From Parabacteroides sp. PH5-46 (GTDB taxonomy: Bacteria; Bacteroidota; Bacteroidia; Bacteroidales; Tannerellaceae): DNA of 51,485 nucleotides. Below, one piece after another: positions 1 through 51,485 of the stretch (the stretch's first letter is position 1; the number at the start of each line of letters is the position of its first letter). The notes below the pieces were generated by a model that saw only the letters and a list, made by a program, of their open reading frames with translations, ran no database searches and was not told the origin of the DNA. The translations under genes and the position numbers were made by a program. Location of the stretch: NCBI RefSeq assembly GCF_029892785.1, contig NZ_JARXXA010000023.1, positions 1-51,485 on the forward strand, written 5' to 3'.

Positions 1-164
1 TAAAGATACTAATTCTTGCAGATATAAACAAGAAATAATCAAACTAATATATTGTCAATCAAATAAATGAAATGCTTTTAAGGATAGACTAATTAATCAC
101 CTATCGAAGTATTTTGTTGCGGATTGTAATTATGCTCTAAACGTAAACCGCCTCTAATATTTCT

Positions 165-172
165 TATATTTG
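165..172 (+). promoter_or_regulatory. Bacteroidetes -7 box before the first sigma gene
   Basis: The octamer TATATTTG matches the Bacteroidetes primary-sigma -7 consensus TAnnTTTG. It lies 28 bases before the ATG at 201, which leaves a leader of about 20 bases. No TTTG is seen at the expected -33 distance, so this is a half-match only. Bases 1-164 hold no supported gene. Confidence 0.5.
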
Positions 173-200
173 TATTCCACACAATAAGCGAAATATAGGG

Positions 201-764
201 ATGAATAATGAAGAACATAAGATAATTCTTATGCTTAAGCAAGGAGAAAACGCTGCTTACAAGTATATTTATGATCATCATTATGCATTGTTATGTGCTA
301 TTGCTAACGAATATCTTCAAGATAGTTTTCTTGCAAAAACAATTGTAGAAGACCTTATTTTTCATCTTTGGGAAAAGAGAGACACCCTTACTATCACCTC
401 TTCATTACGAGCTTATCTCGTACGCTCTGTACGAAACAGAAGTATTAATCATTTGAATCTTCAAAGAGAAAAAGTGGAAACAAACTTTTCCGAAATAACT
501 CCTTCCGAAGAAATAAAAATACATACTTCCCTTGCACTTGATTACCCCTCTGCTATTCTGTTAGAAAATGAGCTGGAAGAAAAAATAAACCAAGCTATAG
601 AAAACCTTCCCACAGAAACCAAAGCCGTATTCAAAATGAGCAGGTATGAAGACAAAGGATATAAACAGATAGCCAATGAAACAGGTATTTCCGTCAACAC
701 GGTTAAATACCATATAAAAAAAGCATTGACACTATTAAAGCAAGATTTATCAAAATATTTATGA
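201..764 (+). CDS. ECF sigma-70 factor, Bacteroidetes type
   Basis: This 187-residue protein has the length and layout of a group 4 (ECF) sigma factor. Region 2 (about residues 20-85) includes the motif LRAYLVRSVRNRSINHL, which is typical of the Bacteroidetes subfamily. Region 4 (about 125-182) ends in a helix-turn-helix around GYKQIANETGISVNTVKYH. Family knowledge: such factors direct RNA polymerase to a SusC/SusD operon and are held inactive by a FecR-type anti-sigma protein at the inner membrane. The context fits, because a FecR gene starts 55 bases downstream and an STN-bearing SusC follows. The ATG at 201 is preceded by an A-rich leader, as usual in this phylum. Identity as an ECF factor is secure; the regulon is inferred from position. 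Confidence 0.93.
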   Translation: MNNEEHKIILMLKQGENAAYKYIYDHHYALLCAIANEYLQDSFLAKTIVEDLIFHLWEKRDTLTITSSLRAYLVRSVRNRSINHLNLQREKVETNFSEITPSEEIKIHTSLALDYPSAILLENELEEKINQAIENLPTETKAVFKMSRYEDKGYKQIANETGISVNTVKYHIKKALTLLKQDLSKYL

Positions 765-819
765 TAAAATCACTACCCTGCCAACTAAAAAAAATGTCTT
801 ATTAATACAGAGTGTTTAT

Positions 820-1848
820 ATGGAAAATAAAAATACATATAAAGAGAGTGAGATAGATAACCTTATCATTTCATACTTTACGGAAAAGCTCGGAAAAAGA
901 GAAGTGGATCTACTGCGGGAATGGGTGCAACGTTCGGATGAAAATAAGAAATATTTCAACAATCTGCAGGAAATCTGGATAGCGTCTTTAGATCCGGATA
1001 AATCGAAGGAATATGACAAGGACGATGCATACGAACGCTTTTTGTTACGCATAACAAATAACGAAACAACAATTAAAGATAAAAAGACCCGTCTCTTGCG
1101 CTTATTACTTTATGGAGTAGCATCTGTCATCTTTATTTTATTAATTTCTTATGCCTCTTATTGGCAAGGTAGTGAGCATTTAAAGAGTCAATTTGCAGAT
1201 GTGGTAATTGAAGCTCCCTTAGGCTCAAAAACCAAAATGTATCTTCCCGACGGAACATTGGTTTGGCTGAATGCCGATTCAAAGATTACTTATTCGCAAG
1301 GATTTGGCGTCAACAACAGGAAAATTCATTTAGTGGGCGAAGGGTATTTTGAAGTCACAAATAATGAGAAACTCCCTTTCTTAGTTCGAACAGATGAACT
1401 TCATACAGATGTGATAGGTACCAAATTTAATATCCGAAACTACCCGGAAGAGGAAGAAGCCAGTGTAAGCTTGCTAGAAGGAAAGGTTTTGGTAAAAAAT
1501 ACGCTAAAAAATAACGACAAAGTATGCTTATCTCCCGACCAGAAGGTATTCTTAAATAAGAAAAGTGGTGAAATGCGTGTAAGCAAAGTCAACGCTCGAT
1601 ATACAATGGAATGGACAAACGGCTATCTTTTCTTTGATGAAGAATTACTGGTAGATATCGCCAAAGAACTGGAAAGAAGCTATAATGTTAAGATCGTCCT
1701 TTTAGACAAATCTCTGGAATCATTCCGCTTCTATGGCAATTTTATCCGAAGAGAACAAACGATTGATGAAATAATGATCCTTTTAGAATCAACAGGCAAA
1801 ATAAAATATGAAAAAGACGGAAGAAATATAAAGCTGAGCTCAAAATAG
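820..1848 (+). CDS. FecR-family anti-sigma factor
   Basis: This 342-residue protein has a cytoplasmic N-terminal helical part (1-90), one transmembrane helix (about 92-114), a periplasmic FecR domain (about 128-235, with PDGTLVWLNADSKI and GEGYFEV) and a C-terminal DUF4974-like domain (about 265-342, with FDEELLVDIAKELERSYNV). Family knowledge: the N-terminus binds the sigma factor, and the periplasmic part senses the STN domain of a substrate-loaded TonB receptor. It sits between its probable sigma (201-764) and its probable receptor (2073-5297). The gap of 55 bases to the sigma gene suggests cotranscription. No defects are visible. Confidence 0.93.
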   Translation: MENKNTYKESEIDNLIISYFTEKLGKREVDLLREWVQRSDENKKYFNNLQEIWIASLDPDKSKEYDKDDAYERFLLRITNNETTIKDKKTRLLRLLLYGVASVIFILLISYASYWQGSEHLKSQFADVVIEAPLGSKTKMYLPDGTLVWLNADSKITYSQGFGVNNRKIHLVGEGYFEVTNNEKLPFLVRTDELHTDVIGTKFNIRNYPEEEEASVSLLEGKVLVKNTLKNNDKVCLSPDQKVFLNKKSGEMRVSKVNARYTMEWTNGYLFFDEELLVDIAKELERSYNVKIVLLDKSLESFRFYGNFIRREQTIDEIMILLESTGKIKYEKDGRNIKLSSK

Positions 1849-1937
1849 GAAGCATGCATGCGCTTCAATTATTAACTTTATAAAATACTATTATGGATAC
1901 TAGTTAAAATCACACGTTTATCTTAGACCTATAATAA

Positions 1938-1972
1938 AGAATCGAGAGAAAGGGCTTTAATCTCTCGATTCT
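1938..1972 (+). terminator. Hairpin after the anti-sigma gene, terminator-like but without a U tract
   Basis: A perfect 12-bp inverted repeat (AGAATCGAGAGA, 1938-1949, with its complement at 1961-1972) encloses an 11-base loop. It lies about 90 bases after the FecR stop and about 100 bases before susC. On the + strand it is followed by an A run instead of a T run, so intrinsic termination is uncertain. It may instead be an RNA-stabilising or leader structure separating the sigma/anti-sigma transcript from the SusC/SusD transcript. Confidence 0.5.
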
Positions 1973-2002
1973 AAAAAAATCGGTCATTAGCGACTAAATC
2001 CC

Positions 2003-2039
2003 GAAAGTAACCTCAAAGATAATAAAAAAGGATACTTTC
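2003..2039 (+). other. Imperfect leader hairpin upstream of susC
   Basis: The segments GAAAGTAACC (2003-2012) and GGATACTTTC (2030-2039) can pair over 10 positions with one mismatch. The structure ends 33 bases before the SusC start codon, so it would lie in the 5' untranslated region. A role in translation or in sRNA control is possible but not shown. Confidence 0.35.
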
Positions 2040-2072
2040 ATAGTTATTACCTATAAACAATTCTAATTTATT

Positions 2073-5000
2073 ATGGAACACAAAAGAAAGGTCATATTAA
2101 TGGCCCTGCTAATGTTTTGCCTAAATTTAAGCGCTTTCACACAAAACATCAGCCTGAATTTAAGCAATGTAACCGTAAAGAATGCCATGGAGGCTTTGAA
2201 GAATGAATATGGCTACTCCTTCGTATTTGAATCCGGTGATGTGGACACTCAGAAGAGAATCTCTGTTTCGGCGCAAAAGCAGCCTATCGATCATGTTGTT
2301 AAGCAAATTCTACAAGGTCAGGAGTTGACCTATAAGATTCAAAACAAAAACATTACAATCAGTAAAGCTCTCGCTCAAAATCGAAATGCAAATCAAAAAA
2401 GAAAGGTCATATCCGGAACTATTTATGATCCGGAAAAGTATCCTGTTATCGGGGCAAATATCATTGAAAAAGGGACAGCAAACGGAATTGTCACAGATAT
2501 GAATGGGAATTTCTCCTTGGAAGTAGCAGAAAATGCCACATTGCTTATCTCATATATAGGATATACCACACAGGAAGTTTCAGTCAGAAATCAAACGAAC
2601 ATTAACGTAATCTTATCGGAAGATCATCAAACACTGAATGAGGTTGTTGTTATCGGATACGGAACCGTCTCAAAGAAGGAACTGACAAGTGCCGTATCGC
2701 ACGTTTCCAACAAAGACTTCCTGAATGTAGGAGGAAACAACCCGATTATGCAGATTCAGGGAAAAGTGTCGGGCGTATCTATTAGCAATACAGCATCGGC
2801 AGACCCAAACTCAAGTACTACGATCCAGGTGCGCGGTATCACATCCCGCCAAAGTACAGCCTTAGGTCCGCTTATTGTTATTGATGGTGTACCCGGTGGA
2901 AACCTGAATAATATCAATGAAAACGACATTGAGTCGATTGATATCCTGAAAGACGGAGCAGCTTCGGCCATATATGGTACACGCGGCTCTAACGGGGTAG
3001 TAATTGTTACCACTAAAAAGGGAAGCCGGGATGGAACATTTAGTACCACCTACACTGGCTATCTGAATGTATATAGTCCAAAAAAGCAGCTGAAGGTACT
3101 GAGTGCGGATGAGTTCAGGCAGCATATGCCGGAACGCGGAAACGACTTTGGAAGCAACACAGACTGGTTTGATGAGCTTACACAAACAGGCTTTACTCAT
3201 TTCCATACCATTCAGGTAAGCGGAGGAACAGCCAGAAACAATTACCGGGCAACTGTAGATTACCGCGACGGGAAAGGGATTGACATCCGCTCAACGCGCA
3301 AAGAAATCGGAGCACGTATGAGTGTGGAGCACACAGGAAAGAGCGATCTTTACAAGTTCATCTTTAATGCTGCCCCCAGAAAAATTGATTCCAACAACTC
3401 CGACTACGCAATGTTCTCTCAGGCTCTGACGCTGAACCCTACTATGCCGGTGAGGAATCCTGATAATCCTAAATATTTCTACGAAGCTACCGGTTGGGAA
3501 GCCGAGAATCCGGTGGAAAAACTGAGCATCGAAGAAAGTGGAGGAACCACAAAGTATCTGGACTGGGATGCAACCGTTCGTTTGAATCTACTCCCGCTCT
3601 TTGCTCCGGATAAAAACCATACGCTGACCACTCAGATCACGTTGGCTCAACAGATAAATGACACGCACAATTTCTGGTTCCGCCCATCTACTTCCACACT
3701 AGCCATGAAATCAGGACACAAAGGGGAAGCCAACCAGGAACGTAAGAGAAATATCCAAGAAAGTCTTGAATGGTTGGGCAATTATGCCTTTACACATAAC
3801 GAACATAACCTGAAAGCAATGGCAGGCTACTCCTATCAGTATTTCCAATACACACGTCTGTTTGCGGAAAACAAGAACTTCACATCCGACAAATTACTTT
3901 ACAATAAACTGGACGATGGTACCTATAATAAAGAAGTTATCGGGCGGCTCGGGATGGCATCAGAGAAGAACGACTCCAAACTGATCGCATTTTTCGGGCG
4001 TTTATCCTACGATTACCAGGGAAAGTACTTAGCTACCGCCTCTCTGCGCTACGAAGGTTCGTCCAAGTTCGGTGCAAACAACAAATGGGGATACTTCCCG
4101 GCAGCATCTGTCGGATGGAGAATTAGTGAAGAAAGCTTCATGAAAGACATCTATTGGATCAATGATTTGAAGATTAGAGGCGACTACGGAGTCACCGGTA
4201 ATCAGGGATTCGGTAATTACGAATCGTTAGCCACTTTCGGGGGATATGGAGAAGCTTACTACGGAGGGAAATATTACAAAGGATGGTCGCCCAACAGAAA
4301 CACCAACCCCAATCTAAAGTGGGAGAAAGGAAAAAACTGGAACATAGGGCTTGACTTTTCTTTATTCAAGCACATCCTAAGCGGTAGCCTCAATTACTTT
4401 AATCGTACGCAGCAGGACTTACTTGGAAGCTATAACGTTCCATTACCCCCGCATATCGCTACTACCACATTCGTGAACGTAGGTAGTATGAGAAACCAGG
4501 GATTTGAGTTAGATCTGAACATAAATGCCGTTCAAAACAATCAGTTTACCTATACGATTGGTCTGGTTGGATCTACAACCCATAATAAATTCCTCTCGTT
4601 CTCAAATGATATTTATACAGGACAGGAATACTACTGGCAGGATGGATTCCCCGCACCGGGAAGCCCGGGAGCTGTGCAGCGTATCGAGGAAGGGAAACGT
4701 GTTGGTACATTCCACACCTTTAAATATGCCGGCGTAGACGAACTAGGCAACTGGATGGTATATAATAAAGATGGAGAGAAAATACCTATCGGAGATGCTG
4801 TTGACGAAGATAAGAAGGATGTGGGTAACGGATTGCCCAAGTATTCTCTATCAATGACAAACAGCTTCAAATATAAGAATTTCGACCTAACGCTCTTCTT
4901 CAGAGGATACTTTGGGTATCAGGTGTATGATATTCATAATTTCTATTGGGGTTTACAATCGGCAGCTCCGAACTTAAATGTGTTGCAATCGACCTACAAG

Positions 5001-5297
5001 GAAAATGCACATATTACAACCGGTATGAATCAGCATAACAGTTATTTTGTGAAAGATGCCGACCATCTGAAATTAGACGTTGCTACTCTTGGTTATACAT
5101 TAAATGTAAGGAATAAGTGGATAGATAGTTTCCGGATTTATTTCACCGGACGTAACTTGTTTACGATAACCGGCTACAAGGGAGTCGATCTTGATATCTT
5201 CCCTAGCGCGGGGCTACAGCCAGGCATCCCGACAGACAAGAAAGGCTACTATCCCTCTAGCCGGCAGTATCTATTTGGTCTTCAATTAAGTTTCTAA
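2073..5297 (+). CDS. SusC/RagA-family TonB-dependent receptor with N-terminal STN domain
   Basis: This 1074-residue outer-membrane transporter has these parts in order: signal peptide (about 1-23, ending AFTQ), STN domain (about 28-97), CarboxypepD_reg-like beta-sandwich (about 111-184), the linker EVVVIGYG (190-197) typical of SusC proteins, a plug domain (about 200-315, with VIDGVPGGNLNNINENDIES and DGAASAIYGTRGSNGVV) and a large C-terminal barrel ending in LFGLQLSF. Family knowledge: SusC proteins import oligomers across the outer membrane with a SusD lid, powered by TonB. The STN domain marks a transducer that signals through FecR to an ECF sigma, matching the two genes upstream. The substrate is unknown, because no glycoside hydrolase, lyase or sulfatase lies nearby. 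SusD follows after 17 bases. Confidence 0.96.
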   Translation: MEHKRKVILMALLMFCLNLSAFTQNISLNLSNVTVKNAMEALKNEYGYSFVFESGDVDTQKRISVSAQKQPIDHVVKQILQGQELTYKIQNKNITISKALAQNRNANQKRKVISGTIYDPEKYPVIGANIIEKGTANGIVTDMNGNFSLEVAENATLLISYIGYTTQEVSVRNQTNINVILSEDHQTLNEVVVIGYGTVSKKELTSAVSHVSNKDFLNVGGNNPIMQIQGKVSGVSISNTASADPNSSTTIQVRGITSRQSTALGPLIVIDGVPGGNLNNINENDIESIDILKDGAASAIYGTRGSNGVVIVTTKKGSRDGTFSTTYTGYLNVYSPKKQLKVLSADEFRQHMPERGNDFGSNTDWFDELTQTGFTHFHTIQVSGGTARNNYRATVDYRDGKGIDIRSTRKEIGARMSVEHTGKSDLYKFIFNAAPRKIDSNNSDYAMFSQALTLNPTMPVRNPDNPKYFYEATGWEAENPVEKLSIEESGGTTKYLDWDATVRLNLLPLFAPDKNHTLTTQITLAQQINDTHNFWFRPSTSTLAMKSGHKGEANQERKRNIQESLEWLGNYAFTHNEHNLKAMAGYSYQYFQYTRLFAENKNFTSDKLLYNKLDDGTYNKEVIGRLGMASEKNDSKLIAFFGRLSYDYQGKYLATASLRYEGSSKFGANNKWGYFPAASVGWRISEESFMKDIYWINDLKIRGDYGVTGNQGFGNYESLATFGGYGEAYYGGKYYKGWSPNRNTNPNLKWEKGKNWNIGLDFSLFKHILSGSLNYFNRTQQDLLGSYNVPLPPHIATTTFVNVGSMRNQGFELDLNINAVQNNQFTYTIGLVGSTTHNKFLSFSNDIYTGQEYYWQDGFPAPGSPGAVQRIEEGKRVGTFHTFKYAGVDELGNWMVYNKDGEKIPIGDAVDEDKKDVGNGLPKYSLSMTNSFKYKNFDLTLFFRGYFGYQVYDIHNFYWGLQSAAPNLNVLQSTYKENAHITTGMNQHNSYFVKDADHLKLDVATLGYTLNVRNKWIDSFRIYFTGRNLFTITGYKGVDLDIFPSAGLQPGIPTDKKGYYPSSRQYLFGLQLSF

Positions 5298-5314
5298 TCT
5301 TAAAATCAAGTATT

Positions 5315-7060
5315 ATGAATATAAATCATTCTATAAAAAGTATAGGGCTGGCTATACTAATTGGTATTAGCAGTTGTACAAACCTGGATGAAAAGGTGTA
5401 TGATATTATCATAGCCGATACATTTTATCAAACGAAGGATAACATAATCCAAGGGTTCGTACGCCCTTTTGAACATGCTTATTGGTGCGTAAGCGGTGCC
5501 AACTTCCAAATCCAGGAAAATACGGCAGATCATTTCATGACTCTCAACAGGCAGGGACACTGGCTGGACGGCCAAAATTATTTCCGCCTCCACTATCATA
5601 CCTGGACTATTGACGATAATAATCCGCGTGATGTATGGAATAACAATTTCCAGGGAATCGTATATTGTAACAGTGCTATCGCTGATTTTGAGAAACTACA
5701 TGCGCCCGACTTCGACATGACAGTTGCAGAATTGGAAGACCTGAAAGCACAGCTCAAAGTATTAAGAGCCTGGTTTTATGTCAACCTGATAGATATGTTC
5801 CGCAACATACCGCTAGCACTTGAGTATCCTGATGATAATATGCAGCCGGCTCAGGTAAGTCCGAAAGAAGCCTTCGACTTTATTGAGCAAGACCTCTTAG
5901 CTGTAATTCCTCTACTCAATGCAAAAGAAGGTAGCGGCGGAAACGGTAACAAACAAGGCGGATGGAACAAAGCCGGAGCAGCTGCCCTATTGGTCAAACT
6001 CTATCTGAATGCAGAGCTATGGATTGGCGAAAACAGATATAACGATTGTGCCAATTATTGCGAGAAAATTATCAACGGAGAATACGGAGAATATGGCATA
6101 GCTAAACGGTGGGATGCTCCTTTCGACTGGCAAAACGAGACATGCGAAGAAATCATATATGCTTTCAGTAGCGCCTATGGTTATTCACACTGGGTATACG
6201 ACGCAAACATGTTCTGGTGGGGTGCTCCCTTTAAAGCTGCACCTTACTTCGGGTTTAAAGACTGGGGAGATATGAACCATCGTTACGGACTACAGCCCGG
6301 ACTTGATCTTCAAGGAAATGAGTACTCCTTTGCCAACGGTAAACCGGTCAGGAAATTCATGAAATATCCGGACGATATCCGTTTGAAGAAATACCGGAAT
6401 TTAGGAAATTCAACACGCGAAGGTATGTTTATTTACGGCGCCCTCGACTATATTGATGATATGGGAGATAAACAATATATTAAAGCAGACAATGGCCGGT
6501 ACACCTTGTATCTCCGCGACCAGGTTGGCTGGTTTGAAGATACCGATACCTCTAGCATTTCTCCGAACCCCAGCAGCGGTTCCGGAGTTATGATCTCCGA
6601 TATGGATCATGGCGACCAAAGTTCGGGTTGGTGCCTTATTAAATATCCTATCTACCGTTCGGATGATGTCGGCAAAATGGAGTCGGATTATGCGCTCATA
6701 CGTCTGGCCGAGATCTATTACTCACTAGCCGAATGTAAATTCCGTTTGGGAGACAAGGGGGCAGCAGCCAAATTATTGAATACCGTACGGAAAAGATATT
6801 ATCCGGAAGGTTCAGCCAGCCTCTACAAAGAAGATGGCAGCCAGATTACGGAGCAAGAACTTTTGGATGAATGGGGACGTGAGTTTATAGGCGAGAGCCT
6901 CCGCCGCACCGTACTCTGCCGCTTTGGCGCATATACCGGAGCATGGTGGGATAAACAACCGGAATCCGACAAGCATACGATGATTCTTCCTCTGGCTCGT
7001 ACGATTCTGGATTCTAACCCAAGTCTGGTACAAAATCCGGGGTATCCGTCGAACAAATAA
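5315..7060 (+). CDS. SusD/RagB-family outer-membrane lipoprotein
   Basis: This 581-residue protein begins with a lipoprotein signal whose lipobox ends in Cys21 (ISSC). The body has the SusD helical TPR-like fold signature: an N-terminal segment with LKVLRAWFYVNLIDMF, the motif AALLVKLYLNAELW, and a C-terminal RagB/SusD motif (RLAEIYYSLAECKFRLGD followed by TVRKRYYP). Family knowledge: SusD is the surface lid that captures ligand for the SusC barrel. It is cotranscribed with the SusC gene (17-base gap). A strong hairpin follows at 7093-7135, so the transcript probably ends here. The ligand cannot be predicted. Confidence 0.95.
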   Translation: MNINHSIKSIGLAILIGISSCTNLDEKVYDIIIADTFYQTKDNIIQGFVRPFEHAYWCVSGANFQIQENTADHFMTLNRQGHWLDGQNYFRLHYHTWTIDDNNPRDVWNNNFQGIVYCNSAIADFEKLHAPDFDMTVAELEDLKAQLKVLRAWFYVNLIDMFRNIPLALEYPDDNMQPAQVSPKEAFDFIEQDLLAVIPLLNAKEGSGGNGNKQGGWNKAGAAALLVKLYLNAELWIGENRYNDCANYCEKIINGEYGEYGIAKRWDAPFDWQNETCEEIIYAFSSAYGYSHWVYDANMFWWGAPFKAAPYFGFKDWGDMNHRYGLQPGLDLQGNEYSFANGKPVRKFMKYPDDIRLKKYRNLGNSTREGMFIYGALDYIDDMGDKQYIKADNGRYTLYLRDQVGWFEDTDTSSISPNPSSGSGVMISDMDHGDQSSGWCLIKYPIYRSDDVGKMESDYALIRLAEIYYSLAECKFRLGDKGAAAKLLNTVRKRYYPEGSASLYKEDGSQITEQELLDEWGREFIGESLRRTVLCRFGAYTGAWWDKQPESDKHTMILPLARTILDSNPSLVQNPGYPSNK

Positions 7061-7092
7061 ATGAGTGATTTCAAGTTAGTCTTGAATAAATA

Positions 7093-7135
7093 AAAATAGC
7101 ACGTTAGCGGTTTTATTTTGCTAACGTGCTATTTT
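7093..7135. terminator. Bidirectional intrinsic terminator
   Basis: A perfect 16-bp stem (AAAATAGCACGTTAGC at 7093-7108, complement at 7120-7135) has an 11-base loop, with A-rich sequence on one side and T-rich on the other. It lies between the convergent susD and LytTR genes and should work in both directions. The segment ATTTTGCTAACG recurs just downstream (7136-7147), a partial duplication of the right arm. Confidence 0.88.
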
Positions 7136-7156
7136 ATTTTGCTAACGACTGATTTT

Positions 7157-7906
7157 CTATTTGAATAATTGCAGAAATTGCTCCTTGTAACCGGAGGATA
7201 TTTCTATCTCTGTCTCGTCGTCCAACACTACATAGCCGCCGGATGCCTTGTGATAGGATTTGATCCGGTTGATATTGATGATGTGGGATTTATGCACCCT
7301 AACAAAAGGGTAAGGGAGCAGTTCGGCAAAGTATTTGAGAAAACGGCATACCATCTTCTTCTTTTTATCTGTCAGATAGATGTCGGTAAAGTTTCCATTC
7401 CCTTGCAAACGGATGATATCGTCCATCTTTACCACTTCAAAGCCTTCCAGAGTGGGAAGGATTACTTTCTGGTTTTCAGGGCGCGGCTCGCGAAAATTCT
7501 CTACCAGTATCTTGTTCCGGTCAAACATTTCCTTGTTGATAATATGTTGCTGCACTTTGTTTACTGCCAGTATCAGTTCTTCAATGCTGACGGGTTTCAG
7601 CAGATAATAGGCGGCACTCTGATTAAGCGCCCGCAGGGAATACTCGGAAAAGGCCGTCACAAAAATCGTTTCAAAGTAGAGGTCTTTGCAACCTTCCAAC
7701 ACATCAAATGCGTTACCAAAGGGCATTTCTACATCCAGAAAGACCAATTGCGGCTCTGTTTCGTGCAACAGCGGGATGGCTTCCTTGCAATTATGCGCCT
7801 CCCCTATCACCTCCACCTGGGGGCAATAACGAGAGAGATAATTCTTTAGTGCTTCCCGGGCAGCAGATTCGTCTTCTACGATAACGCTTCTGATAGTTTG
7901 TGTCAT
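7157..7906 (-). CDS. LytTR-family response regulator
   Basis: The 249 residues hold a receiver domain (about 5-120; acidic pair E11/D12, phosphoacceptor Asp58 in FLDVEMP, and YYLLKP near 100-105) and a C-terminal LytTR DNA-binding domain (about 145-245; VRVHKSHIININRIKS). Family knowledge: such regulators (AlgR/AgrA/LytR type) are phosphorylated by membrane histidine kinases and bind direct repeats. No kinase is next to it. Instead the gene begins 10 bases after the end of an S9 peptidase gene and appears to be the last gene of that operon. The partner kinase must be elsewhere, or the regulator may respond in another way. Confidence 0.93.
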   Translation of the reverse strand: MTQTIRSVIVEDESAAREALKNYLSRYCPQVEVIGEAHNCKEAIPLLHETEPQLVFLDVEMPFGNAFDVLEGCKDLYFETIFVTAFSEYSLRALNQSAAYYLLKPVSIEELILAVNKVQQHIINKEMFDRNKILVENFREPRPENQKVILPTLEGFEVVKMDDIIRLQGNGNFTDIYLTDKKKKMVCRFLKYFAELLPYPFVRVHKSHIININRIKSYHKASGGYVVLDDETEIEISSGYKEQFLQLFK

Positions 7907-7916
7907 ACCTCTTTAC

Positions 7917-10406
7917 TTATAAAGTTCGTTCCGGATACTGGGCATCCCACCACTCGGGCTCGTCGCGAAGCCACTTGGCAAACCAGGCAAAGATGCTGTT
8001 CTGCCAGGCAATGCGTTTCTTGTAAGCTGCAATGCCGTGGTTCTCGCCTTCTACGCGGATGAACTCTACAGTTTTCCCCAGCAGTTTCAAGGCATTAAAC
8101 ATCTGGATACTTTCTCCAATAGGTACATTGGTATCTACGCCGCCATGCAGTAAAAGCAAAGGCGTGTTAATCTTATCGGCATGGAAAAGCGGGCTTTGCT
8201 CTACGAACAGTTCCCAATTATTCCAGGGGTAACTGTCGGCATTAGCCACCGAACAATAGCCGTATCCCCAATAGCCGTATCCCCAATAACTGCTCAGGGC
8301 GCTGATACCGGCATGGCTCACCGCAGCAGCAAATATATCGGTACGAGTTTGCAGGTATTGTGTCATAAATCCACCGTAACTAGCTCCGATACAACCCACC
8401 TTCTTCTCGTCTACAAAAGGATGCTCCCGGCAGAAAAGTTCCGTTCCTTTGATTATTTCATCGGCTGTTTTTATTCCCCAGGCATTCACGTGGCGAGCCG
8501 AAAACTCTTGTCCGTAGCCGATGGTTCCGCTCGGGTTAAGCGTATACACCACATAGCCCAGTGCTGCATACATGTGCATTGAATAACGATGCTCCAGCGA
8601 ACGATCTGTCGGCGTGGTTCCGCCGTAGTAATACACAATCATCGAGTATTTCTTCGTCACGTCGAAATTGGGCGGAAGATAGTAGCGGCCCTGAATGGTC
8701 GTACCGTCTTCAGACGTGAAATTCCAGTCAGAAACATCGCCAAAGACTACGTTTTCCAAGCGCTCGGCAGAGAGGTCATATATTAAGCGATTGCGGTTTG
8801 TTTTCACATCATACGCATACAGGCGGTTGGTATTGGAAACACTCTGCCCATAGTAATACATAACAGGAGCCGTCTGCGCCAGGGAGAAAGAAGAGATTAC
8901 ATCTTCTTTGGTTCCCAACTGGCTGATTTTTCCATTCGACGGATTACACACAAATACCCGTTGGTAATCCTGATCGGTAGCAGAGAAATAAATCTGTCCG
9001 TCATACTTATTCCAAACGGCAGCCGAGATACTAGGGTCGAAGTCTTTAGTAAGCGCTGTTACCTTCTTTGTGGCAATATCATACAAGAAGAGCTGTGCAT
9101 CGTAGGTATTGGATATTTGTCCCTCTTTTATATTCAAGCCGATACCGCCAAAAGCATCTGCCGATCCATTCACTAATAATTGCTTGCCGTCTTTGGAGAA
9201 AACAGCTCGGCTGACGAAGGAGGCACTCTCCCATAAGGTATCAACAGCCATTGTATGCAGATCCAGCATATAAAGCGAGCTACGAGAGAACGGACGAGAG
9301 GTGTAGACTCTTTCACTCGTACTGAACAACATGTAACGGCTATCGGCACTTACATCATTGATATAGGTAGCATGATGACCAAACGTGAGTTGCTCAAACA
9401 AACCAGTGGACAAATCATAGCGCCAGATAAAAGAGCGGTTGCGGAATCCCGGCAAACGATCCTGAGGTTCCAAGATACGGGTGATGTCTGCACTTTCTTT
9501 CGGGCCTTCTTCATCTACCGTAAATAATAAGCTGCTTTCGTCGGGCGTAAAGTTAAAGTTGCCCTTTGGCAGGTTACTACTCAATATTTCTTCCTGCATG
9601 GTAGCCGGGTTTACAGCTACCAGTTCTATACCTTTTGAACCTGTACGGGTATAATACAGTCTACTGCTTGCCGGCATCCAATAGGCGCTATTGATAAAAC
9701 CTTTATCTTGCACAAGGATAGTTCCGGTGGCAGCATCCATCAGTTGGGTAAAAAAGTCGCTTGTTCCATCAGCCAAACGGTTGGTATATCTTACCAATAC
9801 ATATTTTCCGTTCGGAGATACACTCACACTGCGGAACGTCTTTCCTTCGATAATATCCAGCAAACCGTAAAACCTGTCTGCATCAACAGAGGTCGTGACA
9901 TTCGTTTCTTTTTTCGCTTTGAAAACAGCCTTCAGAGACGGAGGACAGGTATCTTTCTCCGTGCTCAGATATTTTACTACTACCTGATAAGGACGTGGTT
10001 CCATAGACAATTCCGAGGTGTTGGGTACGGATTTATTATCCACAAATACCTCAAAAGAACCGGGGCCGGAGACTTCAAGCGTACCCTTTACATAACGGTC
10101 TGTGTTCAGGTTGAAAGACAAAACGTGCAGCGCATTCTTTCCCTCCAGAGCCGAGAAAGTAACACTTCCCGCTGTATCGGCATCTAATAGAGTGGCAGAT
10201 TTCAAAGCCTGCTCAAACGACAAAGAAGATTTCAGCAGATTCTTCAGTTCGAAAGCCTTTCCGTTTACATTCAGGCTATCAGCCATCACTGGTTTTCTCA
10301 CTTCATAAGGTCCGGCATATTGATACTTCATTATTTTCACATCGTCTGCGGCATAAAGCATGCCAACAGAAAATAGAAGAGCAATCATCCAATTTGTTTT
10401 CTTCAT
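7917..10406 (-). CDS. Secreted S9 (prolyl oligopeptidase/DPP4-like) serine peptidase
   Basis: This 829-residue protein has a signal peptide (about 1-20), an N-terminal beta-propeller-like region (about 190-560) and a C-terminal alpha/beta-hydrolase domain. The catalytic triad is readable: Ser676 in GASYGG, Asp758 in HGGVDTNVP and His790 in GENHGI. Family knowledge: S9 peptidases cleave short peptides, often after proline, in the periplasm or at the surface. Around 8258-8291 the code for the repeated WGYGY motif is a short direct repeat, but a similar Trp/Gly/Tyr motif is usual in this group. It is cotranscribed with the LytTR gene downstream (10 bases) and probably with ispE upstream (50 bases). 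Exact peptide specificity is unknown. Confidence 0.93.
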   Translation of the reverse strand: MKKTNWMIALLFSVGMLYAADDVKIMKYQYAGPYEVRKPVMADSLNVNGKAFELKNLLKSSLSFEQALKSATLLDADTAGSVTFSALEGKNALHVLSFNLNTDRYVKGTLEVSGPGSFEVFVDNKSVPNTSELSMEPRPYQVVVKYLSTEKDTCPPSLKAVFKAKKETNVTTSVDADRFYGLLDIIEGKTFRSVSVSPNGKYVLVRYTNRLADGTSDFFTQLMDAATGTILVQDKGFINSAYWMPASSRLYYTRTGSKGIELVAVNPATMQEEILSSNLPKGNFNFTPDESSLLFTVDEEGPKESADITRILEPQDRLPGFRNRSFIWRYDLSTGLFEQLTFGHHATYINDVSADSRYMLFSTSERVYTSRPFSRSSLYMLDLHTMAVDTLWESASFVSRAVFSKDGKQLLVNGSADAFGGIGLNIKEGQISNTYDAQLFLYDIATKKVTALTKDFDPSISAAVWNKYDGQIYFSATDQDYQRVFVCNPSNGKISQLGTKEDVISSFSLAQTAPVMYYYGQSVSNTNRLYAYDVKTNRNRLIYDLSAERLENVVFGDVSDWNFTSEDGTTIQGRYYLPPNFDVTKKYSMIVYYYGGTTPTDRSLEHRYSMHMYAALGYVVYTLNPSGTIGYGQEFSARHVNAWGIKTADEIIKGTELFCREHPFVDEKKVGCIGASYGGFMTQYLQTRTDIFAAAVSHAGISALSSYWGYGYWGYGYCSVANADSYPWNNWELFVEQSPLFHADKINTPLLLLHGGVDTNVPIGESIQMFNALKLLGKTVEFIRVEGENHGIAAYKKRIAWQNSIFAWFAKWLRDEPEWWDAQYPERTL

Positions 10407-10456
10407 TTTATTCAGTTTTTCGTGTATAAAGTTTCTTTCTTAACAAAAGGGAAGGT

Positions 10457-11266
10457 TTATTCCAGCTTACCTTCCCACACAAAACAAGAAGGAAAGCATT
10501 CCTTCAGATCCGTAGGCTTCTCAAATAAGCCGAAGACGGACGAACCCGAGCCCGACATAGAAGCATACAGCGCACCATACCCATATAACTTTTCTTTCAG
10601 GACATGAATTCCCTGATATTTGGGAAAAACACTCGCCTCAAAGTCATTCACCATCAACTCCCTCCATTCAGCAAGGGGGCGGTTTACTATTTCTTTTAAG
10701 GAGATATCCGGCTGACGAGGAGTCACCATCGCATATGCCTCGGGCGTAGATACGGCAATCTCCGGTTTTACCAGACACATATGATACCCTTTCAGAGACA
10801 GAGAAACCGGCTCAAATATATTTCCTGTTCCGGAAGCAAAAACCGGCTGGTTACGAACGAAGAAAGGGCAATCCGCACCAATCGCTGAAGCAATCTCTTC
10901 CAAACGCTCAAGCGGAATATCCAGTTGGCAAAAGTCGTTCAGCAACTTGAGCATGAAAGCAGCGTCAGACGAGCCTCCTCCCAAGCCGGCACCAAAAGGG
11001 ATGGCTTTCAGCAGATGTACTTCCAGAGGTGGTAAAAGATACTGCTCTTTCAACAAGTTCATAGCCTTTACCACCAGATTCTTTTCTGCCGGAGCATCTA
11101 CCGGAATACCTGTCTGCGAAAATGAACCTGCTTCGGCAGCAACAATCTCAAGCGCATCCTTAAGCGGGATCGGGTAAAAGATCGTTTCTATATTGTGATA
11201 GCCGTCCGCACGCTTACTTACGACATTCAGTCCCAGATTTATCTTAGCATTCGGGAAACAGATCAT
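10457..11266 (-). CDS. ispE: 4-diphosphocytidyl-2-C-methyl-D-erythritol kinase
   Basis: IspE phosphorylates CDP-methylerythritol in the non-mevalonate (MEP) route to isoprenoids. The 269-residue length fits the family. Visible marks are the N-terminal PNAKINLGLNV with KRADGYHN, the GHMP-kinase ATP-binding loop PFGAGLGGGSSDAA (about residues 90-105) and the C-terminal glycine motif SGSGSSVFGLF. It starts 3 bases after the MFS gene ends, so it is translationally close-coupled within the folC-MFS-ispE operon. No anomaly is seen. Confidence 0.96.
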   Translation of the reverse strand: MICFPNAKINLGLNVVSKRADGYHNIETIFYPIPLKDALEIVAAEAGSFSQTGIPVDAPAEKNLVVKAMNLLKEQYLLPPLEVHLLKAIPFGAGLGGGSSDAAFMLKLLNDFCQLDIPLERLEEIASAIGADCPFFVRNQPVFASGTGNIFEPVSLSLKGYHMCLVKPEIAVSTPEAYAMVTPRQPDISLKEIVNRPLAEWRELMVNDFEASVFPKYQGIHVLKEKLYGYGALYASMSGSGSSVFGLFEKPTDLKECFPSCFVWEGKLE

Positions 11267-11269
11267 CTT

Positions 11270-12679
11270 TTAGTTCTTGATATTCGGAGCTTCCAGCCCG
11301 TAACCTTTTTTCTTATCTTCTCTCTTCAATATCAATCCCAGGATAAACGCCAAAACGCCTAAGGAAGCAAAAATAAGCATCGGTACCGTGTAGCTATACT
11401 TAACAGCTTCGCCGGCTGCAATCTGCTCGGCAACGCCCGGATTTGAGGCACGCAAAGCCCAGCCTATGATGATAGGGGTAAACAACAGCCCGATATTCTG
11501 TATCCAAAAGGTAACAGAGTAAGCAGAACCCAGTACCTTGTTGTCAACCAACTTAGGCACGGAAGGCCATAAAGCAGCCGGAACCAACGAGAAGGATACC
11601 CCCAGTAGGATAATTGCTCCGAAAGCAATGGGTTTATTAAACACGCTATCCGGCGTAAGGGCAAAGATCAAATGGCACACAACAACTAACAAAGCTCCAA
11701 GGATAAGCATGGTAGCTCCTTTTCCCTTATTATCGAGAAACCATCCCAAAATAGGCGTCAATACCATCGCCCCTATCGGAAAATAAGAGAACAGGCTGCT
11801 GGCTTCAGCGGTAGGCAAGCTCAAACGACTTTCAAGCATACCGGTAGCAAATTTCTGGAATGGGAAAATAGCCGAATAGAACAAGACACATAAACCGGCA
11901 ACCATCCAGAAAGTCTTGGAACCGAAGATAAACTTCAGGTCACTTATCTTAAATTCTTCCTCCGACGGTTCTTCCGACGCTTCCTTCAATACGGCATCCT
12001 GTTTGTCGAGTTTGCGGTCAAAGAGGAAATAAATACTGAAAGAAAGCAAACCGATAAGCAACAACAAGGTAAGAACACCTACTGCATGAGACACACCTCC
12101 GGACGCCGCCAACACAGGAGACAAACGGAAAACAGCGAACACACCCAGACGGGCAATGGCCATTTCCAAACCCATCGCCAAGGCCAATTCTTTACCGTTA
12201 AACCATTTCACAATCCCTTTCGACACGGTAACACCTGCCATCTCTACGCCACAACCAAAGATAGCGAAGCCGATACAGGCCACCTTAGCCGATGCCGGAA
12301 AGTCGGGTAAAAACGAACTGAAAAACTCATGCCCCACTCCGCCGTTAGCAAATACATCGCTCACCCCATATAACTTAATGGAAGCTCCCAACACCATCAG
12401 GAAAGCAGAAAGCAAAGCAGAATAACGAACACCAATCTTATCCAGAATAACACCGGCAAAAATCAGAAACAAGGCAAATACATTCAGAAAATACTCCGAA
12501 CCGCCCACCGTTCCGAACGTTTCCGGCGACCAGCCAAGCTGTGTTTCCAATAATGTGCTTAACGGAGCCAATACGTCGATAAACATATAGGCAAAAAACA
12601 TAGTACTCGACAAAAGAATGAGTGCCGTCCAACGAAATACTGCGGAGTCTCTCAGGGTAGTAGATTTATTTTCAATCAT
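11270..12679 (-). CDS. Major facilitator superfamily transporter
   Basis: This 469-residue protein is highly hydrophobic, with about 12 predicted membrane helices and a charged central loop (about residues 210-245, EEPSEEEFK) typical of the MFS hinge. The first helix carries FFAYMFIDVLAPL and the inter-helix 2-3 loop carries DKIGVRYSA, the GxxxDxxGxR-like MFS signature. The C-terminal tail is basic (KREDKKKGYG). The substrate is not predictable. It lies between folC and ispE on the same strand with gaps of 11 and 3 bases, which suggests constitutive housekeeping expression and perhaps transport of a small metabolite. Confidence 0.88.
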   Translation of the reverse strand: MIENKSTTLRDSAVFRWTALILLSSTMFFAYMFIDVLAPLSTLLETQLGWSPETFGTVGGSEYFLNVFALFLIFAGVILDKIGVRYSALLSAFLMVLGASIKLYGVSDVFANGGVGHEFFSSFLPDFPASAKVACIGFAIFGCGVEMAGVTVSKGIVKWFNGKELALAMGLEMAIARLGVFAVFRLSPVLAASGGVSHAVGVLTLLLLIGLLSFSIYFLFDRKLDKQDAVLKEASEEPSEEEFKISDLKFIFGSKTFWMVAGLCVLFYSAIFPFQKFATGMLESRLSLPTAEASSLFSYFPIGAMVLTPILGWFLDNKGKGATMLILGALLVVVCHLIFALTPDSVFNKPIAFGAIILLGVSFSLVPAALWPSVPKLVDNKVLGSAYSVTFWIQNIGLLFTPIIIGWALRASNPGVAEQIAAGEAVKYSYTVPMLIFASLGVLAFILGLILKREDKKKGYGLEAPNIKN

Positions 12680-12690
12680 AATATAATATG

Positions 12691-14004
12691 TTATTTAAAA
12701 TTATTTTCATCATATAGAGGCAGAGCTTCGGCTACAATAAAATTACTTCCGCCGATAAAGACCATATCGTCGTCGCCTACAATTCTCAACACCTGGTAAA
12801 TGGCATCAACTACCGAGTCGTAAGTTTCACCTTCCAAACCGGCGGATCTGGCGTGCATAGCCAATACATCTGCGGGCAAAGCACGGCCTGTAGAAGCCTG
12901 GGTAAACAAATAAGTCGCATGCTTGGGCATCATTTGTAAAATGCCGTCAATATCTTTATCGCTCGACAATCCTATAATCATATATAAGTGAGGACGACCT
13001 TCGGCCTCGGCTTCGATCTGAGCGGTAAGGTAACCCCAGGCAGCAGTATTATGCCCCGTATCCATGACGGTATAAGGATTAAAAAAGACTTCTTGCCACC
13101 TTCCCTGCAGACCTGTTACCTCAACCACATGCTCAAAGCCCGCTCTTACGGCCTCTTTAGGTATCTCTATCTCCATAGAAGCCAAAACCCTTAATACACA
13201 TAACACGGTTTGTGTATTTGCCAGCTGGGGAAAGCCACTCAGTTGTCCGAACAACTGGCCATAGTCTGCCGAGTCGTAATACCACTCTCCCTTTTCCGAA
13301 AGATGTACTTCACCTTTTAAAACCTCCTCTTCCTGTGCAAAAAACAAAGGAGCATCTACTTCTTCGGCCTTCCGGATAAATACACCGGCTACTACATCAT
13401 CGGCAGCCTCTCCTATCACAACCGGTACTTCCGGTTTAATAATACCGGCTTTCTCATAAGCAATTTCGCCGAGCGTTTCTCCTAAATACTGCGTGTGGTC
13501 CAGGCTTATATTTGTGATTACACTTACAACAGGTGTTATGATATTCGTACTGTCAAGCCTTCCACCCAATCCGACTTCGATAATGGCATAATCTACTTTC
13601 TCGGAGCGGAAATAGTCGAAAGCCATCGTAGAAACAAGTTCAAAAAAGGAAGGATGAAGCGGTTCAAAGTGACATTTATGTTTCCCTACGAAATCAACGA
13701 CATATTCTTTCGGGATCATTTCTCCGTTTACACGAATCCGCTCGCGAAAATCTACCAGGTGAGGAGAGGTATATAAACCTACTTTATAACCTGACTTCTG
13801 AAGAATAGCCGCCAGCAAATGACAAACAGAACCTTTTCCGTTTGTACCACCCACATGAATTGTTTTATAGGATTTATGAGGATTCCTGAAATAATTATCC
13901 AGTGCTATACTCGTTTGTAATCCCGGCTTATACGCAGAAGCTCCACTATGTTCAAACACAGGTGTGCTTGTGTATAAATATTGTAAGGTTTCCTCGTATG
14001 TCAT
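12691..14004 (-). CDS. folC: Folylpolyglutamate synthase / dihydrofolate synthase
   Basis: FolC adds glutamate to dihydropteroate and folates. The 437-residue protein has the Mur-ligase fold: P-loop GGTNGKGSVC (about residues 52-61), YTSPHLVDFRERI, the central DxxxxEVGLGGRLDSTN motif, SLDHTQYLG and the C-terminal MDTGHNTAAW. The ATG at 14004 was chosen over an in-frame TTG at 14028, because that TTG lies inside the predicted -7 box (14026-14033) and homologues start at MTYEETL. It is the first gene of a leftward operon with an MFS transporter and ispE. Confidence 0.95.
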   Translation of the reverse strand: MTYEETLQYLYTSTPVFEHSGASAYKPGLQTSIALDNYFRNPHKSYKTIHVGGTNGKGSVCHLLAAILQKSGYKVGLYTSPHLVDFRERIRVNGEMIPKEYVVDFVGKHKCHFEPLHPSFFELVSTMAFDYFRSEKVDYAIIEVGLGGRLDSTNIITPVVSVITNISLDHTQYLGETLGEIAYEKAGIIKPEVPVVIGEAADDVVAGVFIRKAEEVDAPLFFAQEEEVLKGEVHLSEKGEWYYDSADYGQLFGQLSGFPQLANTQTVLCVLRVLASMEIEIPKEAVRAGFEHVVEVTGLQGRWQEVFFNPYTVMDTGHNTAAWGYLTAQIEAEAEGRPHLYMIIGLSSDKDIDGILQMMPKHATYLFTQASTGRALPADVLAMHARSAGLEGETYDSVVDAIYQVLRIVGDDDMVFIGGSNFIVAEALPLYDENNFK

Positions 14005-14025
14005 ACTTTTAAATTTGTATTCCTG

Positions 14026-14033
14026 CAAAAATA
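14026..14033 (-). promoter_or_regulatory. -7 box for folC
   Basis: On the minus strand the octamer TATTTTTG fits TAnnTTTG and lies 22 bases before the folC ATG. Together with the + strand box at 14048-14055 it forms a compact divergent promoter pair within 30 bases. Confidence 0.5.
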
Positions 14034-14047
14034 GTTAATAAATTCCA

Positions 14048-14055
14048 TACCTTTG
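14048..14055 (+). promoter_or_regulatory. -7 box for the TSCPD gene
   Basis: TACCTTTG is an exact match to TAnnTTTG, 20 bases before the ATG at 14075. It lies back to back with the folC box, so the two promoters may compete or be co-regulated. Confidence 0.5.
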
Positions 14056-14074
14056 TGAAAGAGAATAGAAAGAT

Positions 14075-14332
14075 ATGAGTAAAAAACAATATACATATAT
14101 ACCCGACGCCAAAGTTTGCTCGAATAAGATTATTATCGATGCAGAAGGAGATATTATTGCCAAAGTGGAAGTTATTGGAGGATGTAGCGGCAACTCCCAA
14201 GGAATAGTAAGTTTATTGAAAGGCATGAATATAAACGAAGCAATCAAACGCCTGGAAGGAATCTCTTGCGGTAGGAAAGGAACTTCTTGTCCCGATCAGA
14301 TAGCCCAAGCCTTAAAGGAATTAAGCCAATGA
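14075..14332 (+). CDS. TSCPD-domain four-cysteine protein (TIGR03905 type)
   Basis: This 85-residue protein matches the small TSCPD family, whose founder domain also appears at the end of some ribonucleotide reductases. Four cysteines (Cys16, Cys37, Cys65 and Cys71, in KVCSNK, GGCSGN, ISCGRK and TSCPDQ) could bind a metal, as is assumed for the family. The function is unknown. The 3' end overlaps the convergent ABC gene by 12 bases, so both stop codons lie within the other gene. It has its own promoter-like box. Confidence 0.9.
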   Translation: MSKKQYTYIPDAKVCSNKIIIDAEGDIIAKVEVIGGCSGNSQGIVSLLKGMNINEAIKRLEGISCGRKGTSCPDQIAQALKELSQ

Positions 14333-16096
14333 CTGAAACTGTTCTTTGTTGAGCGTATAGTATTTCCCTTTCAACTGAAGAAGTTCCTCATGGGTACCTT
14401 GTTCAATAATCTGTCCTTTTTCCAATACTAAGATCAAATCGGCATTACGGATGGTGGATAGCCTGTGAGCGATAATCAGGCTGGTACGTCCTTCCATCAG
14501 TTTGTCTAAGCCTTTTTGTATCAAGAGTTCGCTACGGGTATCGATGTTACTGGTTGCTTCATCCAAAAGTAAAATCGGAGGATCGGCAACGGCTGCGCGG
14601 GCAATATTCAGCAACTGTCGCTGCCCTTGGCTGAGGTTTGCTCCGTCATTCTCCAGTAAAGTGTTATAACCGTGTGGCAAACGTTTGATAAATGAGTGAG
14701 CCGCCGTCAGTCTGGCAGCTTCCACTACCTCTTCGTCGGTTGCATCCAGGCGCCCGAAACGGATGTTTTCACAAACTGTCCCCGTAAACAGGTGAGTATC
14801 CTGCAACACAATAGCCATCGACTTACGTAGGCTGTCCCGTGTTACCTTTCTGATCGGATAACCGTCTATCAATATCTCTCCTTTCCAAACGTCAAAAAAG
14901 CGGGGAAGCAGGTTTAGGATGGTAGTCTTACCCGCTCCGGTAGCACCTACCAATGCGATCTTACATCCGGGACGGGCATGCAAGGAAACATTTTTCAGGA
15001 TAGTTTTCTCCGGACGGTAGCCAAATTCCACATGATTTAAGGCTACATCGCCTTTGATACCATTTAATACTACAGCGTCCGCATCATCGGGTACTTCAGG
15101 TGCCTCATCTATGATTTCAAAGATACGTTCCGCTCCGGCAAAAGCTGCCTGAATATTATTGTAAAGGCTAGCCAGTTCATTTATAGGACGTCCGAATTGG
15201 CGCGAGTATTGCAGAAAAGCAGCTAATCCACCCACATCAACCCCCCGGAAGATAGCCAATAGAGCTCCTACAATGGTGATGATAACATAGTTCAGGGTAC
15301 TCAGGTTCTGCATCACAGGCATCATCAGCCCGGAGTAAAACTGTGCCTTCAGGGATTTGTCTTTCAGTTCCTGATTGCTAACCTCAAAGTCGGCCTCTAC
15401 TTTCTTTTCATAGCCAAATACTTTCACCACTTTTTGGCCGCTGATCATTTCTTCTATATAGCCGTTTAAAGTACCCAACGATTCCTGTTGAGCCTTGAAA
15501 TACTTACGACTACGACTGACGACCAGGCGGGCACAAAGAAACATCACCGGAACCGTTATTAAAGTAACAAGCGTAAGCAACGGGCTTATATATAACATCA
15601 GGCAGAAAATGCCAATCAAAGTTAATGCACTGGAAAGCATATCGGAAAGGCTATCAGTCAGGGCATCACTGATACGGTCGATGTCATTGGTGTAACGACT
15701 CATCAAATCTCCATGCTGATGGGTATCGAAATAGTTCACCGGCAAACGCTCCATTTTGCTAAATAAATCAATACGCATACGTGTCACCGTACGTTGCCCT
15801 ATCTTGTTCAGCAAGATATATTGTATATAAACCGCAACTACACCCGTTAAATAGATAGCCGCCAGCACAAATAAAGTCTGCACCAAGCCTTCGTAATCTC
15901 CAGGGATAATGTAGTCGTTGATAATAGGACGTATCATATACGACCCCAACAAGTTAGTGATGATACTTAGGATGATAAGGAGACCAATAACAAACAGTAA
16001 GCCCTTGTCACAGGACAGATACGACGCGATACGGAAGAAGGTTTTCCGCCCCTCCTTCGGTTTGCCGCTTGCTTTTATGGAATGTCCGTTTGCCAT
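14321..16096 (-). CDS. ABC exporter half-transporter, catalytically complete ATPase site
   Basis: This 591-residue protein has a six-helix membrane domain (about 30-320) and an ATPase domain (about 345-580). Motifs: Walker A GATGAGKTT (384-392), Q-loop LQDTHLF, signature LSQGQ (488-492), Walker B with catalytic Glu513 (LLLDEATSNID) and H-loop IIAHRLST. It is the second gene of a pair that shares one base at the junction (stop/start TAATG at 16096). The partner has Asp in place of the catalytic Glu, so the two most likely form a heterodimeric multidrug- or lipid-type exporter. The substrate is unknown. The 3' end overlaps the TSCPD gene. Confidence 0.94.
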   Translation of the reverse strand: MANGHSIKASGKPKEGRKTFFRIASYLSCDKGLLFVIGLLIILSIITNLLGSYMIRPIINDYIIPGDYEGLVQTLFVLAAIYLTGVVAVYIQYILLNKIGQRTVTRMRIDLFSKMERLPVNYFDTHQHGDLMSRYTNDIDRISDALTDSLSDMLSSALTLIGIFCLMLYISPLLTLVTLITVPVMFLCARLVVSRSRKYFKAQQESLGTLNGYIEEMISGQKVVKVFGYEKKVEADFEVSNQELKDKSLKAQFYSGLMMPVMQNLSTLNYVIITIVGALLAIFRGVDVGGLAAFLQYSRQFGRPINELASLYNNIQAAFAGAERIFEIIDEAPEVPDDADAVVLNGIKGDVALNHVEFGYRPEKTILKNVSLHARPGCKIALVGATGAGKTTILNLLPRFFDVWKGEILIDGYPIRKVTRDSLRKSMAIVLQDTHLFTGTVCENIRFGRLDATDEEVVEAARLTAAHSFIKRLPHGYNTLLENDGANLSQGQRQLLNIARAAVADPPILLLDEATSNIDTRSELLIQKGLDKLMEGRTSLIIAHRLSTIRNADLILVLEKGQIIEQGTHEELLQLKGKYYTLNKEQFQSLA

Positions 16097-17823
16097 TAGG
16101 GTAAAGTCATTTGTTGTGAATGATAAATCTCCTGATATACATCCGAGGTTTCCAACAAATTGGCAGGTGTGCCAATAGCATTTACCTCTCCGTCTTCAAG
16201 AACGATGACACGGTCTGCCGACTGCATCGTATTGACCCGCTGGGTTATGATAAAGACGGTGGTATCCGACAATAAAGCATTCAGGTTACGGCGTATCTTC
16301 AATTCCGTTTCCGAGTCTACTGCACTTGTACTGTCGTCCAGTATCAGTATCTTGGGTTTGAGCAATAAGGCACGGGCAATGCAAAGTCGTTGCTTTTGTC
16401 CGCCGGACACATTCACACCTCCCCTACCCAACTGGGTATCGTAGCCATCCTGAAAAGAGAGAATAAAGTCATGTGCTTCAGCCGCACGGGTAGCCTCTTC
16501 AACCTCCTCCATTGTAGCATTCTGTTTTCCCCATTTCAGATTGTCGAGGATAGTACCCGTAAAGAGTTCATTCTTCTGCAATACCATACCGATATGTGCA
16601 TGTAGCTCGTCCAGATGATAATCTTTTACATTTACCCCGTCAATCAAGAGTTCGCCCCCTGTTACATCATACAAACGGGGAATGAGTTGTACCATCGAGC
16701 TTTTGGCCGAACCTGTAGCTCCTACTACAGCAATCGTTTCGCCTTGCCTGACATCGAAACTGACATTCCGCAAAACATCTTCTTCTCCACCTGCATAACG
16801 GAAAGAGACATTTCTGAAACTTACTTCTCCTTTCTGTATACGATTTTTGTCCGACAGTCCTTCCGGCGTATTAGCCAGTGATGGCTTCGTATCCAAGACC
16901 TCTACTATTCGCTCCGAAGAGGCAGAAGCTCTGGCGAATGTCATAATAATCATAGATAACATCATTAACGACATCAGAACCTGCATCACATAATTGACAA
17001 ACGAAATAAGTTCTCCTACCTTTAGTTCTCCACCGATCACCTTATATCCTCCGATCCAGAGAATAGCTACAATAGAGACATTCATAACCAACTGCATCAC
17101 CGGGAACATAGCCACTACAATATTAGAAGCTCTGACCACCAGGTCACGCAGTTCCTCACTGCTTTTTACAAACTTCTTCGTCTCAAAATCTTCCCGCACA
17201 AAGGATTTTACGACCCGGATATTGATCAGATTTTCACGGACTACCCCATTCAGGCGGTCTAACTGCTGCTGTACCTTCATAAATAAAGGAAAGCCCTTAC
17301 GCAGTATAACAAAGATACTAAGGCTCAATACCGGAATAGCAGCCAGCAAAACCATCGCCAGCTCCAGATTAATCCGAACCACAAAGAAAACAGCCATAAT
17401 TAGCATCATAGGAGCCCGCAACAGCAGGCGCATAGACATCAACACAATCTGCTGAATCCTTGAAATATCATTCGTCAGGCGGGTTACAAGGGAGGCGGAG
17501 CTAAAATGGTCAATGTCGTTAAAGGAAAGTTGCTGTATCTTGTCAAACAACTCCGAACGCAAATCCGTTCCGAAGCCAATAGAAGTCTTAGAAGAAATAT
17601 AAATATTAATAACGCTGATACATAAACCGGCAATAGATATAAGCACCATATACAAGCCGGTTTGTGTAACAACAGATAGGTCACGTTGCATTACCCCATC
17701 GTCTATGATCTGAGCCATGAAAGTAGGCTGTATTGTTTCACACAATACGGTAATCAAGACAAGAAAAGGACTAATGAGTAAACTTATCTTATATTCTCTG
17801 AGTATCTCCCAGTATTTCTTCAT
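16096..17823 (-). CDS. ABC exporter half-transporter with degenerate catalytic site
   Basis: This 575-residue protein has six membrane helices (about 12-300) and an ATPase domain (about 330-565). Walker A is GATGSAKSS (368-376), the signature is VSGGQ (472-476), and Walker B reads LILDDSTSAVD, so Asp497 replaces the usual catalytic Glu; the switch region reads IITQRVNT (Gln in place of His). Family knowledge: such an E-to-D plus H-to-Q change marks the non-consensus site of heterodimeric exporters such as TM287/288 or LmrCD. It is directly followed by its partner. It starts 21 bases after the DUF3078 gene in the same direction. Confidence 0.94.
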   Translation of the reverse strand: MKKYWEILREYKISLLISPFLVLITVLCETIQPTFMAQIIDDGVMQRDLSVVTQTGLYMVLISIAGLCISVINIYISSKTSIGFGTDLRSELFDKIQQLSFNDIDHFSSASLVTRLTNDISRIQQIVLMSMRLLLRAPMMLIMAVFFVVRINLELAMVLLAAIPVLSLSIFVILRKGFPLFMKVQQQLDRLNGVVRENLINIRVVKSFVREDFETKKFVKSSEELRDLVVRASNIVVAMFPVMQLVMNVSIVAILWIGGYKVIGGELKVGELISFVNYVMQVLMSLMMLSMIIMTFARASASSERIVEVLDTKPSLANTPEGLSDKNRIQKGEVSFRNVSFRYAGGEEDVLRNVSFDVRQGETIAVVGATGSAKSSMVQLIPRLYDVTGGELLIDGVNVKDYHLDELHAHIGMVLQKNELFTGTILDNLKWGKQNATMEEVEEATRAAEAHDFILSFQDGYDTQLGRGGVNVSGGQKQRLCIARALLLKPKILILDDSTSAVDSETELKIRRNLNALLSDTTVFIITQRVNTMQSADRVIVLEDGEVNAIGTPANLLETSDVYQEIYHSQQMTLP

Positions 17824-17844
17824 AAAGAGGTCAGTGGCTGCTAT

Positions 17845-18720
17845 TTAAAAGTTATAGGCCAGACCTACACCTAATACTTCCTTGAATTGTATTTTCGCTC
17901 CGCGTTGTACGCCATCATCGTCAAACGTTTTTACATCATCGTCATACTTCAATGTTGTATTAAGCGTAGCAGAAAGATACTTGTTTATTTTCATACTGAT
18001 TAGCACATCCCAATTCACATCAATATTGCCAAATGAATTGTTATAGGCAGAGAAAAGATCCAGAGTGGTTACCACTTGAACATTCTCCATTACTTTCTGT
18101 TCGGCACGTGCTTTGAAGTAGGCACCTATTTCGGCTTTAAACTTATCACCCGGATCTACACCAAAAGAACCCAGACTTGAAAGATAGTTATCCCTCACAA
18201 AGGTAAGCTTTCCTGCAACCGGAGATAAATAAAGCGAATAGATAGGCCTGGGCCTGTACTCGATACCTAAAGAGATTGTAGAATAAGCCGGAGCCATGAA
18301 GTTAGAGATGTAATAATCCTTGTCAGGATAATTATATCCTTTGGCAAACTGTGTCTGAAAGTCAGCCATGGCGGTATAAAACCATTTGTCATTCTTCGTA
18401 TAACCCAGCTGAGTAGCCAATGCAATATTGTCTGATGCCTTTGTTGTTCCCTGTGATTTTGTTTTTGACAAACCGTAGTTTAAGGCTAGCGTTGATTGCC
18501 ATAGCCAGTTACTTTTTTTATGCGTCAAAGATCCGTTCAGGTACAGGTTTCCTCCTATTGTGTTCTCACCACCTGCCGACCAGTTGGTCTGCGAATTTTG
18601 TGATGCGTTCATCCCCGTAACACCTTTCAACACCCAGGTTCCGTCCGGATATTCTTCATCTTGGGCATATAACACTACAGCAAAAAGGGTTAATGACATC
18701 ACAATAAACAATCGTTTCAT
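17845..18720 (-). CDS. DUF3078 outer-membrane beta-barrel protein
   Basis: From the ATG at 18720 the protein has 291 residues: a signal peptide ending VVLYAQ, then alternating beta strands rich in aromatic residues and a terminal strand ending in LAYNF, as expected of an outer-membrane barrel. TWVLKGVTGMNASQNSQTNW is typical of DUF3078. The upstream Met at 18747 was rejected because the signal peptide starts at MKRLFIVMS. The function is unknown. It sits between nadK and the ABC exporter on one strand, with a 70-base gap to nadK. Confidence 0.85.
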   Translation of the reverse strand: MKRLFIVMSLTLFAVVLYAQDEEYPDGTWVLKGVTGMNASQNSQTNWSAGGENTIGGNLYLNGSLTHKKSNWLWQSTLALNYGLSKTKSQGTTKASDNIALATQLGYTKNDKWFYTAMADFQTQFAKGYNYPDKDYYISNFMAPAYSTISLGIEYRPRPIYSLYLSPVAGKLTFVRDNYLSSLGSFGVDPGDKFKAEIGAYFKARAEQKVMENVQVVTTLDLFSAYNNSFGNIDVNWDVLISMKINKYLSATLNTTLKYDDDVKTFDDDGVQRGAKIQFKEVLGVGLAYNF

Positions 18721-18790
18721 AATTTTCGTTTTATATATTTTGTTCATAATTTTTTTTCTAAAAAACAGGTTTTAAAACGGAATGGTTCAT

Positions 18791-19675
18791 CTACTTGGAA
18801 CGAACATCTGCTCCCCACATCAGTTTTTCCCGCAAGGTTTCGTAAAATGTATGATTGTATCGCTTCACTACTTTTGTGGTATAATCGGCTTTACTGACGG
18901 TTAGAACAGCGCCGGCGGAAAAGACTTCGGAGCGCCCGTCTAATGCAACAAGAAAGTATTCATTCCTGCTTTCTACGGTTAAGGAAATGACTGATGTATC
19001 GGGTATGACCAAAGGGCGTACGTTTAATGAATGAGGCGCTACCGGACTTATAACCAAACTATTGCTTTGAGGCACAATAATCGGACCATTCACGCTCATC
19101 GAATAGGCAGTAGAGCCTGTCGGAGTGGCAATAATCAAGCCGTCTGCCTGATACGAAGCCAGATAGTCATCACCCAATGACACATGAATCGTGATCATAG
19201 AAGAAGTATCCCGCTTCAGAACGGCAATCTCGTTCAGGGCATAATTATATCCGGTATATAAACGTTCTTCCGTATGTAAACACAGCAAAGAGCGTTCCTC
19301 TATTTTATAGTAATTTTTGAAGACTTCATCCAGTGTATCCTCTATCTCGTTACTTCCTACTTCGGCCAAGAAACCCAGGCGTCCGGTATTGATACCCAAA
19401 ATAGGTATAGCTTGCCTGTTTACACGTGCTGCCGTCCGGAGGAAAGTACCGTCTCCGCCTACACTAAGCGCTATATCCAGGTCGAACGTTTCATCAGAAA
19501 GTAAACCACTTGCCGGAGGTTCATAGCCTAAGGCATCTGTAAGATACAAGTGGAAGTCGGAATCAACATATATTTCAGCCTCCAAAGCAGAGAGTTTATC
19601 AAACAAACGTCGGATTAAATTCTGCTTTTCAAGTTGATAATCACTGCCAAACACACCAACCTTCATCCGTTTCAT
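18791..19675 (-). CDS. nadK: NAD kinase
   Basis: NadK phosphorylates NAD to NADP. The 294-residue protein shows GGDGTFLR (73-80), GINTGRLGFLAE, the NE-motif ALNEIAVLKRD, and the glycine-rich TPTGSTAYSMSVNGPII, all diagnostic. It starts 1 base after the end of the CBS-domain gene, so the two are in one operon. A second in-frame Met, at residue 4, is an alternative start. Confidence 0.96.
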   Translation of the reverse strand: MKRMKVGVFGSDYQLEKQNLIRRLFDKLSALEAEIYVDSDFHLYLTDALGYEPPASGLLSDETFDLDIALSVGGDGTFLRTAARVNRQAIPILGINTGRLGFLAEVGSNEIEDTLDEVFKNYYKIEERSLLCLHTEERLYTGYNYALNEIAVLKRDTSSMITIHVSLGDDYLASYQADGLIIATPTGSTAYSMSVNGPIIVPQSNSLVISPVAPHSLNVRPLVIPDTSVISLTVESRNEYFLVALDGRSEVFSAGAVLTVSKADYTTKVVKRYNHTFYETLREKLMWGADVRSK

Positions 19676-19676
19676 T

Positions 19677-20339
19677 TTATAAATTCATATAATACAACAA
19701 CTCATTCATTCGCTGCTGCAATACTTCATCCACCATTCCTTTCTCCATATAATGATATAGTACAGTATAGTTAAAACGCTCAAAACTACGTATCACCGGA
19801 GTAGCATCGTCCAGATCTATCTTAATGGTAATATGTAAACGGCCGGTATCCTGGTCTACACTGTTCAACAGATTCAATACATGCGCATTATTGGCTTCCA
19901 CAATACGGGCGATATCCGACAAAACATAATCCTGCGGAAACATCTCAAGGATGATAATACTACCCGGAGCTTCAACACTGCAAAATTCGGCAAGAGCATC
20001 TATCAGCCTGTCACGTGTAAAGACGCCTACATATTTTCCTTCATCATTAACAACAGGTAGCAAACAAAGCTTGTAACGCGACATCCGGGCTATTACTTCA
20101 TGCAAATGCCCCTGCTCGGTAATTCCCGGAGCAAATAAAGAAGGCTCTCCTATAGGTGCAGAAAGATCAGGCAGAACCAATAATTCTTTCTCCGACAACA
20201 AACTTTTATATATGCCATCATTGTCTACACAAGGAAGTTGCTTCACTTTCAACTCGTCCATCATAGACAATGCATACTCCCCTGTATCAAAACTTTTTAA
20301 CACCGGAAAGTCTTTTGTTATGAAATCTTTCAACAACAT
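19677..20339 (-). CDS. CBS-domain pair with ACT-like C-terminus
   Basis: The 220 residues hold two CBS repeats (about 1-60 and 75-125, the second with LLPVVNDEGKYVGVFTRDRL) and a C-terminal ACT-like segment (about 135-200, with SIIILEMFPQDYVLSDIARI). Family knowledge: CBS pairs bind adenosyl ligands, and ACT-like modules bind small ligands. The gene is regularly found next to nadK in Bacteroidales. Its target is unknown; control of a neighbouring enzyme such as NadK is possible but not shown. Confidence 0.85.
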   Translation of the reverse strand: MLLKDFITKDFPVLKSFDTGEYALSMMDELKVKQLPCVDNDGIYKSLLSEKELLVLPDLSAPIGEPSLFAPGITEQGHLHEVIARMSRYKLCLLPVVNDEGKYVGVFTRDRLIDALAEFCSVEAPGSIIILEMFPQDYVLSDIARIVEANNAHVLNLLNSVDQDTGRLHITIKIDLDDATPVIRSFERFNYTVLYHYMEKGMVDEVLQQRMNELLYYMNL

Positions 20340-20364
20340 TTTATATATATTCCCTAAAACCTGC

Positions 20365-20372
20365 TAAATTTG
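20365..20372 (+). promoter_or_regulatory. -7 box for the exbB operon
   Basis: TAAATTTG fits TAnnTTTG, giving a leader of about 90 bases before exbB. The sequence is AT-rich and a chance match is possible. Confidence 0.35.
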
Positions 20373-20419
20373 CCTTTAGTTTCATGCAAATGTAATCAAA
20401 GAAAAGTTATTACAGCATA

Positions 20420-20427
20420 CAAAAGTA
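20420..20427 (-). promoter_or_regulatory. -7 box for the CBS-nadK operon
   Basis: On the minus strand TACTTTTG fits TAnnTTTG. Its predicted start (about 20413) lies beyond the predicted exbB start (about 20379), so the two divergent transcripts would share a complementary 5' stretch of about 35 bases. Confidence 0.35.
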
Positions 20428-20469
20428 AATTTAAGTATTAAGTATTCACATAAACAAAGTACAAAAACA

Positions 20470-21180
20470 ATGAGTATTTTACTTTCCTTACAAGCTACCG
20501 GAGCACAGGCTACAGACCAGTTACCAGAGTTTACGGCCGAAGTAATGCCTACAGAAGCACAGATGAATATAATCGACCTCGCCATGAAAGGTGGATGGAT
20601 TATGATTGTGCTGTTGATATTGTCGCTCATAGCTGTTTATATTTTTATCCAGCGGATTCTTGTGATCCGTCGTGCCGGAAAAGAAGACGAATCATTTATG
20701 AATCGCATAAAAGACTATATACATGATGGAAAAGTAGACTCGGCACTAAACCTATGCCGCAGCACCAATACCCCTTCTGCCCGTATGATCGAAAAAGGGA
20801 TCTCCCGTTTGGGACGTCCGATGAACGATGTACTGGTAGCCATCGAAAACGTAGGAAACCTGGAAGTAGCCAAGTTGGAAAAGGGATTCCCCCTGATCGC
20901 TACAACAGCTGCCGGAGCTCCTATGATCGGGTTCCTTGGAACCGTAACAGGTATGGTAAGAGCCTTTTTCGATATGGCAAATGCCGGATCAAATGTGGAT
21001 GTTTCATTACTTTCCAATGGTATCTACGAGGCGCTTGTTACTACTGTAGGCGGATTAGTTGTTGGTATTCTGGCTTTGTTTGCATACAACTATCTGGTAT
21101 CTCAGGTGGATAATGTGGTAAACAAAATGGAAGCACGTACAATGGAATTTCTGGATTTATTGAACGAACCGGCTAATTAA
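20470..21180 (+). CDS. exbB: ExbB/TolQ-family proton-channel protein
   Basis: This 236-residue inner-membrane protein has a first membrane helix at about 40-62 (WIMIVLLILSLIAVYIFIQR), a large cytoplasmic loop, and two further helices near 140-165 and 185-210 within the conserved MotA/TolQ/ExbB block (FLGTVTGMVRAFFDMA, YEALVTTVGGLVVGI). Family knowledge: with ExbD and TonB it uses the proton gradient to power outer-membrane receptors such as the SusC protein. ExbD follows after 6 bases. A Tol-type role cannot be excluded. Confidence 0.93.
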   Translation: MSILLSLQATGAQATDQLPEFTAEVMPTEAQMNIIDLAMKGGWIMIVLLILSLIAVYIFIQRILVIRRAGKEDESFMNRIKDYIHDGKVDSALNLCRSTNTPSARMIEKGISRLGRPMNDVLVAIENVGNLEVAKLEKGFPLIATTAAGAPMIGFLGTVTGMVRAFFDMANAGSNVDVSLLSNGIYEALVTTVGGLVVGILALFAYNYLVSQVDNVVNKMEARTMEFLDLLNEPAN

Positions 21181-21186
21181 TACAGA

Positions 21187-21594
21187 ATGGGACTCAAAAG
21201 ACGAACGAAAGTAGAAGCATCTTTCAGCATGGCTTCCATGACAGATGTCATCTTCCTGTTGCTGATATTCTTTATGGTTTCCTCTACAATTGTTATTCCG
21301 AATGCTATTAAGGTTACACTTCCGCAATCACAAAAACAAACGGCAGCCAAGCCGCTTACACGTGTTACGATAGATGCCAACCTGAATTATTATGTAGCTT
21401 TCGGAAGCAAAAAAGAAATGAGAGTTTCTTTCGACGAAATTACTCCTTTCCTGCAGGAAAGCTACGAAAAAGAACCGGAAATGTATGTGGCACTTTATGC
21501 CGACGAAACCGTACCCTACAAAGAAATCGTAAAGATATTGAATATCGCAAACGAGAATAAATTCAAAATGGTACTTGCCACAAGACCAAAATAA
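21187..21594 (+). CDS. exbD: ExbD/TolR-family protein
   Basis: This 135-residue protein has one N-terminal membrane helix (about 18-38) containing the expected acidic residue in ASMTDVIFLLLIFFM, followed by a periplasmic domain ending in the family motif YKEIVKILNIANENKFKMV. It completes the motor with ExbB directly upstream. The TonB-like gene follows after 13 bases. Confidence 0.93.
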   Translation: MGLKRRTKVEASFSMASMTDVIFLLLIFFMVSSTIVIPNAIKVTLPQSQKQTAAKPLTRVTIDANLNYYVAFGSKKEMRVSFDEITPFLQESYEKEPEMYVALYADETVPYKEIVKILNIANENKFKMVLATRPK

Positions 21595-21607
21595 TTGAAC
21601 GTTGAAA

Positions 21608-22411
21608 ATGAAGTTTACAAAAGATGACATATATGGGTTAATCGGTACGCTTATCTTTCACCTGATTCTCCTGCTTATTCTGGGCTTTACGGTTTTGAAA
21701 ACCATCGTTCCGGAAGAAGAAGGTGGCATATTGGTCAACTTTGGCAATCTGGATGCTGCAGCCGGGACATTTGAACCCCGCTATACGGGAGAAGTGGTTC
21801 CGCAAAACACAGCTCCGGTTCCTCCGCAAACAGAAACGCCTCAGGAAGAACTCATTACTCAGGACAACGAAGAGAGTATAGCGCTTGCCGAGGCTAAAAA
21901 GAAAGAAGAGGAACGTAAAAAAGAAGAAGAACGCAAACGTAAGGAGAAAGAGGAAGAACGCCGGCGACAAGCCGAAGAACAACGCAAGCGGGAAGAAGCC
22001 ATCAGCAACCGGGTAGCGGGGGCTTTTGGCATGGGTAGTACCGACGAAGCGGGGCAAGGTGAAGCAGCAAGCGGAACAGGTAACCAAGGTAGCCCATTCG
22101 GCAATACGGATCATGGCACAAATACCGGAACAGGCGGATATGGTTCTTTTAACCTGAACGGGCGTACAATCGGTGCAGGAGGCTTACCCCGTCCGGCATA
22201 TACCGTACAGGATGAAGGACGTATCGTCATTAATATCACAGTTGACCCGAAAGGCAATGTCATATTTGCCGATATAGGAAGAGGTACCAATATTGATAAC
22301 GCATCTATGCGTAAAAGCGCTCTCGAAGCTGCATACCGGGCTAAGTTCAACAGTATCAGCGGAACAAACAATCAGAGTGGAACAATTACTTATATTTACT
22401 CATTAAAATAA
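21608..22411 (+). CDS. TonB/TolA-like energy-transducing protein
   Basis: From the ATG at 21608 (a TTG two codons upstream is less likely) the protein has 267 residues. It has an N-terminal membrane anchor (about 8-32), a proline-rich then highly charged Lys/Glu/Arg helix (about 92-135) that can span the periplasm, a Gly/Ser/Thr-rich stretch, and a C-terminal domain (about 195-267, GRIVINITVDPKGNVI) of the TonB/TolA fold. The long charged helix is TolA-like while the end is TonB-like. It is in one operon with exbB and exbD, and the DJ-1 gene starts 1 base after its stop. Confidence 0.88.
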   Translation: MKFTKDDIYGLIGTLIFHLILLLILGFTVLKTIVPEEEGGILVNFGNLDAAAGTFEPRYTGEVVPQNTAPVPPQTETPQEELITQDNEESIALAEAKKKEEERKKEEERKRKEKEEERRRQAEEQRKREEAISNRVAGAFGMGSTDEAGQGEAASGTGNQGSPFGNTDHGTNTGTGGYGSFNLNGRTIGAGGLPRPAYTVQDEGRIVINITVDPKGNVIFADIGRGTNIDNASMRKSALEAAYRAKFNSISGTNNQSGTITYIYSLK

Positions 22412-22412
22412 C

Positions 22413-22958
22413 ATGAAAAAAGCATTCGTATTTTTAGCAACAGGCTTCGAAGAAGTAGAAGCTACCGGAACAATCGACGTATTGCGCCGGGGTGAAGTAG
22501 AGACAACAGTTGTTTCCATCACGGGCGACTGCAAAGTAACTGGTGCTCACGGCTTACAACTGGTAGCCGACAAATTATTTGAAGAAACAGACTTTACAGA
22601 CGCAGATGCACTTATCCTACCCGGAGGAATGCCGGGAAGTAGTAACCTGAATGCGTATGCACCTTTAAAAGACTTATTGGTAAAACATTACGATCAAGGG
22701 AAAGTAGTTGCCGCTATATGTGCCGCACCTCTCGTACTGGGAGGATTAGGATTACTCAAAGGACGCAGAGCAACCTGCTATCCAAGCTTTGAGCCTCAAC
22801 TAATCGGCGCCACAATCACTGGTGAAGCTGCCGTTATAGACGGCAACGTAGTTACAGGCAAAGGCCCCGGACTCGTATTTGACTTCGCCCTTGCACTCGT
22901 AAAAGTACTCAATGGCAAACCTATAGCAGAAGAGGTTGCTGCAGGCTTACTCCTCTAA
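22413..22958 (+). CDS. DJ-1/PfpI family protein (YajL-like)
   Basis: This 181-residue protein carries the reactive cysteine at the nucleophile elbow (Cys103 in AAICAAPLVLG), an N-terminal GFEEVEA acidic motif near residues 11-17, and ALILPGGMPGS. This matches the DJ-1/YajL/ThiJ group, for which chaperone or glyoxalase/deglycase roles have been proposed. It starts 1 base after the TonB-like stop codon and is the last gene of that operon. The exact activity is uncertain. Confidence 0.9.
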   Translation: MKKAFVFLATGFEEVEATGTIDVLRRGEVETTVVSITGDCKVTGAHGLQLVADKLFEETDFTDADALILPGGMPGSSNLNAYAPLKDLLVKHYDQGKVVAAICAAPLVLGGLGLLKGRRATCYPSFEPQLIGATITGEAAVIDGNVVTGKGPGLVFDFALALVKVLNGKPIAEEVAAGLLL

Positions 22959-22963
22959 AAACG

Positions 22964-23043
22964 GAGAACGCAGAACGGTTACACACACCCTACCCCCTCA
23001 CAAGAGGGGAAAGGCGTACTGCGTGTTCCGTTCTGCGTTCTGC
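22964..23043. repeat. Nested palindromic element between convergent genes (REP-like, possible terminator)
   Basis: An outer perfect 13-bp inverted repeat (GAACGCAGAACGG at 22966-22978, complement at 23028-23040) encloses an inner C/G-rich hairpin (CCCCTC at 22994-22999, loop ACAA, GAGGGG at 23004-23009). It fills the whole gap between the convergent DJ-1 and cyclophilin genes. The inner part is like the C/G-rich repeats at 25669 and 40929. It could end transcription from both sides. Confidence 0.75.
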
Positions 23044-23847
23044 TTAATTAAAGACTTTCGTCGCTAAAATCACAATATCCTTTTCCGGACGATCGTTTTT
23101 GTCGGTCTGTACTAAGGACATTTTTTCTACGATATCGAAGCCTTCCGTTACTTCTCCGAAGATGGTTAAAGAGCCGTCTAAATGAGGAACTCCACCAATT
23201 GTTTTATAGTATTCTCTTCTGTCTGCCGGAATCTTTATCGGGCCGTCTTCGGCTATCTTGTCAAAGACCATAACTGAAGCCTGAGTTTCCAGGGAATCGA
23301 GGTCTGCATCCGGATTTTCCTTTTTCAACTGATCCAGAAACTTATAATGCAACCAGTTTTTATGAATATCGTTTATCCGGCTTTCCCGTTGATCCAGCTC
23401 TTCATCGGTATGCACTTTGCCTTGCACAAAGCAGAACTGTGTTCCGGCAGAGGCTCGTTCCGGGTTATCGGCATCCATCTCTTTGGCATCAATCAAGGCG
23501 CCTCGTTTATTGAAGTATTTAGGTAGTATCTCAGCCGGAACGGTGTATCCTCCATCCCCGTCTCCATACAGTTTTCCGGGTACACGTTCCTTGCTTGAAG
23601 GATCGCCTCCCTGTACCACAAAATCTTTAATCACCCGATGGAAGATCATCCCTTCATATTCATTGCTTTGGCACAATTTAATGAAGTTGTCACGATGCAG
23701 AGGGGTATCCTCGTAAAGCAAAACTGTGACATCTCCCATGTTTGTACTAACGGTTACATAAACCGGTTTCGTCAAATCAAGCGGTTTCTCCTTACATGCT
23801 GCCAACAAGAAAAGGACAGCCAACGTAATTAATAGCATCTGTTTCAT
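23044..23847 (-). CDS. Lipoprotein cyclophilin-type peptidyl-prolyl isomerase
   Basis: This 267-residue protein has a lipobox (LLAAC, Cys18) and a cyclophilin domain: MGDVTVLLYEDTPLHRDNF, IFHRVIKDFVVQGGDP, SAGTQFCFVQGK and LDGSLTIFGEVTEGFDIVEK. Between the FCFVQGK and GGVPHLDG segments it carries an insert of about 70 mostly helical, charged residues (about 150-220), which is longer than in standard cyclophilins. It probably assists folding in the periplasm or at the outer membrane. Its ATG overlaps the U32 stop by 4 bases (ATGA), so translation is coupled. Confidence 0.93.
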   Translation of the reverse strand: MKQMLLITLAVLFLLAACKEKPLDLTKPVYVTVSTNMGDVTVLLYEDTPLHRDNFIKLCQSNEYEGMIFHRVIKDFVVQGGDPSSKERVPGKLYGDGDGGYTVPAEILPKYFNKRGALIDAKEMDADNPERASAGTQFCFVQGKVHTDEELDQRESRINDIHKNWLHYKFLDQLKKENPDADLDSLETQASVMVFDKIAEDGPIKIPADRREYYKTIGGVPHLDGSLTIFGEVTEGFDIVEKMSLVQTDKNDRPEKDIVILATKVFN

Positions 23848-25703
23848 GTGTTTATATTTAAAGTTCTATAAATAACCATCCGACAGTTTTTGCAGTCAAA
23901 CTCCAGACGTAAAGGGGTGTCTTTATACAACAAATAGAACGGTTCTTTATAGAGTGAAGCCTGTTTATGGAACTTTGGACACCAGCCCATACTGTATCTC
24001 AGGCAATGTTTGGTGAACATCAGCGGAACGTCCTCTTGGGGAGACAATTCAAAGGCCGGAGCTACACTCTCCACTCCATGTTGTCGGTAGAAGGCTTCTG
24101 CCTGACTGTTAGACACATTCCCCAGGTATGTTAACTCCTGCTCCGGATAGGCCAATGCTTCTTCAGCTAAAGGTTTTCTGAGCTCGCGACGATAACGGAT
24201 CCCCCGGTTTAAGATCAGCTTCTCCACTGCTTTGCGCCGCATTTCAGACAGAAGAGAAGACGGAACAAACCAGTTATCAGACATCGAAACGATCATCTCA
24301 TCTGCCCTGAAGGGAGTATTACCTAGTCGGGAAAGCTGTTCTTTGATATTAGTCTCCTGCTCTTTTCTGGCAAGTTCTTTTTCAAAGGGGGTTGTCAGCA
24401 TCACTCGGACATCGGTCTCGTCTGTCAGGCAAAGGGTAAAGCCAAAGGGATTATCCAGAAACTCCATCCGCACAGGGATAGTCCGCTCTGCCGAGGGTTT
24501 GGACAAGAGCTTTTCAAAGGCCTGGTCGTAGTTCCGGTAAATAGCCGCCTTTTGTTGCACAGAGGGCATCTCCAGAGGGAATACACGATTATCCTCTGCT
24601 TTGTTTACCCGAAATCCTTCCAGTTCGCCTCGTTTATTAAAGAAGGCTAGGCCATCTCCATTATTTATTTGTTTGATTCCTGCTATGGTAAAGGAATTTC
24701 CCTTTATTTCCTTTACGTGCCCTATCGGCTCTCCCAACGATTTTGGGGTGTCAAAAGAGGTGATGTCTGCCGTTCGCTTTTTCAGGAAAAAGGGAGTAAA
24801 GCCCCGGTTGAAACTCTTTTCCGGAAGGGGTTCAAAGGTGTAGGTACACTGTCCTGCAGATGCTTGTTTGTATTCCGCCCGACGGGCAAAAATAGCATCC
24901 AGCTGCTTACGATAATAAGCCGTGATATTCTTCACATAAGTAACATCTTTCAGACGGCCTTCTATCTTGAACGAGGACACACCGGCATCCAGCAAGTCCT
25001 CCAGATGTCCGCTACGGTTCATATCTTTCAGCGACAGCAGGTGTTTGTCACGCACAATCACCTTCCCATCAGCATCTAACATGGTATAGGGCAAGCGACA
25101 AGATTGCGCACATTCGCCCCGGTTTGCACTACGCCCGCTAAGGGAAGCGCTCAGATAGCATTGTCCGCTATAGCTAACGCACAAGGCCCCATGTACAAAC
25201 ACTTCTAGGGCTACCGACGTTTGCCCGGCTATATTCCGTATCTCAGGCAGTGATAATTCACGGGCAAGCACTACCTGTGAAAACCCGGCAGACTCCAGAA
25301 AGCGGACTTTCTCAGGGGTACGATTATCGGTTTGTGTACTAGCATGCAAAGGGATAGGTGGTATATCCAGACGGGTAATCCCCATATCCTGTACGATAAG
25401 AGCATCGACTCCTGTCTGATACAGTTCACGAATCAGTATTTCCGTTTCTTTCAGCTCTTCTTCCTTTAGTATTGTATTCAGAGCCACATAGATGCGGGCA
25501 TCGTAGGTATGGGCAAACTCACAGAGTTGGCGAATATCATCCAACGAGTTACCCGCTGCCGCCCGGGCGCTGAACTTCGGAGCCCCGATATATACAGCAT
25601 CCGCCCCATGACGAATCGCCTCCATCCCGCAAATAAGATCCTTTGCCGGAGAAAGCAGTTCTATTTTTCCCCTAGGGGGGATTAAAGGGGCCTTAGAGTT
25701 CAT
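23844..25703 (-). CDS. U32-family (RlhA/TrhP-like) RNA hydroxylation protein
   Basis: This 619-residue protein is annotated in most genomes as peptidase U32. It has IELLSPAKDL near the N-terminus (14-23), the barrel motif GADAVYIGAP, HASTQTDN, and the cysteine cluster SGQCYLS followed by ANRGECAQSCR, with further C-terminal cysteines (GWCPKF, FDCKNC). Family knowledge: relatives such as RlhA (23S rRNA C2501) and TrhP (tRNA U34) install 5-hydroxy marks using prephenate; the length is nearer to RlhA. The first 12 residues (APLIPPRG and flanks) are encoded by a C/G-rich repeat, see 25669-25692. The start overlaps the metA end by 11 bases. Confidence 0.88.
   Translation of the reverse strand: MNSKAPLIPPRGKIELLSPAKDLICGMEAIRHGADAVYIGAPKFSARAAAGNSLDDIRQLCEFAHTYDARIYVALNTILKEEELKETEILIRELYQTGVDALIVQDMGITRLDIPPIPLHASTQTDNRTPEKVRFLESAGFSQVVLARELSLPEIRNIAGQTSVALEVFVHGALCVSYSGQCYLSASLSGRSANRGECAQSCRLPYTMLDADGKVIVRDKHLLSLKDMNRSGHLEDLLDAGVSSFKIEGRLKDVTYVKNITAYYRKQLDAIFARRAEYKQASAGQCTYTFEPLPEKSFNRGFTPFFLKKRTADITSFDTPKSLGEPIGHVKEIKGNSFTIAGIKQINNGDGLAFFNKRGELEGFRVNKAEDNRVFPLEMPSVQQKAAIYRNYDQAFEKLLSKPSAERTIPVRMEFLDNPFGFTLCLTDETDVRVMLTTPFEKELARKEQETNIKEQLSRLGNTPFRADEMIVSMSDNWFVPSSLLSEMRRKAVEKLILNRGIRYRRELRKPLAEEALAYPEQELTYLGNVSNSQAEAFYRQHGVESVAPAFELSPQEDVPLMFTKHCLRYSMGWCPKFHKQASLYKEPFYLLYKDTPLRLEFDCKNCRMVIYRTLNINT
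25669..25692 (-). repeat. C/G-rich REP-like element translated as the U32 N-terminus
   Basis: On the + strand it reads CCCCTAGGGGGG, then ATTA, then AAGGGGCC, a short palindromic C/G-rich unit. It lies just inside the U32 reading frame, encoding AlaProLeuIleProProArgGly (residues 5-12), and directly abuts the metA stop codon. It resembles the arms of the larger element at 40929-40995 (C-run, TTTA, G-run). Confidence 0.6.
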
Positions 25704-26625
25704 TCAGATTCTTAATATCTTCTATCCGGAATGGTGTTTCCTGGTATACGTAATAGTTGAGCCAATTGGTAAACAGCAAATTAGCATGTCCTCTCCAACG
25801 AACAACAGGTCCTAAAGCCGGATCATTATTCCGGTAATAATTGGTAGGGACGTTGATAGGCAATCCTTTGTCCACATCACGGATATACTCATCGTTCAGG
25901 GTATAAGGCGAATACTCCGAATGCCCGGTAATATAGAACTCCCTACCTCCGCGCGACATAGCCATATACACGCCCGATTCTTCACTTTCCGAAAGAAGCA
26001 TCAGCTCCGGGACCTTCAATATATCTTCCCTGCGGATCTCCGTATGCCGACTGTGGGGCACATAGAATTCCTCGTCAAAGCCTCTGAATATCGGCAGGAA
26101 AGGTTCGCGCAAAGTATGTCTGAACACCCCGAACTTCTTTGCCGCCAAGGCATATTTGGGAACGCCATAAAAATGATACAGAGCCGCTTGTGCTGCCCAG
26201 CAGATGTATAACGTAGACGTCACATGCCTACGCGCCCAATCGAAAATACCGGTTATCTCCTCCCAGTAGTTCACTTCCTCAAAAGCCATTTGCTCTACCG
26301 GAGCACCGGTCACGATCAAACCGTCATAATATTGATCCGCTATCTCGTCAAAGTCTTTATAAAACTCCTGCATATGCTCAATAGGCGTATTCTTGGGCGT
26401 ATGTCCCTTGATTTTCATAAACTCCACTTCTATCTGCAAGGGCGTATTACTCAACAAACGGATAAGGTCTGTTTCCGTCGTAATCTTCAGCGGCATCAGA
26501 TTGAGCACCACCACACGCAATGGCCTGATATCCTGTGCAGAGGCTCTCAGTGAATCCATCACAAAAATATGCTCTTTCTTCAGCAGATCAATCGCCGGTA
26601 AGTTCTTTTGTAAATTTAATGGCAT
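25693..26625 (-). CDS. metA: Homoserine O-acetyltransferase, MetA type
   Basis: MetA acylates homoserine in methionine synthesis. The 310-residue protein has the nucleophile Cys142 (YICWAAQAA), the catalytic His/Glu in ITGHSEYS, and HTPKNTPIEHM. Residue 111 is Glu (GAPVE111Q). Family knowledge: Glu at this position selects acetyl-CoA, Gly selects succinyl-CoA, so this is predicted to be an acetyltransferase even though MetA is often labelled succinyltransferase. It is the first gene of an overlapping metA-U32-cyclophilin operon. A -7 box lies at 26649-26656, and a 22-bp palindrome array lies further upstream. Confidence 0.95.
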   Translation of the reverse strand: MPLNLQKNLPAIDLLKKEHIFVMDSLRASAQDIRPLRVVVLNLMPLKITTETDLIRLLSNTPLQIEVEFMKIKGHTPKNTPIEHMQEFYKDFDEIADQYYDGLIVTGAPVEQMAFEEVNYWEEITGIFDWARRHVTSTLYICWAAQAALYHFYGVPKYALAAKKFGVFRHTLREPFLPIFRGFDEEFYVPHSRHTEIRREDILKVPELMLLSESEESGVYMAMSRGGREFYITGHSEYSPYTLNDEYIRDVDKGLPINVPTNYYRNNDPALGPVVRWRGHANLLFTNWLNYYVYQETPFRIEDIKNLNEL

Positions 26626-26648
26626 TTGTCAAACGTTATATTTCATCA

Positions 26649-26656
26649 CAAATTTA
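26649..26656 (-). promoter_or_regulatory. -7 box for metA
   Basis: On the minus strand TAAATTTG fits TAnnTTTG, 24 bases before the metA ATG. The implied leader is under 20 bases, which leaves no room for a SAM riboswitch. Confidence 0.5.
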
Positions 26657-26766
26657 AAGAAAAATATGCAATCTATAAACATCACTCAGCATATATCACA
26701 CCAGTCTTCAATAAGCAGGGAAAAACCATAAAAACAGACGTACTTCTTGGTAAAATAATTGACTTA

Positions 26767-26866
26767 TTTTTGGTTGCCGATATATGTCGGCAATATTGCC
26801 GATAACTATCAACAATTCTGCCGACAATTGTCAGCAGGCTTGCCGATAATTATCGGCAACCAAAAA
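26767..26866. repeat. Array of four 22-bp-spaced palindromes between metA and the isoaspartyl peptidase gene
   Basis: Four 20-bp units begin at 26774, 26796, 26818 and 26840, an exact 22-bp period. Unit 4 (TTGCCGATAATTATCGGCAA) is a perfect palindrome. Unit 1 has perfect 7-bp arms, unit 3 is palindromic except for one pair, and unit 2 keeps only its left half well. The whole array is bounded by a perfect 16-bp inverted repeat (26767-26782 and 26851-26866). It fits repeated operator sites for a dimeric regulator, or a mobile palindromic element. The rest of the 451-base gap (26626-27076) shows no supported gene. Confidence 0.85.
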
Positions 26867-27076
26867 CAAGCAATAAAAATTCAGGCATTATCAACTCAAA
26901 TTTGCCCAGCATTGGGAACGATTCAAGGCTGTGAAGAGGAATCGAATGTTCCTTTCAGAAACTTCATGGCTCATCAACACCTCAAGACTTTGAAAGAGGA
27001 AATAGCTAATTACAAAAAAAGTCGGGATAAAAACAACAATTTCAAACTATTATTCTGATTGACTGAAGTTTGCCAA

Positions 27077-28054
27077 TCACCTTAAGGTTTCTTTAATACC
27101 AGTTTTCTTTACTATATCCGGATTGTTTTTCTCTTTGTAGATATATCCGCGAAACATGCCGTCGGTATTGAAGGGCATGGCTATATTACCTTCTTTATCA
27201 ATGGCAATCAGGCCTCCCTCTCCGGCATTCGGACTCAGTTCTTGGTGGATAATGTAGTTGGCGGATTCTTCTACGGATTCGTGCAGGTATTTGTAGCGGG
27301 CGCAAAGATTGAAGGCTACGGCATGCCGGATGAAGTATTCTCCATGGCCTGTACAGGATACGGCGCAGCTGTTATTATCGGCATAAGTACCGGCTCCTAT
27401 CACTGGGGAATCGCCAACGCGTCCCCAACGTTTTCGCAGCGTTCCCCCTGTACTGGTACCAGCTGTAAGGTTGCCTTCCTTATCTAAAACGACACAACCT
27501 ACGGTGCCTTTCTTATCTGCTTCCTTCTTGAATTCTTCGATCCACTGTAAGGTTTTCGGTGTAGCAAAATAGAGGTTATCTTCTACAGTCTCCAGCCCTT
27601 GCTCCTTTGCAAACTGGTCGGCACCGGAGCCACTTAACATCACGTGAGGAGATTGTGTCATCACGGCATAGGCTGCATTGATGGGGTTCTTCACTGTTTT
27701 TACTCCGGCAACTGCTCCGGCGCTCAGGTCTTTCCCTTGCATAATAGAAGCATCAAGCTCGAATGTACCCTCAGCCGAGACAGTAGCACCTTTCCCGGCA
27801 TTAAACAAAGGGTTATTTTCTAGGTAATTAACAACAGCCATAACCACCTTAGCTCCTTCCGTTCCTTTTGATAACAACTCATTACCAATCAGCAAGGCCG
27901 AATCAAGGGCGGCGTAGTATTGCCGGGCTATGGGCGAATCGTCTGTAAGACCTTTCATAGCTCCGGCTCCTCCGTGTATGGCAATAGCATATTCACGTTG
28001 GGCGAAGCTATGAAACGAAACCAATAACAAGAGAATACTAAAGATTCTTTTCAT
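27077..28054 (-). CDS. iaaA: Isoaspartyl peptidase / L-asparaginase (Ntn hydrolase)
   Basis: This 325-residue protein has a signal peptide (about 1-18, ending HSFAQ), so it is probably periplasmic. Family marks are AIHGGAGAM near the N-terminus, the autocleavage site KKGTVGCV with nucleophile Thr184, GTSTGG, and GDSPVIGAGTYAD. Family knowledge: the precursor cleaves before this Thr to form alpha and beta chains that hydrolyse isoaspartyl peptides and asparagine. It follows tatC by 12 bases and is probably in the tatA-tatC transcript. Confidence 0.94.
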   Translation of the reverse strand: MKRIFSILLLLVSFHSFAQREYAIAIHGGAGAMKGLTDDSPIARQYYAALDSALLIGNELLSKGTEGAKVVMAVVNYLENNPLFNAGKGATVSAEGTFELDASIMQGKDLSAGAVAGVKTVKNPINAAYAVMTQSPHVMLSGSGADQFAKEQGLETVEDNLYFATPKTLQWIEEFKKEADKKGTVGCVVLDKEGNLTAGTSTGGTLRKRWGRVGDSPVIGAGTYADNNSCAVSCTGHGEYFIRHAVAFNLCARYKYLHESVEESANYIIHQELSPNAGEGGLIAIDKEGNIAMPFNTDGMFRGYIYKEKNNPDIVKKTGIKETLR

Positions 28055-28066
28055 TGGAATATGATC

Positions 28067-28912
28067 TTAATTGTTAGCTACTTCGGGTAGATATTCGTCT
28101 TCGTCGTCTTCATCTTCCGGCGGAGCAGGCTTCACAAAGAATGCACTCAACTCAAACAAGAAATAGAGCGGGATAAATACAATCATTAAAGTGAAGGGGT
28201 CGCCACTGGGTGTAATAAAGGCTGCCAGAACAAGCAATCCAACAACCGCATGCCGGCGATACTTATGAAATAATGAACGATTGACAAGTCCCAGCTGAGA
28301 CAACAGCCACGACAGCAAAGGCATCTCAAACATGATACCCATAATGAATATCAACATCAGGAAGTTGTCCATGTAGGACTCCAAAGATACCTGTTCCGTA
28401 ATCGCTTCACTAATCTGATAAGTAGCCAAAAAACGCAGTGTTACAGGGAATACCATAAAATAACCTACGGCACATCCTACAAAAAACATACCTGTTCCGA
28501 AAAGGAATACCCAAGCTACACTCCTCTTTTCATTATCATATAAAGCCGGACGGATAAATTTCCATACTTCATACATCAGATAAGGGAAAGTAAGTACCAG
28601 GGCCAGCCAGAAAGAGGTGGTCATGTGTGTGAAGAACTGCGAGGCTAACTTTATATTAAAGATATGTATCCTGAAACTGGTGTCGCAAAAATCACTTACG
28701 ACACCAAAAAACGAAGCTGCCTTACAGAATAACTGATATGTAATAAAATCGCCTTTTGTAGGCGCCATAATAACACCATCGAATATTCCATACTCTCCGC
28801 GCATGAACGCGAAAAGGCCTATCATAAAGATAAAAAGTGCAGCTAAAGATCGGAAAATGGTCCAACGAAGATCTTCCAGGTGATCCCAGAACGACATTTC
28901 ATTTTGTTCCAT
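28067..28912 (-). CDS. tatC: Sec-independent translocase TatC
   Basis: TatC is the core receptor of the twin-arginine pathway for folded proteins. The 281-residue protein has six hydrophobic segments, the N-terminal MSFWDHLEDLRWTIFRS motif that binds the twin-arginine signal, and FIRPALYDNEKR after the second segment. There is an insert of about 35 residues near 45-85 compared with short TatC proteins. The C-terminus is acidic (PPEDEDDEDEY). It starts 2 bases after tatA ends. Confidence 0.96.
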   Translation of the reverse strand: MEQNEMSFWDHLEDLRWTIFRSLAALFIFMIGLFAFMRGEYGIFDGVIMAPTKGDFITYQLFCKAASFFGVVSDFCDTSFRIHIFNIKLASQFFTHMTTSFWLALVLTFPYLMYEVWKFIRPALYDNEKRSVAWVFLFGTGMFFVGCAVGYFMVFPVTLRFLATYQISEAITEQVSLESYMDNFLMLIFIMGIMFEMPLLSWLLSQLGLVNRSLFHKYRRHAVVGLLVLAAFITPSGDPFTLMIVFIPLYFLFELSAFFVKPAPPEDEDDEDEYLPEVANN

Positions 28913-28914
28913 CT

Positions 28915-29118
28915 TTATTTCTTATCAGAAGTATCTGTATCGTCTAGTTTAATATCGTCTTCAAGGCCTTTTACTCCGTCTTTGAAATTCTTCACTCCCT
29001 TACCAATACCTTTCATTAATTCGGGAATTTTCTTACCACCAAAAAGCAATAAAACGATGATAGCGATAATCACAATTTCGCCTGTTCCTAAATTTCCAAG
29101 AAATAATAATTCAGTCAT
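28915..29118 (-). CDS. tatA: Twin-arginine translocase subunit TatA/E
   Basis: From the ATG at 29118 this is a 67-residue protein with one N-terminal membrane helix (about 10-27), the hinge [19 protein letters not shown] and an acidic C-terminal tail, the standard TatA form. A longer in-frame start at 29202 was rejected, because it adds 28 unrelated residues and runs through the predicted promoter. The tatA-tatC-iaaA order suggests one operon. Confidence 0.95.
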
Positions 29119-29161
29119 GATATTATAATTAAATGTTAGTAATATAGCTTGTTTAATGCGA

Positions 29162-29169
29162 CAAATATA
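29162..29169 (-). promoter_or_regulatory. -7 box for tatA
   Basis: On the minus strand TATATTTG fits TAnnTTTG, 44 bases before the tatA ATG. A second match (TATCTTTG) lies at 29182-29189 on the same strand, so the exact start is uncertain. Confidence 0.45.
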
Positions 29170-29209
29170 CAATATGTAAAGCAAAGATACCTGATTATTC
29201 ATTTTTTAT

Positions 29210-29217
29210 TACCTTTG
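29210..29217 (+). promoter_or_regulatory. -7 box for fabD
   Basis: TACCTTTG is an exact match to TAnnTTTG, 41 bases before the fabD ATG. It is divergent from the tatA box about 40 bases away. Confidence 0.5.
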
Positions 29218-29257
29218 CGCCGTCTTAAAAATCTGAAATTAGAAAAAGATTAGAAAT

Positions 29258-30139
29258 ATGAAAGCATATGTATTTCCGGGGCAAGGTGCCCAGTTTGTTG
29301 GAATGGGGAAAGATCTATATGATAATAATCCCCTTGCTAAAGAGTTATTTGAAAAAGCAAACGAAATTCTCGGATTCCGTATCACAGACCTGATGTTTGA
29401 AGGAACAGATGATGATTTGAAACAGACAAAGGTTACACAGCCTGCTATATTCTTACACTCGGTAATCCTGGCAAAAACATTGGGAGACCAATTTAAACCG
29501 GATATGACAGCCGGGCACTCACTGGGTGAATTCTCTGCCTTAGTAGCTGCCGGAGCTTTATCTTTTGAAGATGGGTTGGTATTGGTATCCAAGCGTGCCA
29601 TGGCCATGCAGAAAGCATGCGAAGCTACTCCTTCTACAATGGCTGCCGTACTGGCACTTCCAGACGCTAAAGTAGAAGAAGTTTGCGCCACAATTACCGA
29701 CGAAATCGTAATTCCGGCCAATTACAATAGTCCGGGACAGGTTGTTATTTCAGGTACCATCCCTGGAGTAGACAAAGCCTGCGAACTACTACTGGCTGCC
29801 GGAGCAAAACGCGCACTGAAACTGAAAGTGGGCGGCGCTTTCCACTCTCCACTGATGGAGCCTGCACGGGAAGAGCTTGCTGCGGCAATACAAAACACTA
29901 TATTCAACAAGCCGGTTTGCCCGGTTTATCAAAATGTGGATGCCAAGCCACAAACAGAGGCAGAAGTTATTAAAACTAACCTGATTTCGCAGCTGACATC
30001 ACCGGTACGCTGGACGCAGATCGTAGAATATATGATTGCTGACGGAGCCGACCACTTCATTGAATTAGGTCCCGGAACCGTGTTGCAAGGCTTGGTAAAG
30101 AAGGTAAACAACCAGGTAACAACCGAAGGCAAACAATAA
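29258..30139 (+). CDS. fabD: Malonyl-CoA:ACP transacylase
   Basis: FabD loads malonyl groups onto acyl carrier protein for fatty-acid synthesis. The 293-residue protein has the N-terminal GQGAQ (8-12), nucleophile Ser88 in GHSLGEFSAL, the substrate-binding Arg in SKRAMAMQ and catalytic His196 in GGAFHSPLM. The length is normal. It does not sit in a fab cluster; the trp operon follows on the same strand, but with its own promoter. Confidence 0.96.
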   Translation: MKAYVFPGQGAQFVGMGKDLYDNNPLAKELFEKANEILGFRITDLMFEGTDDDLKQTKVTQPAIFLHSVILAKTLGDQFKPDMTAGHSLGEFSALVAAGALSFEDGLVLVSKRAMAMQKACEATPSTMAAVLALPDAKVEEVCATITDEIVIPANYNSPGQVVISGTIPGVDKACELLLAAGAKRALKLKVGGAFHSPLMEPAREELAAAIQNTIFNKPVCPVYQNVDAKPQTEAEVIKTNLISQLTSPVRWTQIVEYMIADGADHFIELGPGTVLQGLVKKVNNQVTTEGKQ

Positions 30140-30176
30140 AATCATATAAACATTTTTCAAAAAAGTAGATAAAATA

Positions 30177-30207
30177 TTTGCAGATTGTTAGACAATCCAT
30201 ATATTTG
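30177..30207 (+). promoter_or_regulatory. trp operon promoter, both boxes
   Basis: TTTG (30177-30180), exactly 19 bases, then TATATTTG (30200-30207) match the Bacteroidetes primary promoter TTTG-N19-21-TAnnTTTG at every fixed position. Transcription would start near 30214, 17 bases before the leader-peptide ATG. This is the best promoter match in the window. Confidence 0.78.
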
Positions 30208-30230
30208 CTGTCGAAATAACAGAAAAAGAA

Positions 30231-30317
30231 ATGAATTTTAGTTTAGTAAATACATATTGGTGGCGCTTCCTACTACTCCATAAAGTCGTAAGGAATGCAG
30301 ACCTGTGTATATACTAG
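30231..30317 (+). CDS. trpL: trp leader peptide with tandem Trp codons
   Basis: This 28-codon reading frame starts at an ATG preceded by the A-rich AGAAAAAGAA and reads MNFSLVNTYWWRFLLLHK, then VVRNADLCIY, before a TAG. Two adjacent Trp codons (TGG TGG, 30258-30263) sit about 80 bases before an intrinsic terminator upstream of trpB. This is the layout of ribosome-mediated attenuation. The segment just after the Trp codons (30265-30271, GCTTCCT) can pair with AGGAATGC (30291-30298), and the overlapping GCAGACCT (30297-30304) can pair with the terminator's left arm (AGGCCTGT, 30344-30351) with one mismatch. The peptide is inferred from codons and context. Confidence 0.82.
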   Translation: MNFSLVNTYWWRFLLLHKVVRNADLCIY

Positions 30318-30341
30318 TACATAAAGAAAGGATATTTTCAG

Positions 30342-30374
30342 AAAGGCCTGTCGCACTTGCGACAGGCCTTTTTT
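30342..30374 (+). terminator. trp attenuator terminator
   Basis: A 13-bp perfect stem (30342-30354 with 30359-30371, core GGCCTGTCGC) with a 4-base loop is followed by a run of six T (30369-30374). It lies between the leader peptide and trpB (ATG at 30403), so it would stop transcription before the structural genes when tryptophan is plentiful. Confidence 0.88.
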
Positions 30375-30402
30375 GTTTTAACACAATTCAATTTTACAGA
30401 AT

Positions 30403-31584
30403 ATGAAAACGTATCAAGTAGACAAAAATGGGTATTACGGCAAGTTTGGGGGAGCATATATCCCTGAAGTGTTACACCAATGTGTGGAAGATTTGAAAGA
30501 GCAGTATCTTACGGTATTAGAGAGCGAAAGTTTCAGACAAGAGTATATCCAGCTGCTCCGCGACTATGTGGGTCGCCCCTCTCCTCTTTACCTGACAAGA
30601 AGAATGAGTCAAAAATATGGTTGCAAAATTTACCTGAAACGGGAAGACCTGAACCATACCGGCGCACACAAGATAAACAACACAATCGGACAGATCCTAC
30701 TGGCACGGCGAATGGGGAAAACAAGAATTATAGCCGAAACAGGAGCCGGACAGCACGGAGTGGCAACAGCTACCGTATGTGCCCTGATGGGTATGGAGTG
30801 TATTGTGTATATGGGTAAAACCGATATCGAAAGACAAAGGCCCAATGTGCAGAAAATGCAGATGCTGGGGGCAACCGTCATACCCGTTACTTCCGGAAAT
30901 ATGACCTTAAAAGACGCTACAAACGAGGCCATACGAGACTGGTGCTGTCATCCGGCCGACACATTTTATATTATCGGTTCGGTTGTAGGACCTCATCCGT
31001 ATCCGGATATGGTAGCACGTCTGCAATCCGTTATCAGTGAAGAGATAAAGAAACAGTTATTAAAAAAAGAAGGAAGGGATTACCCGGATTATCTGATAGC
31101 CTGTGTAGGTGGAGGGAGCAATGCCGCCGGAACAATCTATCACTATCTGGACGACGAACGAGTTAAGATCGTATTGGCTGAAGCCGGAGGAAAAGGGATC
31201 GATTCCGGTATGAGTGCTGCCACGATTCAACTAGGGAAGAAAGGGGTATTACACGGAGCTTTTACATTAGTCATACAAGACGAAGACGGGCAAATAGAAG
31301 AGCCATATTCCATATCTGCCGGACTGGACTATCCGGGGATCGGCCCCATCCATGCCAACCTGGCAAGCAGCGGACGAGCTACTGTATTGGCAATAAACGA
31401 TGACGAAGCGCTAAAGGCCGCTTTTGAGCTCACACACCAGGAGGGTATCATCCCCGCCTTGGAAAGTGCCCACGCCCTTGGAGCCTTAGACAAACTAAGC
31501 TTCAAACCGGATGACATCGTAGTCTTAACCCTATCGGGACGAGGAGACAAGGATATGGAAACGTATTTAATGATTAATGATTAA
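30403..31584 (+). CDS. trpB: Tryptophan synthase beta subunit
   Basis: TrpB joins indole and serine using pyridoxal phosphate. The 393-residue protein has the cofactor lysine Lys90 in HTGAHKINN, the phosphate-binding loop CVGGGSNAAGTI and the catalytic region GAGQHGVATAT. As in other Bacteroidetes it is the first gene of the trp operon, away from trpA at the end. It is preceded by the attenuator. The stop lies only 4 bases before the chosen trpE start. Confidence 0.98.
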   Translation: MKTYQVDKNGYYGKFGGAYIPEVLHQCVEDLKEQYLTVLESESFRQEYIQLLRDYVGRPSPLYLTRRMSQKYGCKIYLKREDLNHTGAHKINNTIGQILLARRMGKTRIIAETGAGQHGVATATVCALMGMECIVYMGKTDIERQRPNVQKMQMLGATVIPVTSGNMTLKDATNEAIRDWCCHPADTFYIIGSVVGPHPYPDMVARLQSVISEEIKKQLLKKEGRDYPDYLIACVGGGSNAAGTIYHYLDDERVKIVLAEAGGKGIDSGMSAATIQLGKKGVLHGAFTLVIQDEDGQIEEPYSISAGLDYPGIGPIHANLASSGRATVLAINDDEALKAAFELTHQEGIIPALESAHALGALDKLSFKPDDIVVLTLSGRGDKDMETYLMIND

Positions 31585-31588
31585 TAGA

Positions 31589-32989
31589 ATGTACAAATTT
31601 AAGACTATAAGTAAGAAGGTGTTGGGCGACTTGCATACGCCGATAAGTATCTATCTGAAAGTTAGAGATATTTATCCTGAATCTGCTTTGCTGGAAAGTT
31701 CGGATTTTCACGGAAACGAGAACAGTCTCTCCTACATTGCCTTATGTCCGATTGCCAGTATAGGGATTAATAAAGGGGAAAGTACCTCTATCTTTCCGGA
31801 TGGAAGAGTAGAAACGGCTCCTCTCTCTCCTATTCGGGGAGTAGAGAATGCCCTGAACGCTTTCCTCTCACTCATCAAAGTAGAAGGAGAGTATAGTGAG
31901 GCTTACGGTCTGTTTGGATACACAGCTTTTGATGCTGTACGCTACTTTGAAAACATCCCGGTGATGGAGGCTCACCATGAGGAGAACGACGCTCCGGATA
32001 TGTTATACATACTGTATCGCTACATGATTATTTTTGATCATTTCAAGAATGAACTTACATTGATAGAACTCCTCAAAAATGGAGAGTGTAGCCGCTTGCA
32101 AGAGATTGAAACATTGATTGAAAACCGCAATTACGCTTCTTACAATTTCCGGACAGTGGGTATGGAAATATCCCCCATCTCTGATGAAGAATATAAAGCC
32201 ATGGTTCGGCAAGGCGTAAAGCATTGTCTGCGAGGCGATGTCTTCCAGATTGTACTGAGCCGTAGATTTGAACAAGCTTTTAAAGGGGATGACTTTAAGG
32301 TGTATCGCGCATTGCGTAGCATAAACCCCTCTCCTTACTTGTTTTACTTTGATTTCGGAGGCTTTCGCATCTTTGGTTCTTCGCCTGAAACACACTGTAA
32401 AGTCAAGCAAGGACATGCGAGTATCGATCCTATTGCCGGAACGGCTTTTCGTAGTGGGAATGCGTCTATAGACAAGCTACGCACAGAAGCTCTCCTCTCC
32501 GACCCGAAAGAAAATGCAGAACATGTGATGTTGGTAGACCTAGCTCGTAATGACCTGAGTAGGAATACCCGTAATGTACAAGTTGATTTCTACAAGGAAG
32601 TCCAGTATTACAGTCATGTCATCCACCTGGTCTCACGAGTAAGCGGAGATATAGATTCAGACAGCAATCCGGTAAAAACATACATAGATACCTTTCCGGC
32701 CGGCACATTAAGCGGAGCGCCTAAGGTTAGAGCGATGCAACTTATTACTGAAATTGAAAAACTGAATCGCGGAGCCTATGGCGGATGTATCGGCTTTATA
32801 GGATTGAACGGCGATCTGAATCAGGCAATTACAATCCGCTCATTCGTCAGTCGCGGCAATGTATTATACTATCAAGCGGGCGCCGGAATTGTAGCAAAAA
32901 GCAATGACGAACGTGAATTACAGGAGGTTAACAATAAGTTAGGTGCTCTTAAAAAAGCCATTGATCTGGCCGAAACACTAATCAATTAA
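31589..32989 (+). CDS. trpE: Anthranilate synthase component I
   Basis: TrpE makes anthranilate from chorismate with ammonia from TrpG. From the ATG at 31589 the protein has 466 residues; an ATG at 31577 overlapping trpB adds four residues and is less likely. Visible marks are the feedback-site motif ALLESSDF near the N-terminus, DPIAGTAFRSG, LVDLARNDLSRN, FPAGTLSGAPK and GAGIVAKSN, all typical of the chorismate-binding fold. trpG follows after 11 bases. Confidence 0.97.
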   Translation: MYKFKTISKKVLGDLHTPISIYLKVRDIYPESALLESSDFHGNENSLSYIALCPIASIGINKGESTSIFPDGRVETAPLSPIRGVENALNAFLSLIKVEGEYSEAYGLFGYTAFDAVRYFENIPVMEAHHEENDAPDMLYILYRYMIIFDHFKNELTLIELLKNGECSRLQEIETLIENRNYASYNFRTVGMEISPISDEEYKAMVRQGVKHCLRGDVFQIVLSRRFEQAFKGDDFKVYRALRSINPSPYLFYFDFGGFRIFGSSPETHCKVKQGHASIDPIAGTAFRSGNASIDKLRTEALLSDPKENAEHVMLVDLARNDLSRNTRNVQVDFYKEVQYYSHVIHLVSRVSGDIDSDSNPVKTYIDTFPAGTLSGAPKVRAMQLITEIEKLNRGAYGGCIGFIGLNGDLNQAITIRSFVSRGNVLYYQAGAGIVAKSNDERELQEVNNKLGALKKAIDLAETLIN

Positions 32990-33000
32990 ACTCGTATAAG

Positions 33001-33570
33001 ATGAAAATACTATTGTTAGACAATTACGACTCGTTCACCTACAACCTGTTACACATACTGAAAGAATCCGGTGCCGATGTTGAAGTACATCGTAATGACC
33101 AAATAGCACTGGAGGATGTTGAACGGTTTGACAAGATACTTCTTTCTCCAGGCCCCGGCATTCCTGAAGAAGCAGGAATCCTTTTGCCACTCATCAAGCG
33201 ATATGCTGCAAGCAAGTCTATACTGGGAGTGTGTCTCGGAGAACAGGCTATAGGAGAAGCCTTTGGAGCTACTTTAGTCAATCTGGAAGAGGTGCATCAT
33301 GGGGAATGTTCCGATATCCGCATAAAAATGAAAGACTCTCTGTTCGAGGGGTTAACCCCCGGTTTTCGTGCCGGACGCTATCACTCATGGGTTGTATCGA
33401 AGGGAGGCTTTCCAGATTGTCTTGAGATAACGGCAGAGGACAGCAAAGAGGGGCAAATCATGGCCTTACGACACAAAGAATATGACGTAAAAGGCATTCA
33501 ATTTCATCCCGAATCCATATTAACTCCTAAAGGAAAAGATATACTAACCAACTGGGTAAAGCAATCATGA
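33001..33570 (+). CDS. trpG: Anthranilate synthase component II (glutamine amidotransferase)
   Basis: TrpG is a class I glutaminase supplying ammonia to TrpE. The 189-residue protein has LDNYDSFTYNL, LSPGPGIP, nucleophile Cys78 in GVCLGEQAIG, and the His/Glu of FHPES near residue 170. The residue after CLG is Glu where many TrpG proteins have His or Gln. The last 4 bases overlap trpD (ATGA), so translation is coupled. Confidence 0.97.
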   Translation: MKILLLDNYDSFTYNLLHILKESGADVEVHRNDQIALEDVERFDKILLSPGPGIPEEAGILLPLIKRYAASKSILGVCLGEQAIGEAFGATLVNLEEVHHGECSDIRIKMKDSLFEGLTPGFRAGRYHSWVVSKGGFPDCLEITAEDSKEGQIMALRHKEYDVKGIQFHPESILTPKGKDILTNWVKQS

Positions 33571-34568
33571 AACAGATATTATACAGGTTATTTGAACATC
33601 AATACTTAGGCAGGGAAGAGGCCAGGCAGATCCTATGCAATATCGTTGAAGGCAAATACAACGACTCGCAAATAGCCGGATTAATAACGGTTTACCTCAT
33701 GCGTAATATTTCGGTAGAAGAGCTTACGGGATTCCGGGAAGCCTTGCTTGAAATGCGCGTCCCTGTGGACTTATCAGAGTTTACACCTATAGACATCGTT
33801 GGTACCGGCGGAGATGGCAAAAACACTTTTAATATCAGCACAGCAGCTTGTTTTGTTGTTGCCGGAGCCGGATATAATGTAGTAAAACACGGGAATTATG
33901 GTGCCACATCTGTTAGTGGAGCCAGCAATGTCATGGAGCAACATGGCATAAAATTCACAACAGATGTAAGCAAGCTACGTAAGTCTATGGAGAACTGCCA
34001 GATTGCCTATCTGCATGCTCCCCTTTTCAACCCGGCGCTGAAAGCGGTTGCTCCTGTCCGCAAAATGCTGAGAGTCCGTAGTTTTTTCAATATGTTAGGC
34101 CCTCTGGTGAATCCCGTCATCCCCACTTATCAACTACTGGGGGTATATAATCTGCCCCTACTCCGTTTGTATAGCTACACCTATCAGGAAAGCGGAACAC
34201 GTTTTGCTGTAGTACACAGCTTGGACGGTTTTGACGAAATATCCCTCAGCTCGGAGTTTAAAGTCGCCATGCCAGAAAAAGAAAAAACATATACACCTGA
34301 AATGATCGGATTTCCCCGCTGCACAGAAGCAGACTTGGACGGAGGAAACACACCGGAGGAAGCAGCCGCTATCTTCGACAAAGTGCTGAATAACAAAGCT
34401 ACACAAGCTCAAAAGAACTGCGTGATAGCCAATGCCGCCTTTGCCATACAGGTAATCTGTCCGAAAAAGACAATAGAAGAATGTATAGCCGAAGCACGAG
34501 AATCGTTAGAAAGCGGCAAAAGCTTAGAAACATTTAAGAAGTTCATTCAACTAAACCAATCATTATGA
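33567..34568 (+). CDS. trpD: Anthranilate phosphoribosyltransferase
   Basis: TrpD attaches phosphoribosyl to anthranilate. The 333-residue protein has the diagnostic GTGGDGKNTFNIST loop (about residues 77-90), KHGNYGATS and FFNMLGPLVNP. It overlaps trpG at the start and trpC at the end by 4 bases each, a fully coupled arrangement. Confidence 0.97.
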   Translation: MKQILYRLFEHQYLGREEARQILCNIVEGKYNDSQIAGLITVYLMRNISVEELTGFREALLEMRVPVDLSEFTPIDIVGTGGDGKNTFNISTAACFVVAGAGYNVVKHGNYGATSVSGASNVMEQHGIKFTTDVSKLRKSMENCQIAYLHAPLFNPALKAVAPVRKMLRVRSFFNMLGPLVNPVIPTYQLLGVYNLPLLRLYSYTYQESGTRFAVVHSLDGFDEISLSSEFKVAMPEKEKTYTPEMIGFPRCTEADLDGGNTPEEAAAIFDKVLNNKATQAQKNCVIANAAFAIQVICPKKTIEECIAEARESLESGKSLETFKKFIQLNQSL

Positions 34569-35362
34569 ATAATATATTACAAGAAATTATAGCCAACAAG
34601 CGTATAGAAGTAGAACGGCAAAAACAAGCGGTAGACCTGCATACGCTCATAAGGATGGGTGGCGAATCGCTGGAACGTGAAACTCGTTCCATGAAAACAG
34701 CCTTAACAACATCTTCTTCTGGAATAATTGCCGAATTTAAACGTAAATCACCTTCCAAGGGATGGCTATTTCCGGATGCCGACGTAGAAAAAGTAGTTGC
34801 CCAATATGAAGAAAACGGAGCCTCAGCCTGTTCCATACTTACCGACGAAGCATATTTCGGAGGCTCATTAAACGACCTTCAGCAATCCCGCAAACAGGTA
34901 AAACTTCCTTTACTGAGAAAGGATTTCATCATTGATGAATATCAAATCTACCAGTCACGCATCATGGGAGCCGATGCGATTTTACTGATAGCTTCAGCTC
35001 TTACGACAGAGGAGTGTCTGCAATTTGCAAAGACGGCTCATAGCCTATCTCTGGAAGTACTATTGGAGATACATAACGAATCAGAACTCAACTTTATAAA
35101 TCCATATATCAACCTCTTAGGTATAAATAATCGCAACTTGGAAACATTCCACACGGATATAGAGAACTCTTTCCGCTTGGCAGAAAAAATGCAGGCGGCA
35201 GGAGGGGATGCCCTATTAGTCTCCGAAAGCGGCATTTCAGACACTGAAGTTATCAAGCAGTTGAGAGCTTGCGGATTCCGAGGTTTCCTGATCGGTGAAA
35301 CCTTCATGAAAACTAAACAGCCCGGAGAAACATTGTCTAACTTTATACATCAGTTGCAATGA
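34565..35362 (+). CDS. trpC: Indole-3-glycerol-phosphate synthase
   Basis: TrpC closes the indole ring. The 265-residue TIM barrel shows EFKRKSPSKGW (catalytic Lys region), LTDEAYFGGS, LRKDFIIDEYQ, GINNRNLETF and SESGIS, all family markers. It is a separate protein here, not fused to TrpF as in E. coli. It overlaps trpD and trpF by 4 bases each. Confidence 0.97.
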   Translation: MNNILQEIIANKRIEVERQKQAVDLHTLIRMGGESLERETRSMKTALTTSSSGIIAEFKRKSPSKGWLFPDADVEKVVAQYEENGASACSILTDEAYFGGSLNDLQQSRKQVKLPLLRKDFIIDEYQIYQSRIMGADAILLIASALTTEECLQFAKTAHSLSLEVLLEIHNESELNFINPYINLLGINNRNLETFHTDIENSFRLAEKMQAAGGDALLVSESGISDTEVIKQLRACGFRGFLIGETFMKTKQPGETLSNFIHQLQ

Positions 35363-35979
35363 TCATAAAAGTATGCGGCATGCGTGATCCGGAAAATATC
35401 CGACAGCTAACAGCCTTAGATATAAACTGGATAGGATTTATTTTTTACGATAAATCGCCCCGGTTTTTCGGCATAAAAAATAAGACAAAGCCTGATGAAA
35501 TTCCGAAAACAAAAATAGGCGTATTTGTAAATGCAAGCATAGAGGATATAACAGAAATAAGCTCAAAATATAGGCTAAATTACATACAGTTACATGGTAA
35601 TGAATCGCCCGACCTGTGCTATACGCTCCACAAACAAGGATATAAACTTATCAAAGCTTTTCCGGTAAGTACAATAGATGATTTGGGACGCACCACAGAT
35701 TACGAAGGATGCGTAGATTACTTCCTGTTTGATACGAAATGTGATACGTATGGAGGTTCCGGCAAACACTTCGACTGGTCTCTTTTATCGGCCTATCACG
35801 GAAAAACACCTTTTATCCTGAGCGGAGGTATCCAGGCGGAAAATATAGATGCCATTCGTCAAGTCTGCCATTCACAATTTGCAGGTATCGACCTGAATAG
35901 CGGTTTTGAAATGAAACCCGGTATAAAAGACATAAACAAACTATCAGAATTTATCAAGAAGGTTAAAACAATTAAATAA
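35359..35979 (+). CDS. trpF: Phosphoribosylanthranilate isomerase
   Basis: TrpF isomerises phosphoribosylanthranilate. The 206-residue barrel starts with VCGMRDPENI, has the motif GFIFYDKSPRF, QLHGNESP, the catalytic Asp region FDTKCDTYGGSGKHFDW, LSGGI and GIDLNSGFE. The base composition here is slightly more AT-rich than trpC. trpA follows after 9 bases. Confidence 0.96.
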   Translation: MIIKVCGMRDPENIRQLTALDINWIGFIFYDKSPRFFGIKNKTKPDEIPKTKIGVFVNASIEDITEISSKYRLNYIQLHGNESPDLCYTLHKQGYKLIKAFPVSTIDDLGRTTDYEGCVDYFLFDTKCDTYGGSGKHFDWSLLSAYHGKTPFILSGGIQAENIDAIRQVCHSQFAGIDLNSGFEMKPGIKDINKLSEFIKKVKTIK

Positions 35980-35988
35980 CAATCAATT

Positions 35989-36765
35989 ATGAATCGCATT
36001 ACAGAATTATTCAATATGAAAAAAGTAGGCATAAAGTCCGTCTACTTTACTGCCGGATTTCCCAATATAAACGATACGCCTCATATCCTGAAAGCGCTAC
36101 AGGAAAAAGGGATCGATATGGTAGAGATTGGTATCCCTTTTTCCGACCCAATGGCCGACGGGCCAGTTATACAGGATTCATCCACACGCGCTCTTCAAAA
36201 CGGCATGACACTTCGACTGTTATTTGAGCAGTTAAAAGACATCCGCAAAGAAATTAAGATGCCTCTCGTCTTCATGGGCTACTTAAATCCTATTATACAG
36301 TTTGGCTTCAAGAACTTTTGCAAAAAATGCGCAGAGACAGGTATTGATGGAATGATCATTCCCGACTTACCTTTCGCCGACTACATGGCTGATTATAAAA
36401 AAATAGCAGAAGAATATGGCCTGAAAATAATTATGCTGATTACCCCGGAAACATCCGAAAAACGTATCCGCCTCATTGATGAACACACGGATGGCTTTAT
36501 TTATATGGTATCAAGTGCTGCTGTAACCGGCACACAGCAAAGGTTTAATGAACAAAAAGAAGCCTATTTTCTTAGAATAAATAATATGGATTTACGCAAT
36601 CCCAGACTAGTAGGCTTTGGCATCGGCAATAAAGCCACTTACAAAGCAGCAACAGCTCACTCATCCGGAGTAATCATCGGAAGTAAGTTTATCCAATTAT
36701 TGACAAGCGAACCGACAATAGAAAATGCAGTTGATAAACTAGTAGAAATCTGGGAAGAAAAATGA
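35989..36765 (+). CDS. trpA: Tryptophan synthase alpha subunit
   Basis: TrpA cleaves indole-glycerol phosphate and passes indole to TrpB. The 258-residue barrel has catalytic Glu in [19 protein letters not shown], catalytic Asp in [10 protein letters not shown], and GFGIGNKAT near the end. It is the last gene of the operon and is followed directly by a strong terminator. Confidence 0.97.
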
Positions 36766-36771
36766 AAAAAT

Positions 36772-36803
36772 AAAAAGGACTGCGCGTTGCCACAGTCCTT
36801 TTT
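36772..36803 (+). terminator. trp operon terminator
   Basis: An 11-bp perfect stem (AAAAAGGACTG at 36772-36782, complement at 36793-36803) with a 10-base loop ends in a T run. It lies 6 bases after the trpA stop. The A run on the other side lets it also serve the Crp-like gene from the opposite strand. Bases 36804-36991 show nothing else recognisable. Confidence 0.9.
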
Positions 36804-36991
36804 TCTGAGAATTAAAAACGTACCTAATCCATCTGTGTATAAATCTCATAGTTGAGGTTTGGTTTTGCTTAACTAATCATAAAAAAGTCTTACACCTTTA
36901 CTCTGATACAAAGGTGAACAAAATTTATATAATATCACTTGATGTAAATCAATTAAGTCAAAACTCTGTCGTTTTATTGACATAGGTCAAG

Positions 36992-37573
36992 CTAAAGTAT
37001 ACTGGAGCGAACCCGGCTCAAGGTTTCGGGTGTCATTAATAGATAAGAAGCTATATGGATAAGCGGAACTCTCCTTACAATTTCAGGACGTTCTCTCAAC
37101 AAACGACGATACCGTTCATTGGCATTTTCAAAACGAAAGGAATCAATTTTCCGTTGGACTTTAAGCAATACCTGCTCTATAATTTTCCTATATAAAACAC
37201 TTATATCCGGATATTCATCCATAAGTGCTACTATTTCTTTATAAGGAATTCCATACAATACTGTAGGCTCTAAAGCCTCTATAAATAAATAGGTTGGTGT
37301 TTGAAGAAGATAACTCTCAATATTCATAAAAACATTTCCTTCACATGCAAGGTGTTCAGTAAAGTCTTTACCATTTTTATAATAGAATTGACGTATCAAT
37401 CCACTATGAACAAAATACACACTATCAGCAACGTCTCCTTCTTTAAGGAAGCACTCATTCTTCTTCAATTCCACACGCACTAATATAGAGGCAAGCTTAT
37501 CTACAGAATTGTCATTCAAAGTTGAGATTTTTTCACTCAGCTGTTGGACAATACTACTCTTATTTGTGTTCAT
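36992..37573 (-). CDS. Crp/Fnr-family transcription regulator
   Basis: From the ATG at 37573 this is a 193-residue protein with an N-terminal cyclic-nucleotide-binding-like jelly roll (about 15-115, KNECFLKEGDVADSVYFVHSGLIRQFYY) and a C-terminal winged helix (about 145-193, IASYLLMTPETLSRV). The longer frame from 37642 was rejected, because it runs through a terminator and the -7 box. Residues that would bind cAMP are not conserved in an obvious way, which is common for Bacteroidetes members. The target is unknown; both neighbours are separate transcription units. Confidence 0.9.
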   Translation of the reverse strand: MNTNKSSIVQQLSEKISTLNDNSVDKLASILVRVELKKNECFLKEGDVADSVYFVHSGLIRQFYYKNGKDFTEHLACEGNVFMNIESYLLQTPTYLFIEALEPTVLYGIPYKEIVALMDEYPDISVLYRKIIEQVLLKVQRKIDSFRFENANERYRRLLRERPEIVRRVPLIHIASYLLMTPETLSRVRSSIL

Positions 37574-37594
37574 GTTTAAGTATAATTCACTGAA

Positions 37595-37602
37595 CAAAAA
37601 TA
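37595..37602 (-). promoter_or_regulatory. -7 box for the Crp-like gene
   Basis: On the minus strand TATTTTTG fits TAnnTTTG, 22 bases before the ATG at 37573. It supports that start codon. Confidence 0.45.
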
Positions 37603-37627
37603 ACAATAAGCAATGAAATATTAAAAT

Positions 37628-37661
37628 AAATTCCCTACACATTATAATATGTAGGGAATTT
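37628..37661 (-). terminator. carAB terminator
   Basis: A perfect 12-bp stem (37628-37639 with 37650-37661, core TTCCCTACA) with a 10-base loop lies 45 bases after the CarAB stop on the minus strand and is followed there by ATTTTAA. It separates carAB from the Crp-like gene. Confidence 0.85.
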
Positions 37662-37705
37662 TTATAATTTAAATACGCATTACTATAAAAAGTGTGTAAA
37701 TTTTA

Positions 37706-40700
37706 TCATTTGTACTCCTTCCAGCTCTTAATCTGTAAATCACTTGTACTTAATGTACAAAAAGCCGTTATAAAAGCGTCTGCCAAACGTGCATTTGTCA
37801 ATAATGGGATATTAAGGTCTATCGATGCCCGGCGGATTTTATATCCGTTATCCAACTCTCCGGCTGAAAGGTCGCGCGGTATATTGACTACCATATCGAT
37901 CTTTTTCTCGCGAAGCATGTTTAAAGCCTGAGGCTGTCCTTCTTCACTCGGCCAATATACATGTGTACTTTCAATTCCGTTCTCTTTCAGGAAGCGATGT
38001 GTACCGCCTGTAGCATACAGGTTATACCCCTTCTTGGATAAAAGGCGGGCGGCGTCCAGCATATCCACCTTCTGCTTGGAAGTACCTGTCGAGAGCAGGA
38101 TATTCTTCTTCGGAATTTGATATCCTACGGAAAGCATACTCTTCAATACGGCTTCCGAGGTATCATCGGCAATGCAGCCTACTTCGCCTGTGGAAGCCAT
38201 GTCTACGCCCAATACTGGGTCTGCCTTTTGCAAGCGGCTGAACGAGAACTGCGAGGCCTTTATCCCCACATAGTCCAGGTCGAAGGCATTCTTCGTCAGT
38301 TTCTGAACAGGTAAGCCCAACATCACACGGGTTGCCAGTTCTATAAAGTTAATTTTTAACACCTTGCTAACAAACGGGAAGCTTCGCGAAGCTCTCAGAT
38401 TACATTCTATCACCTTGATTTCATTGCCCTTTGCCAGGTATTGGATATTGAATGGGCCTGAGATATTCAGCTCTTTGGCGATCTGCTTGCTGATTCGTTT
38501 GATACGCCGAACGGTTTCTACATACAGCTTCTGCGCCGGGAATTGGATCGTTGCATCCCCACTGTGTACCCCTGCGAACTCGATATGTTCGCTGATGGCA
38601 TACATGACGATTTCGCCCTTCTCGGCTACGGCATCCACCTCTACTTCCTTGGCGTGTTCTATGAACTGGCTCACTACCACCGGGTGTTTCTTGCTCACAT
38701 TGGCAGCCAGTTTCAGGAAGCGCTCCAGCTCTTCCTGGTTCGAACAGACGTTCATGGCTGCTCCACTCAGCACGTAGCTGGGGCGCACCAGGACAGGAAA
38801 GCCCACCTCTTCTACAAAGGTATTGATGTCTTCCATCCGACTCAGCTCTTTCCAGCGCGGCTGGTCTACACCGATACGGTCGAGCATGGCGGAGAATTTA
38901 TGTCTGTCTTCCGCATTATCAATGCTTTGGGCAGATGTTCCCAAGATGTTTACATGTTGTTCGTCCAGGCGTATGGCCAGGTTGTTCGGGATTTGTCCAC
39001 CCGTTGAAACTATCATTCCATGCGGGTTTTCAAGTTCATGGATGTCCATTACCCGTTCAAAGGTAAGTTCGTCAAAGTACAGCCGATCGCACATATCATA
39101 GTCTGTCGATACAGTCTCCGGGTTGTAGTTTATCATCACCGAGCGCCAGCCTTCCTTCCGGATTGTATTGAGTGCCTGTACGCCACACCAGTCGAACTCT
39201 ACCGAGCTTCCGATACGATAGGCTCCCGAGCCCAGTACAATGATTGAACGCCTGTCACCCAGGTAATGTACATCGCTCTCTATCCCATTATATGTAAGGT
39301 ACAGGTAATTCGTTTGTGCGGGATATTCGGCAGCCAGAGTATCAATCTGCTTCACTACCGGAAGTATCTTTCTGAATTTCCGTTCCTGGCGTACCAGCAG
39401 GCTGGCCTTTTCCGCATCGGTCATCCCTTCTTTAAAAATAGCCCGAGCAATCTGGAAGTCTGAAAATCCCTGGCTTTTAGCAGTACGGAAGAGCGAGTCC
39501 GGGATATCCGCAATCTTGCCATAGCATTCCAACTCGTCGGCCGTGCGGATGATATTATGTAGTTTCTGTAAAAACCACTTGTCTATCTTTGTCAGCTCAT
39601 GTATCTGATCTATCGTATATCCACCAGAGCGAAAGGCTTTGCTAATTACAAACACCCGGCTGTCGGTAGGCTCTTTCAAAGCCTTGTCGATATCCGGCAA
39701 TACCAGTTCTTTATTCTCTACAAAGCCATGCATTCCCTGCCCTATCATGCGAAGCCCTTTCTGGATGGCCTCTTCAAAGGTACGTCCGATAGCCATCACC
39801 TCGCCTACGGACTTCATGCTGGAGCCTAGCTCACGGTCTACTCCCTGGAACTTCCCTAAATCCCAACGCGGGATCTTGCAGACTACATAGTCTAAGGCCG
39901 GTTCAAAGAAAGCGCTGGTTGTTTTAGTTACCGAGTTTTTCAGGTCGAATAAGCCATAACCCAGTCCCAACTTAGCTGCCACAAAGGCCAGCGGATAACC
40001 GGTTGCTTTCGAGGCCAGAGCAGACGAGCGGCTCAGGCGGGCATTCACCTCAATCACCCTGTAATCTTCACTTTCCGGGTCGAGGGCATATTGCACATTA
40101 CACTCTCCTACGATGCCGATGTGGCGGATAATGCGGATGGCTAATTCCCTCAGTTTGTGATATTCTGAATTGGTAAGCGTCTGAGACGGAGCAATTACGA
40201 TACTCTCGCCGGTATGGATGCCCAGCGGGTCGAAGTTCTCCATATTACAGACGGTGATACAGTTGTCGAAGCGGTCGCGCACCACCTCGTATTCCACTTC
40301 TTTCCAGCCTTTCAGGCTCTTTTCTACCAGCACTTGCGGAGAGAACGAGAAGGCTTTTTCCGCCAGCGCATTCAGCTCTTCTTCATTATCGCAGAAGCCG
40401 GAGCCCAGTCCTCCCAAGGCATAAGCCGCCCGGATAATCACCGGATAGCCCAGTTCGGCAGCCGCCCGGCGGGCATCTTCTATGGTATTAACCGCTTCAC
40501 TCTTAATAGTCTTAACGTTTATCTCATCCAGCTTGCGGACAAACAACTCGCGGTCTTCCGTATCCATGATAGCCTGAACCGGCGTACCCAGAACGCGGAC
40601 ATTGTATTTTTCCAACACCCCGCTTTGATACAAGGCTACCCCGCAGTTAAGCGCCGTTTGCCCTCCGAAAGCCAGCAGTATACCTTCCGGACGCTCTTTT

Positions 40701-42070
40701 TCGATTACTTTCTCTACAAAAAAAGGAGTAACGGGTAGAAAATAAACAGTGTCCGCAACTCCTTCCGACGTCTGAACCGTGGCGATATTGGGGTTTATCA
40801 ACACCGTTTCTATCCCCTCTTCTTTAATCGCCTTAAGGGCTTGCGAACCGGAATAGTCAAACTCCCCGGCTTCCCCGATCTTAAGAGCTCCGGAACCGAG
40901 AACAAGTACTTTTCCACCCCGAAACTCACCCCCCAACCCCCTAAAGGGGGGGCAAAGAGCGACCTCATTAGCCCCCCCTTTAGGGGGCTGGGGGGGCATT
41001 GCTTCGACAAACATGTCGAAGATAAACTCCGTGTCGGTTGGTCCGCTGCTTGCTTCGGGGTGGAATTGGGAGGAGAAGAAGGGTTTGGTTTTGTGTCTGA
41101 TTCCCTCGTTCGTGCCATCGTTCATGTTAACGAAAAGCGGCTCCCAGTCTGCGCCCAGGGTATTATCGTCTACAGCGTATCCATGATTCTGCGAAGTAAT
41201 GAAACATTTGTTGGTTCCTACCATCCTTACAGGTTGGTTGTGACTCCGGTGTCCGTACTTCAGCTTATAGATAGAAGCACCTCCGGCCTTGCCCAATAGC
41301 TGGTTCCCCATACAGATCCCGCAAATTGGTTTGTCTCCGGAAAGCGCTTTGCGGATATTCTGCACGGCAGCATCACAAGTATCGGGGTCTCCCGGTCCGT
41401 TACTGATAAACAGACCATCATATTCTAGTTGGTTAAAATCATAATCCCAGGGGACACGTATCACCGTAACACCCCGTTTCAACAGACAGCGAATGATGTT
41501 ATGTTTAACGCCACAGTCTACCAGAACAACTTTCTTTTTACCTTCTCCGGCCCCATAGGTAATGACCTCTTTTGTAGATACTATTGCTACCTGATTGATG
41601 GCATTCGGGTCACAAAAATCTATCTCGTCCGGTTTATCTAATACGATCTTTCCTTTCATGCTTCCTTTTTCGCGAAGCAATTTGGTCAGCGCACGGGTAT
41701 CTATGCCGTATATGCCGGGAATTTGCTCTTTTTTCAGCCATTGACTTAAGCTTTCTACGGCATTCCAGTGGCTGTATTCCTTGCTATAATCGCTTACGAT
41801 AATGGCATCCGCATAAATACGGTCGCTCTCCATAAAGGTAGACAATCCATTTTCTTCATAGGTTTGGGAAGGTACGCCATAATTACCTATCAACGGATAG
41901 GTTAGCACCATGAGCTGGCCAGCATAGGAAGGGTCTGTCAAACTTTCCGGATAACCCGTCATAGCCGTATTGAACACTACTTCACCGGCAACAGCCTTCT
42001 CGTATCCAAAGGAGATACCGTGAAAAACGCTGCCGTCGTCTAAAATCAAAGTCGCTGTTCTGTCTGTCAT
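37706..42070 (-). CDS. carAB: Fused CarA-CarB carbamoyl-phosphate synthase
   Basis: One continuous 1454-residue frame holds both subunits. Residues 1-357 are CarA: N-terminal domain, then class I glutaminase with Cys253 (GICMGNQ) and His337/Glu339 (FHPEA). Residues 387-1454 are CarB: two ATP-grasp halves, starting VLVLGSGALKIGEAGEFDYS and IIVLGSGAYRIGSSVEFDW, and a C-terminal MGS-like regulatory domain (about 1315-1440). Residues 358-386 are a Pro/Gly-rich linker encoded by a repeat element (40929-40995). There is no stop codon and no plausible start codon at the junction, so only the fusion can be made. Bacterial subunits are normally separate; eukaryotic enzymes are fused. A PurF-like gene lies 4 bases upstream in the same operon. 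It supplies carbamoyl phosphate for pyrimidines and arginine. Confidence 0.95.
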   Translation of the reverse strand: MTDRTATLILDDGSVFHGISFGYEKAVAGEVVFNTAMTGYPESLTDPSYAGQLMVLTYPLIGNYGVPSQTYEENGLSTFMESDRIYADAIIVSDYSKEYSHWNAVESLSQWLKKEQIPGIYGIDTRALTKLLREKGSMKGKIVLDKPDEIDFCDPNAINQVAIVSTKEVITYGAGEGKKKVVLVDCGVKHNIIRCLLKRGVTVIRVPWDYDFNQLEYDGLFISNGPGDPDTCDAAVQNIRKALSGDKPICGICMGNQLLGKAGGASIYKLKYGHRSHNQPVRMVGTNKCFITSQNHGYAVDDNTLGADWEPLFVNMNDGTNEGIRHKTKPFFSSQFHPEASSGPTDTEFIFDMFVEAMPPQPPKGGANEVALCPPFRGLGGEFRGGKVLVLGSGALKIGEAGEFDYSGSQALKAIKEEGIETVLINPNIATVQTSEGVADTVYFLPVTPFFVEKVIEKERPEGILLAFGGQTALNCGVALYQSGVLEKYNVRVLGTPVQAIMDTEDRELFVRKLDEINVKTIKSEAVNTIEDARRAAAELGYPVIIRAAYALGGLGSGFCDNEEELNALAEKAFSFSPQVLVEKSLKGWKEVEYEVVRDRFDNCITVCNMENFDPLGIHTGESIVIAPSQTLTNSEYHKLRELAIRIIRHIGIVGECNVQYALDPESEDYRVIEVNARLSRSSALASKATGYPLAFVAAKLGLGYGLFDLKNSVTKTTSAFFEPALDYVVCKIPRWDLGKFQGVDRELGSSMKSVGEVMAIGRTFEEAIQKGLRMIGQGMHGFVENKELVLPDIDKALKEPTDSRVFVISKAFRSGGYTIDQIHELTKIDKWFLQKLHNIIRTADELECYGKIADIPDSLFRTAKSQGFSDFQIARAIFKEGMTDAEKASLLVRQERKFRKILPVVKQIDTLAAEYPAQTNYLYLTYNGIESDVHYLGDRRSIIVLGSGAYRIGSSVEFDWCGVQALNTIRKEGWRSVMINYNPETVSTDYDMCDRLYFDELTFERVMDIHELENPHGMIVSTGGQIPNNLAIRLDEQHVNILGTSAQSIDNAEDRHKFSAMLDRIGVDQPRWKELSRMEDINTFVEEVGFPVLVRPSYVLSGAAMNVCSNQEELERFLKLAANVSKKHPVVVSQFIEHAKEVEVDAVAEKGEIVMYAISEHIEFAGVHSGDATIQFPAQKLYVETVRRIKRISKQIAKELNISGPFNIQYLAKGNEIKVIECNLRASRSFPFVSKVLKINFIELATRVMLGLPVQKLTKNAFDLDYVGIKASQFSFSRLQKADPVLGVDMASTGEVGCIADDTSEAVLKSMLSVGYQIPKKNILLSTGTSKQKVDMLDAARLLSKKGYNLYATGGTHRFLKENGIESTHVYWPSEEGQPQALNMLREKKIDMVVNIPRDLSAGELDNGYKIRRASIDLNIPLLTNARLADAFITAFCTLSTSDLQIKSWKEYK
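40929..40995. repeat. In-frame C/G-rich inverted-repeat element forming the CarA-CarB linker
   Basis: Two 25-base arms (40929-40953 and 40971-40995) are inverted repeats with a single mismatch. Each arm is built as C-run, TTTA or its complement, G-run, dinucleotide, G-run. A 17-base spacer separates them. The element is translated on the minus strand as ProProGlnProProLysGlyGly, a middle part, then CysProProPheArgGlyLeuGlyGly. It interrupts the point where CarA should stop and CarB should start. A smaller relative lies at 25669-25692, and another C/G hairpin at 22994-23009. Confidence 0.9.
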
Positions 42071-42074
42071 ATAT

Positions 42075-43985
42075 TCAATTTTTCATTATAAAAACGCCAT
42101 TCTTATGTAAGTATTCATCTTCCATAAAATGAATAAATGCCTTATTTACCATACGTACACCACCGGGCGTAGGATAATCTCCTGAGAAATACCAGTCGCC
42201 GGGATGGTTCGGGCAGGCATCGTGCAGGCCTTCCAGGGTTTGGTACACAATCTCTACTTTTGCATTCGTCCCTTCCGGAGTCAACAGGTCTACCATCTTG
42301 GCCGATATCTCTTCATCCGTAAACGGAGCATATATCTCCTTCACATAGTTAACCATCACTTCGCCGGGCTCCGAGTCTTGCGTTTTGGCCTTTTTGTACA
42401 CCTCATGAATGAGCCCCACCTGCTCTCTGTCTTCCAGCAAGGCAATAGCAGCCCTGAAGGCTATAAATTCATTCATGCGTGACATGTCAATTCCGTAATA
42501 ATCAGGGTATCGTACCTGCGGCGACGAAGAAACAATTATTATCTTACGAGGCCCCAATCGGTCTAATATACCAATAATACTCTGCTTCAAGGTGGTACCC
42601 CTCACGATACTGTCGTCTATCACCACCAGGTTGTCTACCCCCCGCTTGATGCTGCCGTATGTAACATCGTACACGTGAGCCGCCAGATCGTCCCGGGTAT
42701 TCCCTTCGGCAATAAACGTACGCAGCTTAATATCTTTGATGGCTACCTTCTCCGCACGTACACGCATAGACAAAATCTTTTCCAGCTCGCGCTCGTCCAT
42801 CCATGAGTTGCGTCCGGCAATCCATTCTTTCTTTTTCGTATTCAGGTAGTCATTCAACCCTTCCTGCAGACCGAAATAAGCCACTTCCGCCGTATTAGGT
42901 ATGAATGAGAAAACCGTATTGTTCGTATCGTAGTCTACCGACTGAAGAATCGGGTGAACCAGGTTCTTTCCCAACTGCTTCCGCTCACGATAGATATCCA
43001 CATCACTCCCACGCGAGAAGTAGATCCGTTCAAACGAGCAGGCACTCAGCCTTTCCGGCTCCACAATCTGCGACGTCCTTAGCTGTCCGTTCTTCCCGAT
43101 AATAAGAGCCTCTCCCCTGTTTAATTCCGTAACCTGATCAGCTCTTACATTCATGGCTGTTTGTATAACAGGCCGTTCCGAAGCCAGGACAACTATCTCG
43201 TCATCGGCATAATAAAAAGCCGGACGAATGCCCCAGGGGTCGCGCACGCTGAAAGACTCTCCGCTACCGGTCAGCCCGCAAATCACAAAGCCTCCATCCC
43301 AGGCCGGGACACATCTTTTCAACACATTTGCCATATCCACCTGATCTTCTATGGCATGCGTAATATCCATGCCTTTCAGCCCTTCCTTCTCACTCTGTTG
43401 GTAAAGGCGTTCTACCTCGCGATCCAGGCGGTGGCCCATTTGCTCCAACATTATATATGTATCGGAATACAAGCGGGGATGCTGCCCGATAGATGTTATT
43501 TCGTGAAACACATCCTGCACATTCGTCAGATTAAAATTGCCACAAAGCGCCAGGTTCTTGGCCCGCCAGTTATTGCGCCGAAGAAACGGGTGGATAAAAG
43601 AAATACCGGACTTGCCGGTAGTACTATAACGCAAATGACCCATATAAAGCTCTCCTGCGAATGGTAAATGTTCTTTAGCGAAACAGGGGTCTTTTAGTTT
43701 GTCTTTGGGAATATCTTTGTAGTGATCGTGAACGGAAGAAAAAATCTCGGTAATGGCACCGGTTCCGATAGCTCGTTCTCTGAACATATATTCTTCTCCG
43801 GCACTTGCTTCTAATTTAACGCATGCTAATCCGGCACCTTCCTGCCCGCGATTATGCTGCTTTTCCATTAACAGATAGAGTTTGTTCAAACCATACATCC
43901 AATTACCATACTTCTGATGATAATACTCCAAAGGTTTTAGTAATCGAACCATGGCGACTCCGCACTCATGCTTTAGCTCTTCCAT
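42075..43985 (-). CDS. PurF-like class II glutamine amidotransferase-phosphoribosyltransferase
   Basis: The 636 residues hold an N-terminal Ntn glutaminase (Cys8 in KHECGVAMV after a seven-residue propeptide; QHNRGQEGAG; MGHLRYSTTGKSG) and a phosphoribosyltransferase domain with the PRPP loop VVIDDSIVRGTT (Asp457/Asp458). It is about 130 residues longer than ordinary PurF (about 505), with an insert before the PRPP loop (including WIAGRNSWMDERELEKIL) and a longer C-terminus. It may be a second PurF or a related enzyme. It lies 4 bases upstream of carAB, so nitrogen transfer from glutamine is the common theme of the operon. Confidence 0.88.
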   Translation of the reverse strand: MEELKHECGVAMVRLLKPLEYYHQKYGNWMYGLNKLYLLMEKQHNRGQEGAGLACVKLEASAGEEYMFRERAIGTGAITEIFSSVHDHYKDIPKDKLKDPCFAKEHLPFAGELYMGHLRYSTTGKSGISFIHPFLRRNNWRAKNLALCGNFNLTNVQDVFHEITSIGQHPRLYSDTYIMLEQMGHRLDREVERLYQQSEKEGLKGMDITHAIEDQVDMANVLKRCVPAWDGGFVICGLTGSGESFSVRDPWGIRPAFYYADDEIVVLASERPVIQTAMNVRADQVTELNRGEALIIGKNGQLRTSQIVEPERLSACSFERIYFSRGSDVDIYRERKQLGKNLVHPILQSVDYDTNNTVFSFIPNTAEVAYFGLQEGLNDYLNTKKKEWIAGRNSWMDERELEKILSMRVRAEKVAIKDIKLRTFIAEGNTRDDLAAHVYDVTYGSIKRGVDNLVVIDDSIVRGTTLKQSIIGILDRLGPRKIIIVSSSPQVRYPDYYGIDMSRMNEFIAFRAAIALLEDREQVGLIHEVYKKAKTQDSEPGEVMVNYVKEIYAPFTDEEISAKMVDLLTPEGTNAKVEIVYQTLEGLHDACPNHPGDWYFSGDYPTPGGVRMVNKAFIHFMEDEYLHKNGVFIMKN

Positions 43986-44013
43986 CTGACTCTATGTATG
44001 TTGGTAAATCGCA

Positions 44014-44047
44014 CAAAGATACACATATTTATGCTATACAACACAAA
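44014..44047 (-). promoter_or_regulatory. Promoter of the PurF-like/carAB operon
   Basis: On the minus strand TTTG (44047-44044) and TATCTTTG (44021-44014) match the Bacteroidetes consensus with a 22-base spacer, slightly above the usual 19-21. The implied start is about 44007, some 20 bases before the ATG. Confidence 0.5.
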
Positions 44048-44083
44048 AAGCCAGTCAAAAGATGTGAGAATATATTAAAAAAA

Positions 44084-44222
44084 GGGCGGCTTTCACAAGT
44101 CACCCCTCTCCATTTTATTAACCAAAACCTTAACTATGAAGCGCAAATCTATAATTAATTCGCTAAATATGCAAATACTTCAAAAGAAAATCTGCAGAAA
44201 TGTTGCCAAGAACCTACACTGA
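44084..44222 (+). other. Leader hairpin plus 28-codon frame, possible remnant of a lost gene
   Basis: A hairpin (44084-44092 with 44097-44105, one mismatch and one wobble, loop TCAC) is followed by the segment TTAACCAAAACCTTAACT, then an ATG at 44136 opening 28 codons (MKRKSIINSLNMQILQKKI and nine more) to a TGA at 44220-44222. The leader resembles the region before some SusC-type genes in Bacteroidales (from memory, not searched). It points toward the AT-rich minus-strand pair and has no gene body, so it may be a 5' stump. Alternatively the short frame is not real. Confidence 0.35.
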
Positions 44223-44247
44223 GGCGAACATTTGATCACATTAGGGG

Positions 44248-45381
44248 TTAATAAGGAGAGATGTTTTCGATTATATAAACAGGTATAAGTGAAGTAGTTT
44301 CTTTTAGTGTGATTCCAAAATTATATTCCAAATCATCTTTTAATAGATCATCGTATAAGTAATGAAAACTCCAATCGTGGACTGTATCGTTGTTGGTTTC
44401 TGAATAGTAAAATTCCCCTTTCACATCGGTCAATATATTGGCTATTTGTCTCACTGTCAAACCATCTGCTTCTATACGTTCTGAACCAATGATGTATGGA
44501 TTTGTTCCTCCCCAATCAAACTGATCGTTGCTCCATAACTTATTTTTGTTTTTTATGCTTAGCAATACAACTTTCTTTTTTTTGTCTTCATGTCTAAGTT
44601 TCAGATTCAATTCTGATAGCAACTGTTGCATGACCGTTTCTTTTGAGTTTAAGACATAATTTTCATTACATTCAAATGTGATGTTAAAATCGTTTGTGCC
44701 ATTAAAAATCAATTGTTGGCGCGAAACACTCATAAAATCTTGTATCAGAAAAGATAATGGTCCCGAATAATTAAAAACACCTTTATCATAATGCATGTAA
44801 TGTTGGTTCGACTTTTCTTCTTTTTTAACGGAAAATAAATACTTGCTTGAAAGTGTATTTTCTTTTTTTACAGATTCATAAACAAATAAATCATTCCATC
44901 GGATATTTTTCCGAACCTTTTTTATCTTTTTTAGCTCTTTATCAATCAAATCCATCGTAATTCCCGAAGGATGACCAATATATAATACTTTCCCATCCAA
45001 CGTTAATAGCACAGAGTATGGACGGCGTTGAACATTGAATTTTTTTATCAATCCGTTTTCGATCCCATCTTTTATCACAGCCAAGCGTATCGGTTTTCTT
45101 TTTAAAAAATCGCTTATCAATACCTCATCTTCATCTGTAACAGAAATAATAAAAACATCTTCTGCCTTTCTCTCCTGAAGTATTTCTAATTGCCTAGTTG
45201 CCGGAATGCACGGAGCGCACCAAGTAGCCCAAAAATCAATTATAAGCAGTTTTTGATTGCCAAGTTCAACGATTTGATTGTCAGCTATTAGCTTATTTAT
45301 TGTGTAGGGCGGTTTGTCTTGACTTCTGACACCATTTGATATCGCAATAGAAAGAAATAGCAAAAGAATTTTTTTATACAT
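44248..45381 (-). CDS. TlpA-like thioredoxin with DUF3738-like C-terminal half
   Basis: This 377-residue protein has a signal peptide (about 1-20), then a thioredoxin-fold domain (about 25-155) with the redox pair Cys55/Cys58 in WATWCAPC and the cis-Pro region RRPYSVLL. The C-terminal half (about 190-377) looks like DUF3738: LLSELNLKLRHEDKKKKV, then ADGLTVRQIANIL and the terminal NFGITLKET. Family knowledge: TlpA-like proteins act as periplasmic thiol oxidoreductases; DUF3738 has no settled role. Codon use is markedly AT-rich compared with the trp and car genes. OmpA-family gene 45479-46591 lies upstream, but a terminator separates them. Confidence 0.85.
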   Translation of the reverse strand: MYKKILLLFLSIAISNGVRSQDKPPYTINKLIADNQIVELGNQKLLIIDFWATWCAPCIPATRQLEILQERKAEDVFIISVTDEDEVLISDFLKRKPIRLAVIKDGIENGLIKKFNVQRRPYSVLLTLDGKVLYIGHPSGITMDLIDKELKKIKKVRKNIRWNDLFVYESVKKENTLSSKYLFSVKKEEKSNQHYMHYDKGVFNYSGPLSFLIQDFMSVSRQQLIFNGTNDFNITFECNENYVLNSKETVMQQLLSELNLKLRHEDKKKKVVLLSIKNKNKLWSNDQFDWGGTNPYIIGSERIEADGLTVRQIANILTDVKGEFYYSETNNDTVHDWSFHYLYDDLLKDDLEYNFGITLKETTSLIPVYIIENISPY

Positions 45382-45418
45382 TATTCACCTGAAAAAATGG
45401 ATTAATAATAATACAAAT

Positions 45419-45456
45419 AAAAGCAATCATTTTATATTGTGAAAATGATTGCTTTT
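45419..45456 (-). terminator. Terminator after the OmpA-family gene
   Basis: A perfect 15-bp stem (45419-45433 with 45442-45456, core GCAATCATTTT) with an 8-base loop lies 23 bases after the OmpA-family stop on the minus strand and is followed there by a T-rich tract. It precedes the thioredoxin gene, which therefore probably has its own promoter or relies on read-through. Confidence 0.88.
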
Positions 45457-45478
45457 ATTAAAAATTCCTGATTTATGC

Positions 45479-46591
45479 TTATTGAATAATTCTAAACTCA
45501 GTTCTTCTGTTTCTTTGGTGCTCTTCTTCTGAACAATCAACACCGTTTGAACATTTGTTCACCAATCTTGTTTCTCCATACCCTTTAGCCTCCAATCTGT
45601 TTCTAGAAATGCCTTTGTTTACCAAATAGTTTACTACTGATTGAGCTCTTTGTTGTGACAAAGACTTGTTGTAGTCATCATTTCCGCGAGAGTCGGTATG
45701 CGACATAATTTCTATTCTGATACCTGGCTTTTCTTTCATAAGCTTTAATAGATACTCGTCGATAATTCTTTCCGAATCTTGAGTAATTCTTGCACTATTA
45801 AATTCATAATAAATAGGCAAAATATTAGCTGTGCCTACAATAGAACAATCAATTTCTTCCCATGTAGTAATACCACCTTTTTTCACCAATTCTTTCTTCG
45901 TAATTGTTTTGGTAACAGCTGGTACAGTTTCTTCAATCACGCGTGCAGGAGTATCTACTACTACTTTTTTAATTGTTGTATATTCTGCAGGAATGTCAAT
46001 TTCTTCTACCCGGGCAGGTGTTTTTACCACTTGTTTTTTATAAGTTGCTGTGCTACTTGGCTTTAAATTTTTATTTGTTATAGCATTAGCATTAAGCACT
46101 TCGATAGGAACAGTTACGTTTTTTTCAGGATATTCTACATAACAAGCTACCATACAATCTTCTTTATTAGCCGAAGGACAATCTTCTAACTGAACATATT
46201 CCCAACGACCCGATTGTGGTTCTACTTGAACCGTTTTATTGCTTTTCCTGAAACTTGCCGGAACAACTGTTAATTCTTCAGCACCTGCTTTACTTGTATA
46301 AGTTTCGGTAACAGTTTCATAAACAGCCGGATGATATACGAATTTTTTGCTTGCTTCTTTTATAAGCACTCTTTCTTCTATAGTTTTATAAGTGGCAGGA
46401 ACCACTTTTAAGACTTTATACTCCGGTTTTATAACCACAATTTCCGTTGTTTCTTTGTATTCATCAGGAGAAATACACTTAACATAACATTTACCAGGCT
46501 CCGCTACAGCCGGAAGTTCTTGAGATTTAGCGACTGTTGCAAACGATACTAAAAATGCAACAAAAAGACTTAGATTTAAAAATTTGTTCAT
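45479..46591 (-). CDS. OmpA-family outer-membrane protein with repeated PA-rich beta segments
   Basis: This 370-residue protein has a signal peptide (about 1-23), a long repetitive middle and a C-terminal OmpA domain (about 258-370; YYEFNSARI, MSHTDSRGNDDYN, LSQQRAQSVVNYLV, RLEAKGYGE, RNRRTEFRI) that binds peptidoglycan. The middle has at least five similar units of the type PA-x-Y/F/V-x-T-x-x-x, such as VVPATYKTIEERV, HPAVYETVTETY, VVPASFRKSNKTV, IPAEYTTIKKVV and VPAVTKTITKK. Cysteines (CYVKC, CMVAC and CSNGVDC) suggest disulfides. The coding sequence is AT-rich. It probably links the outer membrane to the wall; the role of the repeats is unknown. Confidence 0.9.
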   Translation of the reverse strand: MNKFLNLSLFVAFLVSFATVAKSQELPAVAEPGKCYVKCISPDEYKETTEIVVIKPEYKVLKVVPATYKTIEERVLIKEASKKFVYHPAVYETVTETYTSKAGAEELTVVPASFRKSNKTVQVEPQSGRWEYVQLEDCPSANKEDCMVACYVEYPEKNVTVPIEVLNANAITNKNLKPSSTATYKKQVVKTPARVEEIDIPAEYTTIKKVVVDTPARVIEETVPAVTKTITKKELVKKGGITTWEEIDCSIVGTANILPIYYEFNSARITQDSERIIDEYLLKLMKEKPGIRIEIMSHTDSRGNDDYNKSLSQQRAQSVVNYLVNKGISRNRLEAKGYGETRLVNKCSNGVDCSEEEHQRNRRTEFRIIQ

Positions 46592-46624
46592 GATCGGTTA
46601 AATAAAATTTAAAAAAATTTAGTT

Positions 46625-46632
46625 CAAAAATA
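46625..46632 (-). promoter_or_regulatory. -7 box for the OmpA-family gene
   Basis: On the minus strand TATTTTTG fits TAnnTTTG, 34 bases before the ATG. A second match (TATATTTG) is at 46712-46719 on the same strand. Confidence 0.4.
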
Positions 46633-46838
46633 TAGCTTAATTATTATTTTGTCCGTAGTTGATAGCTATATACGTATATATGATATTCACAATTATTTAA
46701 TAAAGTTGCGACAAATATAGTCAAAATTTACATTCAAAGCGTTTTTTTAAAAAAAAAGATTTATAGTAAACCTACTTAACCTGTATTATTCATAACACTA
46801 CTCTGAGTATTTTTCCGTAGCGCTCAGATCTATTTCTG

Positions 46839-46922
46839 TTAGAGGTACGTATAAATTAATTTAGAGGTACGTATAAATCTGTTTAGAGGTACGTATAAAT
46901 TTAATTACACGTACCTCTAAAT
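46839..46922. repeat. Array of three direct and one inverted 22-bp-spaced repeats
   Basis: The 18-base unit TTAGAGGTACGTATAAAT occurs identically at 46839, 46861 and 46883, an exact 22-bp period. A fourth unit in the next register (46905-46922) carries the motif inverted (ACGTACCTCTAAA). Units 3 and 4 can form a hairpin with 13-bp arms. It lies in the 461-base gap (46592-47052) between the divergent OmpA-family and 47053 genes; apart from promoter-like boxes nothing else is seen there. Confidence 0.9.
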
Positions 46923-47037
46923 AGAAACGTATTTTGCATGCTTTATATAGTGAATGGAAATTTTTCACCTTTTATTCATAGGGTATATCATTCTTCACCG
47001 ATCATATATATACAAACAGAAATTTCAATTACTTAAT

Positions 47038-47044
47038 AAGGAGG
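47038..47044 (+). promoter_or_regulatory. Canonical Shine-Dalgarno site, unusual here
   Basis: AAGGAGG sits 8 bases before the ATG at 47053. Most genes in this window have A-rich leaders without such a site, as is typical of Bacteroidetes. It decides the start codon of the following gene against the in-frame ATG at 46954. Confidence 0.7.
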
Positions 47045-47052
47045 ATAAACAT

Positions 47053-48327
47053 ATGAAAACGAGAAGTAAACAAGCAATCTTTTTCTTCATGATTCTGGCT
47101 ATGCTGCTTTCATTGAACCCGCTACAGGCACAAGAAGTGAACGGCAATGGGAATGGCAACGGCGATTATATTACCGTCAGCGGAATTGTAAGAGATCAGA
47201 AAAGCAGAAAAAAACTGGAATATGCCAACATTTCCATTCCCGGCAGCAATATAGGAACTGTTACCAATACAGAGGGAGGTTTCAGCATCAAGATCAAGAA
47301 CACATTACTAGCCAAGGAAGTGGAGGTCTCTCACGTGGGTTATCTGAGTAGTATCATACCGTTGAACGGCAATGATATATCGGATGTTGTAGTGAATCTG
47401 GTTCCCGTCAGTAATCTCCTGGAAGAAATTGTTGTACGGGCCAGAGACCCTCGCTACATTGTAGAAGAAGCAATCAGTAAAATAGCTGTAAACTACAGCA
47501 GTAGCAATAATATGCTGACCGGTTTCTATCGCGAAACAGCTCAGAAAGGAAGACGCTACATTAATATATCGGAAGCCATTATCGATATATATAAAACGCC
47601 TTACACCGAAGATGCTACGCGCGACCGGGTACAGATATTCAAAGGCCGTTCCCTACTCAGCCAAAAGAAGAGTGACACACTGGTAGTGAAGCTATTAGGA
47701 GGACCTAACTTATCAATATATGTAGACATCGTAAAGAATCCCGATATTCTGTTTGACGAAGAGACACTGCCGCTCTATTCCTTCAAAATGGAAGAGGCTA
47801 TCATGATTAACGATCGCCCGCAATACGTAATCAGCTTTACCCCGCAAGCCATACTGCCTTATGCTTTGTATCAAGGAAAGCTATATATCGACAAGGAACG
47901 CCTGGCCTTCACACGAGCTGAATATCAACTGAATATGGATGATAGGAATAAGGCTACGCAAGCTATCCTGAAAAAGAAACCATTCGGACTGCGATTCAAG
48001 CCATTAGAGGTTTCGTTCCTGGTAAGCTACACGCAGCGGGGCGACTTAACCTACCTCAGCTACATACGCAACGAGGTACGCTTTAATTGCGACTGGAAAA
48101 GAAGACTATTTGCCACCAATTATACCATCGACTCGGAAATGGTAGTAACCGACATGCAAACAGATAATGTAACAAACATTCCTTATCGTCAAGCCTTTAA
48201 AGCGTCACAATCGCTGTCGGACAGGGTGAGCGACTTTATGGATGATGATTTCTGGGGAGCCTATAACATTATAGAACCGACAGAGTCTCTGGAATCTGCC
48301 GTCAATAAGTTGAGAAAGCAGAAATAA
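47053..48327 (+). CDS. Secreted CarboxypepD_reg-like domain protein (paralog of 49808-51367)
   Basis: From the ATG at 47053 the protein has 424 residues: a signal peptide (about 1-27, ending PLQAQ), a Gly/Asn run, a CarboxypepD_reg-like beta-sandwich (about 40-120; VSGIVRDQKSRKKLEYANIS and NTEGGFSI), the segment EEIVVRARDPRYIVEEAISK, and a long C-terminal domain with FYRET, KPLEVSFLVSYTQRGDLTYL and the ending DFWGAYNIIEPTESLESAVN. The same features in the same order occur in the protein at 49808-51367, which has an extra STN domain. The function is unknown. A -7 box separates it from the sigma gene downstream. The placement suggests it is a target or partner of that signalling system. Confidence 0.85.
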   Translation: MKTRSKQAIFFFMILAMLLSLNPLQAQEVNGNGNGNGDYITVSGIVRDQKSRKKLEYANISIPGSNIGTVTNTEGGFSIKIKNTLLAKEVEVSHVGYLSSIIPLNGNDISDVVVNLVPVSNLLEEIVVRARDPRYIVEEAISKIAVNYSSSNNMLTGFYRETAQKGRRYINISEAIIDIYKTPYTEDATRDRVQIFKGRSLLSQKKSDTLVVKLLGGPNLSIYVDIVKNPDILFDEETLPLYSFKMEEAIMINDRPQYVISFTPQAILPYALYQGKLYIDKERLAFTRAEYQLNMDDRNKATQAILKKKPFGLRFKPLEVSFLVSYTQRGDLTYLSYIRNEVRFNCDWKRRLFATNYTIDSEMVVTDMQTDNVTNIPYRQAFKASQSLSDRVSDFMDDDFWGAYNIIEPTESLESAVNKLRKQK

Positions 48328-48348
48328 GAATATATCATTTACTTTTCG

Positions 48349-48356
48349 TATATTTG
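48349..48356 (+). promoter_or_regulatory. -7 box for the second sigma operon
   Basis: TATATTTG fits TAnnTTTG, 32 bases before the sigma ATG at 48388. It suggests that the sigma/anti-sigma/STN genes can be transcribed apart from the upstream paralog. Confidence 0.45.
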
Positions 48357-48387
48357 AATAAGTAATTCTATTATTCGGCAAACGGTG

Positions 48388-48939
48388 ATGACTGGCGATT
48401 TAAGCGTATTAAAGAAGATAAAGGAGGGTGATATCGGTACATTCGAAAAGGTATTCCGGATGTACTATTCCCCTCTTTGCTTATATGCTGCCGGCATAAC
48501 CGGAAAGATGTACGTAGCAGAAGAGATTGTTCAGGACTTATTCTATGTATTCTGGAAAGACAGAGAGGATATTCACATCTTCCACTCGCTGAAAAACTAT
48601 ATGTACGGGGCAGTACGGAACCGATCGCTCCAATACTGCGAGCATCAGGATGTGAAAAACCGGCATCGCGAAACCGTTCTGTCCAAAGGTGAGGTAAATG
48701 GAGAAGAGAATCCGCAGGAGGCGCTGGAATACAGGGAACTGGAAGAGCTGATCAACCGTACGCTCAATAAGCTTCCCGAACGCCGCTTACGCATCTTCAG
48801 AATGCATCGGTTTGAAGGGAAAAAGTATACCGAGATAGCCTCGGAACTGTCTTTATCAGTGAAAACCATAGAAGCAGAAATAACAAAGGCTCTTCAGATG
48901 TTACGAAAAGAAATAGAGAATTATACACATATAGCATGA
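48388..48939 (+). CDS. ECF sigma-70 factor, Bacteroidetes type
   Basis: From the ATG at 48388 (a GTG one codon before is less likely) this is a 183-residue ECF factor. Region 2 includes FRMYYSPLCLYAAGI, VQDLFYVFWKDRE and LKNYMYGAVRNRSLQY. Region 4 includes LPERRLRIFRMHRFEGKKY and the helix-turn-helix YTEIASELSLSVKTIEAEI. It overlaps the FecR gene by 4 bases (ATGA). Its regulon is unknown; the two flanking paralogs are the natural candidates. Confidence 0.94.
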   Translation: MTGDLSVLKKIKEGDIGTFEKVFRMYYSPLCLYAAGITGKMYVAEEIVQDLFYVFWKDREDIHIFHSLKNYMYGAVRNRSLQYCEHQDVKNRHRETVLSKGEVNGEENPQEALEYRELEELINRTLNKLPERRLRIFRMHRFEGKKYTEIASELSLSVKTIEAEITKALQMLRKEIENYTHIA

Positions 48940-49793
48940 CTAAAAAAGAACATAATACAGTAGACACGAACCAGGCTTGGCATCAGTTGTATGCCCGTTT
49001 GGAACAAGACGGATTGATTCCTGACAAAGCGAGAGCCAAACAGACTCGCCTATTCAGGCAAGCCGCTACCAGATGGGCCGCAGCAATCGCACTACTCTGC
49101 ATCTGCACAGCTACTTTCCTCTTCCTGAGAAACCAACAGGCTGGGACGAATCCCAACCTTCTGACACTGAAGAACGAAAAAGGGGCTCTGACATTGGTAA
49201 CAACCCTGGAAGACGGCTCTATCATCTACTTGGGAGACGACACGCAAATACAATACCCGGAGCACTTTAACCAAGACAAAAGAGAAGTAGCCTTAGAGGG
49301 TAACGCCCGATTTGATGTAGCCGGAAACCGGGAACGCCCGTTTCTGATTGAAACCCAGGACATACAGATAGAAGTAATCGGGACAGCCTTTAATGTGCAA
49401 AGTACCGACCATCTGCCATTTGAGCTATCCGTTCAGCGGGGAGAAGTGAAGGTAACCTATAAAAAGAACAATAAAAGCATTCATGTAAAGGCCGGCGAAA
49501 CCGTTCGCCTGTCATCCAGCCAATGGTTACTGGAAGAAACAATGGATGATCTGACATTTGCAGACTACACCCGGCGCATGCGCTTCAAAGACGAGAGACT
49601 GGCAGATATCCTCCGGGTGATCAACAATGAATCGCTTGGCAGCATGTTGCAAACAACCCCGTCCCTGGAAGATCGCAGGCTGACAGTGAGTTTTGACAAC
49701 AACTCGCCGGAAACGATGGCGGAGCTGATCTGTACTGCTTTTAAGCTGAAATATAAAAAAGAAAATAACGTATTACTGATCTCTGAACCCTGA
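48936..49793 (+). CDS. FecR-family anti-sigma factor
   Basis: This 285-residue protein has a short cytoplasmic part, one membrane helix (about 46-64), a periplasmic FecR domain (about 82-180; LEDGSIIYLGDDTQIQYP, LEGNARFDV, IGTAFNVQS, SVQRGEVKVTYK) and a C-terminal DUF4974-like part (about 205-282; FKDERLADILRVINNE). It is translationally coupled to the sigma gene and followed 14 bases later by the STN protein, which could be its signalling partner. Confidence 0.93.
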   Translation: MTKKEHNTVDTNQAWHQLYARLEQDGLIPDKARAKQTRLFRQAATRWAAAIALLCICTATFLFLRNQQAGTNPNLLTLKNEKGALTLVTTLEDGSIIYLGDDTQIQYPEHFNQDKREVALEGNARFDVAGNRERPFLIETQDIQIEVIGTAFNVQSTDHLPFELSVQRGEVKVTYKKNNKSIHVKAGETVRLSSSQWLLEETMDDLTFADYTRRMRFKDERLADILRVINNESLGSMLQTTPSLEDRRLTVSFDNNSPETMAELICTAFKLKYKKENNVLLISEP

Positions 49794-49807
49794 TATCATG
49801 CCATAAG

Positions 49808-51367
49808 ATGAAAACCCGGGCTTTATATCTGTCTATCTGCGCAATCATAGGAGTGCTGCTAATCATAGCCCTCCCGGTACAGGCAGATAATGAAGATATA
49901 CTGAGCCGGAAGATCAACCTGCCCAAGTCGAAAGGTACAATCTATGAACTGCTGGAGAAAGTGACCGAACGCTCCGGTTGTCTTTTTATTTATGATAGCA
50001 GAGTGATTAAAAACGAACAAACCGTAAACGTAAAAAAGGGTGAATATACCATTAGGCAAGCGATTTACGAAATCACAGGTAACCGAAACCTCTCACTGCG
50101 AGTTATAGGCAACCATATCTTGATTGAACTGCCTGCAGGGAGTTACAAACCCCAACAAGAGGCCGTTGCCCCGAAAGACACAGTGTCGACTCACTTTACG
50201 ATCGAGGGGTCACTGTTCGACCGTTTCAGCAATGAGCCGATTCCTTTTGCTTCCGTAGGGTTACCCGCTGAAGGTATCGGAACCATCACCAACATGAATG
50301 GCGACTTCCGCCTTCGGCTACCCGACTCACTTGGACAAGCAACTATCCAGTTCTCGCACATTGGATACCTTCCTCAATTTATGGACGTATCAACCCTTAT
50401 GGGACGCCCGAATACCCTCTCCTTGGAGCCTAAAGTCATCTCGCTACAGGAAGTGGTAGTCCGCCTGGTGAACCCCCAACGGCTAATAAGGGAAATGCTG
50501 GATAGCCGAAAAACAAACTACAACCGGGAACCGGTATATCTGACCTCCTTTTACAGAGAAGGTGTTGAACACAAGAAAGGTATCGTCAACCTGACAGAAG
50601 CTGTATTCAAGATATATAAAGCACCTTACGATCATGAATATTCCAAAGATCAGGTGAAACTATTAAAAATGCGGCAGATCAGCAATGAAGAAGAAAAAGA
50701 TACCTTGATAGCTAAAATGAAGTCGGGCATCAACGCATCTCTGATGCTCGACCTGGTAAAGAACTTACCCGAGTTCCTGTTGGAGGAGTATACCTACCTT
50801 TACAACTATGCTCATACGGATATAACAGTAATAGATAACCGCCTGGTAAATGTCATAACCTTTGAACAGAAAAAAGAAGTAAAAACACCCCTGTATCGGG
50901 GAGAGATTTTCATTGACAGTGAGAATAATGCCTTACTATCCGTTCAGTTCGAGATACATCCCAAATACGTAGAAAAGGCCGCCGGAATGTTTGTAGAAAG
51001 AAAGAGCCGAGCTCTCGACATAAAACCTCAGCAAATAAGCTACACCGTGTCTTACAAGCAATGGAATAACAAGTATTATGTCAATCACGTACGCGGAGAC
51101 CTACACTTCAGAATTAAGAAAAAGAAGAAGCTATGGGGCTCTGTCAATCTACACACCTGGTTTGAGATGGTCACCTGCAAAATAGATACTACCGACGTAA
51201 GCCGTTTCACCCGCAATGAAGCCCTGCAGACAAGAACTATCTTTGCCGATACCAACTTCAGTTACGATGCCACTTTCTGGGAAGATTTCAACGTCATCCT
51301 CCCCGAAGAAAAATTAAGTGAATCCATCAATAAAATAACCGCCAAAATAGAAGAAACCGGCTTTTAG
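49808..51367 (+). CDS. STN plus CarboxypepD_reg-like secreted protein without a TonB-receptor barrel
   Basis: The 519 residues hold a signal peptide (about 1-26, ending VQA), an STN domain (about 33-108; INLPKSKGTIYELLEKV), a CarboxypepD_reg-like domain (about 130-208; IEGSLFDRFSNEPIPFASVG and NMNGDFRL), the link LQEVVVRLVNPQRL, and a C-terminal domain shared with the 47053-48327 protein (FYREGVEH, QISYTVSYKQWNNKYYVNHV, TFWEDFNVILPEEKLSESI). Family knowledge: STN domains normally sit on TonB receptors and contact FecR. Here no plug or barrel follows; the C-terminal half is about 300 residues. A role as sensor for the upstream FecR is inferred. Confidence 0.85.
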   Translation: MKTRALYLSICAIIGVLLIIALPVQADNEDILSRKINLPKSKGTIYELLEKVTERSGCLFIYDSRVIKNEQTVNVKKGEYTIRQAIYEITGNRNLSLRVIGNHILIELPAGSYKPQQEAVAPKDTVSTHFTIEGSLFDRFSNEPIPFASVGLPAEGIGTITNMNGDFRLRLPDSLGQATIQFSHIGYLPQFMDVSTLMGRPNTLSLEPKVISLQEVVVRLVNPQRLIREMLDSRKTNYNREPVYLTSFYREGVEHKKGIVNLTEAVFKIYKAPYDHEYSKDQVKLLKMRQISNEEEKDTLIAKMKSGINASLMLDLVKNLPEFLLEEYTYLYNYAHTDITVIDNRLVNVITFEQKKEVKTPLYRGEIFIDSENNALLSVQFEIHPKYVEKAAGMFVERKSRALDIKPQQISYTVSYKQWNNKYYVNHVRGDLHFRIKKKKKLWGSVNLHTWFEMVTCKIDTTDVSRFTRNEALQTRTIFADTNFSYDATFWEDFNVILPEEKLSESINKITAKIEETGF

Positions 51368-51435
51368 TATCTACTAAACAAGTATCTCTTTATTTAGTCA
51401 CCCCTTAAAAAGCGGCTTTAAGTTTTTCACTTAAT

Positions 51436-51475
51436 AAAATTGTCTGTATCCGTAAAATGATATAGGCAATTTTTT
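51436..51475 (+). terminator. Terminator of the second sigma operon
   Basis: A 15-bp stem with two G-U wobbles (51436-51450 with 51459-51473) and an 8-base loop ends in a T run reaching 51475. It lies about 70 bases after the last gene. Bases 51368-51435 show no gene. Confidence 0.8.
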
Positions 51476-51485
51476 GTTTGTATTT

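Follow-up and report, generated by a model that had tools for sequence, protein, structure and literature searches.

A dispersed palindromic element translated within the linker of a fused CarA-CarB carbamoyl phosphate synthetase in Bacteroidales

The linker of a fused carbamoyl phosphate synthetase (CPSase) is a copy of a dispersed palindrome that is probably tolerated inside proteins, and the fusion of carA and carB probably is a separate event that recurred in Bacteroidales. The fused gene is located in a stretch of 51,485 nucleotides (the window), which represents contig C23 of the 4.4-Mb genome G000. The fusion and the element can be read directly from the nucleotide sequences, and so can further in-frame copies and decayed forms of the element as well as fusions free of it; its effect would be near-neutral. 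We read the palindromes, which are REPIN-shaped, as tolerated inside proteins and as repeatedly colonising linkers and loops.

On the minus strand, a single frame of 1454 codons (37706..42070) comprises CarA and CarB and is free of stops at the junction, in agreement with the earlier note. The small-subunit model TIGR01368 matches residues 6-358 with 459.5 bits (cut-off 307.35) and the large-subunit model TIGR01369 residues 387-1436 with 1558.6 bits (cut-off 1027). Since both models pass their curated cut-offs, the enzyme is classified by them as a glutamine-dependent CPSase (CarAB). The CarA part (residues 1-357; 41000..42070, minus strand) contains the Pfam domains CPSase_sm_chain (8-142) and GATase (182-356) and retains the glutaminase Cys context GICMGNQ, and the CarB part (residues 387-1454; 37706..40912, minus strand) was delimited by Pfam and TIGR01369. 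The linker obtained by junction reading (residues 358-386; 40913..40999, minus strand) has the sequence MPPQPPKGGANEVALCPPFRGLGGEFRGG, exactly as described before, with the refinement that the element itself covers residues ~359-381. The absence of a usable start codon at the junction, which had also been claimed, was not found, since an in-frame ATG adjoining the element (M358; 40997..40999, minus strand) and a TTG within it remain. Translation may therefore also start internally and give a CarB preceded by as many as 29 leader residues.

The best PDB sequence match of the window protein was human CPS1 (1646 bits), and E. coli CarB and CarA matched with 813 and 260 bits, respectively. A covalent CarA-CarB unit with a fixed 1:1 ratio is the expected outcome of the fusion; we infer that the protein is made and working, and the fusion could conceivably influence ammonia channelling. 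An AlphaFold2 model of residues 150-760, for which 42 of the 44 fused rows at hand were aligned as input, was poor overall (pLDDT 62, pTM 0.40), with pLDDT values below 50 in the linker (~362-383) and likewise in much of the CarB part. Due to this low confidence, the model of the joint was set aside as evidence. Upstream of carA, a 636-aa amidophosphoribosyltransferase-like protein is encoded (42075-43985, minus strand), which with 131 bits stays far under the purF cut-off of 350; a relative of it is present upstream of carA in 19 of 20 fetched stretches, the remaining one having just 273 bases. G000 also carries a second carB (G000:C12:105921-109118, L194; 66% identical) that has no adjoining carA, and a second carA was not detected at E 1e-50 among the 9 of 23 candidates scored. 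Furthermore, 12 nt in the CarB-side flank of the element (40912-40923) form a perfect inverted repeat with the FHPE codons of CarA (41054-41065), perhaps a template-switch scar or chance.

The palindromic element in the linker has a length of 67 bp (40929..40995). By inverted-repeat search, arm 1 was located at 40929..40956 on the 3′ side of the gene and arm 2 at 40968..40995 on its 5′ side, each with 28 nt and 93% complementary to the other. Under strict scoring the arms have 25 nt with one mismatch, which coincides with the first description of the element and was matched by none of 200 shuffles. The folding energy of the transcript is -73 kcal/mol (z -7.9), and again none of 200 shuffles was as good. 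An Rfam search over 40000-42500 gave four hits, all of them sub-threshold (best: Sso133, 28 bits at a gathering threshold of 44). As the element contains runs of 7 C and 7 G and is a multicopy sequence, an assembly or base-calling artefact in this C/G homopolymer-rich repeat was considered; it is extremely improbable in view of the unique flanks of the 67-bp element, the frame open over 1454 codons, and the fusions and the decayed copy found in independent genomes. It is also very unlikely that the hairpin is functional, in that ribosomes pause or slip at the C7/G7 runs and free CarA is made besides CarAB: the very stable fold, the homopolymer runs and the ATG at M358 would suit such a role, but just 7 of 45 fused linkers contain a strong palindrome and that of the related genome G010 is decayed, so that nothing was seen conserving the hairpin.

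The REP-like origin of the linker suggested in the earlier note was confirmed insofar as the element is a genuine copy of a palindrome dispersed over 17 places in G000. The core CCCCCTAAAGGGGG occurs in 20 copies in this genome (9 forward, 11 reverse) compared to none for the reversed-pattern control, and a genome search with a 24-nt arm and up to three mismatches, a search of the kind proposed earlier, resulted in 28 matches, which were grouped into these 17 places. The copies are ~64-77 bp long and by inspection have the ends A(C)6...(G)6T. Nine of the places, with C4:224082 as an ambiguous one among them, are inside an ORF that continues on both sides; the genes affected encode CarAB, PnuC, EamA, YgiQ (with a single arm), a TolC-like protein, an ABC ATPase, an ABC permease, a GH67 enzyme and, ambiguously, the start of a lipoprotein. 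When at least 40 codons on either side of the insert were demanded, 6 of the 17 places were counted as interior. The insert is spanned by models above their cut-offs in PnuC (PF04973, 2-195), the ABC permease (PF12698, 21-374) and YgiQ (TIGR03904, 9-577), and by models below their cut-offs in EamA (TIGR00950, 36-296) and the TolC-like protein (TIGR01844, 24-292). In the GH67 enzyme and the ABC ATPase it is N-terminal to the Pfam domain matched.

The frames of the palindromes stay open through both arms, and the core-to-core length is divisible by 3 in 6 of 7 in-frame two-arm copies and in 2 of 4 other measured copies (C4 excluded). Because of these two properties and of the Pro/Gly-rich loops encoded by the palindrome, a copy that enters a linker or a loop at the surface would add 20-30 residues without destroying the protein.

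In the sister species G016, 6 of 14 places are interior, namely in MetH, YgiQ, TolC and three HlyD-like genes. The TIGR02082 match of MetH (4-1066) runs through the insert; two of the HlyD-like genes were scanned, and the third is identical to one of these at 407 of 435 positions. Judged by eye, the YgiQ and TolC sites are occupied in both G000 and G016. The same holds for a loop of EamA, a region of varying length in 13 homologue loci, where the element is present in G016 as a decayed copy that none of 1000 shuffles equalled. Since the EamA loops of the two genomes differ and that of G016 resembles other copies of its own genome, this may be explained by repeated insertion or conversion at favoured sites just as well as by inheritance. 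Four other genomes bearing the element were examined for a subset of their copies, selected in part for paired arms; there, 3 of 53 places were interior compared to 12 of 31 in G000 and G016 together (Fisher p 2.4e-4), which argues against tolerance as a general property of the palindrome.

Several further copies are of interest in their own right. An efflux operon in G000 (G000:C16:60268-64342; L273, L280, L262, L264) encoding TolC-like, HlyD-like, ABC ATPase and ABC permease proteins has the palindrome inside or at the end of all four genes, three times in frame and once as one arm at the HlyD-like end; three of these copies have similar loops, as if spread locally. One loop sequence is common to the G016 copies L212, L222, L285 and L308 but different from those of the G000 copies, a hint of recent copying or conversion in G016. 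In G032, where carA and carB are split, a window-type palindrome is located directly upstream of carA (G032:C94:8583-8690). The element is presumably mobile. A link to RAYT was rejected, as the element is absent within ~1.5 kb of all three Y1_Tnp genes in G000.

For the distribution of the fusion, 18 species of the genus were sampled, 16 of which were readable (G007 gave no match, G014 a fragment). Fourteen of the 16 are fused and two, G013 and G006, are split; in these, carA ends with LS-stop and carB follows in a different frame. The fusion is thus not peculiar to the window genome. It may have been created by insertion of the element, as proposed in the earlier note, but 12 of the 14 fused linkers in the genus have no recognisable copy. 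A search of the family gave matches in 110 of 123 genomes, and by junction reading eight genomes outside the genus are fused (G022, G025, G026, G029, G030, G035, G371, G372). Eight other candidates with long open frames (G285, G345, G335, G348, G351, G384, G230, G228) were rejected due to stops at the junction. Of 295 genomes drawn evenly from the order, at least 181 matched and at least 8 rows including the own genome had a full-length open joint, with G025 as ninth.

Of 149 readable junctions, nearly all of them from Bacteroidales, 45 are fused, with linkers of 8 to 70 residues (median 27). This set is enriched for fusions by the use of a fused protein as query, and its two collections possibly share members (L051 is identical to L169). 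On a tree of 147 rows, two having been dropped as too short, the fusion state changes at least 10 times, so that a single ancestral fusion for all Bacteroidales was rejected for this fusion-enriched sample. Outside the order, all 14 Bacteroidota loci that were read are split, and among the loci read the fusion was seen within Bacteroidales only. This fits the suggested convergence with the eukaryotic form; on the other hand, the protein itself is eukaryote-like (CPS1). The linker start 'TGKL' was rejected as derived from the element, as the split CarA proteins of G032, G414 and G416 have it too; it may be a helix cap.

The occurrence of palindromes at the junction also argues that the fusion does not need the element. 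Strong inverted repeats (score of at least 14) were found in 7 of 45 fused linkers compared to 5 of the 104 spacers in split pairs (Fisher p 0.045), leaving 38 fused linkers that contain none, and fusions of this kind are present in several other Bacteroidales groups. The strong linker palindromes comprise the window type CCCCCTAAAGGGGG, the type AATTGACAATTGACAAT with a near variant (G029, G025, G372), GAGAATGGAGAATGG in G022 and two CTC/CCC-rich types (L093, L098). Dispersal was observed for the window type and, within few loci, for the AATTGAC type; for the G022 and L098 types, no copy beyond the own linker was detected among 386 fetched loci. Conversely, the spacer of the split pair L151 holds a window-type palindrome. 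The sister rows G025 and G371 (L142, L149) both have fused linkers, with a palindrome in the former and none in the latter, so that palindromes can come or go without altering the fused state.

The relation of element and fusion in the genus itself was analysed by comparing the junctions. Relative to the split pair, a stretch of ~41 nt with the stop and the start has been exchanged at the window junction and not simply interrupted. The genome G010 (90% identical) has a linker of the same length (87 nt) beginning at the same codon, and both of its arms resemble a decayed element. The two linkers share 44 of 87 nt, which none of 20000 codon shuffles equalled, and this is suggestive of homologous inserts. 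A pairing of G000 and G010 as sisters was rejected with CarAB (p 0.0135) and with AlaS, RpoB and the PurF-like protein together (p 0.0055); if the inserts go back to one event, it is therefore older than the five-member window clade. These findings bear on the alternative that the element made the fusion in an ancestor, with loss of the carA stop and the carB start, and that most descendants now carry a decayed linker. We consider this rather unlikely, although it has points in its favour: the palindrome of G010 at the same codon and within the same 87 nt, together with the rejected pairing, would place the element probably in the common ancestor. The CarAB tree unites the fused members in a single clade (support 82/83, and 100/99 for the rest), of which G000 with its intact palindrome is the first branch, and G010 with the decayed one branches low; the split G013 and G006 branch beside fused genus members, in FastTree beside the window clade. 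Against it, RpoB alone does not reject the pairing of G000 and G010 (p 0.357), and the whole G010 insert is nearer to another G000 copy (C5; score 75) than to the window copy (69), even if its loop is barely closest to the latter (18 vs. 17; equalled by 19 of 2000 shuffles). The species tree divides the genus into groups, of which the window clade alone shows the element; the main groups as well as G013 and G006 can be placed in more than one way (p 0.129 for all fused members as one clade, p 0.062 for the split pair with the window clade). Moreover, the linkers of G016, G015 and G012 by eye resemble those of the other fused clade (GQL..), suggesting an older palindrome-free linker. The earlier note had named relatives that are all fused without the repeat as the finding that would speak against its proposal; this applies in part, with G013 and G006 split and G010 carrying a decayed palindrome at the same place.

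Palindromes were also detected in other parts of the two subunits. In 44 of 149 scanned loci, 69 insertions of at least 10 residues away from the joint were found, eight of which hold an inverted repeat (score 11 to 28): in CarA at residues ~71 (L093), 147 (L150), 148 (L142) and 286 (L116), and in CarB at ~792 (L096), 848 (L181) and 849 (L171, L180). Short repeats of score 8 near 145-149 in L101 and L181 were equalled by none of 100 shuffles, and in the other 59 of the 69 insertions no inverted repeat stood out. L093 contains a near-identical translated repeat twice, at CarA 71 and in the linker, and L142 (G025) has two palindromes in a single fused chain. The assumption that palindromes sit at domain borders is only partly true: judged by the Pfam domains of the window protein, three of the eight sit close to a border (147, 148, 792) and five inside domains (71, 286, 848, 849, 849). 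The palindromes near residue 849 in CarB of L171 (G353), L180 (G031) and L181 (G346) are in frame and AATTGACAAT-like; the genus of these loci (g15) is, from its place in the tree, probably Parabacteroides.

In the reading we prefer, the palindrome, which consists of two inverted REP-like arms and a variable loop in a REPIN-like shape, would be tolerated in frame inside proteins of this clade, and the fusion of carA and carB would be a separate, recurrent event in Bacteroidales. The linker would be weakly constrained, and palindromes of several sequences would come and go in it and elsewhere in CarA/CarB, turning into ordinary linker as they decay. A small, mobile-looking repeat thus seems to have been turned into protein sequence without breaking its host genes, in conserved enzymes of another phylum than that of Rickettsia and repeatedly at the same sites of sister species. 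Tentatively, several unrelated palindrome families of Bacteroidales might even serve as protein-coding mobile linkers that fuse neighbours such as carA and carB and decay to linker. If so, palindromes inserted in linkers and loops of essential enzymes would continually supply Bacteroidales with linkers and gene fusions. Species with and without each insert allow a direct test whether mobile repeats build protein linkers, and the split and fused CPSases provide a natural series for testing the effect of fusion on ammonia channelling.

Among known systems, the eukaryotic CPSases (CPS1, CAD) also have CarA-like and CarB-like parts in one chain, but the window protein is bacterial and has GICMGNQ where CPS1 has GISTGN. 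Among the matches listed in our literature search, no report was found of a bacterial CarA-CarB fusion, of the element or of in-gene palindromes in Bacteroidota; the sole string match, in the portion available, was an E. coli paper (PMC4549865). The excerpts of four papers on bacterial repeats describe neither in-gene copies in Bacteroidota nor two genes fused by a palindrome (PMC2229807, PMC10969869, PMC3116915, PMC3733652).

In shape, the element is closest to REPINs, which in the part of the source at hand are hairpin-forming multicopy sequences of two inverted REP-like arms and a spacer, associated with RAYT genes and extragenic, with 14 of 1067 16-mers overlapping genes (PMC3116915). It shares the inverted arm pair with spacer and the multicopy state, but is interior to genes at 6 of 17 places in G000 and 6 of 14 in G016, and none of the three Y1_Tnp genes of G000 is flanked by it within ~1.5 kb. 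Intragenic REP dimers are described for R. conorii and Opitutus terrae, in the latter with GTAG/CGTC-tagged REPs, in excerpts that name Bacteroidetes once, for CGTC repeats (PMC3733652). The dimers of O. terrae are similar to our element in that they lie within ORFs and encode 20-30 residues (PMC3733652, in part), but the ends of the element by inspection have neither a GTAG nor a CGTC tag. Coding palindromes also occur in nematomorph mitochondria, according to an extract of PMC6649704. Correia and ERIC elements (MITEs) are characterised, in the section available, as small repeats of the non-autonomous kind with frames fused to ORFs of the host (PMC2229807). The element is like them in its in-frame fusions, but differs in sequence and phylum.

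The best-known translated palindromes of conserved genes are those of Rickettsia; in other bacteria, cases are scattered. The Rickettsia palindromic elements (RPE) were reportedly described by Ogata et al. in 2000 and 2002. According to the available parts of the sources, RPEs are dispersed palindromes that are in frame and translated in unrelated conserved genes and apparently tolerated (PMC2229807, PMC10969869), and nearly half of the copies are located in genes (PMC10969869). They are ~105-150 bp long with sequences of their own, some being CGTC-tagged, and for RPE-4 and RPE-6 this tag is reported at one end (PMC3733652, in part); by inspection, this end tag is absent from the copies of our element. 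The element likewise occupies many unrelated loci (17 places in G000) and is in frame within conserved genes, but it is ~64-77 bp long, C/G-rich and from Bacteroidota, with one of its copies linking the two subunits of an enzyme. By analogy, it appears to work like an RPE but would not be filed as one, and the RPEs are closest to it in behaviour.
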